Assembly (NCBI GenBank): GCA_903885795.1
Contig: CAISJV010000006.1
Coordinates: 1 to 64,000, forward strand
DNA length: 64,000 bases
Origin: an uncultured delta proteobacterium
Lineage (GTDB): Bacteria; Desulfobacterota; Syntrophia; Syntrophales; UBA8958
Reading direction: 5' to 3'
Shown one piece after another: positions 1 to 64,000 of the stretch; positions within the stretch are counted from its first letter, which is position 1; every line of letters begins with the position of its first letter. The position numbers and the translations under genes were made by a program. The notes under the pieces were generated by a model that saw nothing but the letters and a program-made list of their open reading frames with translations, ran no database searches and was not told the DNA's origin.

Positions 1-2514
1 GATCATCCCCTGGAGATCATCACTGTTGCTGGCCAGAAGAAAGGGCTGCCGGGGACCTTGCGGATAAAGAAAGTCCAGGTTTTCCAATCCCTGAAAACTG
101 AACCCCTGAGCTCCCTGACGGAGATCACCGAGGCGGGAGGCAACATTGCCCGTCTGAAACGAGGCAACTCCGGAGGTCATGTTGGTCTGGGCCACACTCG
201 CGATGGGAGACAACTGGTCAAAGGCGGCGGCCACCTGGGCGTTGGTCGTCAGGGCGTCAATCTTACTCATGACTGTATTCAGGTCCCCACTTGCCGAATT
301 GGCCAGAGGATTGAGCATTTGAGCTACAGCAAGCTGATTTCCCGATAAGGTGGAAACCAGATCACTGGCAGTATAATCGCTCTCTGCCATCAGGTAGACC
401 TCATTGGCTCGGTCATACTGGGGTTTCAAAAATAACGTCGGCGTAATCTTGTTACCAATGATATTGGCGAATTTCCCGGAAACACCGGTGGCGGACAGAA
501 TCGTTCCGAATACTGTCCTGTTGGCAGGGACTGCACCCCCCTGCCATAAGGTCTCCAACGTCCCGTCAATGTTTGCGCTACCGCCAACCTTCAGCAAATC
601 GTTGCTTGTCGGAGACCCTATCTTTACCTGGAGCTTTCCGGTGTTATTCTGTGAATAACTGCTGCCGCCGCTGATGGTCAAAGTGCCGATGGAGCTGCTG
701 GAGCTGCCCGGCGAAACAGTGCCGGAGTTGATGACATTTCCGCCGATCGTACCGGACCCGCCGAGACTGCCGCTACTCCCCACGGTCACACTGCCCGTTC
801 CCGTGCCGCTTCCCGAGGTGTTGTTAACTAAAAGTAGCCCTCCGTTTACTGTTGTCCCCCCGGTATACGACGTGGTTCCGTTACCGAGCAAGGTCAGCGT
901 CCCCGATCCGTTTTTGTAGAGGCCGCCGGACCCGTTTATGGTTCCGTTGTTGGTCAGGGTGTTGTTTCCGGCATCGAACCAGAGGTTTCCCGAAATGGTG
1001 CCTGTATTGGAATTGACGAGGCCATTCCCCGTGCCCATAAACTTCGCCGCGTAGGAGCCCGTTCCGGAGGCGCTGAGGGTGCCGGTATTGGTAAGGGTGT
1101 TGTTGTCGCCCTGGGCTAAGAACGCAATGCTGTTTGTCCCGGACACAGTGACCGTGCCATTGTTGTTGATGGTGTTTCCAGTGTTGACGCGTATGCCCCA
1201 CAGGCCCGTCGAATTTCCCGTGATGCTGCCGGTTGCAGTGTTTGTAATCGTATTGTTGTCGTAGACAAGGATGCCGTTTCCGCCGGACAGCGGGGTGATG
1301 CTGCCGGAATTGGTGATGGTGTTGTTGTGGACGGCGTCGATGCCGGTGAAGACATTGCTTATGGAAGCGCTGTTGGTGATGGTGTTGCCGCTGGCGGCGA
1401 GAATGCCGGTGGGCTGCTGCAGATTTGCATCCGGCGCAATAGCGATCGCGTTGTTGATCACGGTGTTATTCACGCCGCTGTTGTCGAAGAAACTGAAAAT
1501 GTCGAGGGACGAATTGGCCTGGTCGAACACGCTGACCGTGACTTCTCTGCCGTTGATGGACGTAACGGCATAGTTGTATCTCAACCAAAAGACATCGCCC
1601 GGATAGACTGGCCCCAGGTTGTTGCATGACTCACCCTGTTCACACCCAATAGGGGCGCCGCCGGACCCGGCCAGCACCTCATAGGTGCCGTCGTGCAGGG
1701 TCCGGTAATACAGGTGCTGATGTCCGGTAAATAGAATCGAGGCATTTGTATTGGTGGCATTGCCGGAGGTGGTTATCGTCTGCCATGTATCCTTCATATT
1801 GTTCTCCGCCGAAGGATCCTGGGGGGTGTATGCCGGAATGTGCGTAAGAACAAATGTATGAGCCGCCTTATTGTTTTCCAGAAGGCTCTTCATCCAGGTC
1901 TGTTGTGCCGCATTGATTCCGTAGGACGGCTCCGTGCCGTTGGCGGTGGCAAGATAACTGTCGGGGATGATGAAGAGTGAATTACCCAAATAAAATGAAA
2001 AGGCCAAATTATTGAGCTCGGGGTGGCCAGGAACATTCTGTATCTGTATCTTTGGCAACAAGCTGTCTTTGTTAATAACGAATTTATTGAAATCTTCTTG
2101 CCTCGACAGCGCCTGATCCCAGAGATTAGGAGCATGGTTCATTGTGTAGAGTTCGTGGTTGCCGATGGCGAAAGCCGAGGGGATGCCTTTGGCAGCCAGG
2201 CGATTTGTAAACACATCTTGGAACTGTGTCAGATTGGTCGCACCGGTGTCGTAGCCGCCCCGGTAAGCCGCGTCACCGCCGAAGATCACCACCTTGGGAG
2301 CGGGGTTCAGGGCAAGGATGGAGTCCACAATGGGGGTGAGGATATTCGTGCTGATGAGATCATTATTGGCATCGCCTCGGGTGTCTGCCACCCAAGCGAA
2401 ACTCTGCGATTGGTCGGCATGTGCTGGAATCACCCCGCAGGAGATCGCAAAAGCAAGTAATATTAACTGGAAAAGAAAAACATGGATAGCACATCTACTT
2501 CTGAATGACCGCAT
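1..2514 (-). CDS. Calcineurin-like phosphoesterase fused to autotransporter passenger (3' end outside window)
   Basis: The reading frame is open from an ATG at 2514 to the window edge (838 codons, no stop). It begins with a signal peptide ending near 'PAHAD'. Residues about 35-260 carry metallophosphoesterase motifs: a D-T-R site where D-x-H is usual, FGGD, GNHE, a THIP histidine and GHQH. A long Ser/Thr/Asn/Gly-rich region with recurring N-T-I-T-N-S-G-S-I units follows, typical of autotransporter beta-helix passengers. The last visible part (about 400-1) resembles the pre-barrel segment of autotransporters, with L-S-G-N-Q-L-A-V-A and A-A-F-D-Q-L-S-P. I infer a surface-displayed or secreted phosphoesterase whose beta-barrel lies beyond the edge. 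The substrate is unknown. Confidence 0.75.
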   Translation of the reverse strand, partial: MRSFRSRCAIHVFLFQLILLAFAISCGVIPAHADQSQSFAWVADTRGDANNDLISTNILTPIVDSILALNPAPKVVIFGGDAAYRGGYDTGATNLTQFQDVFTNRLAAKGIPSAFAIGNHELYTMNHAPNLWDQALSRQEDFNKFVINKDSLLPKIQIQNVPGHPELNNLAFSFYLGNSLFIIPDSYLATANGTEPSYGINAAQQTWMKSLLENNKAAHTFVLTHIPAYTPQDPSAENNMKDTWQTITTSGNATNTNASILFTGHQHLYYRTLHDGTYEVLAGSGGAPIGCEQGESCNNLGPVYPGDVFWLRYNYAVTSINGREVTVSVFDQANSSLDIFSFFDNSGVNNTVINNAIAIAPDANLQQPTGILAASGNTITNSASISNVFTGIDAVHNNTITNSGSITPLSGGNGILVYDNNTITNTATGSITGNSTGLWGIRVNTGNTINNNGTVTVSGTNSIAFLAQGDNNTLTNTGTLSASGTGSYAAKFMGTGNGLVNSNTGTISGNLWFDAGNNTLTNNGTINGSGGLYKNGSGTLTLLGNGTTSYTGGTTVNGGLLLVNNTSGSGTGTGSVTVGSSGSLGGSGTIGGNVINSGTVSPGSSSSSIGTLTISGGSSYSQNNTGKLQVKIGSPTSNDLLKVGGSANIDGTLETLWQGGAVPANRTVFGTILSATGVSGKFANIIGNKITPTLFLKPQYDRANEVYLMAESDYTASDLVSTLSGNQLAVAQMLNPLANSASGDLNTVMSKIDALTTNAQVAAAFDQLSPIASVAQTNMTSGVASFQTGNVASRLGDLRQGAQGFSFQGLENLDFLYPQGPRQPFLLASNSDDLQGMI

Positions 2515-2778
2515 TTGTGGGCTCCTAGACAAAATATCATGAAGTTTGCTGCACCAAAGTCATCGATGGGAATTCCTTTTTCTATCATGCAATATCAAAA
2601 AGCAAAAAAAGCTGCCAAGTCCTCGCATGTTTCCGGCCGCATTCACTAAACTGGTCCACAAATCCAGTCTATCCCTTGTAAAGTCACGCCCCGAAATCCA
2701 CTACCCGCCTCTGGCGGCAGGAGGTGCAGAAGTGTCGGCGCTTGCAGGCAGCCGGATTGTCCTTCGCGACCCGGGAGA
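2515..2778. other. Intergenic region, no gene seen
   Basis: This is the 5' side of the phosphoesterase/autotransporter gene and the 3' side of the molybdenum hydroxylase operon. I see no convincing open frame and no clear terminator or promoter match. Confidence 0.4.
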
Positions 2779-2804
2779 CATCCGCAATGACTCAGCACCC
2801 GACT

Positions 2805-3779
2805 TCACTTGTACGCGGCCAGTTCCTCGGTAATAAGACCCTTGAAGAGTTCAATTTTGTACTCATTATACTGCATTGGCCGCGCCTCCCTCATCGCGGC
2901 GGCCGCCGCTCGAGCAATGATTTCATCATTGAGGGATTGTCCCGTAATGATCTTTTCCGAATCGGGGCAGCGCCACGGGATTGGTGCGGCGCCGCTTAAA
3001 ACGATCTTTGCGCTGGTCACCTTTCCCTCGTAGAAACGCAGGGCAAGGGCGACGCCCGCCAGGGCAAAATCCCAGGAACCGCGCGCTCGAACCTTGCGGT
3101 AGGAACTGCGGGACCCCTGCGCCATCGGCGGCAGCAAAACGGCGGTGAGAACCTCGTCCGGTGCAAGAGCAGTTTCCCTGGTAATCGCCTGCTCGGGAAG
3201 GACGAGAAGCTTGTCGATCGGTATCTTTTTCGTTCCCCCGGCGCCCGTAATCTCTATTGAAGCCCCGTAGGCCATCAGTACCGGCGCGAGGTCCGATGGA
3301 TGGACGATATAGCACCCCCTTCCACCCAAAACGCAGTGGTACTGGTTTTCACCCAAAATGGCGAAGCAGCGGGCGCCACCTTTGCGGGTGCAATTAAATT
3401 CCCCCCGGTAGTACCAGCACCGCGGCTTCTGGCAGAGGTTCCCCCCGACCGTCCCCTGGTTGCGCAGTTGCGGGCTGGCAACCTCCAAAGCGGCCTGCGC
3501 AAGAGCGGGATAGCGTTCTTTTATGAGCGGATGGTTCGCCAACTCGGTGATGGTTGTCAGCGCCCCTATCCGGAAGGATCCGTCCTTCAGGCGCTCGACA
3601 CGCTTAAGCTCATCGATCCGGGTGATGCTGACCACTTTTTCTGTGGTGAAAACACCATCGCGCAGGCAGCCCAACAGATCGGTTCCTCCGGCGTGTATCC
3701 GGGCATTGCCCGCCGAAAGATGCTGAAACGTTTCCTTGAGCGACTTGGGACGAATATAGGTAAAATTCGGCATGGTCAT
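2805..3779 (-). CDS. Molybdenum hydroxylase FAD-binding subunit (xanthine dehydrogenase family)
   Basis: This is the medium subunit that passes electrons between the [2Fe-2S] subunit and an acceptor through FAD. The FAD-binding motifs are at residues 29-36 (HAGGTDLL) and 109-116 (GTVGGNLC). A Cys-rich stretch follows, C116, C121, C130, C138, with C149 and C156 close by. This resembles PaoB/YagS and 4-hydroxybenzoyl-CoA reductase beta subunits, which hold an extra [4Fe-4S] cluster. I chose the ATG at 3779 because an AGGAGG lies 7 nt upstream, whereas the ATG at 3785 abuts it. It is the last gene of a three-gene operon (Mo, FeS, FAD). The substrate cannot be named; aldehydes or N-heteroaromatics are typical of this family. 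Confidence 0.85.
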   Translation of the reverse strand: MTMPNFTYIRPKSLKETFQHLSAGNARIHAGGTDLLGCLRDGVFTTEKVVSITRIDELKRVERLKDGSFRIGALTTITELANHPLIKERYPALAQAALEVASPQLRNQGTVGGNLCQKPRCWYYRGEFNCTRKGGARCFAILGENQYHCVLGGRGCYIVHPSDLAPVLMAYGASIEITGAGGTKKIPIDKLLVLPEQAITRETALAPDEVLTAVLLPPMAQGSRSSYRKVRARGSWDFALAGVALALRFYEGKVTSAKIVLSGAAPIPWRCPDSEKIITGQSLNDEIIARAAAAAMREARPMQYNEYKIELFKGLITEELAAYK

Positions 3780-3803
3780 GATCATCCCTCCTTCGGGACG
3801 TCC

Positions 3804-4433
3804 TTAAACGGTTTGCTTGAGCTTGGCAGCTTGCTCAACCGCCTTAAAGATGTGAGCATACGATCCGCAGCGGCAAAGATTGCCGCTCATTCCCTTGCGG
3901 ATTTCATCGAGGGACGGGTTCGGATTGACCCGCAACATCCCCTCCGCCGCCATGATCTGGCCCGGTGTACAATAACCACACTGCATGGCGTCATTGTCCC
4001 AAAAAGCTTTTTGTACGGGTCCCAGTTCATCGTCCCTTAATAGTCCCTCGACCGTGAGAATCGCCTTTCCTTCTGCCTCCAGGGCCAGAGTCAGGCAGGC
4101 ATAGCGCGGCTGTCCGTCGATCAGAACCGTACAGGCGCCACATTCACCACGACCGCAGCCAAGCTTCGGGCCGGTCAGCCCCAGTTTTTCACGAAGCACA
4201 TCAAGCAAAGTCCAGCGGGATTCGACCTTGAACCTGTGACGACGGCCGTTGACCTGAAGGCTGACATGGACCATCTCCCCTTTCTCGGCCGCTTCGGCGG
4301 CCTCGACCGGCGAAGACTTGCTCACATCGCCCAGCGTCGTGGCTATCGCCCCGGCACCCACCAACTGGATGAATCCGCGCCGCGAGATCCCCTTTCGCCT
4401 TTGCCCGTTGTTCTCTTTCTGATCCTCTTCCAT
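3804..4433 (-). CDS. Molybdenum hydroxylase [2Fe-2S] subunit with Tat signal
   Basis: A 209-aa small subunit. A twin-arginine signal (S-R-R-G-F-I-Q, residues 17-23, then a hydrophobic stretch) predicts export of the assembled complex to the periplasm, as for PaoA/YagT. The plant-type [2Fe-2S] ligands are C93, C98, C101 and C113. The second cluster in the C-terminal helical domain uses C152, C155, C187 and C189. The ATG at 4433 is preceded by GGGGGAG and gives a conventional Tat leader; an upstream start at 4475 would only add a non-conserved extension. It lies between the Mo-binding and FAD-binding subunit genes with short gaps. Confidence 0.88.
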   Translation of the reverse strand: MEEDQKENNGQRRKGISRRGFIQLVGAGAIATTLGDVSKSSPVEAAEAAEKGEMVHVSLQVNGRRHRFKVESRWTLLDVLREKLGLTGPKLGCGRGECGACTVLIDGQPRYACLTLALEAEGKAILTVEGLLRDDELGPVQKAFWDNDAMQCGYCTPGQIMAAEGMLRVNPNPSLDEIRKGMSGNLCRCGSYAHIFKAVEQAAKLKQTV

Positions 4434-4493
4434 AGCGTCTCCCCCGATGGATTCGATTCCCGAGATAGTCCTCAACCGCGAGCGGGTATCTTC

Positions 4494-6842
4494 CTATTTA
4501 AGTTCGTCCTTTTGGGACGTCTCTTTTGCCTTGGCTGCCAGAGCCCGGCGCAACATGACCGGGCTGACCGGTGTCGATGCCAGCCTAATTCCAGTGGCGT
4601 TGTATATGGCGTTGGCTATGACTGCGGCCGTGGGAATCGTCACGGGTTCCCCCAGCCCCTTGGCGCCGGTGGTATTAGCCTCGTTGTCAGGCAAATCGAT
4701 GGGAACGGATACAATGTCCGCGGGAACATCCATGGCCGTGGGAATCTTGTAATCATGCCAGTTCCCGGAAACGATCTTGCCTGTCTGGTTTCGATCGAGG
4801 ATCCGGGCCTCCATCATGGCAAAACCGATCCCCATGGTGATGCCGCCGATCACTTGGCTATCATAAGTTAGACGGCTCATAACCCGGCCGCTGTCATTGG
4901 CGCTCAGGAAACGGAGAATTCGTACCTCGCCGGTTTTGATGTTCACCTCGACTTCACAAAACTGGGCGGCAAAGGGGTTGGTCGCCCGGTTGGCCGGATT
5001 CGGGTTGCGATAACCAATGCCGACTATGATCCCCTGTTTCTTCAACCCCGCGACGTCCGTAACTTTGATCTTTTTCGAAGGATCGTTGAGCGATAGAATC
5101 GTCCCGCCTTTCATCGTAAGAGATGCGGCTTTTTCCTTGAGCTCTTCGGCAGCCATCGCGAGGAGCTGCTGCTTGACATGGATTGCGGCAGCTCGCACGG
5201 CGGGCGACTCGGTGGGAACAGTCTTACTCCCGCCGCTAGGCGTTGCATACTGCGTCGTGGCTGTATCGGCGTTGTCGATATCGATCAGATCAGGTCTCAC
5301 CCCGAGCTCCTCGGAAACGACCAGGGCCATGACTGTTCTGGTCCCCGTGCCGATGTCACTGGCCCCCATGTTCAGGTTGACGCTGCCATCGGGAAAGAGT
5401 TTGACGATGATCGTCGACGGCGGTCCACCGGCCCCGGCGACCCACGTGCCGCTGGCCACCCCGACTCCCTTTCGCCAATTACGATCCTTGTCGGACGAGG
5501 CGATTGCTCTTCTGGCTTCCCGCCATCCAAATGACTTGGCGCCCTCGATCAGGCATTGTCTGAGCCCCGTCGACGTATAGGGAGGATTACCGGACCTTGC
5601 CTGGCTGACAGCAGGGATGTTTTTCAGACGCAGCGCAACCGGATCCATCCCTATTTCCTCAGCCAGAGCGTCCATCATCTGCTCCAGTGCCCACGACCCC
5701 TGCGGATGACCAGGAGCGCGAAAGGGGCGCGAAGGACAGGCGTTCGTATAGACATCGGAGAGTTCCGTCCGGACGTTGGGGCACTGATAGAGATCCTTGA
5801 TCTGCCAGTCGACACCGCTCGTTCCCCCGGCAGGGTAAGCTCCACCTGTGGCCACACAGGTGAAATCAAGCGCAGTCAGGGTCCCATCCTTTTTTACTCC
5901 TGCCTTTAGGCGCATATTGGTCGGCGGACGGTTTCCCGCAGCGATAAAGGTCTCTTCCCTGCTCATGAACAGTTTGACCGGCCGGCCCGTTTTTTTAGCC
6001 AAGAGTGCTGCGATGATGGTTTCCTTGTCCGCCTGGAGCTTGCTTCCAAATCCCCCTCCCATGTACTGGCCAATAATACGAACCTTTGACAGGGGCATAC
6101 CCAGGATACTGGATACCTGTGACTGGATTCGATAAACACCTTGCGTAGATTGCCAGACGGTCAGCCGGTCGCGGTTCCATTTCGCAACGCATCCATGCCG
6201 CTCCAGCGGTGTGTGAATCTCGCATTCCGTCCGGTAAGTATGCTCCAGGATGACATCCGCCTGGGTAAATCCCCGGCTCACTTCACCACGCTGATAACTT
6301 TCCGGCGGCTTGGTCCGGTTTCCGCCGTCATGGATACGTGGTGCACCGGCCTGCAGCGCTTTGAGCTCGTCAACTGTTGCCGGCAGAACCTCGAATTCCA
6401 CCTTGATGGCCCTCAGGGCGTCACCCGCCTGATAAGAGTTCTCAGCGGCGACAGCGGCAATAGCCTCTCCCTCAAAACGGCAGTGGGACTCGAAAAGCAT
6501 GCTTTTGACGTCGCCGGGGTAGGACCAGACAATGTTCGCCTCGGGGTTCTTACCCGTCAAAATAGCCCGCACGCCAGGCATCTGTTCAGCCGCCCGTGTA
6601 TCGAGATTTTTGACTATGGCGTTGGGGTGGGGAGAGCGTAGGACGGATCCGTAGAGCATCCCCGGCAACGAAATGTCGGACGGGAAAACTGCTTTCCCAC
6701 TGACAAGCTCATAACCGTCCACACGGGGTTGTCGTCTCCCCACCATGCTTGTCCTACTCCAGGACTTTGGGGCAGAACCAGGATCGGGGGTCTCGGGGAC
6801 GGTTTGCTCATCAGAATAAAAGGGGGGATTTTGCTGGCTCAT
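4494..6842 (-). CDS. Molybdenum hydroxylase molybdopterin-binding catalytic subunit
   Basis: A 782-aa xanthine-dehydrogenase-family large subunit and the first gene of the operon. Family motifs are G-G-G-F-G-S-K (262-268), the F-R-A-P-G-H-P-Q-G-S-W loop near 380, and the catalytic glutamate in G-L-G-E-P (E732). It has no Tat signal, so it would cross the membrane by hitch-hiking on the FeS subunit. The start is supported by GAGGT upstream of the ATG. The order Mo-FeS-FAD differs from the E. coli paoABC order. The substrate is unknown. Maturation would need a MocA/PaoD- or XdhC-type chaperone, and none is visible nearby. Confidence 0.88.
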   Translation of the reverse strand: MSQQNPPFYSDEQTVPETPDPGSAPKSWSRTSMVGRRQPRVDGYELVSGKAVFPSDISLPGMLYGSVLRSPHPNAIVKNLDTRAAEQMPGVRAILTGKNPEANIVWSYPGDVKSMLFESHCRFEGEAIAAVAAENSYQAGDALRAIKVEFEVLPATVDELKALQAGAPRIHDGGNRTKPPESYQRGEVSRGFTQADVILEHTYRTECEIHTPLERHGCVAKWNRDRLTVWQSTQGVYRIQSQVSSILGMPLSKVRIIGQYMGGGFGSKLQADKETIIAALLAKKTGRPVKLFMSREETFIAAGNRPPTNMRLKAGVKKDGTLTALDFTCVATGGAYPAGGTSGVDWQIKDLYQCPNVRTELSDVYTNACPSRPFRAPGHPQGSWALEQMMDALAEEIGMDPVALRLKNIPAVSQARSGNPPYTSTGLRQCLIEGAKSFGWREARRAIASSDKDRNWRKGVGVASGTWVAGAGGPPSTIIVKLFPDGSVNLNMGASDIGTGTRTVMALVVSEELGVRPDLIDIDNADTATTQYATPSGGSKTVPTESPAVRAAAIHVKQQLLAMAAEELKEKAASLTMKGGTILSLNDPSKKIKVTDVAGLKKQGIIVGIGYRNPNPANRATNPFAAQFCEVEVNIKTGEVRILRFLSANDSGRVMSRLTYDSQVIGGITMGIGFAMMEARILDRNQTGKIVSGNWHDYKIPTAMDVPADIVSVPIDLPDNEANTTGAKGLGEPVTIPTAAVIANAIYNATGIRLASTPVSPVMLRRALAAKAKETSQKDELK

Positions 6843-6957
6843 AAGATACCTCTTAGTGACGAAATGGCCCTGACATTCTCATTCAGAAAGTCATCTGAAC
6901 CTGAACCATAATGCTTTTGACTTGCTCAGGGACATTCCTTCCATATAACTCTTGTTT

Positions 6958-7335
6958 CTATTGCAAAGAAGCCAAGACCTTTTTCTGTATGGTGTCAAAA
7001 TAATCGTCGGCTTCCTTAACGCTGGCAAAGAGTGTCATGCCATGCAGCAGATTGGAAATCACAAACACCTTTTCAATTTGCGGCTGCATATTGATTATAT
7101 GGATACTGCCGCCGTTGCCTTCAATAAATTTTCTTGTTTTAATGACTATACGCAAGCCCATGCTACTTATATAATCCAAATTGGACATGTCAAACATTAT
7201 GGCCCTTGTTTCGGGGATCAGAAGCGGATTAATTTTTGCCTCGCAGTCTGCACATGTTGTCCCGTCAAGGCGACCATTCAAAGTGACGACATAGTAACCG
7301 GGCATCCTGTTTACAATGTTCATGATCAGGGACAT
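6958..7335 (-). CDS. STAS-domain anti-sigma factor antagonist
   Basis: A 125-aa single STAS domain. The segment D-Y-I-S-S-M-G-L-R-I contains the serine pair where SpoIIAA/RsbV-type antagonists are phosphorylated by their cognate kinase. The protein probably works as a phosphorylation-controlled switch in a partner-switching cascade, but no anti-sigma kinase or sigma factor gene is adjacent. The ATG at 7335 follows AAGGAGGAAAG at ideal spacing; the longer frame up to 7407 places that ribosome site inside the coding region and is rejected. Confidence 0.82.
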   Translation of the reverse strand: MSLIMNIVNRMPGYYVVTLNGRLDGTTCADCEAKINPLLIPETRAIMFDMSNLDYISSMGLRIVIKTRKFIEGNGGSIHIINMQPQIEKVFVISNLLHGMTLFASVKEADDYFDTIQKKVLASLQ

Positions 7336-7666
7336 TTCTTTCCTCCTTAATTTTGTTTGAATCGAGTAGATCGGGGAGTATCCTGGCAAAATTATCGCAA
7401 CCGGCATCCCAATGCTTTTAACTGCTTAAGGGTCTTCCTTCCATCAATGGGCATCGGCTGACCCTTGTTTCTTCCGATTCTGATAAAGATGCCTAAAGTA
7501 ATATCATGAAAATGTCAAAGAAAAGCTTCTCAAAATAGCATCACTCCCAGCCCTGGACACAAATCATCAAAGGCTAAATTTGACGGTCAGTATTTCACGA
7601 TGGTCCTAAATCTCCTTCCCCACATCGATCATCATGTTATCACGATCTTTTTACTTCTTCTTTTCG

Positions 7667-8239
7667 TTACTCGGCCTGGGCAGCGCGACGGCGCCTGAGG
7701 TTTTCCGGGTACCAGATGCTGTAGAACATGGCCAAGACCATGAGGGTGTACGAGATAGTCTCGTAGGCCCAATCGGGCATAGCGGGCTGGATGGTCCGTT
7801 GCCAGGCCAGGGATGCGTTGATGGTGAACACCACGGCCCATATTGCGGTCATGAAGTAGTTCGTGCGCAGGAACACCGGGTTATTCCACAGGGATGGGTC
7901 CGTATGCTCACGGGCGTACTCCAGAGTGAAAGGCCGCCTCAGGGCGATGCCCGCCCAGGTGCCCATGGCGAGGGCGCCGTTGGCCAGCGCACCCATGTAG
8001 TGCACGGCCCACATGTTTTGCAGGAGTACCACAGCCACAATGGCATAGGCAAAGAACAGTATGCCTACCCACATGATGACGCCCCGGTGAAGCCTGGCAA
8101 CGGCCATGACCACGGTCATGATTGCAGCCACAATGATGCCCAGCTTGAGCCGAAACATGGAGCCGTGGGCTATGATCAGAAATGATAACCAGGGCGCGAA
8201 GCACAACAGCATCTTGAAGAACGATTTTAAAAACGACAT
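7667..8239 (-). CDS. Multi-pass membrane protein of unknown function
   Basis: A 190-aa protein with four to five hydrophobic segments. The first lies at residues 8-26, followed by a second and third before residue 110, and two more in the C-terminal half. Between them is a soluble loop with aromatic residues (L-E-Y-A-R-E-H-T-D-P-S-L-W). The C-terminus is Arg-rich, consistent with a cytoplasmic end. I recall similar uncharacterised proteins in deltaproteobacteria but know of no function. The ATG at 8239 starts a hydrophobic helix directly; an upstream extension to 8437 is Pro/Arg-rich and unconvincing. The gene stands alone. Confidence 0.7.
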   Translation of the reverse strand: MSFLKSFFKMLLCFAPWLSFLIIAHGSMFRLKLGIIVAAIMTVVMAVARLHRGVIMWVGILFFAYAIVAVVLLQNMWAVHYMGALANGALAMGTWAGIALRRPFTLEYAREHTDPSLWNNPVFLRTNYFMTAIWAVVFTINASLAWQRTIQPAMPDWAYETISYTLMVLAMFYSIWYPENLRRRRAAQAE

Positions 8240-8604
8240 AGGTGTTTCTCCCTCATGAGGCGTTAGCCGTCGAAGCGCTTGGTAGGTGTGCCGCGGGCTT
8301 CTATACGGCGGTCGAGCAGGAAGAGCCGGGCTTGGAGGACGGTCTCTTCCGTTGCTACAGGTTAATGTTTGTTTTCTCAGTTGTCTCGGAACCCAACACA
8401 GTGGGTCGTGACTACCATAATTTTCAGGAAATTTCACTGATTATAACTTGAAAGCATGCATTTTCACCCAGGCTGACGTTTTACTGATTCCGGTCAGCCC
8501 GGACGTCAGGAGTATTTTGGGAAGTATCCCCTTTTCAACGATGCAAAACATTCCATTTAGTGCTAATCAGGGAGAAACTCGCAAAGAAAGGATAAAAATA
8601 AATC

Positions 8605-9681
8605 ATGTATGCCGTCATTATGGCGGGAGGCAAGGGCTCCCGGTTCTGGCCGCGGAGTAGAAGCCGCCTCCCCAAACACCTGCTTGATATTTGCAGTGAA
8701 AAGACCATCATTCAGGAAACCGTGGAGAGGGTCCTACCCCTGACACCGCCGGAAAAGATACTTATTGTCACCGGGGCCAGCCACGCCCGCGAGCTGATCG
8801 GGCAACTCCCCCAAATCCCGCCGGAAAATATCCTGATCGAACCGGTGGGCCGCAACACCGCCCCCTGCATCGGCCTGGCGGCCCTCGTGGTCCGCAAACG
8901 GGCGGGAAATGCCGTGATGGCCGTTCTGCCCTCGGATCATCTGATTGCCAATGAGGAGCATTTCCGTCACGTCCTGGCGGCCGCCGCCGACATGGCCGCC
9001 CGGGGAGATCATCTGGTAACCATCGGCATCCGGCCTACGGGACCGGAAACGGGCTATGGTTATATCGAGGAGGGCGAACTCGCCGCCCGCGAGAGGGGTG
9101 AAGACATCTTCAGAGTCAAGTCCATTCGGGAAAAACCGGATGTTGAACTGGCGAAAACCTTCCTTGCCCAGGGGGGATTTTTCTGGAACAGCGGCATGTT
9201 CATCTGGCAGGCCGCGACCATTCTCAAGGAAATGGAGACCTCCCTGCCGGATATTTATGCGGGCCTTCTTGATATCGACAAGGCCCTGGACACCCCGGCG
9301 GAGGCAACGGTCATCGCCGACGTTTATGGCCGTTTTCGCTCCATATCCATTGATTATGGCGTCATGGAAAAGGCGGAAAATACCCTCGTCATTCCCGCTG
9401 ACTTCGGCTGGTCCGACGTGGGGAGCTGGGATGCCCTGTGGGAGGTTTCGGAAAAGGACGCCCAGGGAATCGCCGCCCGGAACCACGAAGGCCTGGTAAG
9501 CGTAAACTCCCGGAACTCACTAGTTTATTCCCCGAAGAAGCTGGTCGCCCTGGTAGATGTCGAAGACCTGATCGTCGTGGAAACGGACGACGCCCTGCTG
9601 ATCTGTAAACGGGGGGCCTCCCAGGAGGTGAAGAAGGTCGTGGAGGTGCTGGAAGAAAAAAAGAGGGAGGAATATCTATAA
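8605..9681 (+). CDS. manC: Mannose-1-phosphate guanylyltransferase
   Basis: A 358-aa nucleotidyltransferase converting mannose-1-phosphate and GTP to GDP-mannose for polysaccharide or glycan synthesis. The N-terminal signature M-A-G-G-K-G-S-R-F-W-P-R-S, the P-K-H/L site, the V-L-P-S-D-H motif, E-T-G-Y-G-Y-I-E and the late F-G-W-S-D-V-G-S-W motif are all present. The length fits the single-function type without the C-terminal phosphomannose isomerase domain. The gene stands alone, with an A-rich weak Shine-Dalgarno upstream. Confidence 0.92.
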   Translation: MYAVIMAGGKGSRFWPRSRSRLPKHLLDICSEKTIIQETVERVLPLTPPEKILIVTGASHARELIGQLPQIPPENILIEPVGRNTAPCIGLAALVVRKRAGNAVMAVLPSDHLIANEEHFRHVLAAAADMAARGDHLVTIGIRPTGPETGYGYIEEGELAARERGEDIFRVKSIREKPDVELAKTFLAQGGFFWNSGMFIWQAATILKEMETSLPDIYAGLLDIDKALDTPAEATVIADVYGRFRSISIDYGVMEKAENTLVIPADFGWSDVGSWDALWEVSEKDAQGIAARNHEGLVSVNSRNSLVYSPKKLVALVDVEDLIVVETDDALLICKRGASQEVKKVVEVLEEKKREEYL

Positions 9682-9906
9682 TACCGTTTCTTTCCCCAGC
9701 ACATAGCGGATGGATCTTGCCGCCGAAGTAGTGGATATAACGAAGCATCCATTGACAATAGGTCTACTCAGCGCGATAAGCGTAGTGGTGATAACGAAGG
9801 ACCTCTCGAACCTGGTCCATTAACTTGAGATTTGGATTAGACGATCGCTACGCTCCGGCTGATTTATTCATTGAAAAAGTAGTGAGCCACTTTCTGGGGA
9901 AGTGAC

Positions 9907-10377
9907 CTATCGTGACATGGTACCGCTGGAATCGGGGGAAGTATTGTAAAGAGGCAACTCCTGCGGTTGAGCGCTTATCACCGGGGGAGATCCCTGCTGT
10001 AACTGCGATCTAGCCGCCGGTGTAGATCCCGGAGGCGACGGCGCATTTTTCCCTGGGGAAACACCCTGCTGGAGAGGCGCATCCGGTTTGACATATACCG
10101 GTTTCCCCTTGATGGTGAAGCGTCCTTTTTCGAGGGCTTGGACGATTTTTGCCGTCGTGGTTTTCCTATCGTCAAAGGTGATGACGACAACCCCTTCCTT
10201 GGGCATCTCGAATTTGCTGACCCCGTCCGTAGCTCTCAGGATGGACCCCATCCTGGCCCGGTCCCCTCAGGAGCTGCAGCCGGGAACGCTTAATTGAACC
10301 GCTTTGGTATCGGCCCAGGCAAGCTGTCCGCTCCCCATCATGATAACCAAACACAGGGCGAAAATAAAGTTCTTCAT
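9907..10377 (-). CDS. Periplasmic HMA-domain selenoprotein (C-x-x-Sec), MerP-like
   Basis: Read through one in-frame TGA (10267-10269), this is a 156-aa protein. It has a signal peptide (1-22), a heavy-metal-associated fold (about 25-90) and a Pro/Gln/Ser-rich tail. The metal or redox motif is C34-S-S-Sec37 in the place where MerP/CopZ proteins carry C-x-x-C, after the conserved V-P-G. Downstream D-G-V-S-K and the V-x-I-T-F-D-D strand match HMA proteins, so both sides of the TGA belong to one domain. A hairpin of bacterial SECIS geometry follows the TGA. Standard gene calling would report only the fragment from 10251. Function is inferred: metal binding or thiol/selenol redox in the periplasm. 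No partner gene is adjacent. Confidence 0.85.
10237..10266 (-). promoter_or_regulatory. Candidate bacterial SECIS element
   Basis: Eleven nucleotides after the TGA begins a perfect 6-bp stem, CAGGAT/ATCCTG, closing a 7-nt loop GGGGTCC. The loop starts 18 nt after the TGA and opens with guanines. Known bSECIS elements place the apical loop about 16-37 nt from the UGA with a G in its first positions, so the geometry fits SelB-dependent recoding. Confidence 0.75.
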
Positions 10378-10482
10378 GATATTCTTTCAAGCTCCTTTTT
10401 TATTACTTCGCCTCATATTTTCAATTTGTCAAGTAGCAAAGAAGCTGTTACATAGTCGCCGGTTCATGAAAGGAAACACGAT

Positions 10483-11079
10483 ATGAGTCTTATTCTTAGC
10501 CATCCCCTGATCCTTGCCTCCGCCTCTCCCCGCCGGGAGGAGCTGTTGCGCCTTTTGGGGCTGGATTTCCAGGTTATCCCCAGCCAGACGGACGAGACAT
10601 TTTTCATTAGCGAAAAACCTGGCGAACACGTCCTGAGATTAGCAGAAAACAAGGCCTACACCATCGCCCAGGTTTATCCCCAAGCATGGGTTCTGGGGGC
10701 CGACACTATTGTGGTCATTGACGGTGAGGTCCTGGGCAAGCCGGCCGATTCATTCGAAGCAGGGCGGATGCTTGAAAAACTAAGCGGCCGTACCCACGAG
10801 GTCTTTACGGGCTTTGCCCTTTTGCGCCTGTCCGGACACGTCGCCATCAAGGAAGAGGTCCGGGCCGCCGTCACCTTTCGTAATATTTCCGAAGATGAAA
10901 AAATGTGGTATATAAAGTCTCCCGAACCCTATGACAAGGCCGGGGCCTACGCCGTTCAGGGTTTAGGGGCCTTCTTCATCAGGGAGATTCAAGGCTCCTA
11001 CACTAATGTCATGGGATTGCCCCTCTGTGAGGTCGTGGATGCTTTGAAAAGGACCGGAGCACTGGTATTCGACATATGA
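10483..11079 (+). CDS. maf: Maf-family nucleoside triphosphate pyrophosphatase
   Basis: A 198-aa Maf/YhdE-type house-cleaning enzyme hydrolysing dTTP/UTP and modified nucleotides. It has the N-terminal L-A-S-A-S-P-R-R-E-E-L motif, the Q-T-D-E site and the G-A-D-T-I-V catalytic aspartate. It opens a tightly coupled run: its stop overlaps the next start (ATGA at 11076), so co-translation with the YggS gene is likely. Confidence 0.92.
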   Translation: MSLILSHPLILASASPRREELLRLLGLDFQVIPSQTDETFFISEKPGEHVLRLAENKAYTIAQVYPQAWVLGADTIVVIDGEVLGKPADSFEAGRMLEKLSGRTHEVFTGFALLRLSGHVAIKEEVRAAVTFRNISEDEKMWYIKSPEPYDKAGAYAVQGLGAFFIREIQGSYTNVMGLPLCEVVDALKRTGALVFDI

Positions 11080-11798
11080 CGATAACGGAAAATGCGATCA
11101 GGCAGAACGCCGAGGATATCCGGCAACGAGTGGCGGCGGCAGCCGCCAGATCGGGGCGCCGTGCTGACGGTGTGCGCCTCATGGCAGTCACGAAGACCGT
11201 GGACGACCAGCGAATCCTTGCCGCCATTGCCGCCGGCGTGGACATTATCGGGGAGAATTACGTCCAGGAGGCGAAACGAAAGATCGAACTCATGGGACGG
11301 CCCCTGGAATGGCATCTCATCGGTCATCTGCAGACGAACAAGGCCAAATACGCCGTCAAGCTTTTCGACATGATCCATTCAGTGGACCGGATGGACGTAG
11401 CCCTGGAACTGAACCGGCGAGCGGCCAAGGAAGATCGGCTGATAAAGATCCTCGTCGAGGTGAACATCAGCGGGGAAGCGACGAAGCGAGGTATCGACGG
11501 GGGGGACGCAGCAGGACTGGTAAAGGAGGTTTCCCATTTCGAGCACCTCTCCATTCAGGGACTCATGACCATGGCGCCATGGTTTGACGATCCCGAAGAG
11601 GCGCGTCCATGTTTTGCCGCCCTGAGATCGTTACGGAATCGGATAGCGGACGCAGGCATCCCCGGGGTGACCATGGGGGAACTTTCCATGGGCATGTCGG
11701 GGGATTTCGAAATTGCAGTTGAGGAGGGAGCGACCATCATCAGGATCGGCCGGTCTCTTTTCGGAGAACGACCGGTCAAGGAGGGAACGCCGACATGA
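11076..11798 (+). CDS. YggS-family PLP-binding protein
   Basis: A 240-aa pyridoxal-phosphate homeostasis protein (YggS/PROSC/YlmE family), with a TIM-barrel fold like alanine racemase but no second domain. The PLP lysine is in M-A-V-T-K-T-V near residue 36. G-E-N-Y-V-Q-E, W-H-L-I-G-H-L-Q-T-N-K and the C-terminal L-S-M-G-M-S-G-D-F-E phosphate-binding motif are conserved. It overlaps the genes on both sides by 4 nt (ATGA), indicating one transcript with translational coupling. Confidence 0.92.
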   Translation: MTITENAIRQNAEDIRQRVAAAAARSGRRADGVRLMAVTKTVDDQRILAAIAAGVDIIGENYVQEAKRKIELMGRPLEWHLIGHLQTNKAKYAVKLFDMIHSVDRMDVALELNRRAAKEDRLIKILVEVNISGEATKRGIDGGDAAGLVKEVSHFEHLSIQGLMTMAPWFDDPEEARPCFAALRSLRNRIADAGIPGVTMGELSMGMSGDFEIAVEEGATIIRIGRSLFGERPVKEGTPT

Positions 11799-12616
11799 AC
11801 AACGTTTATCTGCTTGTATTCGTCTATGTTTTTCTTACCCTGGTTTTCCTGTTTATCGCCAAGAAAATCGCGGACAAGCTTACCAGTTTCGACGACGATC
11901 TGGCCATTCAGGAGGATGGTAATATCGCCGTCGCCCTGCGGCGTTTCGGTCTCTTTCTGGGCCTGGGCGTAGCGATGACGGGGGTCATGGGCGGGGGGTT
12001 GTCCAGACTCGACATGATGACCTTCATCCTCGATGGAGGTGTCGCCATCGTGCTCTTTTTCTGCGCCCATTACATCAACGATTATCTCCTGGTTCCTGGT
12101 ATCCGGAACAATAACCTGATCAAGGAAGGCAATATCCCCACCGGTCTGGTCGAGGCGGGAAGTTTTCTGGCCACGGGGATTCTCCTCAACGGCGCCTTTG
12201 CCGGCGAAGAAGGGCCGCTCCTATCGGCGGTGATCTTTTTCCTGCTGGGTCAATCCTTTCTGGTCATCGCCGTGAAAATCCATCAAAGAGTTTACCACTT
12301 CAATGTCACCGCCTGTCTGCAGGAGCGGAACATGGGCGCCGGAGTCACCGTCGCCGGGCTTCTTGTCTCCTATAGCTTCATCCTCAGGTCAACGATTGCC
12401 GGCAGCTTCACCGGCTGGGCGGAGAGCCTGGGGTACTTTTTAGCCAGCGCCCTGACCGGTATCATCGGACTTTTTATCTTCCAGCGGCTGGCCGGTTTCA
12501 TCTTCCTTGCCAAGATCCGAATCACCGATGAAATAAACCGGTCGAACACAGCCGCCGCCATTCTCGTTCAGGGGATTACTATCACCCTCGCCCTGATCAT
12601 CAGCCGTCTGATCTGA
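11795..12616 (+). CDS. DUF350-domain membrane protein
   Basis: A 273-aa integral membrane protein with about eight hydrophobic segments in two similar halves, consistent with two DUF350 (YjfL-like) units. It is followed by a lipoprotein and a glutathionylspermidine-synthase-like ATP-grasp gene, the same association as E. coli yjfL/yjfM/yjfC and ygiB/ygiC. The biochemical role is not established; envelope maintenance is the usual suggestion. It overlaps the preceding gene by 4 nt. Confidence 0.85.
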   Translation: MNNVYLLVFVYVFLTLVFLFIAKKIADKLTSFDDDLAIQEDGNIAVALRRFGLFLGLGVAMTGVMGGGLSRLDMMTFILDGGVAIVLFFCAHYINDYLLVPGIRNNNLIKEGNIPTGLVEAGSFLATGILLNGAFAGEEGPLLSAVIFFLLGQSFLVIAVKIHQRVYHFNVTACLQERNMGAGVTVAGLLVSYSFILRSTIAGSFTGWAESLGYFLASALTGIIGLFIFQRLAGFIFLAKIRITDEINRSNTAAAILVQGITITLALIISRLI

Positions 12617-12626
12617 GAGGTCAGCT

Positions 12627-13283
12627 ATGGAAAAACCAAAGGTGAGCAAAAAAATCCTGGTCGGCGGCATCTTCTTCCTCGCCCAGACACTACTGGCCGG
12701 TTGCGATTCGGGACCGGAACCCAAGGCCCTCAAGAATCCCGGCGCCCATGGGGAATGGGAGATTGAAAACGATATGGCCGATAAACCGGCCGGGGTCATG
12801 ACGGAAGTGGCGGAAGTCGCCCCCGACAGTTTCCGTATCGTCAACGAATATCCCAGCCGGACCACAGGCGTCGTCGTCAACCGGATGAACGGTCTGCGGG
12901 AGACAATCCCGGCAGAAAATCTCGAAACGGTCATGGGCCCGCCGGGACAGCAACCGGGAGGATTCGGCCTGGGACCGGTTCTAGCCTCCGGGCTCGCGGG
13001 TTACATGATGGGGCGGAACACCTCGCTGAACCCCGCCGTTTACAGGAATTCCGATCTCTATGCCCAAAGCCTGGCCAACAGAGAGCTCGTTGAGCGGCGC
13101 ATCAGGGAAGAGGAACAAAAACGGCCCGGATGGAGTGGACGAAGCTATTATTACGGCTATGGACGGCGTTATGACGGACAGGATCATACCCTCCGCACTC
13201 CTGACGGTTCGATGAAGACGTCCAGCGCCCGTTCCGGATTCTTCTCCCATTTCACAAGCGGTACGCGCAGCTTCTCCGGCTGA
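12627..13283 (+). CDS. Lipoprotein accompanying DUF350 and GSP-synthase-like genes
   Basis: A 218-aa protein whose signal peptide ends in a lipobox (L-L-A-G-C, residues 23-27), so it should be lipid-anchored. The mature part has a small beta-rich section, a Gly-rich stretch about 110-130 and a Tyr/Gly/Ser-rich C-terminus. By position it is the counterpart of YgiB/YjfM (DUF1190), although I cannot see clear DUF1190 similarity. RBS GAGG lies 8-9 nt upstream of the ATG. It starts 10 nt after the DUF350 gene. Confidence 0.72.
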   Translation: MEKPKVSKKILVGGIFFLAQTLLAGCDSGPEPKALKNPGAHGEWEIENDMADKPAGVMTEVAEVAPDSFRIVNEYPSRTTGVVVNRMNGLRETIPAENLETVMGPPGQQPGGFGLGPVLASGLAGYMMGRNTSLNPAVYRNSDLYAQSLANRELVERRIREEEQKRPGWSGRSYYYGYGRRYDGQDHTLRTPDGSMKTSSARSGFFSHFTSGTRSFSG

Positions 13284-13345
13284 AAATGAAACATTTATGA
13301 AATTCTCATTACGGTTCCCATCACAAGGGGCATGAATTAAATGAG

Positions 13346-14536
13346 TTGCCGAGACTTTTTCAGATGAAATTGGTCCCCGTTCAGCCCATCCCGGAGAGCG
13401 TTTACAAAAAAGTCGGCTTCTACTGGTACGAGACTCCGGAAAAGCCGCCCTATATCGCCGACGAACTCGTCGTCATCAGCCCGGAGGAGGGCGACGCCTA
13501 TTACAGCGCCGCCGGCGAACTGTACGACCTTTTTATCACGGCGGGACAACACGTCATCGATCATCGCCTCTATGAGGAACTCGATATTCCACCGACCCTT
13601 ATCCCGTTGATTGAGGAGACCTGGAATGACGATGCCCATTTTCATCTGATCGGACGTTTTGATCTGGCCGGCGGCCTCGACGGACAACCGATCAAACTTA
13701 TCGAATTCAACGCCGACACGCCGTCCCTGATCTTTGAGGTCGCCCTTATTCAGTGGCTCCTCCTCAGACACAACAATCTCGATGAGGAGCGGCAATATAA
13801 CCGCCTCTATGAAACCCTAAAAGAATCCTTCACTAGGATCAGGAAGATCCATAACGCCGCCGGTGAGGACGACAGCCCCATTACCTGCGCCCTGTTTTCC
13901 TGCTTCAATCTGGGCAGGGAGGATGAAAACACCACCCGGCTCCTGGAAGAGATTGCCTACGAATCGGGATTTATCACCTCTTTCGAATATATCGAAGGTG
14001 TGACCTTCTCCGACGAAAAAGGCATCGGCAACAGCGAAGGCGATATCTGCGACTACTGGTTCAAACTGGTTCCCTACGAACTCATGGTTTCGGAAGAGCC
14101 GGAACTTGTCAAAATACTGACCTCCATCGTCGGGAATCGAAAAACAGTCATCCTCAATCCGCCCTACTCCCTGCTGTTTCAATCGAAAGGCCTGTTGAAT
14201 GTCCTCTGGGATCTCTTCCCCCACCATCCCCTGCTTCTGGAGACTGCCCGGGAACCGCTGCCGGGAAGATCGTGGGTGGAAAAGAAAACCTTTGGCAGAG
14301 AAGGGGCCAACATCCGGATCCTCGGTCCGACCGGAGAGCTGCTGGCAAGCACAACCGGGGAATACCGGAATTTTCAGGCAGTTTATCAGGAATTTACGGA
14401 GCTCCCCCGGGACAGCGCCGGAAAAAGCTACCAGGCAGGCGTCTTTTTCTCCTATGAACCATGTGGCCTCGGCTTCCGCCGGGAAAGTGGCATTATTCAG
14501 AATTTTTCACAGTTTATCGGACATTTCGTCGGTTGA
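13346..14536 (+). CDS. Glutathionylspermidine synthase-like ATP-grasp protein
   Basis: A 396-aa protein of the GSP_synth/YgiC family, with an N-terminal pre-ATP-grasp domain and a C-terminal ATP-grasp. Family features include I-E-F-N-A-D-T-P (about 117-124), N-P-P-Y-S-L-L-F-Q-S-K-G-L (about 271-283) and the E-N/F-G-R-E-G-A-N-I loop. It lacks the amidase domain of bifunctional Gsp. It probably ligates an amine to a peptide or glutathione-like carboxylate, but E. coli relatives do not show clear Gsp activity. The TTG at 13346 is the first start; the ATG at 13364 is a good alternative, since neither has a strong RBS. Confidence 0.85.
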   Translation: MPRLFQMKLVPVQPIPESVYKKVGFYWYETPEKPPYIADELVVISPEEGDAYYSAAGELYDLFITAGQHVIDHRLYEELDIPPTLIPLIEETWNDDAHFHLIGRFDLAGGLDGQPIKLIEFNADTPSLIFEVALIQWLLLRHNNLDEERQYNRLYETLKESFTRIRKIHNAAGEDDSPITCALFSCFNLGREDENTTRLLEEIAYESGFITSFEYIEGVTFSDEKGIGNSEGDICDYWFKLVPYELMVSEEPELVKILTSIVGNRKTVILNPPYSLLFQSKGLLNVLWDLFPHHPLLLETAREPLPGRSWVEKKTFGREGANIRILGPTGELLASTTGEYRNFQAVYQEFTELPRDSAGKSYQAGVFFSYEPCGLGFRRESGIIQNFSQFIGHFVG

Positions 14537-14611
14537 CATTTTCGCGGCAATCATGATAGGGCAACTCCCCTGAAAAAAGGAAGACATCCCGGCGGGAATT
14601 TGGAGGTTACC

Positions 14612-15244
14612 ATGTTTTTAAAACAGATACAGGTCGGTCAGATGGCTGTTTTCGCCTATCTGCTCGGTGACGAGGAAACGGGAGAGGCTTTTGTGATTGA
14701 TCCGGCGGCGGAAACATCCAAACTTGTTTCCCTGGCAGAAAAAAACAATTTGAAAATTAAATATATTGTCAATACCCACGGCCATGTGGATCATATAGCC
14801 GGCAATCAGGACATGAAGGAGCGCACGGGGGCCAAAATCATCATTCATGAGGGGGACGCCGAAATGCTCGTCTCCACTCCCGCCATGTATCTCCGCATGT
14901 TCGGGGCCAAGCAGTCCCCTCCTGCCGACATCATCGTCAAGGAGGGGGATGTAATTACCTTGGGGAAGGTCTCCCTGGAGGTTATGGCCACCCCCGGACA
15001 TTCCCCCGGCAGCATGTGCCTACGCGGCGACGGTCTGGTTTTCACCGGCGACACCCTGTTTGTGGGCGCCGTAGGCAGGACCGATCTTCCCGGAGGATCA
15101 TGGGACGTCATGGCCCGTTCCCTCAAGGAGAAACTGGCCGTCCTTCCAGACGAAACGAAGGTATTGCCGGGACACAATTACGGCGCCTCCCCAACCTCAA
15201 CGATCGGATATGAGAAGCTGCACAACCCGTTTCTCAAGTTTTGA
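14612..15244 (+). CDS. MBL-fold hydrolase, glyoxalase II-like
   Basis: A 210-aa metallo-beta-lactamase-fold protein of the short hydroxyacylglutathione-hydrolase-like group (YcbL/GloB type). Zinc ligands are in T-H-G-H-V-D-H, then T-P-G-H-S-P-G and F-T-G-D-T-L-F, with the final histidine in L-P-G-H-N-Y-G. I place the start at the ATG 14612 because GGAGG lies just upstream; the TTG at 14600 would absorb that site. It probably hydrolyses a thioester. It sits between the ATP-grasp gene and purC. Confidence 0.87.
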   Translation: MFLKQIQVGQMAVFAYLLGDEETGEAFVIDPAAETSKLVSLAEKNNLKIKYIVNTHGHVDHIAGNQDMKERTGAKIIIHEGDAEMLVSTPAMYLRMFGAKQSPPADIIVKEGDVITLGKVSLEVMATPGHSPGSMCLRGDGLVFTGDTLFVGAVGRTDLPGGSWDVMARSLKEKLAVLPDETKVLPGHNYGASPTSTIGYEKLHNPFLKF

Positions 15245-15274
15245 CATTAATGAAAATAATCAGGGGATCACACG

Positions 15275-16156
15275 ATGAATGATAAGGTTATATCCACATC
15301 CATGCCCGGCCTTCCCTTGATCGGCCGGGGAAAGGTCCGGGACATCTATGCCCTGGATTCCCGGTTGCTCATCGTGGCAACGGATAGGATTTCAGCATTT
15401 GACGTGATCATGCCCAACCCCATCCCGGGCAAAGGAAGGATTCTCACCCGGATGTCCGCCTTCTGGTTCGGTCAGATGGAGGATATAATCGGCAACCACA
15501 TAATATCCATTAATCCCGATGATTACCCCGAAGCGTGCCTGCCCTATCGAGACATCCTGACCGGACGCAGTATGCTGGTGAAAAAGGCGCAACCCCTGCC
15601 CGTGGAATGTATCGTCCGAGGATACCTGAGCGGTTCGGGATGGAAGGATTACCTTCGCAACGGGACCGTTTCCGGAATTCGCCTGCCTGAAGGATTGAAG
15701 GAATCTTCCCGGCTGCCTGAACCAATCTTCACCCCCTCAACAAAGGCCCCGGAGGGTGAACACGATATGGCCATCACCAGGGGGGAAACGGAAAACCTGA
15801 TCGGCACAGAATTGACGGCACGGATTATCGAAGTCAGTATCGCCGTTTATAACCGGGCCGCTGCTCTGGCCCTGGCCCGGGGCATCATTATCGCCGACAC
15901 TAAAATGGAATTCGGCGTTTTTGAAGGAGACCTGATCATCATCGATGAACTCCTCACCCCCGATTCATCCCGATTCTGGCCCCAGGACGACTACGAGGAG
16001 GGAAGAGGACAGAGCAGTTTTGACAAGCAATTCCTCCGGGACTATCTCCTCTCCCTCGCATGGGATCAACGCCCGCCGGCTCCCAACCTTCCTGATGATA
16101 TAATCAGTAAAACCGCTGATAAATATAAGGAAGCACTAAGACGGTTAACCGCTTGA
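15275..16156 (+). CDS. purC: Phosphoribosylaminoimidazole-succinocarboxamide synthase (SAICAR synthetase)
   Basis: A 293-aa enzyme of purine synthesis joining CAIR and aspartate with ATP. It has the N-terminal [10 protein letters not shown] loop, the first signature around [12 protein letters not shown], and the second, [10 protein letters not shown]. The length of about 290 aa matches the longer (yeast-like) bacterial form rather than the 240-aa one. No other pur genes are nearby. Confidence 0.95.
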
Positions 16157-16172
16157 GATGCACTCATGAACC

Positions 16173-16201
16173 TTGACATAACCGCCCATCGTTATTAAAT
16201 T
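16173..16201 (+). promoter_or_regulatory. Predicted sigma-70 promoter for dnaJ
   Basis: A consensus -35 TTGACA (16173-16178) and TAAATT (16196-16201) are separated by 17 nt. They lie about 75 nt upstream of the dnaJ start, just after the purC stop. Confidence 0.5.
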
Positions 16202-16276
16202 AGCGCCGTTTTTACCACAACCGGAACATCCGGAAACACTAAAACTAAAGACCAGAAGAGAGATTGAAACAAGTCC

Positions 16277-17332
16277 ATGACAAAACGATGTTATTATGAA
16301 ATTCTACAAGTAACCCGCACAGCCACCGAAGAGGATATCAAGAAAAGTTACCGCCGCATGGCGATGCAGCACCATCCGGACCGAAATCCGGGGGATCGGG
16401 AAGCGGAGGACAAATTCAAGGAAGCCGCCGAGGCCTATGAAGTCCTCAGCGACCAGCAAAAAAGAGAGATCTACAATCAATATGGCCACGAGGGATTGAG
16501 CAGTTCGGGATTCCAGGGCTTTTCCGGTGACGACATTTTTTCCAGTTTTGGCGATATCTTCGGCGATATCTTCGGTTTCAGCAACGGACGCTCACGGTCG
16601 CGAAGCGCTGCCCGGGCAGGAGCCGATTTGCGCTATGATATGCAAATCTCTTTCATGGAAGCAGCCTTTGGCCTCTCCAGGGACATCGATATGGACAAAC
16701 ATCAAAGCTGTCATGAGTGCAGCGGGACCGGCTCGGCGCCGGGAACGGCGCCGGAGGTCTGTTCACGTTGTCGCGGCCGTGGTCAGGTCACCCAGTCCAG
16801 CGGCTTCTTCAGTATCAGCACCACCTGCCCGAATTGTCGCGGCGTGGGACAGATCATATCCCACCCCTGCAAGAAATGCCGGGGCGCCGGCCGGGAAAAG
16901 GTTGTCAAAACCGTCCAGATCAAGATTCCTGCCGGCGTCGAGACAGGCTCTCGACTCCGGTTGCGCGGGGAGGGGGAACAAGGAGAACATGGAGGTCCCA
17001 ACGGAGATCTTTATGTTTTCATCCACGTTCAAGAACATGAATTCTTCCAGCGGTCCGATGACGATATTATCTGCCGGATTCCGATTTCTTTTGTCCAGGC
17101 GGCCCTGGGAGACAATATCGAAGTGCCGACCCTGGTGGGAACGGAAAAACTGAAAATTCCCCGGGGCACCCAGAACGGCAAGATCTTTCGTCTGAAGGGG
17201 AAAGGCATTGCCCATCTGCGCGGATTTGGCCGGGGCGATCAGGTCATCGAAACAGTCGTGACCATTCCGACCAATCTCAACCGGCGACAGGAAGAACTCC
17301 TCAAGGAATTCTCCCGCCTCAGCAGCCAATAA
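16277..17332 (+). CDS. dnaJ: Chaperone DnaJ
   Basis: A 351-aa type I J-protein, the cochaperone stimulating DnaK ATPase. The J domain (1-70) has the H-H-P-D tripeptide. A Gly/Phe-rich linker follows (about 75-110). Four C-x-x-C-x-G-x-G zinc repeats lie near residues 145-205 ([32 protein letters not shown]), followed by the C-terminal substrate-binding domains. dnaK and grpE are not adjacent, so this may be a second dnaJ copy or a dispersed arrangement. Confidence 0.93.
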
Positions 17333-17417
17333 GGCCCTTAACTGCTTCTTTACAGACAGACGCAAATAAGGTAAGAAGATTGTCATCATCACTATCTTTA
17401 TGAGGGAGGAATGGTAC

Positions 17418-17822
17418 ATGAGAAAGAGAATCCGCCGTTCAGTATTACTGCTCGTGGTTGGCTTATTCATCCTGACCGGCTGCGCCGCCGTGCTTGTCGG
17501 CGGGGCCGTTGTGGGCGCCGGCACGGGAACCTACATGTTCATCAACGGAGAATTGAAGACCGACTATAATTACTCTTTTGACAAGGTCTGGTCGGCCGTC
17601 GAAAAAACCGTGGCCGCGATGCGGGGCACTGATGTCGCTCCGGCAAAAGGCATCGGCACCGGCCATATCGATTCGGTGATCAACGGCGAAAAGGTCCGCA
17701 TATCCGTTACCTTCAAAGAAAAAGACATTACCACGGCCGCCGTCAGGGTGGGGATGGTTGGCGATGAAACGGCATCCCGGATGATTCAGGCCAATATCGC
17801 CGACAATCTGGCCAAGAAATAG
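17418..17822 (+). CDS. DUF3568-family lipoprotein
   Basis: A 134-aa lipoprotein with signal peptide and lipobox (F-I-L-T-G-C). A short Gly/Val/Ala hydrophobic stretch follows, then a compact domain beginning L-K-T-D-Y-N-Y-S-F-D-K-V-W-S-A-V-E-K-T-V, characteristic of DUF3568 proteins common in deltaproteobacteria. The ATG at 17418 is chosen because GAGGAGG-like sequence precedes it; an ATG at 17400 includes that site. The function is unknown; it lies 12 nt before a lytic transglycosylase gene. Confidence 0.8.
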   Translation: MRKRIRRSVLLLVVGLFILTGCAAVLVGGAVVGAGTGTYMFINGELKTDYNYSFDKVWSAVEKTVAAMRGTDVAPAKGIGTGHIDSVINGEKVRISVTFKEKDITTAAVRVGMVGDETASRMIQANIADNLAKK

Positions 17823-17834
17823 CAAGGCCGGTAA

Positions 17835-18737
17835 ATGAATTATCGCCTCATGACTTCCCTGCTATGCCTGATCTTGTTGGCATGGACTCCTCCCCTCGTC
17901 CATGGGCAGCAAATCCCGCTGCATCAATGGCCGGACAGACTGACCCTGTGCGGCGAGCGGGTTCCCTTCGAGCGTCAGGACGTATGGGAAATGATGGATC
18001 AATCCTTTGTTTCGTCGGTCTATAATCAGCCACGGGTGATTCTCTGGATCAAAAGAGCTCACCGCTATTTCCCCTATATAGAAAAGCGTCTCCAGGAAAG
18101 AAAACTGCCGGATGACCTCAAATATATCGCTGTCGTGGAAAGTGCCCTGAAGATCTATGCCACATCGAGCGCTAAGGCCGTCGGGCCATGGCAGTTCATT
18201 GAAGGAACGGGGAAGGCGTACGGTCTCCGCAGCGACCGCTGGATCGATGAACGGTACAATTTCGAGCGGGCAACAGAGGCGGCCCTGAACTACCTGACCG
18301 ATCTTCACAAGGAATTCAAAAACTGGGGTCTGGCCATCGCTGCCTATAACTGCGGAGAGAATAGAATGGCCAAGGATTTGAGGGCGCAAGGGGTCAACAA
18401 TTTTTATGACGCCGACCTGCCTCTGGAGACGGAGGCCTATATCTTCAGCATCCTGGCGGCAAAATCAATCCTGTCAAATCCCGCCGCTTACGGCTATTCC
18501 GTCCCGGCCGCAAAAAGGTATCCACCCCTGGAATATGACGAGATTGACCTCTCTGTGAGTCGGGAGACACCCATAACAGCCATCGCCCGCGCCTGCGATA
18601 CAACCTACAAGATCATCAGGGAAATGAATCCGGAAATCCGCCAGAACGCCCTCCCTTCCGGAAACTTCAAGTTGCGCATCCCCAAGGGGAAAGCCCAGGG
18701 ATTCGGCGTCCGCCTGAAAAAAGAGCTGTCCCGGTAA
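17835..18737 (+). CDS. Lytic transglycosylase (MltD-like) with LysM-like tail
   Basis: A 300-aa peptidoglycan-cleaving SLT-fold protein. A signal peptide is at 1-24. The catalytic glutamate is in V-V-E-S-A-L, followed by G-P-W-Q-F-I-E-G-T-G-K-A-Y-G-L and the A-A-Y-N-C-G-E-N motif. The C-terminal 45 residues resemble one LysM repeat (I-T-A-I-A-R-A ... L-R-I-P-K-G), which would bind glycan. It probably acts in the periplasm on cell wall turnover. It is coupled by a short gap to the DUF3568 lipoprotein. Confidence 0.88.
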   Translation: MNYRLMTSLLCLILLAWTPPLVHGQQIPLHQWPDRLTLCGERVPFERQDVWEMMDQSFVSSVYNQPRVILWIKRAHRYFPYIEKRLQERKLPDDLKYIAVVESALKIYATSSAKAVGPWQFIEGTGKAYGLRSDRWIDERYNFERATEAALNYLTDLHKEFKNWGLAIAAYNCGENRMAKDLRAQGVNNFYDADLPLETEAYIFSILAAKSILSNPAAYGYSVPAAKRYPPLEYDEIDLSVSRETPITAIARACDTTYKIIREMNPEIRQNALPSGNFKLRIPKGKAQGFGVRLKKELSR

Positions 18738-18885
18738 AAATCCCGTCAAAATTCCTGTGGATAACCGTATGGATTTCGTGTAAGGGATCGGTCCATTAAG
18801 ACGGATTATTCCCTGCAAGTCGACAAATAACGAAGCATGCAGAAGGCTTCAAAAACAAATTATCTATGTACGGAGGTACAAAAAA

Positions 18886-20886
18886 ATGAAGATAGCTATT
18901 GTTGGAGCGGGATCATTGGGTACGATCCTCGGTGCGCTGCTGGCCAAAGCCGGTCGCGACGTCACCCTGGTCGACGCCAATGAGGAACATGTCAAAGCCC
19001 TGAATGAAAAAGGGGCTCAAATCGTGGGATTTCTGGAAATGACGGTCCCGGTCAGGGCGATCACCCCTGCCCAGATGGAAGGAACCTACGATCTCGTTAT
19101 TTACCTGGTCAAGACGACCTACAACCATATCGCCCTGCCTCAGATCGTTCCCCACCTGCACGAGGAGAGCATCGTCCTGACGCTGCAGAACGGCCTCCCT
19201 GAAGACGCGGTGGCCGAACATGTCGGAGTCAAACGGACCATTGGCGCCGCCGTCGGCTGGGGAGCCACCTGGATCGGCCCGGGGGTATCCCAGTTGACTT
19301 CCCCGGCAGACAAGATGACCTATGATATCGGTGAACTGGACGGCAAGATGACGGACCGCCTCAAGAAGGTTAGAGAGGTTATGGAACCGGCCGGAGTTCC
19401 CATTCTGACTGATAAACTGACGGGCATCCGCTGGACGAAGCTCCTGGTCAACTCCACCTTCAGCGGTATGTCGGCGGCGCTGGGATGTACCTACGGGGAC
19501 GTCCTGGACAATCCCAAAGCCCTCACCTGCGTTGCTCACATCGCCAATGAGTGTCTCCATGTAGTTGCCGCTCTGGGCGTCAAACCGGACCCCATCCAGG
19601 GGATAGATGTCGGGATTCTTGGGTTTGCAAACCAACAACAGATGAAGAAAACCTTCATGATCTACCAGATGGCTTTCGGCCCCCACCGCGCCCTCAAGGC
19701 GAGCATGCTCCAGGACCTGGAAAAAAACATTCCCTGCGAAATCAACACAATCAACGGGAAGGTAGCGGAAATGGGGATAAAAGCAGGCGTGGCCACTCCC
19801 ATGAACGATAAGGTGGTGGAAATAGTTACAGCCTGCCAGGAGGGCAAACTGAAACCGGAGATGTCCAACCTGGATCTCTTTGTCCTGCCCGAAGTGCCCG
19901 AAGGACCTGCGGAAACCCCCAGACCGGCTGTCTCCAGTGCCCCGGCAGTACATGGGGCGAAAAGCAAAATCCCGTCCTACAAACGGATCGTCACCTGCGC
20001 CATCACCGGTTCGATCCATCTCCCCACCATGTCTGAGTATCTGCCCATCACACCCGACCAGATCGCCCAGAATGCCCTGGACGCGGCCAACGCCGGTGCG
20101 GCAGTGGTTCACATTCATGCCCGTGATCCACTGAACGGCATGCCTACGGCAGACCTGAACATCTTCGATCAGATCTTCGAGAAGATCCGGGCAAAGAACA
20201 AGGACGTTATCATCTGCATCACCACGGGCGGCGGAGCCGGAATGACGGTGGAACAGCGGGCCTCCGTCATTCCCCGTTACAAGCCCGAACTGGCCTCCTG
20301 CAACCTCGGGTCCATGAACTGGGGCGTCTTTGCCATTGCCGAGAAATACAAGGAATTTAAATTCCCCTGGGAAGGGGCGATGATGGAGATGGCCAAGGGC
20401 TTCGTCTTCCAGAATACCTTTGCCGATCTCTTCAAGATGACCTCTATCATGGCGGAAAACGGCACCAAGCCGGAACTGGAGGTTTACGACCTCGGCCATC
20501 TTTACAACTGCGGCTATCTTGTACAGGCCGGTTACGTGAAACTCCCTGTTTACCTTCAGTTCGTCACGGGCATCCTCGGCGGCATCCAGTCAAGCCCCTA
20601 CGATCTCGTCAACCTGAGCTCGACGGCGGAACGCATCTTCGGAAAGGGCAACTACGAGTGGTCTGTCATCGGCGCCGGCCGGGGCGAGTTCCCCGTCTGC
20701 ACCCAGGGTCTTTTCCTGGGGAGCCATGTCCGCGTCGGCATGGAGGACAACCTCTATGTGAAGCGGGGAGTCCTGGCGAAGAGCAACGGTGATCTGGTAG
20801 AAAAGATGGTTCGGATCATGGGAGAATTCGATTTTGAACCGGCCACACCCGACGAGGCCCGGGAAATCCTGGGGCTCAAAAAATAG
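18886..20886 (+). CDS. Fusion of ketopantoate-reductase-like dehydrogenase and beta-keto acid cleavage enzyme (BKACE)
   Basis: A 666-aa two-domain protein. Residues 1 to about 335 are an ApbA/PanE-type Rossmann dehydrogenase (G-A-G-S-L-G-T-I-L-G at 7-16; K/N catalytic region about 180-200). A Pro/Ala-rich linker (about 338-362) leads to a complete BKACE/DUF849 TIM barrel (363-666) with V-V-H-I-H-A-R-D-P, T-T-G-G-G-A-G, E-V-Y-D-x-G-H-L and the H-V-R-V-G-M-E-D-N-L-Y signature. BKACEs condense a 3-keto acid with acetyl-CoA to give acetoacetate and a new CoA thioester. The fused dehydrogenase could oxidise a 3-hydroxy acid to the keto substrate, as in carnitine catabolism where the two steps are successive. 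A strong RBS (ACGGAGG) precedes it. Confidence 0.88.
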   Translation: MKIAIVGAGSLGTILGALLAKAGRDVTLVDANEEHVKALNEKGAQIVGFLEMTVPVRAITPAQMEGTYDLVIYLVKTTYNHIALPQIVPHLHEESIVLTLQNGLPEDAVAEHVGVKRTIGAAVGWGATWIGPGVSQLTSPADKMTYDIGELDGKMTDRLKKVREVMEPAGVPILTDKLTGIRWTKLLVNSTFSGMSAALGCTYGDVLDNPKALTCVAHIANECLHVVAALGVKPDPIQGIDVGILGFANQQQMKKTFMIYQMAFGPHRALKASMLQDLEKNIPCEINTINGKVAEMGIKAGVATPMNDKVVEIVTACQEGKLKPEMSNLDLFVLPEVPEGPAETPRPAVSSAPAVHGAKSKIPSYKRIVTCAITGSIHLPTMSEYLPITPDQIAQNALDAANAGAAVVHIHARDPLNGMPTADLNIFDQIFEKIRAKNKDVIICITTGGGAGMTVEQRASVIPRYKPELASCNLGSMNWGVFAIAEKYKEFKFPWEGAMMEMAKGFVFQNTFADLFKMTSIMAENGTKPELEVYDLGHLYNCGYLVQAGYVKLPVYLQFVTGILGGIQSSPYDLVNLSSTAERIFGKGNYEWSVIGAGRGEFPVCTQGLFLGSHVRVGMEDNLYVKRGVLAKSNGDLVEKMVRIMGEFDFEPATPDEAREILGLKK

Positions 20887-20921
20887 GCTGTTAAGGATTG
20901 GAAGAAAGTCTTAATTGATGC

Positions 20922-20957
20922 ATAGAGGCAGCGTCTGCGGACGCTGCCTCTATTATT
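20922..20957. terminator. Bidirectional Rho-independent terminator
   Basis: A perfect 14-bp stem (20922-20935 with 20940-20953) closes a TGCG tetraloop and is followed by a T-rich tail. It lies between the fusion gene and the convergent EEP-hydrolase gene, so it can serve both. Confidence 0.8.
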
Positions 20958-20978
20958 TCACGAACCAGTCAGCAGCAG

Positions 20979-21965
20979 CTATTTATCGCCCAAGTCACCT
21001 TGTTCCACGGAAGCAATAATTACAGGCATATCAATTCGGGTAAACAGCGGAAAATGATCCGAAGGATAACACTTTTTCAAGCATAGTTGAATAATTCGCG
21101 CGTCCAGGACCCGGATGGAAGAGGAGACAAAAGTATAATCCAACTTAAAACGGAAGAAAAATCTGCGATACCCGTGGAAGGTGGCAACATTGTGCAGATT
21201 TGGATATCGAACCCGAAAGGTGTCTCTCAATGGGTCGGGATTCAAGACCTTGCCTTTTTTCAATGTTCTTAAAGGAATTTTACCCTTTAAATACCTAATG
21301 GGTGCACTCTTTTCCCGGGCGTTAAAATCACCTGTCAGGATAAAGGCATCCGGGTAAGACCGGGCATGAATGCGCTGCATTAGCAAGATAACGCTTTTTT
21401 TCCGCGAATGTGCTGAAAGATGATCCAAATGGACATTATAGAAATAAAAAGACTCCTGAGAATCTTTGTCGGTAAGCCGCATCCAGGCGCAGTTCCTCGT
21501 CATGATGTTTCCCCATCCCTTTGAACCGGGAATTTCGGGTGTGTCGGAAAACCAGAAGATGCCCTGCTCGGAGAGGATAAAGCGCGCTGCATTAAAAAAT
21601 ATGGCGTTATGCAGCACTTTACCGCCGCCTGAATATTCCGCGCCGCTCATCTTATATCCGGGGAGCATGGAATGAATTTCCGCAATTTGAAAGTCTAACG
21701 CTTCCTGCAGGCCCAGAACATCCGGGTGGCATCTGGTTAAAACCTCGCTAACAAGATGGCGGCGAAACACCCAACTGTTTCTACCGTCATGCGCCGTTCC
21801 CCGGCGAATATTAAAGCTCATTATTTTTAGACTTAAGCCCGACTCCGGCAACACATCAGAAAAAGTATCTGTTGGGACGTTGAGGAGTTTTCGCCGTGAT
21901 TTGAAAGCCCGCAGCCAATTGACCGGTCGAAAAATCGACTTTTTAACAAATTTAAGTCCCTTCAT
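20979..21965 (-). CDS. Endonuclease/exonuclease/phosphatase-family hydrolase
   Basis: A 328-aa EEP-fold protein. Visible motifs are the metal-binding N in M-S-F-N-I-R-R-G, the glutamate in G-L-Q-E-A-L, the Y-N-V-H-L-D-H histidine, L-T-G-D-F-N-A and the final S-D-H-F-P-L. The first 40 residues are basic and hydrophobic but not a clean signal peptide. Such proteins cleave phosphodiesters or phosphomonoesters of nucleic acids, sugars or lipids; nothing here fixes the substrate. It is transcribed towards the terminator shared with the fusion gene. Confidence 0.83.
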   Translation of the reverse strand: MKGLKFVKKSIFRPVNWLRAFKSRRKLLNVPTDTFSDVLPESGLSLKIMSFNIRRGTAHDGRNSWVFRRHLVSEVLTRCHPDVLGLQEALDFQIAEIHSMLPGYKMSGAEYSGGGKVLHNAIFFNAARFILSEQGIFWFSDTPEIPGSKGWGNIMTRNCAWMRLTDKDSQESFYFYNVHLDHLSAHSRKKSVILLMQRIHARSYPDAFILTGDFNAREKSAPIRYLKGKIPLRTLKKGKVLNPDPLRDTFRVRYPNLHNVATFHGYRRFFFRFKLDYTFVSSSIRVLDARIIQLCLKKCYPSDHFPLFTRIDMPVIIASVEQGDLGDK

Positions 21966-22158
21966 TTTTCCTTTTCACCTTGTCTCAAATCGCTGGTTTA
22001 ATTCATCGCACTCTTAAGATTTGCATTTCGAAGTAAAATAAGCATGATACATGAGAAAAGCAAGTGCCTGTATGACTAAAAACAACTTGCATGATGAATT
22101 ATTTGGTGTAAACTACCGACAATCAATACACATGAAAGAGTTCACATTCGGATAGGGT

Positions 22159-23553
22159 ATGACATTCATCAGACTTCTTTTTTTGTTCCTCCTGTCGGTT
22201 CCAATCTTGGTTACCAGCAACGGATGTGCGACCTTGCCGAATGTCACTGAAAAGATTGACGCGGCGCCGACTACCCAGGGACCGAGCCAAATCCTTTCGG
22301 CTAAAGGACTGCTATCTCCAAAACAGAGCAAGGCAATCATGGAAAGGCTGAAACGATCGGTCGCCCCGACGGACATTCTGGAACGCCACACTGCCGTCGT
22401 GGAATCGGTCACCGAAAGCCCGCTGACGAAGGGGAACAAAGTCACTCTCCTCGCCGATGGCCAAGCTGCCTATGCCGCAATGTTCAAAGCCATCCAGGGT
22501 GCCAGAGACCATATCAACCTTGAAACCTATATCATCGATGATGATGACGTGGGCCGCAAATTTTCCGACCTGTTGTTGAAAAAACGGGCGGAAGGTGTTC
22601 AGGTTAATCTCATTTATGACAGCGTAGGCAGTTTCAATAATCCCGCTTCTTTTTTCAAACGCTTGACGGACGGGGGAATTAAGGTTGTCGAATTTAATCC
22701 GATCAATCCGCTGAAGGCTCGTGGAAACTGGCTTCTCGCGCATCCGGATCACCGCAAAATTTTGATTGTAGACGGCAAAATCGCCATTACAGGCGGCATC
22801 AACATCAGTAGCGTTTACTCGAGCAGGCTTTCCGGGGGAAGGACTATAGAAAAAGGGAAACCACTGCCCTGGCGTGACACGGATGTTCAAATTGAAGGTC
22901 CGGCTGTGGCTGAATTCCAAAAGCTCTTCCTAGACACGTGGTCCAAGCAGAATGGGCCTAAACTGTCCGGAGGGAACTACTATCCAAGGGCGAAAGAAGG
23001 TGGGAATGCCCTGGTGCGAGTCGTAGGCAGTATACCAGGCTCGGACAACAGGATCATGTTTATCGTGTATGTGGCCGCCATCACCTTTGCAGAGCATTCC
23101 ATCCATCTGACGAATGCCTATTTCATACCCGACGACCAGATACTGAAGGCCTTCACGGATGCAGCCAGGAGAGGTGTTGACGTCAAGATTATTCTACCCG
23201 GGACCACCGATTCCGCGGTGGCCTTATATGCAGCGCGGTACAATTATTCCGGGCTGTTGGAATCGGGGGTGAAGATATACGAACGCCGCAACGCTTTACT
23301 ACATGCAAAAACTGCGGTTATTGACGGTGTCTGGTCGACAGTCGGTTCCACCAACATGGACTACTGGAGCCTTTTAAGCAATGACGAGGCGAATGCGGTT
23401 GTCCTGAACCATGATTTCGCTGCGGCAATGGAGAAGACATTTACCAAGGATATTGCGGAGTCCCATCAGATTAAAGTGGAAGAGTGGAAAGAGAGACCCC
23501 TGTTCTCGAAGATAAGGGAATGGTTTGCCCATTTATTTGTCCTCTGGTTGTAA
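22159..23553 (+). CDS. Phospholipase D / cardiolipin synthase-like lipoprotein
   Basis: A 464-aa protein with a signal peptide ending in a lipobox-like S-N-G-C and two HKD motifs (H-R-K-I-L-I-V-D and H-A-K-T-A-V-I-D, each followed by G-G/G-S). These form one phospholipase D active site. The organisation resembles cardiolipin synthases (ClsB/ClsA core), but a predicted lipid anchor in place of two N-terminal membrane helices is unusual. It may act on phospholipids at the outer face of a membrane. It is followed within 20 nt by an exported MBL-fold enzyme of the NAPE-PLD type, suggesting a lipid-related pair. Confidence 0.85.
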   Translation: MTFIRLLFLFLLSVPILVTSNGCATLPNVTEKIDAAPTTQGPSQILSAKGLLSPKQSKAIMERLKRSVAPTDILERHTAVVESVTESPLTKGNKVTLLADGQAAYAAMFKAIQGARDHINLETYIIDDDDVGRKFSDLLLKKRAEGVQVNLIYDSVGSFNNPASFFKRLTDGGIKVVEFNPINPLKARGNWLLAHPDHRKILIVDGKIAITGGINISSVYSSRLSGGRTIEKGKPLPWRDTDVQIEGPAVAEFQKLFLDTWSKQNGPKLSGGNYYPRAKEGGNALVRVVGSIPGSDNRIMFIVYVAAITFAEHSIHLTNAYFIPDDQILKAFTDAARRGVDVKIILPGTTDSAVALYAARYNYSGLLESGVKIYERRNALLHAKTAVIDGVWSTVGSTNMDYWSLLSNDEANAVVLNHDFAAAMEKTFTKDIAESHQIKVEEWKERPLFSKIREWFAHLFVLWL

Positions 23554-23570
23554 AACGGTTAGAGCCCGCT

Positions 23571-24794
23571 ATGAAACTTAGAAAACTATATCTATTCTTC
23601 TTTTCTTTGGCATTGACAGTCTCCCTGCTGATTCCTGCATTAATGGTGGAGACAGGCATATCCGCAGAGAAACTGAAGCAGGAGTCGGACCATTTCGATG
23701 GCCTCCGGTATTTCAATCCCGGTGTTCCTCAAACTCCGCCATATCCCCCAGGCGCGACCGCAAGACGTGGCGCCACTTGGTGGGTTTGGAACTGGATTCT
23801 AAACGATGAATGGCCGGAATGGCCGGAATGGAAGGCTATTCCGCCTGGGCCGCGTCCTGTTGCCCGTGTCATGAAGGGTGTGATCAGCGTAACCCCTGTC
23901 GGTCACGCTACCTTCCTCATTCAAATGGATGGCCTTAACATCCTCATCGATCCAATTTGGTCGGATCGCTGCAGCCCCGTGGCGTGGGCGGGTCCCAAGA
24001 GGCACAGTCCGCCCGGCATCCGTTTTGAAGATCTTCCCCCCATTAGCGTCGTGTTGGTATCCCACAATCATTATGATCACCTTGATCTTCCGACCCTGGA
24101 GCGTCTTGCCGAAAAGGGAACACCGCGCTCCATCGTGCCCCTTGGAAATCTGGATCTCGTCCGGGGCGCCGGCATCCCCGCTGTGGATGAACTTGATTGG
24201 TGGCAATCGGTCCGTATTTCTCCCGACGTAACGATAACATTGGTTCCTGCGCAGCACTTTTCGTCGCGCACCATATGGGACCGCAATCAAACCCTCTGGG
24301 GAGGTTTTGTCATATCAGGCCCCTCGGGTAATGTTTTTTATTCCGGGGATACGGGTTACGGCCCCCATTTTCAAGAAATTGCCCGCCGTTTTTCGCCGTT
24401 CCGGGTGGCCCTTCTTCCGATTGCGCCCTTCCGGCCGCTAAAGCCGCAAGAACCGACGCCGGGATATCGACTAATTGTCCATATGGGACCTGCGGAGGCC
24501 GTCAAAGCGCATCTGGATCTGGGCGCGCCATTCACCATCGCCGCCCACTTCCAGGTATTTCGCCTTGGCATCGAGGGCTTCGATGATGCTGTGACTGGCC
24601 TGGCCTCAACATTGAAGGAGAATAATCTGAAGTCTGACACCTTCATCGCGCCCGCACTTGGTCAAGCCATTATCATGCCCCCCATACCGAACGTATTACC
24701 ATCGCTTGTGTTTAAAGAGCATTGTGCCGGATCGAAGCTTTTCAACAGCTGCCCACCCGTAAACATGAATTTGGAAGAAAAAGCATTTCACTGA
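23571..24794 (+). CDS. Exported MBL-fold hydrolase, NAPE-PLD-like
   Basis: A 407-aa metallo-beta-lactamase-fold protein with a signal peptide (about 1-27). Zinc motifs are S-H-N-H-Y-D-H-L-D, the histidine of P-A-Q-H-F-S-S-R and Y-S-G-D-T-G-Y. The core starts with V-T-P-V-G-H-A-T-F-L-I, as in N-acyl-phosphatidylethanolamine phospholipase D relatives and UlaG-like enzymes. The start at 23571 gives a proper signal peptide; an upstream start at 23484 lies inside the previous gene. With the phospholipase D-like neighbour it may form a phospholipid turnover unit, which is an inference. Confidence 0.83.
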   Translation: MKLRKLYLFFFSLALTVSLLIPALMVETGISAEKLKQESDHFDGLRYFNPGVPQTPPYPPGATARRGATWWVWNWILNDEWPEWPEWKAIPPGPRPVARVMKGVISVTPVGHATFLIQMDGLNILIDPIWSDRCSPVAWAGPKRHSPPGIRFEDLPPISVVLVSHNHYDHLDLPTLERLAEKGTPRSIVPLGNLDLVRGAGIPAVDELDWWQSVRISPDVTITLVPAQHFSSRTIWDRNQTLWGGFVISGPSGNVFYSGDTGYGPHFQEIARRFSPFRVALLPIAPFRPLKPQEPTPGYRLIVHMGPAEAVKAHLDLGAPFTIAAHFQVFRLGIEGFDDAVTGLASTLKENNLKSDTFIAPALGQAIIMPPIPNVLPSLVFKEHCAGSKLFNSCPPVNMNLEEKAFH

Positions 24795-24817
24795 CAAGAA
24801 GGCTGAAGGCCAATAAC

Positions 24818-25186
24818 ATGAAGAAAAATATTCCGATATTACTGATGGTACTTGTTTCTTTGGTGGTGGTGAGCGCTTATGCTCAGGATTCCCGGGAGGC
24901 AGCTAAAATCCAGTATTTAATTTCATCGGTCGAAACTCTGGAAGGGGCGAAGTTTATCAGAAACGGCAGCGAGTATGATGCCCGGTCGGCTGCAGACCAC
25001 TTGCGCCTTAAGCTCAAAAATGCGGGTGAGCGGGTAAGGACGGCGGAAGACTTCATCAAGTATTGCGGCTCCAAATCTTCTCTGACGGGTGAACCATACC
25101 TGATAAGGTTCGCAGATGGCACTACCGTGAAAGCCGAGGTATTTTTCGGTAAAAAGCTCCTGACTTTTGCTAAAGATAGACCATAG
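24818..25186 (+). CDS. DUF5329-family exported protein
   Basis: A 122-aa protein with a signal peptide (1-20). The mature domain has I-Q-Y-L-I-S-S-V-E, F-I-R-N-G-S-E-Y, A-A-D-H-L-R-L-K-L and T-A-E-D-F-I-K-Y, then S-S-L-T-G-E-P-Y-L-I-R-F. This is the pattern of DUF5329/YfeK-type periplasmic proteins of unknown function. It starts 23 nt after the MBL gene, so probably the same transcript. Confidence 0.78.
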   Translation: MKKNIPILLMVLVSLVVVSAYAQDSREAAKIQYLISSVETLEGAKFIRNGSEYDARSAADHLRLKLKNAGERVRTAEDFIKYCGSKSSLTGEPYLIRFADGTTVKAEVFFGKKLLTFAKDRP

Positions 25187-25310
25187 CCACACATACCCAT
25201 ATGTCAAGGCGGAAAGGGCTCGGAGATGCCCTTAGCTTTTGTGGAGTTGAAGTATAGGGAACCTGTTTTGCTCTTAACGGGCGTTTTTCAACCCCGCTCT
25301 CACAGCCCGC

Positions 25311-26504
25311 TCAGAAGTCGCCCGGGGGAATATGGAACAGCCCGGCGATTACGCCGTCAAAATAATCCGGCAGGTAGCGGTCCCATAGCTTCACGGGAAG
25401 ATCTTTCAATTCCCCCTGGTTTGACAGGGTAAAAAGAAAAAGGTAACGCATTAGATATTCAACGTTTTTCGCCAGATGTCCCCGGTATTGCTGTCGGAGG
25501 CGTTGGGAGATCGTCCGGTCCTCATGCATGCAGCGACCGATCTCGCTTTCCAGCATCTCCTGGTAGTCGGAGACGATGATTTCCAGATAGACTTCTTCCT
25601 CTCCGGAAAGGACAAAATCGCCGTAATTCCGGTCCGCCTGTATCGGATCTACACCCCGGCTTGCCATGACGGCGTGGATACTTGCCGGCAGAGTCTCTCG
25701 GATCAATTCACTCTTGGGCGGTTCGATGCGGACCACCAGATTGACGGCGTTGTAACGCCCCTGGTGACGTTCCTCCTCCACGACCTGACAATGCTCGATA
25801 TTATTAAGCGCCGTCAATATCCGCCCCTGTTCGTCGTCTTCCAGAACTACCTTTACGCCAGCTACATCATTGATTACCAGATCGGTCGGCCCTTTAATCT
25901 CGCGCTGCCGCTGCAGATCTTCGACAAACCGTTCCTCCGCATCGAGAAATTCACCGAGCATCTCCTCCGGGGAAGTAAGCAGATATTCCCTGGGGATACA
26001 TAGCCTCGCGGCCCGCTCATCAGCAAGGATTTCGGCGTGTCTTTTGATCGCATCAAAGATCCAGTCAATGATCCGTCTCGCCCCTTTTTCCGCCAAACGC
26101 CTTATGCGCTTGATCCGCAAGGATCCGAGATAATTTTCTCCCCCTTCCTGCCTCTTGAAAAACAGCATCGCCTGGCAGGGCGTTTCGCGATAGAACCTAC
26201 CGGGATGTTCTTCATAGTCCCCAATCAATCTATCGATGCGGGGGTTGTGGTATGGTGGCCTGCGAACCATGGCATCCTTGATTTCACCCTTCAGACTGAT
26301 CCGCTCCACCCGCAGATCCGAACCATGCAATTCCTGAAAAAGCCTCCCGGCAAAATGGTGGAGATACCGTGAAACAAATAGCTGGTTGAAATGGACCAGA
26401 CGAGTAATCAGATCGCCATCACCGCTCTGAACATTACCGTACATAGAACGACTGATAAGATCTTTCAGCTCATTACGATGCAGGTAGCTATTGATTGTGA
26501 TCAT
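25311..26504 (-). CDS. Divergent RelA/SpoT-fold-like protein
   Basis: A 397-aa soluble protein without a confident family. In the centre (about residues 210-345) four blocks occur in the order of the RelA/SpoT nucleotidyltransferase: V-I-N-D-V-A-G-V-K-V-V, then G-R-Y-N-A-V-N-L-V-V, then V-Y-L-E-I-I-V-S-D, then M-H-E. These resemble 'D-x-x-G-x-R-v', 'Y-x-s-x-H-l-x-v', 'v-E-i-Q-i-R-t' and the following helix. Several catalytic positions differ, with Asn for His, Lys for Arg and Ile for Gln. It may be an inactive or altered-specificity relative. It is divergent from the XRE/cupin gene. Confidence 0.45.
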   Translation of the reverse strand: MITINSYLHRNELKDLISRSMYGNVQSGDGDLITRLVHFNQLFVSRYLHHFAGRLFQELHGSDLRVERISLKGEIKDAMVRRPPYHNPRIDRLIGDYEEHPGRFYRETPCQAMLFFKRQEGGENYLGSLRIKRIRRLAEKGARRIIDWIFDAIKRHAEILADERAARLCIPREYLLTSPEEMLGEFLDAEERFVEDLQRQREIKGPTDLVINDVAGVKVVLEDDEQGRILTALNNIEHCQVVEEERHQGRYNAVNLVVRIEPPKSELIRETLPASIHAVMASRGVDPIQADRNYGDFVLSGEEEVYLEIIVSDYQEMLESEIGRCMHEDRTISQRLRQQYRGHLAKNVEYLMRYLFLFTLSNQGELKDLPVKLWDRYLPDYFDGVIAGLFHIPPGDF

Positions 26505-26719
26505 GGCGCCTCCACCTCAAGTGATTTTCCCTTTACAAAAGGCTTTTCTTTCTTTATGGTTGGGCAAAGTTGTTTTCGGATTTGTTTTCATCTCCTTATT
26601 TTACTTTCATCTCCATCTGATCTACAGGATCTTTCCACCTATAATTTCGTTGCAGAGGCTTCCTTGATGGAAGATACCATAAATAAGACAAAATAGACAG
26701 GCTTCAAAGAGGTGATGAC

Positions 26720-27322
26720 ATGGCACAGGACGACGCATTGGACCAGGCCTATGGAGGTCTCGGCATCGGAAGAAAAGTTCAGGAACTCAGGGAAAAGCAG
26801 CAGTTGACGATCATGGATCTGGCGGCAAAAACCGGCCTTTCCAGATCCGTCCTTGGGGAAATAGAATCGGCTGAGGTGATCCCCCCGGTAGCTGTGCTGC
26901 TCAGGCTTGCCAAGGCCATGAATGTAGGTATGGCGTATTTCTTTCAGGATACCGCCGTTGCGGACAAGGTTTCAGTTACCCGCAAAGACCAGCGGATACG
27001 GATCAAGAGGCGCCCCCACCATCACGAAGGCGAAGTGGACTATATCTACGAATCCCTGGAAACAGGGAAGCCGGACAAGCACATGGAACCTCTCTTTGTG
27101 GAATTCCAACCAATGGAAACGGGAGACATGATTTTTTCAACTCACGACGGCGAGGAATTTGTTTATCTTTTAGAGGGAAAACTGGAATTCAGATCCCATG
27201 AACGTACGGAAATCCTCGCCCCGGGAGACGCCATCTATTTTGAGTCCGACCTCAGTCATGCCTTCCGGGGGCTCGACAATAAGGCGGCAAGGGCAATCGT
27301 GGTAGTCTGGAACAGGTTATAG
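26720..27322 (+). CDS. XRE-family regulator with cupin domain
   Basis: A 200-aa regulator. An N-terminal helix-turn-helix (about 15-72, with V-Q-E-L-R-E and T-G-L-S-R-S-V-L-G-E-I-E) is joined to a C-terminal cupin (about 125-198, with G-E-E-F-V-Y-L-L-E-G and the D-L-S-H-A-F-R-G motif). Such proteins sense a small ligand in the cupin. It lies 22 nt upstream of the oxoacid oxidoreductase gamma gene and probably controls that operon. Confidence 0.88.
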   Translation: MAQDDALDQAYGGLGIGRKVQELREKQQLTIMDLAAKTGLSRSVLGEIESAEVIPPVAVLLRLAKAMNVGMAYFFQDTAVADKVSVTRKDQRIRIKRRPHHHEGEVDYIYESLETGKPDKHMEPLFVEFQPMETGDMIFSTHDGEEFVYLLEGKLEFRSHERTEILAPGDAIYFESDLSHAFRGLDNKAARAIVVVWNRL

Positions 27323-27343
27323 GAAAGATTTGGGAGGCTGATC

Positions 27344-27907
27344 ATGCTGGAAATCCGGTTTCACGGACGGGGGGGACAGGGGACGGTCGTCGCCACGATT
27401 CTGCTTTCGAAGGCCTTCTTCCAGGCTGGCTATCAGGTGCAGAGTTTTCCCTTCTTCGGGGTGGAAAGAAGGGGCGCTCCTGTGGAAGCTTACCTGCGTC
27501 TGGATGCTAAAAAAATCCTCCTGCGAACTAACGTCACGGCCCCGGATCACGTGGTTGTGCAGGATCAGACCTTGTTGCAGAGTATCGATGTCACCCGGGG
27601 TTTGAAACCGGGGGGGTGGATTCTGCTCAACTCACCCGAAGACGCCGCGGACCCGGGCCGGTTCCGTGGTTTCAAGCTTGCTTGCGTGGATGCGACCCGG
27701 ATCGCCCTGAAACACCAGTTGGGAACACGCACTCATCCCATTGTCAATACGGCCATGATGGGGGCCTTTGCCCGCATGTTGGGAACACCACCGATGGAAG
27801 CTGTCTGCAATGCTATCCGGGAAGAAGTCCCTTCTGAGCCGGATGCGAACATCGCCGCCGCCAGGGAAGCATACGAGGAAGTTATATTAATTGGCGAGAT
27901 ATTATAA
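27344..27907 (+). CDS. porG: 2-oxoacid:ferredoxin oxidoreductase gamma subunit
   Basis: A 187-aa gamma subunit of the pyruvate/2-oxoacid:ferredoxin oxidoreductase family. It starts with the typical I-R-F-H-G-R-G-G-Q-G-T-V and has F-F-G-V-E-R-R-G-A-P-V-E-A-Y, M-M-G-A-F-A and a C-terminal glutamate-rich helix. It is separated from the next subunit gene by a 122-bp interspersed repeat. Substrate specificity (pyruvate or another 2-oxoacid) is not certain from sequence alone. Confidence 0.85.
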   Translation: MLEIRFHGRGGQGTVVATILLSKAFFQAGYQVQSFPFFGVERRGAPVEAYLRLDAKKILLRTNVTAPDHVVVQDQTLLQSIDVTRGLKPGGWILLNSPEDAADPGRFRGFKLACVDATRIALKHQLGTRTHPIVNTAMMGAFARMLGTPPMEAVCNAIREEVPSEPDANIAAAREAYEEVILIGEIL

Positions 27908-27908
27908 C

Positions 27909-28030
27909 TCCGTTTCTAAAGCGGAGATGAAATCGAGGCGGCAAGGAAGAGGCGACGCAGGCGTATTTTTCATACGTCGAGGAGCCGATTGCCGACGCCA
28001 ACGAAGATAGCGCTTCGATTTAGAAGCGGA
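27909..28030 (+). repeat. 122-bp interspersed palindromic repeat, copy 1
   Basis: The element is bounded by a 12-bp imperfect inverted repeat (27909-27920 with 28019-28030, one mismatch). Its core from about 27926 matches the reverse complement of the element at 31868-31990 at roughly 85-90% by eye. It lies between two genes of the por operon and would form a long hairpin in the mRNA. Confidence 0.8.
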
Positions 28031-28043
28031 ATAGGGGAAAGAT

Positions 28044-29831
28044 ATGGAAGCTGAACTTGGTCTGAAAAAGAATCTCTACATGCCTCGGACATCAGTGACC
28101 ACTGAAAGTAATAAAACCGGGTCATGGCGTTTTCTGCGCCCGAGATATGAAGAAAAAACCTCCCCATGCAGCACTGCCTGCCCGGCGGGGGAAGATATCG
28201 CCCGGATCGAGATGCTCATCACCCAGGGTGCCTTCAAGGAGGCTTGGGAAACGATTCTGAGAGAAAATCCATTGCCCGGAGTCTGTGGCCGGGTATGTTA
28301 CCATCCCTGCGAAGGGAACTGCAACCGCCGGGAATTCGACACGTCCATCGCCGTCCACACAATGGAGCGCTTTCTCGCCGATACAGCCGCCCGTAATGAA
28401 ACTAAACCGGTTCTGGAAAGGCTCCCTCCCAAAGGAAAGGGCGTCGCCATTATCGGTTCCGGTCCGGCGGGGCTCGCAGCGGCCTGGTTTCTGAACATGC
28501 TCGGCTACGACAGCGAGATCTTCGAGGCCATGCCGGAGGCGGGGGGGCTGTTGCGCTGGGGCATTCCGGCCTACCGGCTGCCGGCGGCGGTCCTGAGCAA
28601 TGAGATTGCCCGGATCGAAAACCAGGGGGTCCGCATCAGGCTCAGTGAGACCGTATCGGCCTCCCGCTTTGAAGAGTTGAAGACCTCCTACGACGCCGTT
28701 TTCCTTGGTTGCGGTTACTGGCGAAACATAGCCCTGAATATTCCCGGCGAATCCGGATCGGGCGTTGAAGACGGGCTGTCATTCCTGAAACAACTCCGCC
28801 AGGGAGCAAAGCCCGACGTCAGGGGAGTTTCCGCGGTTATCGGAGGGGGCAATACGGCCATCGACGTTGCCCGGAGCATCATCCGCCTGGGGGGACGAGC
28901 CGTTATTGTCTATCGCAGAAGACGGGAGGACATGCCGGCTTTTGACGAAGAAATCATAAGCGCCCTCGAGGAAGGGGTGGAACTCCGGGAGTTATTGGCC
29001 CCCGTTCAGATCGCCGCCCAAGGATCGGACTGTATCTTGACTCTCCAGCAGATGAAGGTGGAGGGCCGCGACCGGGACGGCCGGGGCAGAATCGCTGCCG
29101 ATGGAACCAGTCCCGTGGAAATCTCGGTGCAGCGGGTCTTCGTGGCCACAGGCGCCGCAGCAGCAGAAACTTGGCATGAGCCTCCGCCTGCAGAAACGGC
29201 TGGGCATCACACCGCACCCCTTACCCCGCACCTGCCCCTGCACCTCAGTCATTGTACCCTCCATCAGGAACAGCAGGGGACGCCGATCATCTATGGCGGC
29301 GATCTGACGAATACCAGCAAGAACGTCACCCAGGCCATCGCTTCGGGCAAACAGGCCGCCATGGCCCTCGATACCTTTTTCCAGAGCGGCGCCGGCACCA
29401 TTCGGGAGCGTCTTTCCGGCTGTCTGGTCGGTGAGGGACCATCTCTTTCCATGGAGATATACATGCACGGCCCCCGGAAAGAGAGGAAAACCCACATTGT
29501 TTCACATCAGGAAATCAATACGGATTATTTCCAGTTTGAACCACGGGTCATTCAACCCCGGCTCCTTATCGAAGAGCGGACCTCTTCCTTCGATGAAATC
29601 GAGCTGAAGATCTCGGCCAATACGGCGATGCGGGAGGCGGGACGTTGCTTCAACTGCGGGATCTGCAACGACTGCGACAACTGCTATCTCTTTTGTCCCG
29701 ACGTCTGCATTCTGCGGGGTCGGGACATGACGGAACGCCACATCGATTACGATTACTGCAAGGGGTGCGGTCTGTGCGTCGTGGAGTGTCCCAGAAACGC
29801 CATGACTCTCGGTGAGGAGGAAAAACTATGA
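28044..29831 (+). CDS. GltD-like FAD/NAD(P) oxidoreductase with C-terminal 2x[4Fe-4S] ferredoxin (Por delta fusion)
   Basis: A 595-aa protein. The N-terminus has GltD-type cysteines (C-S-T-A-C-P-A-G-E-D, then C-G-R-V-C-Y-H-P-C) for [4Fe-4S] clusters. An FAD Rossmann site follows (I-G-S-G-P-A-G-L-A-A) and then an NAD(P) site (I-G-G-G-N-T-A-I-D-V-A-R). The C-terminal ~65 residues carry Por-delta-like ferredoxin motifs (C-F-N-C-G-I-C-N-D-C-x-x-C, and C-K-G-C-G-L-C-V-V-E-C-P). A His/Pro-rich insertion at about 29170-29280 is atypical. It likely couples the oxoacid oxidoreductase to NAD(P)H. Its stop overlaps the alpha subunit start by 4 nt. Confidence 0.87.
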   Translation: MEAELGLKKNLYMPRTSVTTESNKTGSWRFLRPRYEEKTSPCSTACPAGEDIARIEMLITQGAFKEAWETILRENPLPGVCGRVCYHPCEGNCNRREFDTSIAVHTMERFLADTAARNETKPVLERLPPKGKGVAIIGSGPAGLAAAWFLNMLGYDSEIFEAMPEAGGLLRWGIPAYRLPAAVLSNEIARIENQGVRIRLSETVSASRFEELKTSYDAVFLGCGYWRNIALNIPGESGSGVEDGLSFLKQLRQGAKPDVRGVSAVIGGGNTAIDVARSIIRLGGRAVIVYRRRREDMPAFDEEIISALEEGVELRELLAPVQIAAQGSDCILTLQQMKVEGRDRDGRGRIAADGTSPVEISVQRVFVATGAAAAETWHEPPPAETAGHHTAPLTPHLPLHLSHCTLHQEQQGTPIIYGGDLTNTSKNVTQAIASGKQAAMALDTFFQSGAGTIRERLSGCLVGEGPSLSMEIYMHGPRKERKTHIVSHQEINTDYFQFEPRVIQPRLLIEERTSSFDEIELKISANTAMREAGRCFNCGICNDCDNCYLFCPDVCILRGRDMTERHIDYDYCKGCGLCVVECPRNAMTLGEEEKL

Positions 29832-30997
29832 AAAAGGTCCTCGAAGGCAGCCACGCCGTGGCGGAAGCGGTTCGCCTGGCCAAGGTCCAGGTGATTTCCG
29901 CCTATCCCATCACTCCCCAGACCCATATTGTCGAGATCCTGTCGGATTATGTCACTACCGGCAAAATGGACGCCAAATACCTGCGGGTGGAAAGCGAACA
30001 TTCCTGCATGGCGGCGTTGATCGGAGCCCAGAGTTCCGGAGTCAGGACCTTCACCGCCACCTCTTCCCAGGGACTGGCCCTGATGCATGAGCTCCTCCAC
30101 TGGGCATCCGGAGCCCGCCTCCCGATTGTCATGGCCGAGGTCAACCGGGCCCTGGCGCCGGGATGGAACATCTGGAACGATCAGACCGACAGTCTCGCCC
30201 AGCGGGACACGGGATGGATGCAACTCTACTGCGAAGACGGCCAGGAGGTCCTCGATACGACCATTCAGGCTTACCGATTGGCAGAAATCGTCAATCTGCC
30301 CGCCATGGTTGTTCTGGATGCATTTTACCTCTCTCACACCTACGAGCCCGTCGATGTCCCGGACCAGGACGAAGTGGATCGTTTCCTTCCCACTTATGAA
30401 CCCGCCTTCATACTCGATACGAAGCATCCCTATTCCCTGAGTCCCCTGGTGACGCCCAACGCCTACATGGAAATGCGCTATGACATTGCCATGGCCATGG
30501 ATGACGCCCTGGAACAGTTTGATCGGGTGGAAGACGAATTCGCGAAGATCTTCGACCGCCGCTACGGCGCCGTGGAAGCTATCGATTGTGAAGGGGCGGA
30601 CATCGTCTTTGTGACCTCCGGCACCGTAACCAGCACCGGCCGCCTGCTTCTGGAAGAACTCCGGCCCCGGGGAGAAAAGGTCGGGGTTCTCAAGATTAAA
30701 TTATTCAGACCCTTTCCGGTGGAAGCGGTGCGTCGGGCCCTCGGAAAGGCAAAGAAGGTCGTCGTCATCGACCGCAACTTTTCCTTCGGGGCCAGCGGGA
30801 TCTTTGCCCAGGAAGTCCGGGCAGCCATTTGCAACGTACCGGGCCATCCCCCCGTCTTCGGGTATATTGCCGGTCTTGGCGGTAGGGACATTACCGTTAA
30901 ACTATTGGAAGAAATCTATTTTGATGTGAAAGGAAGCTCTGCCCCCAGGAAGGAAAGCATCTGGGTGGGGCTCCAGGAGGTTAACCGTGCAACTTGA
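29828..30997 (+). CDS. porA: 2-oxoacid:ferredoxin oxidoreductase alpha subunit
   Basis: A 389-aa subunit. It starts with the G-S-H-A-V-A-E-A-V-R-L-A segment and the S-A-Y-P-I-T-P-Q-T motif that contacts thiamine diphosphate and substrate. E-S-E-H-S and the T-A-T-S-S-Q-G loop follow, then the transketolase-C-like domain. Features are closest to pyruvate:ferredoxin oxidoreductase alpha (pyruvate synthase). It overlaps the beta subunit gene by 11 nt. The complex interconverts pyruvate and acetyl-CoA plus CO2 with ferredoxin. Confidence 0.87.
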   Translation: MKKVLEGSHAVAEAVRLAKVQVISAYPITPQTHIVEILSDYVTTGKMDAKYLRVESEHSCMAALIGAQSSGVRTFTATSSQGLALMHELLHWASGARLPIVMAEVNRALAPGWNIWNDQTDSLAQRDTGWMQLYCEDGQEVLDTTIQAYRLAEIVNLPAMVVLDAFYLSHTYEPVDVPDQDEVDRFLPTYEPAFILDTKHPYSLSPLVTPNAYMEMRYDIAMAMDDALEQFDRVEDEFAKIFDRRYGAVEAIDCEGADIVFVTSGTVTSTGRLLLEELRPRGEKVGVLKIKLFRPFPVEAVRRALGKAKKVVVIDRNFSFGASGIFAQEVRAAICNVPGHPPVFGYIAGLGGRDITVKLLEEIYFDVKGSSAPRKESIWVGLQEVNRAT

Positions 30998-31868
30998 TGC
31001 CCTTGACAAGGAATTGATGTGCTCCGGACATGTGGGATGCCCGGGCTGCGGCGCCACGATTGCCATGCGCTTTGTGCTGAAGGCCTTGGGCGAAAAGACC
31101 GTTATGGTTCTGCCGGCCTGTTGCTGGTCCGTTATCGCCGGCCCCTTCCCCCAGTCCAGCCTGAAAATCCCCGTGATCCACACCGCCTTCGAAACGGGGG
31201 GCGCCACGGCCAGTGGCGTCCGGGCGGCCCTCGACATGAAGGGGGACACGGAGACGACAGTTATCACCTGGGCCGGGGATGGTGGAACCTTTGATATTGG
31301 GTTTCAGGCCCTGAGCGGCGCCGTGGAGAGAAACGAGGATTTTATTTACGCCTGCTACGACAATGAAGCCTACATGAACACGGGCATCCAGCGGAGTTCC
31401 TCCACCCCTTACGGGGCCTGGACAACGACCACGACGGGGGCGGACTGGAAAAAACTCCGGAAAAAGAATATTGTCGAAGCCCTGGTCGCCCATCGTATCC
31501 CTTACGCGGCGACTGCCAATATCGCCTTCCCGGAAGACCTGATCCGCAAGGTGAAGAAGGCCAAGGCCATCAGGGGGTCAAAGTTCCTCCATATCTACGC
31601 AAGTTGTCCGACAGGATGGCGGATACCTTCGGAGATGTCCATCAAGATCGCCCGCATGGCCGTGCAGACAAACATCTTTCCCCTCTATGAAGTGGAAAAC
31701 GGCGTCAACTATACGATCAATTACAAACCCAAAGAATACCTCGTCCGGGAGTACTTCAAGCTCCAAGGCCGTTTCCGGCACTTGAAAGACACCGATCTTG
31801 ACCAGATCCAGGAAATGGTCAATGAAGACTGGGGGCTTCTGCTGCGCAAGGCGGGGGAACACGCCTGA
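30987..31868 (+). CDS. porB: 2-oxoacid:ferredoxin oxidoreductase beta subunit
   Basis: A 293-aa TPP-binding subunit. It has C-x-G-H-x-x-C-P-G-C-G cluster ligands at the N-terminus, a later A-S-C-P-T-G-W segment, the TPP/Mg motif G-D-G-G-T-F-D-I-G, and the family hallmark Y-D-N-E-A-Y-M-N-T-G-I-Q-R-S. The GTG at 30987 has AGGAGG upstream. It completes the gamma, delta-fusion, alpha, beta set encoded here. Confidence 0.88.
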   Translation: MQLDALDKELMCSGHVGCPGCGATIAMRFVLKALGEKTVMVLPACCWSVIAGPFPQSSLKIPVIHTAFETGGATASGVRAALDMKGDTETTVITWAGDGGTFDIGFQALSGAVERNEDFIYACYDNEAYMNTGIQRSSSTPYGAWTTTTTGADWKKLRKKNIVEALVAHRIPYAATANIAFPEDLIRKVKKAKAIRGSKFLHIYASCPTGWRIPSEMSIKIARMAVQTNIFPLYEVENGVNYTINYKPKEYLVREYFKLQGRFRHLKDTDLDQIQEMVNEDWGLLLRKAGEHA

Positions 31869-31990
31869 TTCCGGTTAAATCAAAGCGCTATCTTCGTTGG
31901 CATCGTCATCGGCTTCTCGACGTATGAACAATACGCCTGCGTCGCCTCTTCCTCGCCGCCCTGATATCATCTCTAATTTTGAACCGGAAT
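31868..31990 (-). repeat. 122-bp interspersed palindromic repeat, copy 2 (inverted)
   Basis: This copy is in opposite orientation to the one at 27909-28030. Its ends are a perfect 9-bp inverted repeat (ATTCCGGTT at 31868-31876 with AACCGGAAT at 31982-31990) that differs in sequence from the ends of copy 1, while the core is conserved. It sits between the convergent porB and PanE-like genes. Confidence 0.8.
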
Positions 31991-32046
31991 CAGGACAGAG
32001 GTTCACAAATTAGGTTCCTAAACCATAAACCCATACCCTGTGGTTT

Positions 32047-32964
32047 TTATGTGGCCGTCAGGGTCTTATACACCCGATCATGGAGGGGTGTCTTGATGCC
32101 CAGCTCCTGACCGGTCCTGACGATGTAACCGGTAAAGATATCGATCTCCGTCTCCCTGCCCTTTTCATAGTCCAACTGCATGGATGTCTTCGTTTCATAG
32201 GGAAACTGACTAACTTTGGCAAGACTCACCTGGACAATGTCACTGGGGAGATCGATCCCTTTGGCCCGGGCAATCTGTTCAACTTCCCCGCAGAGGCCGG
32301 TCAATAAAGCCTTGGCTTCAGGATCATCCATCACGGCGCCAAAAGGCTTCTTTAACAAAGAAGTCACCCCGGCAGCGGGACAGATGAAGATGAATTTCGT
32401 CCACAAGGCGGCCTGGGCAGACAACGTCAACTCCGAGACGATACCCGCTTCCTGGAACAGGGCATCGATAGGTTGGAATCGCTCGACCGATCCGCCGTCG
32501 GGACCGAAAATCAGGCGACTCGCGGGGCTGACCTGCCGGATAACGCCGGGAGCTTCAATAAAAGCGGAAACATAAACCGTCCCATGAAGGCAAATCCCTC
32601 GGGGTAGAATCCCCTGTAGACGCTCCGTAATATCCACCCCATTTAGGAGGGGGATAATCACCGTGTCATCCTTGATGTTACCGACAACCATGCGGGCGGC
32701 ATCCTCCAGACCATAACTTTTGACGGCAAACAACACGAGATCAAAAGCCCCTGCTTCAGCAGGGTTATCCGTCGCCAGGGAGGGACGTACCAGAAATTCC
32801 CCCGCGGGCGTGATCAGGGTCATTCCTTTTTCCTTAATCGCCTTTAAATGCTCACCCCTGACGATAAAAACAACCTCGTGCTCTGGCATAGCCCCATACC
32901 TGAGTGCCATCTTCCCGCCGAAAGACCCGCCGACGCCACCAATGCCAATCACCGCTATCCTCAT
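32047..32964 (-). CDS. 2-dehydropantoate 2-reductase family protein
   Basis: A 305-aa ApbA/PanE protein reducing ketopantoate to pantoate with NADPH, or a related hydroxy-acid dehydrogenase. It has the N-terminal G-I-G-G-V-G-G-S-F-G Rossmann motif, V-K-S-Y (usual V-K-x) and the L-N-G-V segment, then the catalytic lysine region W-T-K-F-I-F. It is a paralogue of the N-terminal domain of the fusion at 18886-20886. Its stop faces the por operon across repeat copy 2. Confidence 0.85.
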   Translation of the reverse strand: MRIAVIGIGGVGGSFGGKMALRYGAMPEHEVVFIVRGEHLKAIKEKGMTLITPAGEFLVRPSLATDNPAEAGAFDLVLFAVKSYGLEDAARMVVGNIKDDTVIIPLLNGVDITERLQGILPRGICLHGTVYVSAFIEAPGVIRQVSPASRLIFGPDGGSVERFQPIDALFQEAGIVSELTLSAQAALWTKFIFICPAAGVTSLLKKPFGAVMDDPEAKALLTGLCGEVEQIARAKGIDLPSDIVQVSLAKVSQFPYETKTSMQLDYEKGRETEIDIFTGYIVRTGQELGIKTPLHDRVYKTLTAT

Positions 32965-33163
32965 AGGTCATGCCTCCTTTTTGATGTGGTTCCCATTCAT
33001 CTCATCGGACAAATTCCGATCCCTCTTACTTCCTTTTTCTTAAGTCTCAAACCGCTAAAATCCCTCTTCATATTCAGACTGTTCCCGATTGAAGAAAAAC
33101 AGTTTCGTCTTTATAGTACCATCGAATGCAGGGAATAAAAAGACAAAAAGAGTGGCGGAGGCT

Positions 33164-33274
33164 ATGAAGAAAAATCTTGAGAGAAACAAGAAATTCCTTA
33201 CCAAGGCCGAGTATGCCAGATATCTGGAGGCCATGAAACAACATGCCATCGAAACCCCGGTGGAAGGCGACTAA
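33164..33274 (+). CDS. Small hypothetical protein, 36 aa
   Basis: A short basic/amphipathic protein with the segment K-F-L-T-K-A-E-Y-A-R-Y-L-E-A-M-K-Q-H. GGAGG lies only 2 nt upstream of the ATG, so the GTG at 33152 or a TTG at 33089 may be used instead. A Rho-independent terminator follows about 95 nt later. The protein-like composition and terminator favour a real gene, but evidence is thin. Confidence 0.4.
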   Translation: MKKNLERNKKFLTKAEYARYLEAMKQHAIETPVEGD

Positions 33275-33367
33275 GCTCAGACCGAAGAAACAAAACGTTG
33301 ATCACGCCCTTTGACAAGGGCAGATAACTGTAGCAGCATTACAAACAATCTGTCGCCAACATGAAAA

Positions 33368-33405
33368 AGGCCTCTTCCGGATCTCTTTCCGGAGGGGGTC
33401 TTTTT
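33368..33405 (+). terminator. Rho-independent terminator
   Basis: A 10-bp stem including two G-T pairs (33371-33380 with 33389-33398) closes an 8-nt loop and is followed by T5. It insulates the tRNA gene from upstream transcription. Confidence 0.7.
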
Positions 33406-33416
33406 ATTGAAGGAAG

Positions 33417-33445
33417 TTGACAGCTTTGGAAAACCATGCTAGTCC
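33417..33445 (+). promoter_or_regulatory. Predicted promoter of tRNA-Arg
   Basis: TTGACA (33417-33422) and TAGTCC (33440-33445) are spaced 17 nt apart, ending 26 nt before the tRNA. The -10 is poor. Confidence 0.35.
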
Positions 33446-33471
33446 GTCGAATCTCAACAGCAATACCTCTT

Positions 33472-33548
33472 GCCCCCGTAGCTCAGTCGGATAGAGCACC
33501 GGATTCCTAATCCGGGTGTCGTGCGTTCAAATCGCACCGGGGGTACCA
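33472..33548 (+). tRNA. tRNA-Arg (anticodon CCU)
   Basis: A 77-nt cloverleaf with encoded CCA. Acceptor GCCCCCG pairs with CGGGGGT (G1-U72 wobble). The D arm GCTC/GAGC, the anticodon stem CCGGA/TCCGG with loop TTCCTAA giving CCU, and the T arm GTGCG/CGCAC with loop TTCAAAT all fold. Its 3' half is the left attachment site of the integrated element. Confidence 0.95.
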
Positions 33549-33549
33549 A
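33503..33549 (+). repeat. attL: tRNA 3'-half repeat
   Basis: The left copy of the 47-bp duplication runs from the anticodon loop through CCA. It differs from the right copy at three positions, two of which are paired partners in the T stem. Confidence 0.88.
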
Positions 33550-33566
33550 TTTAAATCTCTAATATC

Positions 33567-33603
33567 AAGCGGTTACAGCTTTACGGTTGTAACCGCTTTT
33601 TTG
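33567..33603 (+). terminator. Rho-independent terminator inside the left end
   Basis: An 11-bp perfect stem (33567-33577 with 33588-33598) closes a 10-nt loop and is followed by a T run. It terminates tRNA transcription just inside the element. Confidence 0.8.
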
Positions 33604-33629
33604 TTTTTGCTAACCTATAGCTAACCTGA
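33604..33629 (+). repeat. Left arm-type repeat
   Basis: A 26-bp sequence made of tandem GCTAACC units around TATA. It recurs in the same orientation at 54603-54628 with one mismatch. Its position 55 bp inside attL fits an integrase or excisionase arm-binding site. Confidence 0.7.
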
Positions 33630-33834
33630 AGTCGGATATTGCTTTTCTCCCATCCCTCAATCTCCATTTTCTGAATTTTACATCCCCCGCCAAATTATAT
33701 TTTTACACCAAAATTATTTAAATCACTTTCTACCCTATAAACCCATTTATACCCTTCTAAGACGTTGGAAATACTGAAAAAACTGGTTTAAGGTCCTTCC
33801 CGAAGAAAGAAAAAGGAAGGAGGTGAATTTAAAT

Positions 33835-34020
33835 ATGGAACGGTGCTTGCTGACCCCTGCAGAGGTTGCCAAGACTCTTAGGACATCCCTGGGGCAGCTG
33901 GCCAATTTGAGAATGAGAGGAGAAGGACCACCTTATCTCAAATTTCACAGAAAGGTCCTTTATGAAAGTCGGGAGCTGGATCAGTGGCTAGACCAGCATA
34001 GGATTAAAACGGAAGTCTAA
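33835..34020 (+). CDS. AlpA/excisionase-like helix-turn-helix protein
   Basis: A 61-aa MerR-like winged HTH of the AlpA/Xis type (L-T-P-A-E-V-A-K-T-L-R-T-S ... G-P-P-Y-L-K-F-H-R-K-V-L-Y ... L-D-Q-W-L). It would bind DNA as a transcription switch or recombination directionality factor. The ATG at 33835 follows GGAGGTG at 9 nt; a GTG at 33823 falls within that site. It is the first gene at the left end, as in P4-like satellites, and precedes the replication module. Confidence 0.8.
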   Translation: MERCLLTPAEVAKTLRTSLGQLANLRMRGEGPPYLKFHRKVLYESRELDQWLDQHRIKTEV

Positions 34021-34049
34021 AAAAAAGAGAAATTCATTAGGAGAAAAAA

Positions 34050-35297
34050 ATGAAGAAATTTAGTGGTGTAGTAACGATAGTGGGCCAGGCGGTTGATCAG
34101 ACGGCAACCAGTCCAGAGGACAATGTAAACAAAGTAACCAACAACAACAAAGCGGCAACGAAGGGTCAACCATTGGATGATGCTGGAGCGGAAAGACTCC
34201 CGGTAGTCTCTGATGCAACGGATCAGGTTGGCACAGAGGAGGAGGATGAACCAGTGGAAGAGGAAAGGACCTTCCGGACGATTGCCCGGTCTCTTGAAGA
34301 TCTCCCTATTGATTCGATCATGCATTACGACTCAATTCCAGACTACGTGACCCCAACTGAGGCAGAACATCCTATCATCAACAGGACAACAGAGGGAATT
34401 TTCTGTCTGGACGGGTGGAACCTGGTTGAGGCCGCCCGGTCTTCGGGGGAAACCACAATCCTCTGTGAAGTGGATGAACTTGATGCCCATTCGGATGAGG
34501 AACTTGCCTTGCGCAAGGGAGGGGTCAGGAGCATGACCAGGGGTGGGATAAGCATCTACCCTGAGACACTGAGGGTTGTCCAACACCTGCTCAGCATGCT
34601 CATGAACTCTGATGAGGATCTACGGATCTATGGCCATGGGCAGCGAAGATACGGTCATGGATTCATCAAAAACCGGGAGGAGGATGTCCGCCATATCCTC
34701 GCCATGCGGTTGAGCAGGGACAGGGATACTATCAATCTCTATATCACCCATGGCGAATACCTAAACCCGGAGGCGCTTCAAACGTTAGTTGATGGGAAGG
34801 CATCCAAAAAGTTTTTCGAGAAGGTGCAGATTAAGAAACGAGAGGAAGTCAAAAACCTACGGGGCAGGAATATTCTTTCCCACGGCAGGATCACAGAGGC
34901 AATTTCAAAGTTCATTCTGGACGAATTCGAGAAGTTCCTTCCAGGAAGAGGGTCAGGCGAGAATGTCCCGACTCCTGGTCCGGCACAACCCCAAACGGAG
35001 GTCGTGCAGACCAATGACCCTGTCTCCAGCAGCGTCACTCCTGATGAGGACAATGACGATGATGATTCTCCCGCCAGTGAGGAAGAGACGCCTGATCCCT
35101 CTTCGGAAATCAACCCTGATGAACCGGTTACCATCGAAACCATCAAAACTGGCACCCTTGGTGTTTCCAGGCGGCTAGAGGAACGTGTCAGCAAGGATGC
35201 ACCCTTAGCTGAACTCGAGAGCAGCCTCCAGGCGGAGTTGCAAAACATCATGAAGCTTCTGAGCATGATTACCCACCTGAACAACGCTGGAAAATAG
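34050..35297 (+). CDS. ParB/DndB-like domain protein
   Basis: A 415-aa protein. The acidic N-terminal 75 residues are probably disordered. Residues about 85-160 look like a ParB/sulfiredoxin-fold domain: L-P-I-D-S-I, T-E-G-I-F-C-L-D-G-W-N-L-V-E-A-A, a T-I-L-C-E-V-D-E strand and E-E-L-A-L-R. The middle part is helical with R/H-rich segments. An Asp/Glu/Ser/Pro-rich linker (about 310-370) precedes a C-terminal coiled-coil-like helix. It lies 12 nt upstream of the TGT-like gene. In the Dpd DNA-modification system DpdB, which is ParB/DndB-related, works with the TGT homologue DpdA, so this pair may be functionally similar. A partition or regulatory role is the alternative. Confidence 0.6.
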   Translation: MKKFSGVVTIVGQAVDQTATSPEDNVNKVTNNNKAATKGQPLDDAGAERLPVVSDATDQVGTEEEDEPVEEERTFRTIARSLEDLPIDSIMHYDSIPDYVTPTEAEHPIINRTTEGIFCLDGWNLVEAARSSGETTILCEVDELDAHSDEELALRKGGVRSMTRGGISIYPETLRVVQHLLSMLMNSDEDLRIYGHGQRRYGHGFIKNREEDVRHILAMRLSRDRDTINLYITHGEYLNPEALQTLVDGKASKKFFEKVQIKKREEVKNLRGRNILSHGRITEAISKFILDEFEKFLPGRGSGENVPTPGPAQPQTEVVQTNDPVSSSVTPDEDNDDDDSPASEEETPDPSSEINPDEPVTIETIKTGTLGVSRRLEERVSKDAPLAELESSLQAELQNIMKLLSMITHLNNAGK

Positions 35298-35309
35298 GCG
35301 GGAATCAGG

Positions 35310-36419
35310 GTGGGAATTTTTACCAATTATTGTGCGGGAGGGAGCAGGGAAGTTTCGCCTGCTCCCGAAGTATACGCAATGTTATTCAATGTCCCCCAGA
35401 ATGCCTTCAGTGATGCCGCTGTGAGGGCCACTCTCGGAACAATCCGATATGCCAACACGGAGCATGTCATGGTGGATTCTGGGGGATATCAATTACTTAA
35501 GAAAAGTTTAGAAGATGGGATTGTCGTCACATATAATCCATCAAAATCAATTCTTTACAATAAATATGCCGTTAATATTCACCCTGAACATGTCATTCAG
35601 GCAGTCATGAAAATCAGACCGCAAATTATGACCTCATTGGATTTGCCAATTCCTGAAGCGTTAGATCCTTATCTTCAATATGAAGAGTTCATGAAGAAGT
35701 TGGGACCCAACCTCGTATGGATGAGGGAGACAGCGTTATTGAGGCAGAGGTATTGCCCGGAGATTGAATTGTTTATCCCGATCCAAAGCTATACCCTTGA
35801 ACAATTCGAGACTCATATCGAGAAACCCTTACTGGATATTGCGTTTGATGGAGTGTCTTTGCCAACTCGCAATCTGGGATCAGGGGGGATTGCCTTATTC
35901 CTAATCAAATTCTATCAGATGGGCATCAGGAAGGTCCATCTGCTTAGCGAAACGAGTTTTACAGGGTTGGCGCTAGCTGCATACTTCGCCCGAAATATTC
36001 TCGATTGGTGCTCGGTGGACAGCACCACCTGGCGCTATCAGGCAGAAAGACTCGTTTACATGGACCCTGATGATTTTCATGCAATATCCGTAAAACAGGA
36101 TGCTGTTTTTAAGGAAGGGGAGAAACCATCGTGTGGTTGCCCTTGGTGTGCGGGAATGACCTTCACAGGGATAAAGAATATTCCCATGACGGATAAGACT
36201 TCTCTGCTCCGTTGCCACAATTTCTATGTGATTCAGAAGGCAGGACAGGAGTTTTACGAGAATGCAGGTGATCTGGTCTCCTTGGAACGGTGTCTCAGAA
36301 AAAGAAGCATTCGGAAGAAAAAGAAGATTGACAGATTAATTCAGGCGCTGTCCATCGCAACACACATGAGGGATCTGGACATCAAGGTTCTGGAGGGGAT
36401 GCTTTGGAAACTCTCTTAG
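35310..36419 (+). CDS. tRNA-guanine transglycosylase homologue, DpdA-like (putative DNA 7-deazaguanine insertion)
   Basis: A 369-aa TGT-superfamily protein. D56-S-G-G-Y-Q matches the general-acid aspartate motif (DSGGxQ). D237 in V-D-S-T-T-W sits at the nucleophile position. C275-x-C277-x2-C280-x22-H303 reproduces the TGT zinc site C-x-C-x2-C-x(20s)-H. V-S-L-P-T-R-N-L-G-S-G-G and H-L-L-S-E-T-S are further barrel motifs. The protein is more divergent than housekeeping Tgt. Encoded in a mobile element beside ParB-like and replication genes, it fits DpdA, which exchanges guanine for a 7-deazaguanine in DNA. No queuosine-precursor genes are in the element, so preQ0/preQ1 would come from the host. 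A tRNA substrate cannot be excluded. The start is GTG. Confidence 0.72.
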   Translation: MGIFTNYCAGGSREVSPAPEVYAMLFNVPQNAFSDAAVRATLGTIRYANTEHVMVDSGGYQLLKKSLEDGIVVTYNPSKSILYNKYAVNIHPEHVIQAVMKIRPQIMTSLDLPIPEALDPYLQYEEFMKKLGPNLVWMRETALLRQRYCPEIELFIPIQSYTLEQFETHIEKPLLDIAFDGVSLPTRNLGSGGIALFLIKFYQMGIRKVHLLSETSFTGLALAAYFARNILDWCSVDSTTWRYQAERLVYMDPDDFHAISVKQDAVFKEGEKPSCGCPWCAGMTFTGIKNIPMTDKTSLLRCHNFYVIQKAGQEFYENAGDLVSLERCLRKRSIRKKKKIDRLIQALSIATHMRDLDIKVLEGMLWKLS

Positions 36420-36525
36420 GGGCAGTATTCTTCTCAGAAAATTATACTGCCGTTTGCCACCTCGACAGAGAACAAATAATTAGAATGTAAAAAATTTATT
36501 CATTTTTATAAGGGAGGATTTATTC

Positions 36526-36750
36526 ATGAAAACAAGAAAATATACACAGGGTATCACATTCTTTACCACCCCAGAAATGTATCAGAGGGTCAAGGATGTG
36601 TCGGACGAGCTGAAAATTGGTTTATCAGAATTTATCCGGGATCTGGTGGCCAGTCACCTTGAATCTCACCATGGCAGTAATCAGGAAAACAACGATTTGA
36701 AAAATACAAGGGGGGTAGAGGAAATAGGGTCATGGAAGCAATTAACATAA
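36526..36750 (+). CDS. Small ribbon-helix-helix-like protein
   Basis: A 74-aa protein. Residues 1-50 fit a CopG/Arc-type ribbon-helix-helix: strand T-Q-G-I-T-F-F-T-T, helix P-E-M-Y-Q-R-V-K-D-V-S-D-E-L, G-L-S turn, helix E-F-I-R-D-L-V-A. A polar tail follows. It is probably a DNA-binding regulator of copy number or of the replication operon. RBS GGGAGG lies upstream. Its 3' end overlaps the helicase gene start by 19 nt, suggesting coupling. Confidence 0.65.
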   Translation: MKTRKYTQGITFFTTPEMYQRVKDVSDELKIGLSEFIRDLVASHLESHHGSNQENNDLKNTRGVEEIGSWKQLT

Positions 36751-38414
36751 CAGATGAGTTTAACGATACGGATTTTGATGAAATAACTGCGCAGGTAGAG
36801 GCAATTATCTGCGAAGAGGAAAAAATCTTTGGAGAGATTGCTTCTCCAGTAGCCGCATCTAGTATAATTTCAAAGGATATTATTTATGCACTTGAAAACA
36901 ACGAGGTGGGTGATTCCTGTTTGTTCCTGAACCTTCAGAAATATCAATATTGCTATGATCACAGCGGTAACCAGTGGTTCAGATGGAATGGCCATTACTG
37001 GAGACAGGATTTCATCGGAGATGTCTATACAGCAATGGATTTGGTCGTGGATCAATATTCAAAAGAAGCGCAAAGACAAGCAATAGCAAGAATAAATGCT
37101 GCTAAAAAACAAAATCAGGATGCAGAAAGAAAGGCAGCATTCTTGGAAAAAGAACTCTTGAAGCGGATTCGTGATCTCCAGACATTGTATAGACAGAAAA
37201 ATGTCCTTACCCTTTCTACCAAAGGGGAGGATTCTCTCGGTATATCCGGTGATGAATGGGATAGGCATCCTTTTCTTCTACCTTGCAAGAATGGCGTGAT
37301 AAATCTGTTGGCTGGTGAGGTTGAAGATGGACGGCCGGAGGACTATATCAAAATATATGCTCCGGTAGAATGGAAAGGTTTTGATGAGAAAGCACCTCGG
37401 TGGGAGAAGTTTCTGCTCGAGATATTTAAGGGGGATGTTGAACTGGTTAAGTATGTCCAGCGACTATTGGGTTATGGAATCACAGGATCGACCAGGGATA
37501 ACATCATCGTCATATTCTGGGGTCCTCATGGGAGAAATGGCAAGACAACAATCTTCGAGACTCTTCTTCATATACTGGGGCAGTTTATTGGACCCATACA
37601 ATCGGAAATGCTAACGGTTGACCTCAGTAAGAAGTCAGCAGATGCTCCGTCACCAGCGGTGTTATCTCTTCGGGGTAAGCGCCTGGTATGGGCAAGCGAA
37701 TCAGAGGAGGGAAGTAACTTTGCCGTAAGTAAATTGAAATGGTTAAGTGGATCTGACAGTTTGACAGGAAGGCAACCCCATGGAAAAGATTCAATTGTCT
37801 TTCCAGCTACCCATAAAACTATCCTGATCACGAACCATAAACCTAAACAATCTGCTGCGGATCAAGCAATGTGGCAGAGAATCCATCTGGTTCCCTTTGA
37901 ATTGTCGTTTGTTGATAATCCCGAGAAAAAGTATGAGAGACAGCGTGATCCTGGTCTGCCAGAAAAACTAAAAAGTGAAGCTTCGGGCATTCTCGCCTGG
38001 CTGGTCGCAGGTTGTCTGGAATGGCAGCGAATTGGTCTTAGTCCCCCAAAGGTGGTTGTTGATGCGACTGCCCTGTATAAAGAAGAAGAGGATATAGTCG
38101 GGTTGTTCCTGGAGGATTGCACGGACAAAGTTTTAAATGGGAAGGTTCGAGCAAGGGTTTTGTATAAGGCGTTCAAAAACTGGTGTGAATGCTATGGTCA
38201 CAGGTATTTGAGTGAGAATATGTTTGGCAGAAAGATGACGGAGCATTATAATAGAAATGGCGATCGCAAGAGTAATTGCTATGAGGGATTAAGTCTGAAA
38301 CCTGATCCAAGACCTGATTCAGATGATGGTCAGGATGTATCGAATATTACTCCCCAAAATGATGGAAATTTGGCGGGGACAAGTGATGGTTGGGGGTCTT
38401 ATTCGGAATTCTAA
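36732..38414 (+). CDS. Phage/plasmid D5/P4-type SF3 helicase
   Basis: A 560-aa protein. The N-terminal ~150 residues include a coiled-coil-like segment (about 105-155). A D5_N-like region with C-K-N-G-V-I-N-L precedes the SF3 AAA+ helicase. Walker A is G-P-H-G-R-N-G-K-T-T (264-273), Walker B-like R-L-V-W-A-S-E-S-E, and the sensor I-L-I-T-N-H-K-P. A C-terminal poxvirus-D5-type segment follows. No AEP primase domain is visible, unlike P4 alpha; the primase is instead fused to the polymerase in the next gene. Likely role: origin melting and fork unwinding for the element. Confidence 0.85.
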   Translation: MEAINITDEFNDTDFDEITAQVEAIICEEEKIFGEIASPVAASSIISKDIIYALENNEVGDSCLFLNLQKYQYCYDHSGNQWFRWNGHYWRQDFIGDVYTAMDLVVDQYSKEAQRQAIARINAAKKQNQDAERKAAFLEKELLKRIRDLQTLYRQKNVLTLSTKGEDSLGISGDEWDRHPFLLPCKNGVINLLAGEVEDGRPEDYIKIYAPVEWKGFDEKAPRWEKFLLEIFKGDVELVKYVQRLLGYGITGSTRDNIIVIFWGPHGRNGKTTIFETLLHILGQFIGPIQSEMLTVDLSKKSADAPSPAVLSLRGKRLVWASESEEGSNFAVSKLKWLSGSDSLTGRQPHGKDSIVFPATHKTILITNHKPKQSAADQAMWQRIHLVPFELSFVDNPEKKYERQRDPGLPEKLKSEASGILAWLVAGCLEWQRIGLSPPKVVVDATALYKEEEDIVGLFLEDCTDKVLNGKVRARVLYKAFKNWCECYGHRYLSENMFGRKMTEHYNRNGDRKSNCYEGLSLKPDPRPDSDDGQDVSNITPQNDGNLAGTSDGWGSYSEF

Positions 38415-38669
38415 TCTTGCATAAGTGCCTATAACTAATGGAATATTTCTGTGTGGGTTGTGTGGGATTTGTGTCAATTATCATAGAGTCCTATAGGACG
38501 ATATTTAATTTCTATATACTCTTTATTATTAAAATAATTCCACACATCCTACACAGAATAAATATAATAATGAAATATTCATGGGTTATGGATTTAGCAT
38601 GGAAATTCAATCCTACACAGATTCCACACAAAGCTACACGATCATACACAGAGGAAAAAGGAAATATCC
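38415..38669 (+). other. AT-rich intergenic region with repeated motifs, candidate origin
   Basis: A 255-bp gap between helicase and primase-polymerase genes. It contains TGTGTGGG-type motifs at 38450-38475, and in inverse orientation TTCCACACATCCTACACAG at 38538-38556 and TCCTACACAGATTCCACACA at 38611-38630, then further C-T-A-C-A-C and A-T-A-C-A-C-A-G units to 38651. AT-rich DNA lies between. Arrangement and position suggest helicase/initiator binding sites. Confidence 0.5.
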
Positions 38670-41378
38670 GTGACAATACTGGAGCTGCTTGAAGAAGACA
38701 AAATCAAAGGTAAATGGGTCAATTCCTCCTATGGCAGGAAATATGAATCTCCATGTCCTGGTTGTGGCGGAGATGACCGCTTTCAATATTGGCCAGAGAA
38801 GGCAGATGGAGAGTTTTTCTGGTGCAGAAAATGTGGCAAGGGTGGGAATGCCATAAGCTACCTCATGCATTTCAGAGGAATGACTTATGATCAGGCATAC
38901 GCTGTCTCCGGGATATTTCCCAAAAGAAAATCCATCAGACAAAGGATTCTCCATACGGTTCAACCACAGCATCCTTATTCACACTATGAACCTCCATTAC
39001 CCCTATGGCAATTTCAGGCGAATGCCATTGCCAAATGGTCCAAGGACTGTCTCTGGAAAGATGCCTATGTCAATTGGCGAAAATGGTTGAACGAAGACAG
39101 AGGATTGAATGACGAGACAATACAAAAGAGCAATCTCGGATGGATTCCAGAAAACCTTTATCTGGAAAGGTCTGACTGGGGATTGCCTGAAATGCTCCAT
39201 GAAGATGGAAGCGTTTCAAAACTCTGGCTGCCGGCAGGATTGGTCATCCCATGTCATCGTGACGGGATTCTCCAGCGATTGAAAATCAGAAGAGATGATC
39301 CTGGAGATGGTCTCCGATATTACATGATACAAGGATCATCCTCCACACCCATGATCATTGGCAATCAAGAAATCTACATCATTGTCGAGAGTGAACTTGA
39401 TTGTCTGCTTTTGCATCAGGAGGCAGGGGATCTGGTCGGAGTCATTGCCTTGGGATCAGCGGATATGAAACCTGACAAGGATATTTTCGACCTGCTAAGT
39501 CATGCGAAGAGAATTCTTGTCTCCCTGGATAGTGATGAGGCAGGTGCCAGAGCATCATGGAAATGGTGGATGGCAAACTTTCCCAATGCTATCCGTTGGC
39601 CAATCATCAAAGGAAAAGACCCTACTGAAGCATATCTTAACGGATTGAACCTGAGAGAATGGATAAAAGCAGGTATTAAATATGAACGAAAAGAAAAGCT
39701 GCCGGAAGAAAACAAACCCATATCCCCTTCTCCATTGCCAGCAGATGAAACGACTTCTGTTGAGGACATCAGGAGATTGGCAACTGCCCCTATTCTGGCA
39801 ATCAGGATAGACCCAGAATCACTTTCAACCAAAAGGATAATCTCCATATGCTCACCAGATGAGGATTTAGCAGTCATCATCAATTTAGATTCAGAGGAAA
39901 CAGCAGTCGCCTTGAGAGAATTATTGGAGAGTCCTGTAAGGAAAGTTGTCTATGATACTGTGAAAACTATTGTCTTCCTCCATGATCAGAATATTGAAGT
40001 CAAGGGCAATATTTGTGATGTCATGCTGGCAGATCAGGTCATGAGAGCAGGTCTTGATAATGAAAAAAGAACATTTTCAGATGTTGCGGTTGAATATCTT
40101 GGTTATACGGCAGGACTCAGTAAGGACCATGATCCCGTTGATAGGATGAAGATTGAATCCGCACAACTCCTGAAATTGAGGGAAGCAATTCTTCCAAAAC
40201 TTCACGATAACAATCTTCTCGAAACTGCTATTCTGGAATTTTCATGTGCTCCCGCCACCGCAGCAATGGAAATGAACGGTATGTCTGTCAATAAAGATCA
40301 ATTGCTTGAAATGCAGGATACCTTTTCCTCCATGAAAGAAACCCTCAAGACAAAACTCCATAAAGAACTGGGCGAGGTAAATCTGAACAGTCCTAAGCAA
40401 TTGTTGGCGGCATTCAAGGGAAAGGGGATTAATTTATCAGACACAAAAATGCCTACCCTTTTGTCAATGTCCACTGAGCATCCCTTTCTTCTTGACCTGG
40501 TTGGATATCGAAAATTATCAACCAGTCGATCTTCAGTCGATAACATTATCCATAATATAAATCCCGCCACGGGCAGAGTTCACTCCACCTATAATCAGAT
40601 TGGAACGCCAACAGGACGTTTCTCGTCATCAGGACCAAATATTCAGGGCATATCAAAAGCTAAAGAATTCAGATCCTGTTTTGTGGCAGAGGATGGCCAT
40701 AAATTGATCATTGCCGATTATTCGCAGATTGAACTGAGAATTGCAGCGGAAATAAGCGGGGATCAACGAATGACTAATGCCTATCAGAATAGAGAAGACC
40801 TTCATAAATTGACAGCGTCTTTTGTCTCCGGGAAATCTATGGCGGATATTACCAAAGAAGAACGAAATGCTGCAAAAGCTTTAAACTTCGGATTAATTTA
40901 TTCCATGGGAGCAAATACATTAAAGGATCATGCATTTGATGAATATGGCGTCATCATGACAGAACAACAGGCGGTGACATTCAGATACAAGTTTTTCCTT
41001 GCCTATCAAGGAATCGCCAAGTGGCATCAGGATGTTCAACAAAAGATGTTCAGAGAGACCAGGACATTGGGCAATCGAAGGAGAATATGGAAGGATGATC
41101 CCGTATTCTCAGAATTATTGAATTCTCCAGTTCAGGGGACATCTGCGGATATAACCAAAAAGGCGCTATGTCTGCTCCATGAGAGATTGAAAGGCACCGG
41201 GATAAGAATTGTTGCATGTATCCATGACGAGATTATTCTTGAGGCGCCCCTTGATGATGTAGAAAAAGCGACTAAAATCCTGCATGATTCGATGGTTGAG
41301 GCAGGTCAATGTTATCTGAAAAAGATTCCTGTTGAGGTCGATGTGTCTGAAGCGGATAATTGGTCGGAGAAATCATGA
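38670..41378 (+). CDS. Primase-polymerase fusion: CHC2 zinc finger, Toprim, family-A DNA polymerase
   Basis: A 902-aa polypeptide. A DnaG/CHC2-like zinc ribbon uses C29, C32, C52, C55. A Toprim domain has E240 (I-V-E-S-E) and D287-S-D-E-A-G. A 3'-5' exonuclease-like region begins near 370, with I-D381-P-E383 kept but later metal ligands apparently lost, so proofreading is doubtful. The polymerase has motif A D683-Y-S-Q-I-E-L-R, motif B R732-N-A-A-K ... F740-G-L-I-Y and motif C H852-D-E. The start is GTG with AAAAGGA upstream. It would prime and extend DNA in one protein. With the SF3 helicase it makes a near-complete element replisome. Confidence 0.9.
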   Translation: MTILELLEEDKIKGKWVNSSYGRKYESPCPGCGGDDRFQYWPEKADGEFFWCRKCGKGGNAISYLMHFRGMTYDQAYAVSGIFPKRKSIRQRILHTVQPQHPYSHYEPPLPLWQFQANAIAKWSKDCLWKDAYVNWRKWLNEDRGLNDETIQKSNLGWIPENLYLERSDWGLPEMLHEDGSVSKLWLPAGLVIPCHRDGILQRLKIRRDDPGDGLRYYMIQGSSSTPMIIGNQEIYIIVESELDCLLLHQEAGDLVGVIALGSADMKPDKDIFDLLSHAKRILVSLDSDEAGARASWKWWMANFPNAIRWPIIKGKDPTEAYLNGLNLREWIKAGIKYERKEKLPEENKPISPSPLPADETTSVEDIRRLATAPILAIRIDPESLSTKRIISICSPDEDLAVIINLDSEETAVALRELLESPVRKVVYDTVKTIVFLHDQNIEVKGNICDVMLADQVMRAGLDNEKRTFSDVAVEYLGYTAGLSKDHDPVDRMKIESAQLLKLREAILPKLHDNNLLETAILEFSCAPATAAMEMNGMSVNKDQLLEMQDTFSSMKETLKTKLHKELGEVNLNSPKQLLAAFKGKGINLSDTKMPTLLSMSTEHPFLLDLVGYRKLSTSRSSVDNIIHNINPATGRVHSTYNQIGTPTGRFSSSGPNIQGISKAKEFRSCFVAEDGHKLIIADYSQIELRIAAEISGDQRMTNAYQNREDLHKLTASFVSGKSMADITKEERNAAKALNFGLIYSMGANTLKDHAFDEYGVIMTEQQAVTFRYKFFLAYQGIAKWHQDVQQKMFRETRTLGNRRRIWKDDPVFSELLNSPVQGTSADITKKALCLLHERLKGTGIRIVACIHDEIILEAPLDDVEKATKILHDSMVEAGQCYLKKIPVEVDVSEADNWSEKS

Positions 41379-41401
41379 TGTCTACCAGATCTTACAGAAA
41401 C

Positions 41402-41454
41402 GATTCCCGGCACAGATTATCAGAGATTGTTTCTGGTGACCTGTGCCGGGAATC
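41402..41454. terminator. Long hairpin between convergent genes
   Basis: A 14-bp perfect stem (41402-41415 with 41441-41454) encloses an inner 6-bp stem (41419-41424 with 41432-41437). There is no strong T run. It lies between the convergent polymerase and OmpA-family genes and probably acts as a bidirectional terminator or RNA end-protector. Confidence 0.55.
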
Positions 41455-41472
41455 TTAATGGCGAAGCAAACT

Positions 41473-42153
41473 TTATTCAACATAAATCTCTACTCGCCTG
41501 TTCTTTGCTCTGCCTTCTTCTGATGAATTATCAGCTATTGGTTTTATTTTACCATATCCAATAACACCTATTTTTACAGACTTAGATTTTTTAAGTCCTT
41601 TCATTTTATTAGCTACAAACATCGCTCGTTTTTCCGATAACCCCTGATTAAATATTTCTGAACCCTTTGAATCTGTATGGCCCACAATAACTATCTTCGT
41701 TTTTCCTTCAAGTTTTGCAGATACATCTTTTATCAGAGCATCAATTGCCGATGCCGGAGTCATGGCGGCACTATATTCAAAATTTAATGTGGAAATTAAG
41801 GATTTTGACCCTTTCATTATTATCTGTTCAATGTCTCGCACCGGTAAATCTGATTTTATTTTTGATGCACTAGCAACTTTTGTATCCTCTGTTTCTCCCA
41901 TCTTTTCGCTTGACTGATCCTTACCAGCATCAGAAGGTTTGTTGGCCGCGTCCACCTTGATGTCTCCCATCCCTTTACCTTGGCCAGTCTGATCAAAACC
42001 TTTCAGAGAATCTGGTTTTGGGGGAGGTGGGTCTTTTACAGAGGCACCTTGAAAATAATAAATGCCCCCAACAATGAGGCATATCAGAACTGCAAACCCA
42101 ATCCATTTGTTGTTACTGTTTTTGCTCTTCTCATCCTCCTTATTTTTCACCAT
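41473..42153 (-). CDS. OmpA-family membrane-anchored protein
   Basis: A 226-aa protein with one N-terminal transmembrane helix (about 17-35), a Pro/Lys/Asp-rich linker and a C-terminal OmpA/MotB peptidoglycan-binding domain (about 115-226: V-I-V-G-H-T-D-S-K-G, N-Q-G-L-S-E-K-R-A, G-Y-G-K-I-K-P, K-N-R-R-V-E-I). The anchor resembles MotB/TolR-like inner-membrane proteins tethering to the wall. RBS AAAGGAGGG overlaps the stop region of the SMI1/KNR4 gene, so it is co-transcribed with the toxin-immunity pair. Its role there, delivery, anchoring or self-protection, is unknown. Confidence 0.82.
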   Translation of the reverse strand: MVKNKEDEKSKNSNNKWIGFAVLICLIVGGIYYFQGASVKDPPPPKPDSLKGFDQTGQGKGMGDIKVDAANKPSDAGKDQSSEKMGETEDTKVASASKIKSDLPVRDIEQIIMKGSKSLISTLNFEYSAAMTPASAIDALIKDVSAKLEGKTKIVIVGHTDSKGSEIFNQGLSEKRAMFVANKMKGLKKSKSVKIGVIGYGKIKPIADNSSEEGRAKNRRVEIYVE

Positions 42154-42154
42154 T

Positions 42155-42520
42155 TTACCCTCCTTTGTTAATAATTATCGAAAACCACTCTTCAAAAGAT
42201 TTGGCCAATTTAGTCTTTTTGCCGGTCATATTTTTTTCGTATATTACGCCTGTTATTAAATCTAAAACTATTATGAAATCTTCAAACCCGGCATGTCCAA
42301 TAACGATTTCATGAGGACTTAGATTGTAATCTTTTCTATACAGTTTTGTTGCACCTATGACGCATGGTATCTTTTCAGTATCTATATAATCCTCAGTGTA
42401 ACCATAGATCTCAAATCCATCTTTTTCGTAATCTCCATAATTATCAATAAAATTCTTGTAATCACTAGACAATTTAACATTCAATTGTTTTTCTATCACA
42501 GATGCCCTATTAATTTTCAT
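42155..42520 (-). CDS. SMI1/KNR4-family immunity protein
   Basis: A 121-aa SUKH-superfamily protein. The N-terminal I-E-K-Q-L-N-V-K-L-S-S-D-Y-K-N-F-I-D-N-Y-G block, a central I-V-I-G-H-A-G-F-E-D-F strand and a C-terminal S-F-E-E-W helix follow the family pattern. SUKH proteins are the commonest immunity partners of nuclease polymorphic toxins. It directly follows the MORN-LHH toxin gene with a 4-nt overlap, which supports it being the cognate inhibitor. Confidence 0.82.
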   Translation of the reverse strand: MKINRASVIEKQLNVKLSSDYKNFIDNYGDYEKDGFEIYGYTEDYIDTEKIPCVIGATKLYRKDYNLSPHEIVIGHAGFEDFIIVLDLITGVIYEKNMTGKKTKLAKSFEEWFSIIINKGG

Positions 42521-45192
42521 TTACATAACCCCTTTGCTCGTTCTCTCCAGTAGTCACCTCGCCATTTATCAAAAGCACCTCTGTCTATTTCAGACTCTGA
42601 TCGGAAATGGTGTAATTGTTTTGAATACTTCTTGTGCTCAGAATAAATCATCTCGATAATTAATCCTGTTTCTTTTTGTTTAGAGTGGTGCAGTTCTATG
42701 GGCATATTATCTGGTCCCAGGGGTGTTGATCCCTTGAACATTCGATCACAATTAGTTTTACCTTTAGCATCTTTCAATTTTTTATTTATTATGTCATCTC
42801 TTTGAACAACTTTTTTACCATTAAACTCACGAATCTTTCCTTTCTTTATTATTTCACTTTCAACTTTAGTGATTCTATTCCTTTTGGAAGGAGCACTGCG
42901 ATTTTTTGTAAGATTGGAATTGGTAGAACGCTCCATTGTTTTAACTACTTTTCCGTCATTAATGCTTACACTGACCCTTCTCCAAAGCTTTTTCCCCTGT
43001 TTGATAGATTGATTCGTTAAGCTTTTAGCAACAGGCCGCAACCCTTTGGCAATTATTTTGGCCGATTTCTTTATTGCTGGTGGTGCAAAAATAAACGCAG
43101 CATTAACCGCAAGATCTTGGTTTCTTTCTTTCTGGAGTTCGGCTATTCTCTCCTTTTCTCCCACTTTCTGAGCGTCAGCAATATCTATCGACTTTGAGAC
43201 TGTTTCTATTGACGCATCAATAACATTCAAACCCACCAATAATGGAGCGGCTATAGGAGCAGCAGGTGTAAAATATAATACCGTCAGAGTTGAACTGACA
43301 ACGAGAACACCAGTATCTATAGATTCTTTATGTTTTTTATAGAATTCGTTTGCTGTGTGTATTGAATCGCTTTTTTGAGGTGCTGTTCCACGTGATTCAC
43401 GGTCAGCAATAGTTGTCCATTTACCTTTACTGGTAGGTCGACCATTGCCATCAGTTTCGCCTTCAAACAAATCTCCATTTTCAAATAGAATGCTTGCTAA
43501 CTTGGGTAATTTATTTGTGCCATCCCAAAAACCTGTATATACTAAAGATGTCTTCCCTTTGTTAATATAAAGGGAACCATCGCCACTAAATTTTCCATTG
43601 CTGAACTCACCTTCATACCTGGTTCCATCGTTAAATGTAAAAATGCCTGCACCGTTAGGTTGACCATCAACAAAGTTTCCTTCGTATATATTCCCATTAG
43701 CAAAGAAAAATCTCCCATATCCTGATTTCTGCCCTAAAGAGAAAGAACCCTCATATTGATCATTATTGGCATAGAAGAATGTTCCTGATCCATCAACATA
43801 TCCATCTTTCATGGAACCTTCATACTGGTCACCATTGGGCCATGAATAAACCCCATAGCCACTTGGGACATCATTTTTCCACTCTCCATCGTAGGAGCTC
43901 TTATCTTTCCATACAAAGATTCCCTTTCCAGTTTTTCTGTTACTTTCCCAATCTCCGGAATAATTCGAACCATCTGGTAAAACTAATGTCCCCTCTCCAG
44001 CAATTACACCGCCTAACCAATCTCCGTCATACTTGGTGTCATCTTTAAATGTGAGTTGTCCCTTGCCACTTCTTTTGTCATTCTTCCAGTTTCCTTGATA
44101 TTTTGACCCGTCTCGAAAGGCAAAAACACCAAATCCATGTCTCTTGTCATTTTCCCAATCACCTTCATAAAATCGACCATCAGTTAAAGTATATTTCCCT
44201 CGTCCATTTTTTTTACCAATACGCCAATAACCTTCATAGGTGCTGCCGTTGTTGAAGTAATAAGTGCCGAAGCCATCTCTTCGTCCATTTTTTATTTCCC
44301 CAACATATTTCTCGCCATTAGCGTAACTTTGAGTTGCCTTCTTAATATCTGACAACTGACCTTCTGACCATTTGCCCTCCTTGATGGCTTTTCCTTTCTC
44401 GAGGTATTTCCCTTGTCCACTTTGTTGATTATTCGTCCATTGTCCCTGATATTCATCACCATTCTTGTATCTATATGTCCCGTAGCCATTTCTTGAATAA
44501 TTAGAAGCGATTTCACCATCATATATGTCACCGCTTGAATATGTTATCTTCGCCTTATTAGTTACAGACCCATTGAAAAAGTTGGCCTCAATTACGGTGC
44601 CATCTTGAAATTTTACGATTGAAAATCCGTGAAGTTTTCCATCTTTCCAGATTCCCTCTATTGCTTTGTCCTTTTCATATAAAACTCCCTTTCCGGATTT
44701 TATACCATTGCTCCACTGTCCACGGTAATTGAGGGTAGTGCCAACGTAATATGAGAGGTGATCGGAAGGTTTACTATCTTTCAAATGCCCAAAATATTTC
44801 TCCCCATTCTTTTTTAAATAAACACCTTGTCCATTGAAATAACTACCTTTTGTTTCCCCTATGTATTCATCGCCATTTGAAAGTCGTCTAATTGAATTTG
44901 GTTCATAGGAACCAAAATATAATATTCGGTTTTCTTCCTTTATTACTTTGCCAGAGCGATAAATTTTTATTCTTCCAGAACCATGACCATATAGATCAAA
45001 ATTACCCCCGGTCCATTCAAATTCAACACACTCGCTATCACACTCTCTATTTTGTGATGGGTTGCAGGTATCGAACCATACTTTTGTAATTTGATTGTTT
45101 GCTGTCTTCCAACAGCCTGCCCAACTTATTGAAGTCGGCCAAAGGATTAAGAAAGTTAATGCAAAGATGAAACTTAATGTTTTTCTGTACAT
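42517..45192 (-). CDS. MORN-repeat polymorphic toxin with C-terminal LHH nuclease domain
   Basis: An 891-aa protein. A signal peptide (1-25) ends at A-G-C. About twenty MORN repeats (G-x-x-Y-x-G-x-W/F-x-x-G-x-x-x-G-x-G pattern) span residues 95-610. A helical/hydrophobic pre-toxin segment with Ala/Pro-rich stretches (about 645-720) follows, then a basic Ser/Lys/Arg linker. The last ~90 residues match HNH/Endo VII-type LHH nucleases: P-I-E-L-H835-H836-S-K-Q, E852-H853, and a second L-H-H-F at 860-863. The SMI1/KNR4 immunity gene follows with overlap. I infer a contact- or secretion-delivered DNase; MORN repeats may bind membranes or provide a long stalk. The delivery route is not visible. Confidence 0.82.
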   Translation of the reverse strand: MYRKTLSFIFALTFLILWPTSISWAGCWKTANNQITKVWFDTCNPSQNRECDSECVEFEWTGGNFDLYGHGSGRIKIYRSGKVIKEENRILYFGSYEPNSIRRLSNGDEYIGETKGSYFNGQGVYLKKNGEKYFGHLKDSKPSDHLSYYVGTTLNYRGQWSNGIKSGKGVLYEKDKAIEGIWKDGKLHGFSIVKFQDGTVIEANFFNGSVTNKAKITYSSGDIYDGEIASNYSRNGYGTYRYKNGDEYQGQWTNNQQSGQGKYLEKGKAIKEGKWSEGQLSDIKKATQSYANGEKYVGEIKNGRRDGFGTYYFNNGSTYEGYWRIGKKNGRGKYTLTDGRFYEGDWENDKRHGFGVFAFRDGSKYQGNWKNDKRSGKGQLTFKDDTKYDGDWLGGVIAGEGTLVLPDGSNYSGDWESNRKTGKGIFVWKDKSSYDGEWKNDVPSGYGVYSWPNGDQYEGSMKDGYVDGSGTFFYANNDQYEGSFSLGQKSGYGRFFFANGNIYEGNFVDGQPNGAGIFTFNDGTRYEGEFSNGKFSGDGSLYINKGKTSLVYTGFWDGTNKLPKLASILFENGDLFEGETDGNGRPTSKGKWTTIADRESRGTAPQKSDSIHTANEFYKKHKESIDTGVLVVSSTLTVLYFTPAAPIAAPLLVGLNVIDASIETVSKSIDIADAQKVGEKERIAELQKERNQDLAVNAAFIFAPPAIKKSAKIIAKGLRPVAKSLTNQSIKQGKKLWRRVSVSINDGKVVKTMERSTNSNLTKNRSAPSKRNRITKVESEIIKKGKIREFNGKKVVQRDDIINKKLKDAKGKTNCDRMFKGSTPLGPDNMPIELHHSKQKETGLIIEMIYSEHKKYSKQLHHFRSESEIDRGAFDKWRGDYWRERAKGLCK

Positions 45193-45382
45193 AACCGCTC
45201 TTATAGAAAAGATGTGAAAGAAATGCTTGTAAAAACCTATGTTAAAATATTTCCGCTATATTAATTCTCAAAATTTCATGAAACTATTTAGACTCATAAG
45301 GCATTTTTCATTACCAATCTTGTAGCCTATGGTCAACAGAATGTTTTCTCTTATTCTGCTACTTCTCTCATCAGAGGTAGCC

Positions 45383-45613
45383 ATGACAATCGAGGAAGCG
45401 TTTGGACAGACCATTCGAGAACTCAGGAAAGCAAAGAAACTCTCACAGGAGAAGTTATCTGATTTAAGTAATCTTGATCGGACCTTCATTTCCCACCTTG
45501 AGTGCGGTAACAAACAACCGTCCCTGATTACAATCTTTCAGCTTGCCAAATCTTTTGATATCCCGGCAGCCGAAATCATTTCCATGGTCGAAGATAAGAT
45601 TAACAGCAAATGA
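45383..45613 (+). CDS. Small XRE-family HTH regulator
   Basis: A 76-aa single HTH domain (I-R-E-L-R-K-A-K-K-L-S-Q-E-K-L-S-D, then R-T-F-I-S-H-L-E-C-G-N-K-Q-P-S). The size and fold are like controller (C) proteins of restriction-modification systems, but the restriction-like gene lies 4 kb away, so this link is weak. The ATG at 45383 is preceded by GAGGT; a longer frame from 45329 adds a hydrophobic, unlikely leader. It is divergent from the toxin operon and may control it. Confidence 0.8.
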   Translation: MTIEEAFGQTIRELRKAKKLSQEKLSDLSNLDRTFISHLECGNKQPSLITIFQLAKSFDIPAAEIISMVEDKINSK

Positions 45614-45690
45614 TCAGGGCATTTTGCTAACAAACTTTTTATCCTTAAGCAAGAAATTATTTCAATAATCACTAATAACCTGTAATTCCC

Positions 45691-45993
45691 TTAATGGCGT
45701 GGATCTTCCCTCCATTTTTCCTTCCCTCTATACCGGAACCATAACCCCACCAATATCCCCGTCAATAAAAGCGCTACTCCATTTCCGAAAATGAACACGA
45801 CATCCTTAACATGAACCGCATAGAGCAGGATCAAGGTCATACCGATCATCAGAATGGCAAGATATGAGCCGCTCAGACCATCGGCACACTTTGTCCTATA
45901 GGTCTTGATTATCTGGGGAACGGAGCTGGCGCACATGATCATTGAACCAGCCGTCCCCATCACTTCAAAGATATGGCCCGTATCCATATTCAT
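45691..45993 (-). CDS. SemiSWEET/PQ-loop membrane protein
   Basis: A 100-aa protein with three membrane helices and the PQ-loop S-S-V-P-Q-I-I-K-T-Y-R-T-K. It is the size of bacterial SemiSWEET sugar transporters, which work as dimers. The ATG at 45993 overlaps the preceding small gene's stop (TGATG). It is the last gene of a three-gene coupled operon with a 54-aa ORF and a DUF1232 gene. Transport substrate unknown. Confidence 0.8.
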   Translation of the reverse strand: MNMDTGHIFEVMGTAGSMIMCASSVPQIIKTYRTKCADGLSGSYLAILMIGMTLILLYAVHVKDVVFIFGNGVALLLTGILVGLWFRYRGKEKWREDPRH

Positions 45994-46157
45994 CAAGTTT
46001 TGCCTTCTCCATCAGATTGATATTTTGTCTGTGCTTCTTCCAAATCTTTTATCCTCTGCTTTAAGTTACTTTTCAAATCACAGGGACCGATTTTGATTAG
46101 CTCCTGTGCAATATCATTGATTTTATCCAGGACCTTCTCGACATTTTTGTTTTTCAT
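45993..46157 (-). CDS. Small hypothetical protein, 54 aa
   Basis: A short helical, charged protein (M-K-N-K-N-V-E-K-V-L-D-K-I-N-D-I-A-Q-E ... L-K-Q-R-I-K-D-L-E-E-A-Q). It overlaps the DUF1232 gene stop (ATGA) upstream and the SemiSWEET start (TGATG) downstream. This translational coupling on both sides is the main evidence that it is real. A coiled-coil is likely; function unknown. Confidence 0.65.
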   Translation of the reverse strand: MKNKNVEKVLDKINDIAQELIKIGPCDLKSNLKQRIKDLEEAQTKYQSDGEGKT

Positions 46158-46591
46158 ATATTCATCCCCGTTTGCTCTTCCTTTTCAATGTTCTTCGATT
46201 GTGCCTCTTTCCATTCCTGATATTTTAAAAGATCCTGTTCAATAAGCGCCAGACATAGGGCGATCACCAAGGCATCATCCAGCAGACCAATGATCGGGAT
46301 AAAATCAGGGATCAGATCTATGGGACTCAGGACATAGAGAAGTGTAAAGACAACCGCAGCAATTACCCACCATGGAATTTCCCGATAAGCGCCTGACCAG
46401 TAATCTTTGACCATTGAGATCAATAGCGCCACGTCTTTCAGGAATCTCTGCAATGGTCCACTTTTGACAACCTTCTCTGTTATCTCGTTTGCCTTATCCA
46501 GAACCTTCTTTACATCCTCAGAATTGACAGTTGCAGATCCCTTCTTGATGAAATCTGTATCAATGCCGCTCAACACCTTTTTTACATCCAT
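46154..46591 (-). CDS. DUF1232 (YkvA-like) membrane protein
   Basis: A 145-aa protein. The DUF1232 core is around W-W-V-I-A-A-V-V-F and L-S-P-I-D-L-I-P-D-F-I-P-I-I-G-L-L-D-D, with two membrane helices. An N-terminal helical extension and a charged tail flank it. The ATG at 46591 follows AAAGGAG by 8 nt; the ATG at 46609 would overlap that site. Function of the family is unknown. It is the first gene of the coupled operon ending with the SemiSWEET gene. Confidence 0.8.
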   Translation of the reverse strand: MDVKKVLSGIDTDFIKKGSATVNSEDVKKVLDKANEITEKVVKSGPLQRFLKDVALLISMVKDYWSGAYREIPWWVIAAVVFTLLYVLSPIDLIPDFIPIIGLLDDALVIALCLALIEQDLLKYQEWKEAQSKNIEKEEQTGMNI

Positions 46592-46636
46592 CGTCTTTCT
46601 CCTTTCCATGCTACAAAATCACTTGGTTAAAATAAA

Positions 46637-46676
46637 AAACCCCCAGGAAATGGTAGCTACCACTTCATGGAGGTTT
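46637..46676 (-). terminator. Terminator-like hairpin for leftward transcripts
   Basis: Read on the minus strand, an outer AAACC/GGTTT-type stem and the inner palindrome TGGTAGCTACCA are followed by G5 and T6. It would stop transcripts coming from the right before the DUF1232 operon. Confidence 0.55.
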
Positions 46677-46800
46677 GTCATAAAAACAAAATGGTCTCCA
46701 TGAGTGATACTGATTACTCAGGAAACCAACTTTTTCAGGTTCCGTAGGGTCTGTCCGTCTCTATCTTAGAGATAGATTCACAGGCAAGATTTGCAAATAT

Positions 46801-46887
46801 TATAATGACGCTGCTCGAAGATGTCAAATGGAAAATATTCCTATTGTGGTCGAGGTGTCTATAGCTGATGATTGGTCTGAGAAATGA
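46801..46887 (+). pseudogene. Relic of a family-A DNA polymerase C-terminus
   Basis: In the frame ending at TGA 46885-46887 the codons read ...E-N-I-P-I-V-V-E-V-S-I-A-D-D-W-S-E-K-stop. The 902-aa polymerase of this element ends K-K-I-P-V-E-V-D-V-S-E-A-D-N-W-S-E-K-S. The last ~18 residues align almost position by position, and similarity fades upstream. No polymerase body is present, so this is a fragment left by deletion or recombination. Confidence 0.65.
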
Positions 46888-47032
46888 AGACCTATTGAGA
46901 TGCCTGAACAACAGCCACCATAACCTTCCCGAGTCGTCCGGGGCAATAGAACTCTGGCAAGGTGTATGATGGGGAGGGACAAGAAAGCAAACGAGTAGGG
47001 AACAATTCAAACCATTGGTCAGAATCAGTCCT

Positions 47033-47326
47033 TCAACCCTTATACAATATCGGTTTTATTGCAGAATTACAATTGGATTTAACTTTCAACATGATAATGT
47101 TCGGATTTGCAACGAGATGCTTCAGACTTTCTCCAGCAGCAACAGCGTCCTCCCAATTCTTGAATTCCCAATGATAGTCTCTATAACCTTGATCCTCGGT
47201 GCTGTCTTCAAGATCATATGTGGCGGTCAGGGATGCAATTTCTTTTTCCAAATGTTTGCTGAACTGATTCACCTTTATATGAATAATCACTTCATAATCG
47301 GGCAGTTTGAAGGAAATGTTTTCCAT
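47033..47326 (-). CDS. Hypothetical protein, 97 aa
   Basis: A small soluble protein beginning M-E-N-I-S-F-K-L-P-D-Y-E-V-I-I-H-I-K-V, with an acidic centre and a C-terminal V-x-x-N-P-N-I-I-M-L-K-V segment. I recognise no family. The ATG at 47326 has AGGTG 10 nt upstream. It lies downstream of the HNH gene in the same direction. Confidence 0.5.
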   Translation of the reverse strand: MENISFKLPDYEVIIHIKVNQFSKHLEKEIASLTATYDLEDSTEDQGYRDYHWEFKNWEDAVAAGESLKHLVANPNIIMLKVKSNCNSAIKPILYKG

Positions 47327-47384
47327 TATGACAATCACCTATGTTTTGGTTGTTTTTTTATATCATACTGATTAGAATTCGTAA

Positions 47385-48557
47385 TCATTGTTGCAAACAA
47401 AATCCATAAGGGCACGTAACAATATGTCTTGGGGGTAAAGTAAATAAATCATCAGAATCATAATTGATATTGCAGTCTATACTAATTTGTTGCACAGGGG
47501 TGCTAAAAGATTGCGATAATATTGACTTTAATTCCTTAATTGTGAATGGATAATAAGTTAATTTCCACATGTGATGTGGCGTTTCAATTGATGTTTTTCT
47601 TGAATCACCAATATTATTAAGCAATTCATTATCTTCACATAATATTTGTTTTATTCTATAGGATTCTTTATTCCTTATTTTAACAGCTTTAACATGTAAA
47701 GGTATTTGAATAGGAGGATCATTAGGTATTGTAACAAGATATTTTTTAAAAGGTTTCAATTTCATTTGTATAAATCTAATACATTCTTTATATGGTTTTG
47801 CTGTTTGAAGTCCAAATAATGATGTAATGTGATTATTTTTTAAGCGATATTCCCTGAACTCTCCTTTTGAGTTAAAATATACCTCAAAGAACATACCACA
47901 GAGGATATAACATGCGGTATATTCAGAAAATATGCTCAATTCCGCCCTAATGTTCTTCATAAAATCAATGGCATTAAAAACTCCTCCGCAAGCACTTTGA
48001 TATATATTTCTTCCTAATACAAATGCTTGGTTTTTCGGCAAATTAGAAATGCCAATACTTTTCAATTTTGTTATCGCTGGATTTTGGATATTCCAATCAT
48101 GGGTTTTTAACTTCCTGATGATTAATGATATTTCATCATTGTCAGATAACCTGTAATCAATATCAGCAATTGCTGTATCTGAAAATAAAAACCTTTCTTC
48201 TAAGTTTGGGGAACTATCAATTTCACTGACTAAAGAAATATTTTCGTCTTGTGGCAAAGGGATAGAAAGTTTTTTCCAATGATCAATAAAATTGTATAAT
48301 TCCGCACGATACTGTTTTGCTTCAGCAATTGTGAGTCCTTTTGATTGACTGGTAATACTATCAAATTGATCATGGTGCATAAAACAAAGCCAAGCCAAAT
48401 TGTCAAATATTGCATTTTCTGGTTTTTGATCGAGATGAGCAATTTGTCCTGACTTAACATTCAAATCGTTAGCAAGACCGAAGCAGATACAACATCTTCT
48501 TCTGCTTTTCGTAAGTACTTTTGTTTCAATATCCTTTGGTAAGGTTTTTCTTTTCAT
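47385..48557 (-). CDS. HNH-domain protein, probable defence nuclease
   Basis: A 390-aa protein. The N-terminal ~85 residues have an HNH arrangement: C-C-I-C, Q-I-A-H-L-D, then N-L-A-W-L-C-F-M-H-H-D-Q-F-D, as in restriction-type HNH endonucleases. A linker and an unrecognised 250-aa C-terminal region follow; it may be a sensor or specificity domain. It is AT-rich and lies among cargo genes with an EcoRV-like enzyme, so an anti-phage role is plausible, but there is no direct evidence for the target. Confidence 0.68.
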   Translation of the reverse strand: MKRKTLPKDIETKVLTKSRRRCCICFGLANDLNVKSGQIAHLDQKPENAIFDNLAWLCFMHHDQFDSITSQSKGLTIAEAKQYRAELYNFIDHWKKLSIPLPQDENISLVSEIDSSPNLEERFLFSDTAIADIDYRLSDNDEISLIIRKLKTHDWNIQNPAITKLKSIGISNLPKNQAFVLGRNIYQSACGGVFNAIDFMKNIRAELSIFSEYTACYILCGMFFEVYFNSKGEFREYRLKNNHITSLFGLQTAKPYKECIRFIQMKLKPFKKYLVTIPNDPPIQIPLHVKAVKIRNKESYRIKQILCEDNELLNNIGDSRKTSIETPHHMWKLTYYPFTIKELKSILSQSFSTPVQQISIDCNINYDSDDLFTLPPRHIVTCPYGFCLQQ

Positions 48558-48670
48558 CTCTAATAGTTTTCCAATAGTGATAAAATTTTATATGGAACGG
48601 ATTACCCCTATAAATTTAAGATCTTTTAACTAGAATAACACATTTTCCGGTGCCACTTGTTGACAAAAGC

Positions 48671-49405
48671 TCACATACTCCCCTTCTTTAGCAAAGATTT
48701 CTTGATCTCATCTTGCTGTTTTTGTTGTCCGGCTTTTAGGCGTGCGATGTATTCTGACAGTAAATTTGATGTGTAGTTAATTTCTAAACTCCGTCCTGAG
48801 CAGCTCGCTCTAATATTGTTGCCCTCGCCATCCCCATACTCTTCACGCCAAATACTTAATTGCTGAGGTTTTGTTATTTTATATTTTCCTTTAAGGAGTT
48901 CTTTTACTGCATTTGCACTAACGCTTTGTTCACAATCGCCAGTTAAATTAGCCTGCAATAGAAGAGCAATAACACGGTTTCCGTCATCTCGGAGACCTAA
49001 GAGGTCTACCCAATTGGTATCAGGAAATATTTCCTTTAGATTAACAGGTGGTTCTAAATAGATGTATCTAAATAAATTACCTCGAAGTGATTCCAGTTCT
49101 GGAACATACCTTGAGAATGAGGCATAACGTCCTTTTGGTTCTGTTACGATTTTTTTCCCCTTTTGCTGAAAATTCGTCTTCATACATGATACTATATCCT
49201 CTCCAAGCTTGATACCAAAAGCACCAGTAATCGTCTCGTTTCCCCCAATTTGTTTTGATTGCGTACTTGAAGCAGCTTGTACAAGAATCGGGTTAGAATA
49301 GGCAATGGTAATGGTAGTTAATAGAATAGTTAATAAGAAGTATTTCGTGAGGGAATGTTTGGATCTCCAATCTGCGAGTTTTAAGACTAAAGATGATACA
49401 TTCAT
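48671..49405 (-). CDS. Exported hypothetical protein
   Basis: A 244-aa protein. A hydrophobic segment (about 22-45, ending V-Q-A-A) looks like a signal peptide or anchor with a longer than usual basic N-terminus. The rest is a soluble domain with four cysteines spaced as for disulfides (C in V-S-C-M, G-D-C-E-Q, A-S-C-S-G), and a Lys/Gln-rich coiled end. I recognise no family. The ATG at 49405 follows AAGGAG at 7 nt; a GTG at 49411 overlaps that site. Confidence 0.6.
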   Translation of the reverse strand: MNVSSLVLKLADWRSKHSLTKYFLLTILLTTITIAYSNPILVQAASSTQSKQIGGNETITGAFGIKLGEDIVSCMKTNFQQKGKKIVTEPKGRYASFSRYVPELESLRGNLFRYIYLEPPVNLKEIFPDTNWVDLLGLRDDGNRVIALLLQANLTGDCEQSVSANAVKELLKGKYKITKPQQLSIWREEYGDGEGNNIRASCSGRSLEINYTSNLLSEYIARLKAGQQKQQDEIKKSLLKKGSM

Positions 49406-49481
49406 ATTCACTCCTTATATTTATTTTGAATAAACTGCCCAATATTGTATATATATGTCTGTATGAAATCCACCACTATTA

Positions 49482-49700
49482 TCAAACCTGTAACCCCTTT
49501 TTGTAGAATTCCCAACCTAAGGTGGCGGAATAAAACCAAATCCCATCTTCAATCGGAATGTAAGCAGATACACAACCTATGGGGAAAGACACAGATTTTG
49601 CCTCTTCAAGAGAATTAAATGAAATTTCAGCTATTTTTCCAACTTGGTTCTGATTTTCGACAGGAAACGTTTTTGTCAAATAAGTAACCTTAACGATCAT
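49482..49700 (-). CDS. Hypothetical protein, 72 aa
   Basis: A small protein, M-I-V-K-V-T-Y-L-T-K-T-F-P, with E-I-S-F-N-S-L-E-E-A-K and a C-terminal W-E-F-Y-K-K-G. AAAGGAG lies 7-8 nt before the ATG. It starts 32 nt after the EcoRV-like gene and is probably co-transcribed with it. It might be a partner or regulator of that enzyme, but nothing in the sequence shows this. Confidence 0.6.
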   Translation of the reverse strand: MIVKVTYLTKTFPVENQNQVGKIAEISFNSLEEAKSVSFPIGCVSAYIPIEDGIWFYSATLGWEFYKKGLQV

Positions 49701-49732
49701 ACATTTACTCCTTTTAAGGAAAATGGTTTATT

Positions 49733-50464
49733 TTACACCCGCTTCTTCAATTCCCTTCCCACCTTGAAAAAGGGTAATTTCTTAGGTTTCACTTCCACAA
49801 TCTTTCCATCCTTCGGATTCCGTCCCTTATAAGCATCATATTCCCTCTCTTCCAAGGCATTAATATTGTTTGTTGAAAATGACGCAATATTAGTTGTATT
49901 ACCGCTACCCGGTCTCTTTCCTGCTATTTTGTATTTTTCTTGAATGAAATATTCAACATTAACATAAGGTTTTTGAATTTTTGTTCTTTCTTCCAATTCA
50001 TAAATTTCAGGATCATCATACGCTTCCTTATTTCGAGTATAAAGAAATCCAATAATCCAGTGCGTTTTATACTGATTATATGGATATAATATATTTTTTG
50101 TATTATTTCTGATAAACGACTTATATGATCCTAATGTGTAAACAAAATCTTTTTCAGTTCCATTCTTCTTTCTTCCCTTTCGATAAGTTGTTTTTATGTC
50201 TACAGCAATTTTATTTATATCTCCTTTATTTTTCAGTAGGGTAAAATCGGGATAGATTGTCTGTGGAGACGTTTCAAATATGTATCCATGGCGTTCTGCA
50301 ATGTCTTTTATTAATGGAGAACAAAAAAGTTCAAATACTGTACTCAATACCTTTGTATCCGATCCGAAAGGATATATTCTGTCATCTGTTGATAATAATC
50401 CTCTTATATTCCAATTGATATTTTTCTCGATCACTAATTCTCTAAACTCGCTTTTAAAGTCCAC
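49733..50464 (-). CDS. EcoRV-like type II restriction endonuclease with HU-like C-terminal tail
   Basis: A 243-aa protein. Residues 30-195 follow EcoRV closely: I-Y-P-F-G-S-D-T-K-V-L-S-T-V-F-E-L-F, active-site E45, D73 (Y-P-D-F), D89-I-K91, S-F-I-R-N-N-T-K-N-I, H-W-I-I-G and the recognition loop G-S-G-N-T-T (186-191). The catalytic spacing equals EcoRV's E45/D74/D90/K92. The EcoRV C-terminal subdomain is replaced from about 209 by an HU/IHF end (Y-K-G-R-N-P-K-D-G-K, then L-P-F-F-K-V-G-R-E-L-K). Predicted specificity is GATATC. No methyltransferase is encoded in the element. The start is GTG with GGGGGAG close upstream. Confidence 0.88.
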   Translation of the reverse strand: MDFKSEFRELVIEKNINWNIRGLLSTDDRIYPFGSDTKVLSTVFELFCSPLIKDIAERHGYIFETSPQTIYPDFTLLKNKGDINKIAVDIKTTYRKGRKKNGTEKDFVYTLGSYKSFIRNNTKNILYPYNQYKTHWIIGFLYTRNKEAYDDPEIYELEERTKIQKPYVNVEYFIQEKYKIAGKRPGSGNTTNIASFSTNNINALEEREYDAYKGRNPKDGKIVEVKPKKLPFFKVGRELKKRV

Positions 50465-50827
50465 TATCTCCCCCTCGATTACGTAGCAATAATAACTGAG
50501 CTAAATTATTTTTGAATGACATATAATGCTATGGTAAAATTCAGTAATTAGTCAAGGAATATAATAATTGCACCCCAGGATAGAATCCCGAAAAATATCC
50601 CGCTACTACACCAGTCTGTTTCCCGCCCACTTACCGCCCCAACTCCCTGCCGCTGGCATCCCTGCATATCCTGATGCAGATGTCTGGATGCAGACTGGTG
50701 ATAATATCAAGTATAGAATATAGAATACAAGGGAGTCCAATAGGAAGCTGCAATGGCCGTAACTATTAATACTGGCCGTTGATGTTCCTTGACTAACTGA
50801 TGGTGATATTGCTTCTTCAGATTTTGG
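50465..50827. other. AT-rich non-coding stretch upstream of the EcoRV-like gene
   Basis: I see no convincing gene. The region must hold the promoter of the EcoRV-like operon near its left end. An inverted repeat, CACCAGTCTG (50609-50618) with CAGACTGGTG (50691-50700), flanks about 72 nt and could be a binding site or a structured RNA. Confidence 0.35.
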
Positions 50828-50990
50828 ATAAAAAAAGACGGATGGAAAAGGAGGGACTTAAACCATCCGTCTGTATATAAAAACTGAAAGGGATTGCTCA
50901 TAACGTTCCTTTCAGATCGCCCACTAAGGGGGTCGGTGGATGGAAAGGAGGGACCAAAACCACCCACCGACATTAAAAACAACTTTTACC
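50828..50990 (-). ncRNA. Candidate small RNA: three hairpins with CCUCC loops and terminator
   Basis: Read on the minus strand there are three consecutive stems: 50971-50960/50943-50932 (11 of 12 pairs), 50915-50908/50891-50884 (8 bp), and 50872-50863/50845-50836 (10 bp perfect) followed by T7. The first and last loops share the sequence G-T-C-C-C-T-C-C-T-T-T, which is complementary to Shine-Dalgarno sequences. The last hairpin is a Rho-independent terminator. It may be a free sRNA or the 3' UTR of the upstream small ORF. Confidence 0.45.
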
Positions 50991-50996
50991 GCAGGA

Positions 50997-51209
50997 CTAC
51001 TCAGGCGAGATAAAGGTTAAACCATTATCTCTTCTCACTTTTTTGTTCTTTCGATCTCCTGTTTCATCCATGGTTAACGTTTGATCAACATTTCCGCTAT
51101 CTAAAGAAAGAAAAAAATCATACTCTTTTTGTCCGTCAAGCTTTTTGTCTTTGTTGCCTTTTTTCCCGCCTGAGTCCTGCTTTTGGTGATTTCTTTCTTC
51201 CTTGAACAT
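50997..51209 (-). CDS. Small, highly charged hypothetical protein
   Basis: A 70-aa protein rich in Lys, Asp, Gly and Gln (K-Q-D-S-G-G-K-K-G-N-K-D-K-K-L-D-G-Q-K), probably disordered. The ATG at 51209 has GAGGAAAAG upstream. Its 3' side is the hairpin array with terminator. It could be real or a spurious frame in an sRNA precursor. Confidence 0.35.
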   Translation of the reverse strand: MFKEERNHQKQDSGGKKGNKDKKLDGQKEYDFFLSLDSGNVDQTLTMDETGDRKNKKVRRDNGLTFISPE

Positions 51210-51212
51210 CAA

Positions 51213-51757
51213 TGGATCTTTTCCTCACTTCTGTCTTTCCTTTACGCAACTTAGATGCCATAATGAGAATTATTGGTTCGGGAAGGTTTTTAAAATCATA
51301 ACTGATAAATTTTATATGTTAATATGCTGTGTATAATTCTACATTACTGTCGATATTTATAATATAGTTCTTGGATTGTAAGGATAGCAGTCCATGACTT
51401 ATGTGCGAATATCGAACACTATTTGTTACTGCAATCACGATAGACCATTATAACAGGCATCCTCCAGAGTGTGCAGTATTTGCACGGACTGTTCATTACT
51501 CGCACATGCAGGATAGATTTTTAACTCAGGTCAGTAAAACTCTTTGATGATTTGTAATTGGATCTACTGCTACTGCCTCATCTGACGTTACAGCCGCCCT
51601 TATCCAGTCTGCTGCTCCTTGATAACCATGCCGAGACATCAATCCCTGGCACCATACTGAAACGTAAACTCAGAATGACAAAGAGATTGGAACGCTGCTA
51701 TGGTGGAAATGTGAACTGGGATATTGAGGGAGACTGGTGAACTGGCGAGTGGTGTCA
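51213..51757. other. Non-coding stretch, no gene supported
   Basis: About 545 bp of AT-rich sequence between two minus-strand genes. A plus-strand frame at 51558-51740 (60 codons) has no ribosome site and a Leu-rich start, so I do not accept it. I see no repeats or strong hairpins. Promoters for the leftward small ORF are expected near 51240-51360. Confidence 0.35.
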
Positions 51758-51760
51758 AAA

Positions 51761-53044
51761 TTAATAAGAAGTGTCGAATTGTTCTTTTTTCCCTTCTGGA
51801 CCTCTCATAAGACCACGTGGGAGACTCTTGGGAGTCATTAAAGGATAGCTGTGTTCCAAAAGAAGTCGGTTTAATCTTTTTATTTTCCCTTGTTCTTCCT
51901 CTGTAAGTTCAGAAAATTGCTTGTTACGATAATCATGCGTATCCTCGACAAGTTCATTAATTCCTTGGGGTAAATCAAGTTCTCCCCTTTTCTTGAACCA
52001 TTTTGAATAAAAATCGGGAGTCCTTATTATCTCATTTAATCTATCGAGAGAGTTCTCGATATGTTTCAGTTTAATTGAATACTTATCAGCATTTATAGCT
52101 ATACAGAGGATCTCAATATCAGATTTGCTTTTAAATTCGCCTCCGCAAAAATTTGAATATCGGTATCCCCTCGCAATGGGTTTAAGTTTCTCTATTAGAA
52201 TAGTTCTGTCTATCCCTGATTTGTCAAACTTTTCAAGTATTTCATCAGCCATTATATTATGATATGTTATTCTATTGCGTATTCCCCATTTCTCTTCTGC
52301 GTATTTTAAGGGTTCCTCATATAGACGGTCCCGCATCCTATCCCTCTCTTCCATCTGCTTGTGTTTGATTTGCAATCCTTTCATCTTTTCTTGAGAAGAA
52401 GCGCTACTGCGATGAATCATTTTCATGTCCGCATCTAAATGCGATTGAATCAAACACATTTCTCCCTGAAGGAAACCTATCTCATACGTAAGTCTCCATA
52501 AATATGAAGCATCTTGAGAATACTCATCGAAATTATTTCGTATGCTCGCAACATAATTCGCCAGCAACATAGCATATAGGATATTAACGATAATAGCGCA
52601 TTTATCAAATTTATCCACCTGTTGTAACTTTTTCCCTTTATATATTTCACTTATATATTCATCTGCCAATGGCATGATTGACAAATAATCAAGACTGTAT
52701 GATCTCAATATGATGGTGAAGTCGATCTGATAATTAATTTTTTTTAACAAATATTGATTAAAATCGTCTATTACTTTTTTGTAAGGATCTGCGTTGAAAG
52801 TATATCTTATAAAATCTTCGATTGAAGAACAGAAATCTTCCAATGATATCCTCCCCTGGACACGAGATACTCCGAAAGAACTCTTTTGCAGCATCCCCAT
52901 ATTTTCAGTATAATCTTTAAACCTGTTCATCATTGATTGTATGTCTTCAACTGTTTTTGCTCTAGGTTCTCGTGTCATCCTGATCGGAGACAAAGAATAG
53001 CTTCCTGTATAGTTAGTCATAGAACCGTCATTAAATCTTGGCAT
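51761..53044 (-). CDS. Hypothetical protein sharing a module with the adjacent integrase
   Basis: A 427-aa, mainly helical protein of no family I recognise. Its end (Y-R-N-K-Q-F-S-E-L ... K-I-K-R-L-N-R-L-L-L-E-H-S-Y-P-L-M-T-P-K) closely matches residues 384-418 of the neighbouring integrase. The ATG at 53044 lies 17 nt after the integrase stop; a TTG at 53071 would overlap it by 11 nt. Coupled expression with the integrase suggests a role in integration/excision or its control. Confidence 0.65.
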   Translation of the reverse strand: MPRFNDGSMTNYTGSYSLSPIRMTREPRAKTVEDIQSMMNRFKDYTENMGMLQKSSFGVSRVQGRISLEDFCSSIEDFIRYTFNADPYKKVIDDFNQYLLKKINYQIDFTIILRSYSLDYLSIMPLADEYISEIYKGKKLQQVDKFDKCAIIVNILYAMLLANYVASIRNNFDEYSQDASYLWRLTYEIGFLQGEMCLIQSHLDADMKMIHRSSASSQEKMKGLQIKHKQMEERDRMRDRLYEEPLKYAEEKWGIRNRITYHNIMADEILEKFDKSGIDRTILIEKLKPIARGYRYSNFCGGEFKSKSDIEILCIAINADKYSIKLKHIENSLDRLNEIIRTPDFYSKWFKKRGELDLPQGINELVEDTHDYRNKQFSELTEEEQGKIKRLNRLLLEHSYPLMTPKSLPRGLMRGPEGKKEQFDTSY

Positions 53045-53060
53045 AATGTTTGTCTGCTTT

Positions 53061-54581
53061 CTAATTATCAATCGTTACAGGTTCTTGATTTGATATCATA
53101 GCTGCATTAAAGAGTTTTTCCATCTCATCAACAGCATCTTTCTTATGACCGGGACTAAGATGGCTGTATCTCTCGGTCATTGCCAAGGTCTGATGACCCA
53201 TCAATTCCTTGATTGTCAAGATCGGTGTTCCTCGTATTGCCAACCAACTGGCAAATGTGTGTCGCAGGGTATGGAAGCTAATCTTCTGACGAGGATCTGT
53301 GACTCCGCTGTTAAATCTGGATCTAATTTTGGGCGTTTCGTCCGGATAGATTGTCTCCAACAGCAATCGGTTGAGTTTCTGGATATTATTCAGTTCAGCA
53401 TAATTCAGTTCTTTAAAACTTTTTTGCCTATATTTAGCGGTTATTGAAATCAGATTCTTTATATCCGCTGAGAATTTGTATTTCTTACGCTTACCAATCA
53501 CCGTATCATAAAAACTTGGCAAATCTAAATGTTTATTCAACCATTCCAATGAGTTTTCCACACTGTTAGCGGGCAGATTATGATAATCATTTTCAATTGC
53601 CTTGCGGAGTTGTTCCGGTGATATCTGGTCCTTGAATTCTCCCGACCAGAAATCATGTGAATCTCCGAGACGTATTAGAGCACGTTCAAAAGCACGACTT
53701 ACTGCTCCAATGCGCTTTTTTTCCTTTGAAGGGAATACATATTCATCTGGTTTGCCAAATTTCATTTTTTCGAACAGAGTTTTTATGATCGGAGTTATAA
53801 AAGCTTTTCTTGCTCGAGTATTCTTGGGATCTGCGACATGAATGAGTTTATTTCCCATATCCAGATGACTCCATTTAAGGTCAAATATTTCCCCTGCTCT
53901 CATACCGGTATGGAGACTTAGAAGCGACATATCCCTCAATTGACTGCTAACCTGTTCCAGTTCTCGGAGTAATATATGCGCTTCTTCATAACTCAGGAAA
54001 CGTTCTCGATTGTTGTTCAATATAGGTAATTTAACATCCTTTACGGGATTCGCGCCACTCCACATTTTCCATGATATTGCTTTATTGATAAGTTGGCGAA
54101 TCAATACCAAAACATGTTTCACTGTTGCAGGCGCCAAACCTTTATCAAATAGTTTTCCCTTTAAGTCCTCAAGTTCAAGGACGCTTATTTCTGATATGAC
54201 TGTCTTTGCAAATAGAGGTTCAATATGCTTTCTATAATAACCCCTGTCGGTTATGGCATCAATTTTACCTGTGTTTAGCCACTTATCATACTTGATCCAT
54301 ACTGCTCCTAATGTCACTTCTTCAGGTTTATCTTTGGGGAGGTCTTCCCCGTGTCGAAGAGTTCTTATCCTTTCTGAACGTATTTGAGATGCCGTTGCGG
54401 CTGTATATCCTTCACTCATCCATCCGACTTTTTCCCATATAAGTTTTCCTTTTTGATCCCTGTAGCAGACATCGAAACATTTGTCAGGTTTGCCTAAATG
54501 TCTTTTCTTTGAAGATTCTCTGCTGTATACTCCTTGAAACTTGGGGATATTAATCCTCTTAGGCGGCTTGAGAGAACTCAT
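53061..54581 (-). CDS. int: Tyrosine recombinase (integrase) of the element
   Basis: A 506-aa site-specific recombinase. An N-terminal arm-binding domain precedes an SAM-like core-binding domain (about 90-185). The catalytic residues are R228 (H-T-G-M-R-A-G-E-I), H437-T-L-R440, H463 (G-H-Q-T) and Y472 (T-E-R-Y-S-H-L). An unusual ~120-residue insertion lies between the first Arg and the H-x-x-R box (about 305-430). It is transcribed inward from the right end, next to attR and the right arm-type repeat, and would recombine the tRNA-Arg 3' half with the element site. Confidence 0.93.
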   Translation of the reverse strand: MSSLKPPKRINIPKFQGVYSRESSKKRHLGKPDKCFDVCYRDQKGKLIWEKVGWMSEGYTAATASQIRSERIRTLRHGEDLPKDKPEEVTLGAVWIKYDKWLNTGKIDAITDRGYYRKHIEPLFAKTVISEISVLELEDLKGKLFDKGLAPATVKHVLVLIRQLINKAISWKMWSGANPVKDVKLPILNNNRERFLSYEEAHILLRELEQVSSQLRDMSLLSLHTGMRAGEIFDLKWSHLDMGNKLIHVADPKNTRARKAFITPIIKTLFEKMKFGKPDEYVFPSKEKKRIGAVSRAFERALIRLGDSHDFWSGEFKDQISPEQLRKAIENDYHNLPANSVENSLEWLNKHLDLPSFYDTVIGKRKKYKFSADIKNLISITAKYRQKSFKELNYAELNNIQKLNRLLLETIYPDETPKIRSRFNSGVTDPRQKISFHTLRHTFASWLAIRGTPILTIKELMGHQTLAMTERYSHLSPGHKKDAVDEMEKLFNAAMISNQEPVTIDN

Positions 54582-54732
54582 GGTTTTTCACCTTCAGATA
54601 ATTTTTTGCTAACCTATAGCTAACTTGATGAGTGATTATACGTAATGAAGAGTGATGAAGTCAACCATAATTATGATTGATTTTAGATAGTAAGTAATAT
54701 ATAGTGATCTTGGCTGATCATGATTACATCGT
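54582..54732. other. Integrase upstream region
   Basis: The segment from integrase start to attR holds the right arm-type repeat and AT-rich DNA where the integrase promoter must lie. No gene is seen here, nor between attR and 54900. Confidence 0.4.
54603..54628 (+). repeat. Right arm-type repeat
   Basis: It matches 33604-33629 in 25 of 26 positions, in the same orientation. It lies just upstream of the integrase gene and 104 bp inside attR. Confidence 0.7.
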
Positions 54733-54779
54733 ATTCCTAATCCGGGTGTCGCGCGTTCGAATCGCGCCGGGGGTACCAA
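54733..54779 (+). repeat. attR: tRNA 3'-half repeat
   Basis: This copies the tRNA-Arg from anticodon loop to CCA. T arm here is GCGCG-TTCGAAT-CGCGC against GTGCG-TTCAAAT-CGCAC in the functional gene. There is no 5' half, so it is not a tRNA gene. Confidence 0.88.
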
Positions 54780-54899
54780 AATATAACAAAGTGGTTCGCC
54801 AAAGGCTGACTAATCACTTTTTCTTTCATTTCAAATTTAGTTCCACCTTTTGCGGTATATCCATGGGCAACCGGAGAAAAACCAAGGATTAAGGATCAC

Positions 54900-55373
54900 T
54901 TGAAAACACTTTACTTATTAAGGCATGCTGAAGCAGATAATAACCCAAATGATTTGGAGCGGGATCTCACGGAAAGAGGCCGCAGACATGCTGAATCTTT
55001 AGGTCGGTGGATGTCCGACGATGGAATAATGCCCACTCGTATTTTCAGCTCTTCCGCAAAGCGAACTAAGGTGACTGCGAAGATATGCTCTGAACGGGCT
55101 GGTTATCAAGGACGTATTCGCTTTGAAGAAGATCTCTACGAAACTTGTGGGGACAGTTATGTTGCCTTCTTGACGGGTCTCAATAATAAACATGATTCCG
55201 TCATGATCGTCGGACATAACCCCGAACTATCTGATGCGATAACATTTTTTACTGGAGATCAGATCAACATGTCGCCATGTGCGCTGGTTTGCATTGAATT
55301 TGCGGTCGAGGAATGGGGCTCTGTCAGAGATAGTAACGGCATATTGAGATGGGTCCAGATCCCTACCAATTGA
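54900..55373 (+). CDS. sixA: SixA-like phosphohistidine phosphatase
   Basis: A 157-aa histidine-phosphatase-fold protein with the L-L-R-H-A-E-A motif at the N-terminus, S-S-A-K-R-T, and V-G-H-N-P-E-L. The length is that of SixA, which dephosphorylates histidine phosphotransfer domains. TTG start; no strong ribosome site. It is the first chromosomal gene right of the element and lies 28 nt before an M50 protease gene. Confidence 0.87.
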   Translation: MKTLYLLRHAEADNNPNDLERDLTERGRRHAESLGRWMSDDGIMPTRIFSSSAKRTKVTAKICSERAGYQGRIRFEEDLYETCGDSYVAFLTGLNNKHDSVMIVGHNPELSDAITFFTGDQINMSPCALVCIEFAVEEWGSVRDSNGILRWVQIPTN

Positions 55374-55401
55374 ATAGGGCATAATTACGGGGACAAAATA
55401 A

Positions 55402-56025
55402 ATGGGGCTTTTAAACCTTTTAATCAAAGATCCAATCGCATTTTTTCTATTATCAATCCTCTTGCTATATTCTGTCATCATTCATGAATTGGCCCATGGC
55501 TGGGTGGCATACCGTATGGGTGATCCAACAGCAAAATTGGCAGGCAGATTGACCTTGAACCCTTTGAATCATCTTGATCCAATCGGGACGCTAATGCTTT
55601 TCATTCTCGGGTTCGGTTGGGCAAAACCGGTACCCGTCAATTTCAGTTACGTTAAAGATACCCGGAAAGGATTGATCCTGATCTCTTCAGCGGGAATCAT
55701 TGCCAATATGATCCTGGCGTTTCTGGCGCTGCTGATTTATCATGTCCTCTCTCCAGATCAAACAGGCATTATCGCTAAAATTCTCTATTACATGGCGCAA
55801 ATTAATATCATGTTGGCTGCCTTCAATCTGATTCCTATTCCACCGCTGGATGGATCCAAAATCCTTATGGGTTTCACTTCCGAAAGATTTCAAGAAAGCC
55901 TTTCCCGTCTTGAGCCTTACGGATTTTTCATTATCATCATATTGCTCTATATTGGCGCCTTAGATCCAGTCATAGCGTTTTTTCGGTGGATGATTTTAGC
56001 GGTAATAGGCATTCTGTTACCGTGA
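55402..56025 (+). CDS. Site-2 protease family (M50) membrane protein
   Basis: A 207-aa zinc metalloprotease-like membrane protein with five or six helices. The first catalytic motif is H-E-L-A-H-G-W and the second N-L-I-P-I-P-P-L-D-G-S (N-P-x-P-P-L-D-G type). It belongs to the short, PDZ-less group close to YwhC/Rip-like proteins with unknown substrates. Confidence 0.88.
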   Translation: MGLLNLLIKDPIAFFLLSILLLYSVIIHELAHGWVAYRMGDPTAKLAGRLTLNPLNHLDPIGTLMLFILGFGWAKPVPVNFSYVKDTRKGLILISSAGIIANMILAFLALLIYHVLSPDQTGIIAKILYYMAQINIMLAAFNLIPIPPLDGSKILMGFTSERFQESLSRLEPYGFFIIIILLYIGALDPVIAFFRWMILAVIGILLP

Positions 56026-56067
56026 AGAATTCTTCAGTTTGGAAATCAGGTTTTGTCTTAAAAAAAC

Positions 56068-56096
56068 TTGACAGGCCTTGATCTCCATATTATAGG
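56068..56096 (+). promoter_or_regulatory. Predicted promoter of cold-shock gene with long leader
   Basis: TTGACA (56068-56073) and TATAGG (56091-56096) are spaced 17 nt. Transcription from about 56103 would give a leader of about 170 nt, as in cspA-type mRNAs whose 5' UTR responds to temperature. Confidence 0.6.
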
Positions 56097-56274
56097 TCGG
56101 AAAAATTTTTAATATACCCCTACAGACACCGCGCCGTTGGGGAAGGAAGTAGTAAAGATTGGGTAAAGGCATTTTGAAGTACAGCGGATGGCGGCCACGC
56201 TCATCAGAGCTTGGAAGCTTTTTTTCTTTCTGTCATAGATGCAATCCGACTTTACAGAAAGGAGGATTCAGGAA

Positions 56275-56475
56275 ATGCCAGAAGGAAAAGTGAAATGGTT
56301 TAATGAGCAGAAAGGCTTCGGCTTCATCGAAAAAGATGACGGCGGGGATGTTTTTGTTCACTACAGCACCATCCAGAGTTCCGGTTTTAAAACCCTTCAG
56401 GAAGGTCAGCGCGTAAGTTTTGACATCGCGCAGGGCAAAAAGGGTCCGGCAGCGGAAAACGTAAAGGCTATCTAA
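56275..56475 (+). CDS. Cold-shock domain protein
   Basis: A 66-aa CspA-family protein with RNP1 K-G-F-G-F-I and RNP2 V-F-V-H-Y. It binds single-stranded RNA/DNA as an antiterminator or RNA chaperone. The ATG at 56275 has AAAGGAGG upstream. The long leader and following terminator make a monocistronic unit. Confidence 0.94.
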
Positions 56476-56496
56476 GGCTTTGCCAAGAAATAATAC

Positions 56497-56531
56497 AGGC
56501 GCTTTGGTTAATAACCTTGGCGCCTTTTTTG
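56497..56531 (+). terminator. Rho-independent terminator of cold-shock gene
   Basis: An AGGCGC...GCGCCT stem with an inner GG/CC pair is followed by T6. It also sits in the convergent space before ftcD. Confidence 0.8.
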
Positions 56532-56563
56532 GTCACTTTCGGGCAAACTATCATTATTATCGC

Positions 56564-57469
56564 TCAAACCAGCGGCAAATGAGTTTCGATAATCCGCTGT
56601 GCCGAGAACCCGTTCAGGCCAATATATGCTGCTGTATCCTCGTCAAGGGCGGCCCGTGGCGCCAGACCGATCAGTTCCGATTCCAGAATATCAACCCCCG
56701 CCATTTCAGCCTCCTTCCTGACACTTTCAAAAACCTTCCTGATGGAGGTAACCTGGAAATTGGTCAGATTCATGGAAACCTGGACGAGATTGCGACTTTT
56801 CAATAAAACGCCAATGGCCCTGACGCAGGGTAAACCGCCGTTGGATTCACGAATCATCCCGGCTATCCGCTTTGCCAGCCTCACATCGGACGAATCCAGA
56901 TTGATGTTAAAGGCAATCAAGGGCATCCTCGCTCCCACGGCAACGGCCCCCGAGCGATCAGGGCAGACATTCGGCCCCTCGTCCGGTTGACATCCGCCCG
57001 CCCGCAATCTTTTTATCAGTCCCGGCAAGCCACCACTGCGAATTTGCGGAAGCTCTCTGTTGATCTCATTTTTAGCCGCTTCTCCATAGAAAAAAACCGG
57101 TATCCCTTGCCGTTCAGCAAATTCGCGTCCGAAACGGTGCGCACACGCCACTGCATCCGACATCTTTGCCCCTTCCAGGGGGATAAAAGGAACGACATCG
57201 ACGGCTCCGATCCGCGGATGAACGCCGTCATGGCAGCTCAGGTCGATAAGCTCCAAAGCCTTGCTTCCGGCTGCCAGGGCCGCCTCATAAACATATTCCG
57301 GCTCACCAAGGAAAGTAATAACGCTGCGATGATGATCACTGTCCCATGAATAGTCGAGCAATCTTACCCCGGACACGGCAGACGCCGCCGCTGCAATCGC
57401 CTTTATTTTCTCCGGGTCCCTTCCTTCACTGAAATTAGGAACACACTCAATGATCTTCACAGGGTTCAC
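56564..57469 (-). CDS. ftcD: Glutamate formimidoyltransferase
   Basis: A 301-aa monofunctional formiminotransferase with C-V-P-N-F-S-E-G-R at the start, H-P-R-I-G-A-V-D-V-V-P-F-I-P and N-I-N-L-D-S-S-D. It moves the formimino group between formiminoglutamate and tetrahydrofolate in histidine breakdown. Its start overlaps the ftsY stop by 4 nt, an unusual neighbour for this enzyme. Confidence 0.92.
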   Translation of the reverse strand: MNPVKIIECVPNFSEGRDPEKIKAIAAAASAVSGVRLLDYSWDSDHHRSVITFLGEPEYVYEAALAAGSKALELIDLSCHDGVHPRIGAVDVVPFIPLEGAKMSDAVACAHRFGREFAERQGIPVFFYGEAAKNEINRELPQIRSGGLPGLIKRLRAGGCQPDEGPNVCPDRSGAVAVGARMPLIAFNINLDSSDVRLAKRIAGMIRESNGGLPCVRAIGVLLKSRNLVQVSMNLTNFQVTSIRKVFESVRKEAEMAGVDILESELIGLAPRAALDEDTAAYIGLNGFSAQRIIETHLPLV

Positions 57470-58410
57470 TGTTTATCGCTTCCAAACAGGGCATCCACAA
57501 AGGCTTCGCCATGAAAGGGTTGTAAATCTTCAAGACCTTCACCGACGCCGACATAGCGGATGGGAATATCCAGTTCCTTGACAATCCTGATAATGATCCC
57601 GCCCTTGGCCGTCCCATCGAGTTTGGTCAGGACGATGCCGGTCACGCCAATCTCCTCCTTGAACATCTTGGCCTGAATAAGACCATTCTGTCCCGTCGTG
57701 GCATCGACAACCAGAAGGATCTCCTGAGGGGCTCCCGGCAGTTCCCGCTCCACGATGCGCTTCATCTTTTTTAATTCTTCCATGAGATTGACCTTGGTGT
57801 GGAGCCTTCCTGCCGTATCGATGATCAGGACCCGGCCCCTGCCTGCATTTGCCGCCTGGATGGAATCAAAAACAACCGCCGCCGGGTCGGCATTGGACTT
57901 CTGTTTGATCAGGGGTACGCCGACACGCTGACTCCAAACCTCCAACTGTTCAATGGCCGCTGCCCGAAAAGTGTCTGCCGCAACCAGGAGAACTTTCTCG
58001 CCCCTGTTTTTCAATTCATGGGCAATCTTTCCGATGGTGGTAGTTTTTCCCGTTCCGTTCACCCCGATAACCATGATGACATATATACCCTCCGTCGGGA
58101 TCCGGAGGGGCGCCTCCTTCTTCGTCAGAATTTCCTTCATCGTATCCCGAAGAATTTTCTTCAATAAGTCCGCACGGCTCAATTCCTTTCGCTTGACCTG
58201 CTCCTTCATTTTTTCGATTAATTCGGCGGTAAAAGCCGGACCGACATCGGAACGGATCAGAACCTCTTCCAACTCGTCAAAGAGATCCTGGTCTATTTTC
58301 TTCTCCCCGAGAATCAAGTCATCGACATCAGTTAAAAGGATATCCCTGGTCTTGGCCAGACCGTCCTTCAACTTGTCAAAAAAGCTTTTTTTCTTAAATA
58401 CATCAAGCAT
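57466..58410 (-). CDS. ftsY: Signal recognition particle receptor FtsY
   Basis: A 314-aa SRP-type GTPase with N domain (1-95) and NG motifs G-V-N-G-T-G-K-T-T-T-I-G-K (G1), D-T-A-G-R-L-H (G3), T-K-L-D-G-T-A-K-G-G (G4/5). The acidic A domain is nearly absent, as in many non-enteric bacteria. It docks ribosome-SRP complexes to SecYEG. It lies between smc and ftcD in one operon. Confidence 0.95.
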   Translation of the reverse strand: MLDVFKKKSFFDKLKDGLAKTRDILLTDVDDLILGEKKIDQDLFDELEEVLIRSDVGPAFTAELIEKMKEQVKRKELSRADLLKKILRDTMKEILTKKEAPLRIPTEGIYVIMVIGVNGTGKTTTIGKIAHELKNRGEKVLLVAADTFRAAAIEQLEVWSQRVGVPLIKQKSNADPAAVVFDSIQAANAGRGRVLIIDTAGRLHTKVNLMEELKKMKRIVERELPGAPQEILLVVDATTGQNGLIQAKMFKEEIGVTGIVLTKLDGTAKGGIIIRIVKELDIPIRYVGVGEGLEDLQPFHGEAFVDALFGSDKQ

Positions 58411-58529
58411 CTCTACCTCTTCAATACGTTAATCATTCAGACCCAAAATCCGCAGGTACGCCACCGGGTTAAATGCAGACCTCCTTTAACCGTTTTTAAT
58501 GGATAAGTAAAGATGATGAACCCGAATTT

Positions 58530-61500
58530 TTAGTTCAGAGAGACTGAAACCACCGTGGAGATACCCTGCTTCTGCATCGTGACTCCAAAGAGGTTTTCGG
58601 CGACTTCCATGGTCTTTTTGTTGTGGGTAATAAGGATTACCTGAGAATTGGCAGCGATCTCTTTGATGAGTTTTGCAAAAAGGGATATATTAGCGTCGTC
58701 GAGGGCGGCATCCACCTCATCCAGGATAAGAAATGGCGTCGGCCGGTACAGAATAATAGCCAGAATCAGGGCAATGGCAGCCAGGGATTTTTCCCCTCCC
58801 GACAGGAGGCTGATATTTTGTGGCCGCTTCCCGGGAATCTGGATATCGATATCAACCCCTGTTTCCAGCAGATCGCTTTCATCAGTCAAGTGCAGTTCCC
58901 CCTTACCGCCGGGGAAAATCCGGGAAAATACCTCCCGGAAACAAACTCTTACCGCCTCAAAGGTTTCGGCGAATCGCTGCCGGGAAACCCGGTTGATCTT
59001 GGCAATTGTCTGCTCAAGGGTATGGAGAGAGGAATCGAGGTCACGGGCCTGGGAGGAAAGAAAATCAAACCGCTCCTTCAGTTGATCATACTCGCTGATC
59101 GCCAGGAGGTTGACCTCTCCGAAGGCTTCGAGAAGTTGACGGTTCTTCAGAAGTCTTTCCTGCATAACTTTCACATCTTCATCATTGGCCCGTTGCCCAG
59201 CCCCTGCCTGTTCAGGAAGAACGGTCCCATGTTTCTCCGCAATCATCCGGCTCAAGCTGTCTATCTGATAGGAAATCTCCCGCGCGCCGTTTTCCAGGTC
59301 CCTCCCCTCCCTGATTATTTGATCGGATTTTTCTTTCGCCTCCCGGTTCTTGCCTTCCCAATCCTTCAGGGAAGCCTCGGCAAGGGCATAGAGATCCTTT
59401 TTTTCCGCAAGTAGCCTTTCCATCTCTGTAAACGACTTATAGAGATCCGCCAGTTGCAACTCTTCACGAGCAATTTCAGCCTGGAGTTCTTCGATCTGAC
59501 TGTTTGATGTCGAAGAATCATCCATGCCCTTACTGATCCTTTTCTTCAGGGTATCGATTTCCGTATTGATTCTCTCAGATGATCTGACGGCGGATTTATG
59601 CTTTTCCGCAAGCGACGCCTGGCGAACTTTTTCTGCGGTTAATTCCCTGTCTCTGCATTCCAGTTCCAAGCGGAGTTGCCGGACTTTTTCTTGCAACGCA
59701 GTAACTGCCTCCTGAATAAATGCTTCCCGATTTTTCTGGCCTTCGAGATCTTCCTGGCTATTTTTCAGTTTCTGACGGGCCTGTTCCTCTTCTTCATCGA
59801 AGTTCTCACTGTTGAACTGGAGAACCTTCAGGGTCTGCTGGAGTCTCTTCAGATCTTCACGATATCGCTCGACGTCCTTTTTATGGCTGTTGCACTGCAA
59901 TTCCACCGCATGGATATCGGAGGTCAATGAATCCAGACACTCCTCCCCGCGGGCCGCCAGGGAAACGAGGCGCTTTTTCCTCAGCCCTTCTTTCTGCAGG
60001 GCCGTGGACAAATCACGAATCCCTGCCTCCAATGCTTCCATCTCCCGCTTGTTTTTCAGGAGGCTACGATCACCTTTCCCATTGCGTCCCCCCGTCAAAA
60101 CACCCTGGGGGCTGATCATGTCGCCATCATGGGTTACAAATGTTCCCCGGAACCCGTTTCTATTCCACAGTTCGAGACCGTTCCGGAGATTGGGAATAAT
60201 GAGGACGTCTCCAAGGAGGTATTCCGCAATCCCTCGAAAAGATTCCTCCACTTCGATGCGATCAATCAGCCGCACCGATTCCCGCAAATGTTCGGCATTC
60301 ACCGTTCGCTGAGCGGCATGGCGAACTTGCAGGGGGACAAAGCTGCTTCTTCCCACGGCCGCTTCTTTTAAATAATCTATTGCCTGCACTCCGGCCTCGT
60401 GGCTCCTGACAACTACATACTGCAGCTTCTCTCCCAGCACCGCTTCCACAGCAGTTTCATAAGCTTGTGGAACACGGATCTGCTCGGCAACCAGGCCGAT
60501 CACCTGATCTGTCGCCACGCCCTGCAAACACCTCGCTTCTTTGGCCATCATGATTGATCTTGTGGCTTCATTACACCAGACATATCCCTCATGAAGCTCC
60601 TTCAAGGATGTAAATCGGGAAGACCGACCGCCGAGATCTTCCTTGAGGCTCTCGATCGCCCCTTCTACTTCCTGCAGTTCGCTAAGGGTATTCTCCCATT
60701 CCTCCGCCGCCGTTGCCTTACTGCTGCGAAGCTGCCCAAGCTTTTCAATATCCTCGCTCAAAGATGCAGCAATTCCCTCCAGCCTATCCTCAAGACGCAC
60801 AATGCTCTGCTGGTGATCCCCGATATCCTTGTTGTTTCTTTCCTTCTTTCTGCCCAGATCATCAAGAACCCTGACCAGATGACCATAATTGTTGTTCAGT
60901 CGTGATTTCTCCGCCGCAATATCAATCAATCGGACTTTGTTTTCTTCGAGATATTGCTGCTGAGAGGATAATTCACCTTTAATTTCCAGCACATTGCATT
61001 CCAGATCTTTGGTATTGTCTTGTCCTTGGGCAATGTCCCCATCCAGAACCTGCTGCAAGGCCGTAATCCTGTCCCACTCAAGGAACAGCTCCTCATGACG
61101 TGACCTTAATTGCCGGATTTCCTCCCCGAGTCTTTCCCTCCCCACGTTGATGTCGGCTATTCTGCCTTTTGAAAATTCAACGCCCTTCTCCTTGACCTGG
61201 ATGGTTGTCCGCAATTGGTATATTTTTTCCTGGGATTGAGACCGATCCGACTCCTGGGTTACGACTTCCAGTCTGGCCGCCGCCAGGAAGGCCTCACATG
61301 ACGACAGGGATGACTTTACCTCGCTTTCCTGCCTTTCCCATGCTTGCCGCTCAAGCGCAAGGTGTGTGCGTTTTTCACACAATTCAATATAGGCGTCCAG
61401 GGCGGCGGCGATCTCATCCTCGCGAATGGCCGTCTTCAGATTTCTATATTGTTCTGCACGCTTAGCCTGCCGCGATACCGCGCTTAGCTGACTTCTCACC

Positions 61501-62099
61501 TCCCGGAGGATATCGTTCAGACGCACAATATTCTGCTTTGTGGCCTCAAGCTTACGCAGGGCTGACTCTTTTCTGGTCTTGTATTTTGAGATCCCCGCCG
61601 CTTCTTCAATAAATTGGCGCCGTTCTTCCGGTTTCGCCTCGACGAGAGAAGCAACGCTATTCTGTTCGATAATGGAGTAAGTACGGGCACCAACGCCCGT
61701 TCCCAGGAAGAACTCCCGGACATCGAGAAGACGACAGGGGACGCCGTTAACGGCGTATTCACTCTCTCCGTTCCGAAAAAGCCGCCGCGAAACGGTCAGC
61801 TCCGAGCAGGCGTCATAGGGATCGGGAAAAGTAACCCCATCAGCGGCAAGGACCATGGAGATCTCAGCCATTCCTACGGGCGCCGCATCCTGGGAACCGT
61901 TGAAAATGACGTCTTCCATCTTCGCACCGCGGAGGCTTTTGACGCGCTGCTCGCCCATGACCCAGCGGATCGCATCAACCACATTGCTCTTCCCGCACCC
62001 GTTGGGACCCACTACGGCGCTTACCCCCGCAGCAAAATCGAGGACAACCTTGTCCCGGAACGATTTGAAACCACTGATTTCCAAGTATTTTAGTTTCAT
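58530..62099 (-). CDS. smc: Chromosome segregation protein Smc
   Basis: A 1189-aa SMC ATPase. The N-terminal Walker A is G-P-N-G-C-G-K-S-N. Two long coiled coils flank a hinge at about 510-670. The C-terminal signature L-S-G-G-E-K-S-L-A and Walker B F-L-I-L-D-E-V-D-A-A-L-D complete the head. It acts with ScpA/ScpB, which are not in the window. First gene of the smc-ftsY-ftcD operon. Confidence 0.96.
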   Translation of the reverse strand: MKLKYLEISGFKSFRDKVVLDFAAGVSAVVGPNGCGKSNVVDAIRWVMGEQRVKSLRGAKMEDVIFNGSQDAAPVGMAEISMVLAADGVTFPDPYDACSELTVSRRLFRNGESEYAVNGVPCRLLDVREFFLGTGVGARTYSIIEQNSVASLVEAKPEERRQFIEEAAGISKYKTRKESALRKLEATKQNIVRLNDILREVRSQLSAVSRQAKRAEQYRNLKTAIREDEIAAALDAYIELCEKRTHLALERQAWERQESEVKSSLSSCEAFLAAARLEVVTQESDRSQSQEKIYQLRTTIQVKEKGVEFSKGRIADINVGRERLGEEIRQLRSRHEELFLEWDRITALQQVLDGDIAQGQDNTKDLECNVLEIKGELSSQQQYLEENKVRLIDIAAEKSRLNNNYGHLVRVLDDLGRKKERNNKDIGDHQQSIVRLEDRLEGIAASLSEDIEKLGQLRSSKATAAEEWENTLSELQEVEGAIESLKEDLGGRSSRFTSLKELHEGYVWCNEATRSIMMAKEARCLQGVATDQVIGLVAEQIRVPQAYETAVEAVLGEKLQYVVVRSHEAGVQAIDYLKEAAVGRSSFVPLQVRHAAQRTVNAEHLRESVRLIDRIEVEESFRGIAEYLLGDVLIIPNLRNGLELWNRNGFRGTFVTHDGDMISPQGVLTGGRNGKGDRSLLKNKREMEALEAGIRDLSTALQKEGLRKKRLVSLAARGEECLDSLTSDIHAVELQCNSHKKDVERYREDLKRLQQTLKVLQFNSENFDEEEEQARQKLKNSQEDLEGQKNREAFIQEAVTALQEKVRQLRLELECRDRELTAEKVRQASLAEKHKSAVRSSERINTEIDTLKKRISKGMDDSSTSNSQIEELQAEIAREELQLADLYKSFTEMERLLAEKKDLYALAEASLKDWEGKNREAKEKSDQIIREGRDLENGAREISYQIDSLSRMIAEKHGTVLPEQAGAGQRANDEDVKVMQERLLKNRQLLEAFGEVNLLAISEYDQLKERFDFLSSQARDLDSSLHTLEQTIAKINRVSRQRFAETFEAVRVCFREVFSRIFPGGKGELHLTDESDLLETGVDIDIQIPGKRPQNISLLSGGEKSLAAIALILAIILYRPTPFLILDEVDAALDDANISLFAKLIKEIAANSQVILITHNKKTMEVAENLFGVTMQKQGISTVVSVSLN

Positions 62100-62228
62100 C
62101 GAAGCTGTAAGAATGAACCCCCGTTAATTTGTCACCTTCTATCAAAATAAGGCGCATTTGTAAAGAAAAAATACAACATATATATGGGAAGGTTGAATTT
62201 AACCACAATATGTGGTATGCTTTATGTC

Positions 62229-62501
62229 ATGAAAAACATGGATCAGTGGATAGAGGTATGTCGAGTCGGGGGAATGAATATTGCCCACATCATTACCGGC
62301 CGACTGGAAACGGAGGGGGTTCCATCCCGCCTCAGCTATGATGCGGCGGGACCAATCTATGCCATTACCGTCGATGGGTTGGGGGAGGTCAGGATTCTTG
62401 TTCCCACATCCGAATTGGAAAGGGCAAAAGCCACCCTTACCCAGACTTATAATGACGACGAACTGAACTGGAATAAGCCTTCCAGCGGTGTTGCACAGTG
62501 A
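62229..62501 (+). CDS. DUF2007-like small protein
   Basis: A 90-aa protein with M-D-Q-W-I-E-V-C-R-V, I-I-T-G-R-L-E-T-E-G-V-P-S and I-L-V-P-T-S-E-L-E-R-A, resembling the DUF2007/PII-like signal-transducing fold. ATG starts at 62184, 62229 and 62238 are possible; none has a clear ribosome site. Its 3' end overlaps the convergent AmrS gene by 55 nt. Confidence 0.68.
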   Translation: MKNMDQWIEVCRVGGMNIAHIITGRLETEGVPSRLSYDAAGPIYAITVDGLGEVRILVPTSELERAKATLTQTYNDDELNWNKPSSGVAQ

Positions 62502-63478
62502 GGGCAGGCTGATTCCCTGAGATTCAGGCGCTCGATATGGAAGCCGTAGCGGCTGATGAGGAGGTTACCGCAGCGGGAACAAAAAGTGTTTTCTCCCGCC
62601 TCTCCCGGCACATTGCCACTGTAAACATATCTGAGCCCCCTTGATTTGCCGATGCCTGCGGCTTTCCGGATTTCCTTGACAGAGGTAATCTTTCCCGCAA
62701 GCATCTGATAGCGGGGATGAAATCGGCTGATATGCCAAGGGGTTTCCGCTCCTATGGAACACAGGTAATCTGCTGTCGCTCCGATTTCCTCATCGCTGTC
62801 GTTCAGTCCCGGAATAAGCAGGGTCGTGACTTCCACCCAGATACCGAGTTCCTTCATCCTGCTAATCGTATCCAGAACCGGTTGCAGCCGGGCGCCACAT
62901 TGCTCCCGATAAAAGCCGTCCCGGAATGACTTCAGGTCAACATTAGCAGCATCTAGATAGGGGGCAATGGCATCGACAGCCTCTCGGCTCATATAACCAT
63001 TTGTCACAAATACGTTCCCGATCCCCCGCTCGCGTGCCAGACGTGCAATATCATAGGCAAACTCGAAAAATATCGTCGGTTCCGTATAAGTATAGGCAAT
63101 GGTCTTCGCACCCGAACGGACGGCCCTTTCCACAATTTCCACCGCCGAGACGGCGCGTCCCACAATATCTCCCGTCTCACGGGGCAACTGGGAGATCTCG
63201 TGATTCTGGCAGAATAGGCAGCGAAAATTACAGCCAACCGTAGCCAGAGAGTAGGAAAGGGATCCCGGAAAAAGATGAAAGAAGGGTTTTTTTTCGATGG
63301 GATCGATATTTTCAGCAACCACCATTCCATAATTAAGGCTGTAAAGAATTCCTTCCCGGTTTTCCCGGACGCCGCAAACGCCTCGCTGACCATTTTTTAT
63401 CCGGCAGGCGTGTGCACAAAGGCGGCATTGAACCTGCTGATCCGCCAACGCCTCGAAAAACATCGCCTTCTTTATCAT
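62447..63478 (-). CDS. amrS: AmmeMemoRadiSam-system radical SAM enzyme
   Basis: A 343-aa radical SAM protein with cluster motif C-N-F-R-C-L-F-C and N-terminal C-R-L-C-A-H-A-C-R-I, G-V-C-G-V-R-E-N blocks. The C-terminus holds C-x-x-C ligand pairs (C-S-R-C, C-P-H-C). It is related to pyruvate-formate-lyase activases. The AmmeMemo partners (AMMECR1, Memo) are not adjacent here. Function of the system is unknown. Confidence 0.88.
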   Translation of the reverse strand: MIKKAMFFEALADQQVQCRLCAHACRIKNGQRGVCGVRENREGILYSLNYGMVVAENIDPIEKKPFFHLFPGSLSYSLATVGCNFRCLFCQNHEISQLPRETGDIVGRAVSAVEIVERAVRSGAKTIAYTYTEPTIFFEFAYDIARLARERGIGNVFVTNGYMSREAVDAIAPYLDAANVDLKSFRDGFYREQCGARLQPVLDTISRMKELGIWVEVTTLLIPGLNDSDEEIGATADYLCSIGAETPWHISRFHPRYQMLAGKITSVKEIRKAAGIGKSRGLRYVYSGNVPGEAGENTFCSRCGNLLISRYGFHIERLNLRESACPHCATPLEGLFQFSSSSL

Positions 63479-63511
63479 TTGATGAACTCGTGAAAAGTCA
63501 ATAAATGGTCA

Positions 63512-64000
63512 TTATTTTATCACCCGCACCACCCCTGGCAGGGGTTGTCTGCCTTTGCTTTCAAGGCGCATTGATTCCCGTATCGGTTCCTGAATGGTTA
63601 CCTGAGTAAAGGTGACGGAAAAGGACAAGCCCAGAAAGGCGCCAAGAGGGTTATTCATAACCGGCAGGGACTCCTCGATCCCCCTGGCAAAACCATACCA
63701 GTTATAAGGCAGAGAGATCACGCTTCCCCAGCGAATCCTTACCCCCGCGAGCTGCCTGCGAATCATTGCCGTCAATTCACCGATACTGAAGAAACGGGCG
63801 TGGTCATATAAAGGGGACCGATAAAAACCGGTCAAACGACGGGTAACACCGATGCAGGAGTACTTGTTGAGGACGCCAATGAAGACCCTTCCCCGGCAAA
63901 CCCTGATGGCTTCATGAATAGCCTGTACCGGATCAGCGGTAAATTCCAGCGAGGTGATCAGGGTTACAATATCAAACTCGTCATCTGAAAAGGGAAGATC
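63512..64000 (-). CDS. SAM-dependent methyltransferase (5' end outside window)
   Basis: The frame is open from the right window edge, 162 residues visible. It begins D-L-P-F-S-D-D-E-F-D-I-V-T-L-I, the post-motif region of class I methyltransferases of the UbiE type, followed by P-V-Q-A-I-H-E-A-I-R-V-C-R-G-R. The SAM-binding G-x-G motif lies outside. Substrate unknown. Confidence 0.8.
   Translation of the reverse strand, partial: DLPFSDDEFDIVTLITSLEFTADPVQAIHEAIRVCRGRVFIGVLNKYSCIGVTRRLTGFYRSPLYDHARFFSIGELTAMIRRQLAGVRIRWGSVISLPYNWYGFARGIEESLPVMNNPLGAFLGLSFSVTFTQVTIQEPIRESMRLESKGRQPLPGVVRVIK

Follow-up and report, generated by a model that had tools for sequence, protein, structure and literature searches.

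A predicted CxxU selenoprotein with an HMA fold in the bacterial order Syntrophales

The closest described relative of the protein reported here is MerP (TIGR02052; structures 1osd and 1afi). Like MerP, the protein encoded in the window (the whole 64,000-nucleotide stretch of DNA that was analyzed) has a hydrophobic N-terminal leader followed by one HMA domain. MerP is also its best NCBIfam profile (E value of 1.9e-9), yet the score of 37.9 bits is far below the cut-off of 92.55. Unlike the window protein, MerP carries cysteine where the window protein is predicted to carry selenocysteine (Sec). Location in a mer operon is not shared either: no metal genes and no mer genes adjoin the window gene, whose neighbors are only a Maf gene, a ManC gene, and a YggS-like gene.

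Several selenoprotein families are related in motif or architecture. NF041115 (UxxU_metal_bind) is, like the window protein, a small HMA-like selenoprotein. Its motif is given as UxxU in the accessible part of a 2026 inventory of 119 prokaryotic selenoprotein families (PMC13188914), whereas the window protein has CxxU and reaches 18.7 bits against a cut-off of 95. NF045683, a MerT/CopZ fusion-like heavy metal transport selenoprotein, likewise has an HMA-type part, but it is a 235-position fusion model with a cut-off of 375 bits; the window protein is unmatched at an E value of 0.01, and four of 29 family members match at this threshold (best 3.2e-7). The window protein falls under every NCBIfam cut-off. 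The same part of the inventory lists a UxxC E1-E2 cation ATPase and a C/SxxU MerT, in which Sec also occupies motifs of heavy-metal proteins, but these belong to other families (TIGR01525 and PF02411), and the ATPase motif differs from CxxU as well. It contains no CxxU HMA or MerP entry.

Two selenoproteins named “Mercuric transport protein MerP” are listed in Table 2 of a 2008 study of the GOS metagenome (PMC2398784). These are possibly earlier Sec-containing relatives of MerP, and are known here by name, without motif or sequence. The accessible part of a 2006 survey describes 19 selenoproteins of Syntrophus aciditrophicus, and a CxxU HMA protein is not among them (PMC1794560). A term search of the deep-Sep report (PMC12013277) gave no passage on HMA, MerP, mercury, heavy metals, or CxxU, and a literature search by title and abstract returned nothing on a CxxU HMA selenoprotein family. 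The family appears to be undescribed in the family libraries searched; an earlier sighting among the GOS “MerP” proteins, in the 2007 Olavius algarvensis selenoproteome, or in two papers by Haft and colleagues is possible.

The original prediction was that a single frame in the window is interrupted by one TGA alone, and this was borne out: the frame encodes 156 residues, with Sec as residue 37 (Table 1). Also as foreseen, the gene is truncated by the ORF lister, which reports only 10251..9907 (114 aa). The predicted leader is present as a hydrophobic N-terminus that, judged by eye, has an AxA-like end before residue 23, and the protein is thus probably exported or periplasmic. The domain that follows has ∼70 residues and includes the loop VPGCSSUGDRAR. 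Among the 29 rows of profile A1, a tail with the same ending as that of the window protein is common to L017–L020 only. The C-terminal end LPLYxTSPDSSGTMSR (window 9910–9957) is common to four close relatives, and the length of the linker that precedes it varies. A DNA pattern of CxxU codons, spacing, and hairpin, composed from relatives, has one match in the window with at most three mismatches, where 0.01 is expected and one of 100 shuffled sequences matched. The pattern was not found in the viral contigs searched, an absence that is hardly informative.

Table 1. Coordinates of the window gene, its parts and flanking genes, and of fused relatives (L numbers denote loci with their own numbering).
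Feature	Position	Strand	Basis or remark
Predicted selenoprotein gene	9907..10377	-	156 codons plus TAG stop, one TGA predicted to be read through
TGA, predicted selenocysteine 37	10267..10269	-	In frame from ATG 10377 to TAG 9909-9907
Cys34 codon (TGC), first residue of CxxU	10276..10278	-	
Hydrophobic N-terminus, probable signal peptide, residues 1-22	10312..10377	-	Sequence inspection; family consensus AxAAER ahead of domain
HMA (beta-alpha-beta-beta-alpha-beta) domain, residues 24-96	10090..10308	-	AlphaFold2 model, Foldseek/VIA, profile
bSECIS-like hairpin	10237..10255	-	Arms 10255-10248 and 10244-10237
P/Q/S-rich tail	9910..10089	-	Low model confidence; ends LPLYNTSPDSSGTMSR
Maf gene (PF02545), divergent flank	10483..11079	+	Pfam; frequent neighbor in relatives
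ManC-type mannose-1-phosphate guanylyltransferase gene (PF00483, PF22640), convergent flank	8605..9681	+	Pfam; frequent neighbor in relatives
Sec-HMA + PKD + rhodanese fusion	L104 1777-4845	-	1023 aa
Sec-HMA + PKD + rhodanese fusion	L072 2246-3751	+	
Sec-HMA + PKD + rhodanese fusion	L091 2-1243	-	
Sec-HMA + PKD + rhodanese fusion	L094 4933-6694	+	

If the TGA is read as Sec, the host should possess the decoding machinery, and the original prediction named the absence of selB or selC as grounds for doubt. All four genes, selA, selB, selC, and selD, were found in the host genome (4.0 Mb, 95 contigs). The tRNA-Sec scores 75.6 bits and is called SeC with anticodon tca by ARAGORN, while SelA, SelB, and SelD score 603.2, 381.8, and 392.4 bits, respectively. 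The host SelD (L137, G000:C35:3662-4591) is itself a predicted selenoprotein, its gene having a single TGA in frame, and this suggests that the organism makes use of selenocysteine decoding. Among 60 relatives, SelB is matched in all at an E value of 0.001 and in 55 above the cut-off, and its presence is therefore uninformative as a correlate.

A census of the host's order was conducted with profile A3 over 155 genomes; two duplicates (L029, L032) and a locus from another order (L176) were removed ahead of the final count. Matches were found in 107 genomes and comprise 120 rows, all of which were translated except G051 (an 887-aa frame). The original prediction had proposed looking for Cys or TGA at residue 37 in homologs, and 112 of the 120 rows have TGA in this loop: 95 are CxxU, 15 are CxU, one is YxxU (L038), and one lies at a contig edge (L175). 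Two TGA rows from G282 (L116, L215) appear to be fragments of a single gene, each cut by a contig end. Cys replaces Sec in four rows, two as CxxC at the CxxU positions with a TGT codon (L169, L170) and two as CxC in the CxU register (L171, L173). The two genomes that encode the CxxC form each have a Sec-containing paralog as well (L150, L191). A different residue at this codon, which had been named as a sign of a pseudogene, was seen in two rows: L035 (∼1480-1707, + strand) has Leu instead of the Cys and Trp (TGG) instead of the Sec of CxxU, with no recognizable N-terminus or signal peptide, and L172 has neither Cys nor Sec at the motif. L035, from the same genus as the window gene, is a decayed copy whose hairpin still pairs by eye. 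L174 is a classical CxxC protein.

Sec is retained without Cys in L038 and in the more distant relatives L119–L121 and L176; the loop of the last is GGU. L119, L120, and L121 are HMA-like selenoprotein genes with the loop PGVVUGST, and the 95-aa protein of L119 (1495-1779, - strand) is below every NCBIfam cut-off listed. L132 (1477-1779, + strand) carries UxxU in a classical GMxUxxU register and scores 80.8 bits to NF041115 (cut-off 95).

An earlier search of 60 relatives matched 35, two of them (G013, G032) via the tail only. Of its 43 rows, 37 have one or more TGA codons in frame, and in the translated loci, L035 excepted, the TGA lies in the same loop. The gene is also present in G044 (locus L043). 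In a phylum sample, profile A1 matched 88 of 395 genomes, a number that is not a count of the Sec-HMA family, because many of those rows are stop-free and the TGA-less rows that were translated are classical CxxC or ATPase-like proteins. For all seven gene pairs compared (NG86), dN/dS is <1 both before the TGA (0.34–0.65) and after it (0.16–0.62). Genome-wide reading of TGA as Trp was considered and rejected: TGA is the final stop in 11 of 29 genes (by eye), Cys is the replacement in four rows, and TGG is found at the loop position only once, in the decayed L035.

Bacterial SECIS (bSECIS) elements are hairpins located just 3′ of the UGA, with a G among the first loop bases. The hairpin of the Sec-HMA genes has both features. 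In the window gene it starts 11 nt after the TGA, as originally described, whereas the 6 bp assigned to it were too few: the arms comprise eight complementary bases separated by a 3-nt gap. Covariation was examined in 27 of 29 genes picked by protein similarity rather than by hairpin, leaving out the CxU genes L041 and L045. The seven pairs starting 11 nt after the TGA are formed in 96.8% of cells, compared with 86.7% after shuffling, and sliding the pair partners by 1 to 3 bases reduces pairing to at most 50.8%. Two-sided changes are present in six of the seven pairs. Within the five-base loop, the second base (G23) is G in all 27 genes. Arg in the 5′ arm is encoded by AGG in 25 of the 27, whereas AGG accounts for just 22 of the 151 other Arg codons of these genes.

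The hairpin is also widely retained in the census. Six or seven of the seven pairs are kept in 111 of 112 TGA rows, whereas in-frame control slides on the same genes have a mean of 2.6 pairs and reach 6 in 31 of 3342 cases. The remaining row, CxxU locus L228, has two of seven pairs, and its match spans profile positions 5–39 only. In the four Cys homologs the hairpin is weakened to 4 or 5 of 7 pairs, and in CxU genes it lies one codon further from the TGA. The folding energy of the window hairpin alone is unremarkable (z of −0.33 for a 42-nt stretch and −1.92 for the 25-nt core). The hairpin is convincing through comparison, not by its own stability.

An AlphaFold2 model was generated from a 56-sequence alignment in which Cys was substituted for Sec. 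Its secondary structure is E24-30 H39-49 E53-60 E63-69 H75-84 E94-96, with Sec37 preceding helix 1. Block means of pLDDT are 89–92 over residues 41–90, 79 over the motif-bearing residues 31–40, and ∼49–61 past residue 100; the pTM of 0.50 is probably due to the loose tail. The top Foldseek match is oxidized MerP (1osd; E value of 1.4e-4, TMt 0.76). VIA-align was run on residues 22–99, a method unable to exclude other folds, and the 50 matches listed are all HMA-type or metallochaperone chains (Z of 9.6–11.6), with rmsd values of 1.4–2.9 Å in 48 and of 6.6 and 8.7 Å in two. As modeled, the domain is an HMA fold (ferredoxin-like βαββαβ). The window protein does not reach the Pfam HMA (PF00403) gathering score (12.5 versus 24.8), and PF00403 matches 18 of the 56 members of A3 at E values of 0.01 or below (best 5.6e-10).

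One structural element of the original prediction was not supported, namely that Sec37 occupies the position of the second Cys of MerP and HMA proteins. When Cys is written for Sec, profiles align CxxU with the classical CxxC, but only at the cost of inserting two residues and deleting two others. With the motif columns masked, all nine classical CxxC homologs align gap-free in the loop and with higher scores (for example, 43.7 versus 41.0), and thus Cys34 and Sec37 most likely sit two residues closer to the N-terminus than the classical Cys pair. The test covered nine homologs from four families of one phylum sample, with MerP itself outside the comparison. By all nine comparisons, the window protein lacks a classical-register CxxC metal site in the β1-α1 loop. 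In CxU genes, gap-free counting places Sec on the classical first-Cys position.

To survey names, neighbors, and fusions, 59 loci were collected by a DNA pattern scan of named GTDB genomes, and all translate by eye to the Sec-HMA family; 55 of these also served for the structure alignment after four truncated ones were dropped. Since the pattern includes CxxU and the hairpin, these loci are not evidence for either the TGA or the hairpin. Their titles name Smithella, Syntrophus, Smithellaceae, Syntrophaceae, Syntrophales, Syntrophobacterales, Deltaproteobacteria, Desulfobacteraceae/Desulfobacterales, and Desulfohalobiaceae, along with the broad labels Pseudomonadota and Proteobacteria. One locus (L104) comes from Desulfonema magnum 4be13, whose chromosome is finished. 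The domain runs on into PKD-like sequence in six loci (L067, L072, L091, L094, L097, and L104). These are Desulfobacterales by title or genus, with L067 labeled only Proteobacteria. A Pfam rhodanese domain is present in four of the five fused loci scanned (Table 1), with L097 the one without it. Judged by eye, three of the fused loci have Cys in the rhodanese loop, and the rhodanese of L094 lacks it.

The nearest upstream gene is Maf-like in 39 of the 59 loci (53 have an upstream ORF), and the nearest downstream gene is ManC-like in 36 (54 have a downstream ORF). These clusters were named by eye and not every neighbor was named. The Sec-HMA gene is therefore usually solitary. Four of the 59 loci (L061, L067, L077, and L088) have a piece of a copper/heavy-metal P-type ATPase gene upstream on the same strand. 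In L067 (1-8000) this piece is 276 bp from the PKD-fused Sec-HMA gene, and beyond it, on the other strand, are genes for OEP, HlyD with a heavy-metal-binding domain (HMBD), and a CusA/CzcA-family transporter (1107.9 bits; cut-off 701.45). No metal family was found among the scanned neighbors of fused L091, L094, L097, and L104, or of unfused L070, and the scanned neighbor of fused L072 gave no match.

The proposed function can be outlined as follows. With the hairpin 11 nt downstream as their guide, SelB and tRNA-Sec would read the UGA as Sec37, and the signal peptide would direct the protein across the inner membrane. There, the MerP/CopZ-like HMA domain would display the Cys34/Sec37 pair on the loop that precedes helix 1, and the mixed thiolate/selenolate pair may bind a soft metal or similar electrophile, such as Cu(I), Hg(II), or the like. 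We assign a probability of roughly 60% to this statement as a whole, that is, to an exported Sec37 selenoprotein whose HMA domain uses Cys34/Sec37 to bind a soft metal or similar electrophile.

That the TGA-containing gene encodes a selenoprotein is, by contrast with the full statement, almost certain. An HMA-fold CxxU selenoprotein is strongly supported by the presence of selA, selB, selC, and selD, by the TGA and Cys rows of the census, by the covarying hairpin, and by the fold; UGA conservation, Cys/Sec exchange, and hairpin covariation each find their support in comparison. If the TGA were instead an ordinary stop, the frame would be a pseudogene or two unrelated pieces, as the truncation by the ORF lister, the decay of L035, and the unremarkable folding of the single sequence might suggest. 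TGA in 112 of 120 rows with Cys at the same place in four, dN/dS <1 on either side of the codon, and a hairpin that covaries make this extremely improbable, and it was rejected. Two-sided changes in six of seven pairs, the near-fixed AGG codon (25 of 27), and the retention of only 4–5 of 7 pairs by the four Cys homologs also speak against the idea that the hairpin simply reflects how the conserved R-I/M-G-S-I-L helix is encoded and is no selenocysteine signal. Its arms do lie on conserved residues, its energy alone is weak, and no Rfam family matches it, but this explanation is very improbable and was rejected as well.

The role of the Cys/Sec pair is less certain. The HMA fold together with the efflux-gene context makes binding of a soft metal or electrophile by the thiolate/selenolate pair most likely, and the metal-efflux genes near some relatives raise this reading and lower its close rival. 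In that rival, the same selenoprotein would use Cys34-Sec37 as an extracytoplasmic redox or sulfane-sulfur relay (selenenylsulfide/persulfide), with the HMA fold a mere scaffold. Several observations that count against metal binding point in this direction: the window gene has no metal genes alongside; the pair appears to lie outside the classical register; some relatives keep Sec without Cys; and the rhodanese fusions (four of five loci scanned among the six with a PKD-like continuation, three with a loop Cys) hint at sulfur chemistry. Further points against the preferred reading are that most other loci lack adjoining metal genes as well, that the Pfam HMA score is below its cut-off, and that L035 and L172 have neither Cys nor Sec. 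The motif loop is also the less surely modeled part of the domain, with Cys standing in for Sec. Yet the fold is that of metal carriers, and we know of no HMA-fold oxidoreductase. Moreover, L097 has PKD without rhodanese, L094 has rhodanese without the loop Cys, fused L067 adjoins copper/heavy-metal efflux genes, and the window protein has no PKD or rhodanese fusion. We regard a redox or sulfur relay as possible but rather unlikely. A broader conjecture, which we consider doubtful, is that a metal-carrier fold was turned into an extracytoplasmic selenoprotein family in which Sec shifted within the loop, giving CxxU, CxU, loops with U but no Cys, and relatives with UxxU in the classical register. 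The shifted CxxU would then have ceased to act as a classical metal carrier and would serve as a selenol redox or sulfur-relay center that is built into PKD-rhodanese proteins in Desulfobacterales.

These findings add a well-supported selenoprotein family that is widespread in one bacterial order and is also present in the finished chromosome of Desulfonema magnum; the start reported by the ORF lister for the window member falls only after Sec. Within one small fold, the family provides natural variants with Sec, with Cys, or with the residue lost, along with two Sec registers, and what selenium contributes at a soft-metal or thiol site can therefore be put to a direct test. The family may also be relevant to how syntrophic and sulfate-reducing anaerobes conduct their copper, mercury, and sulfur chemistry.
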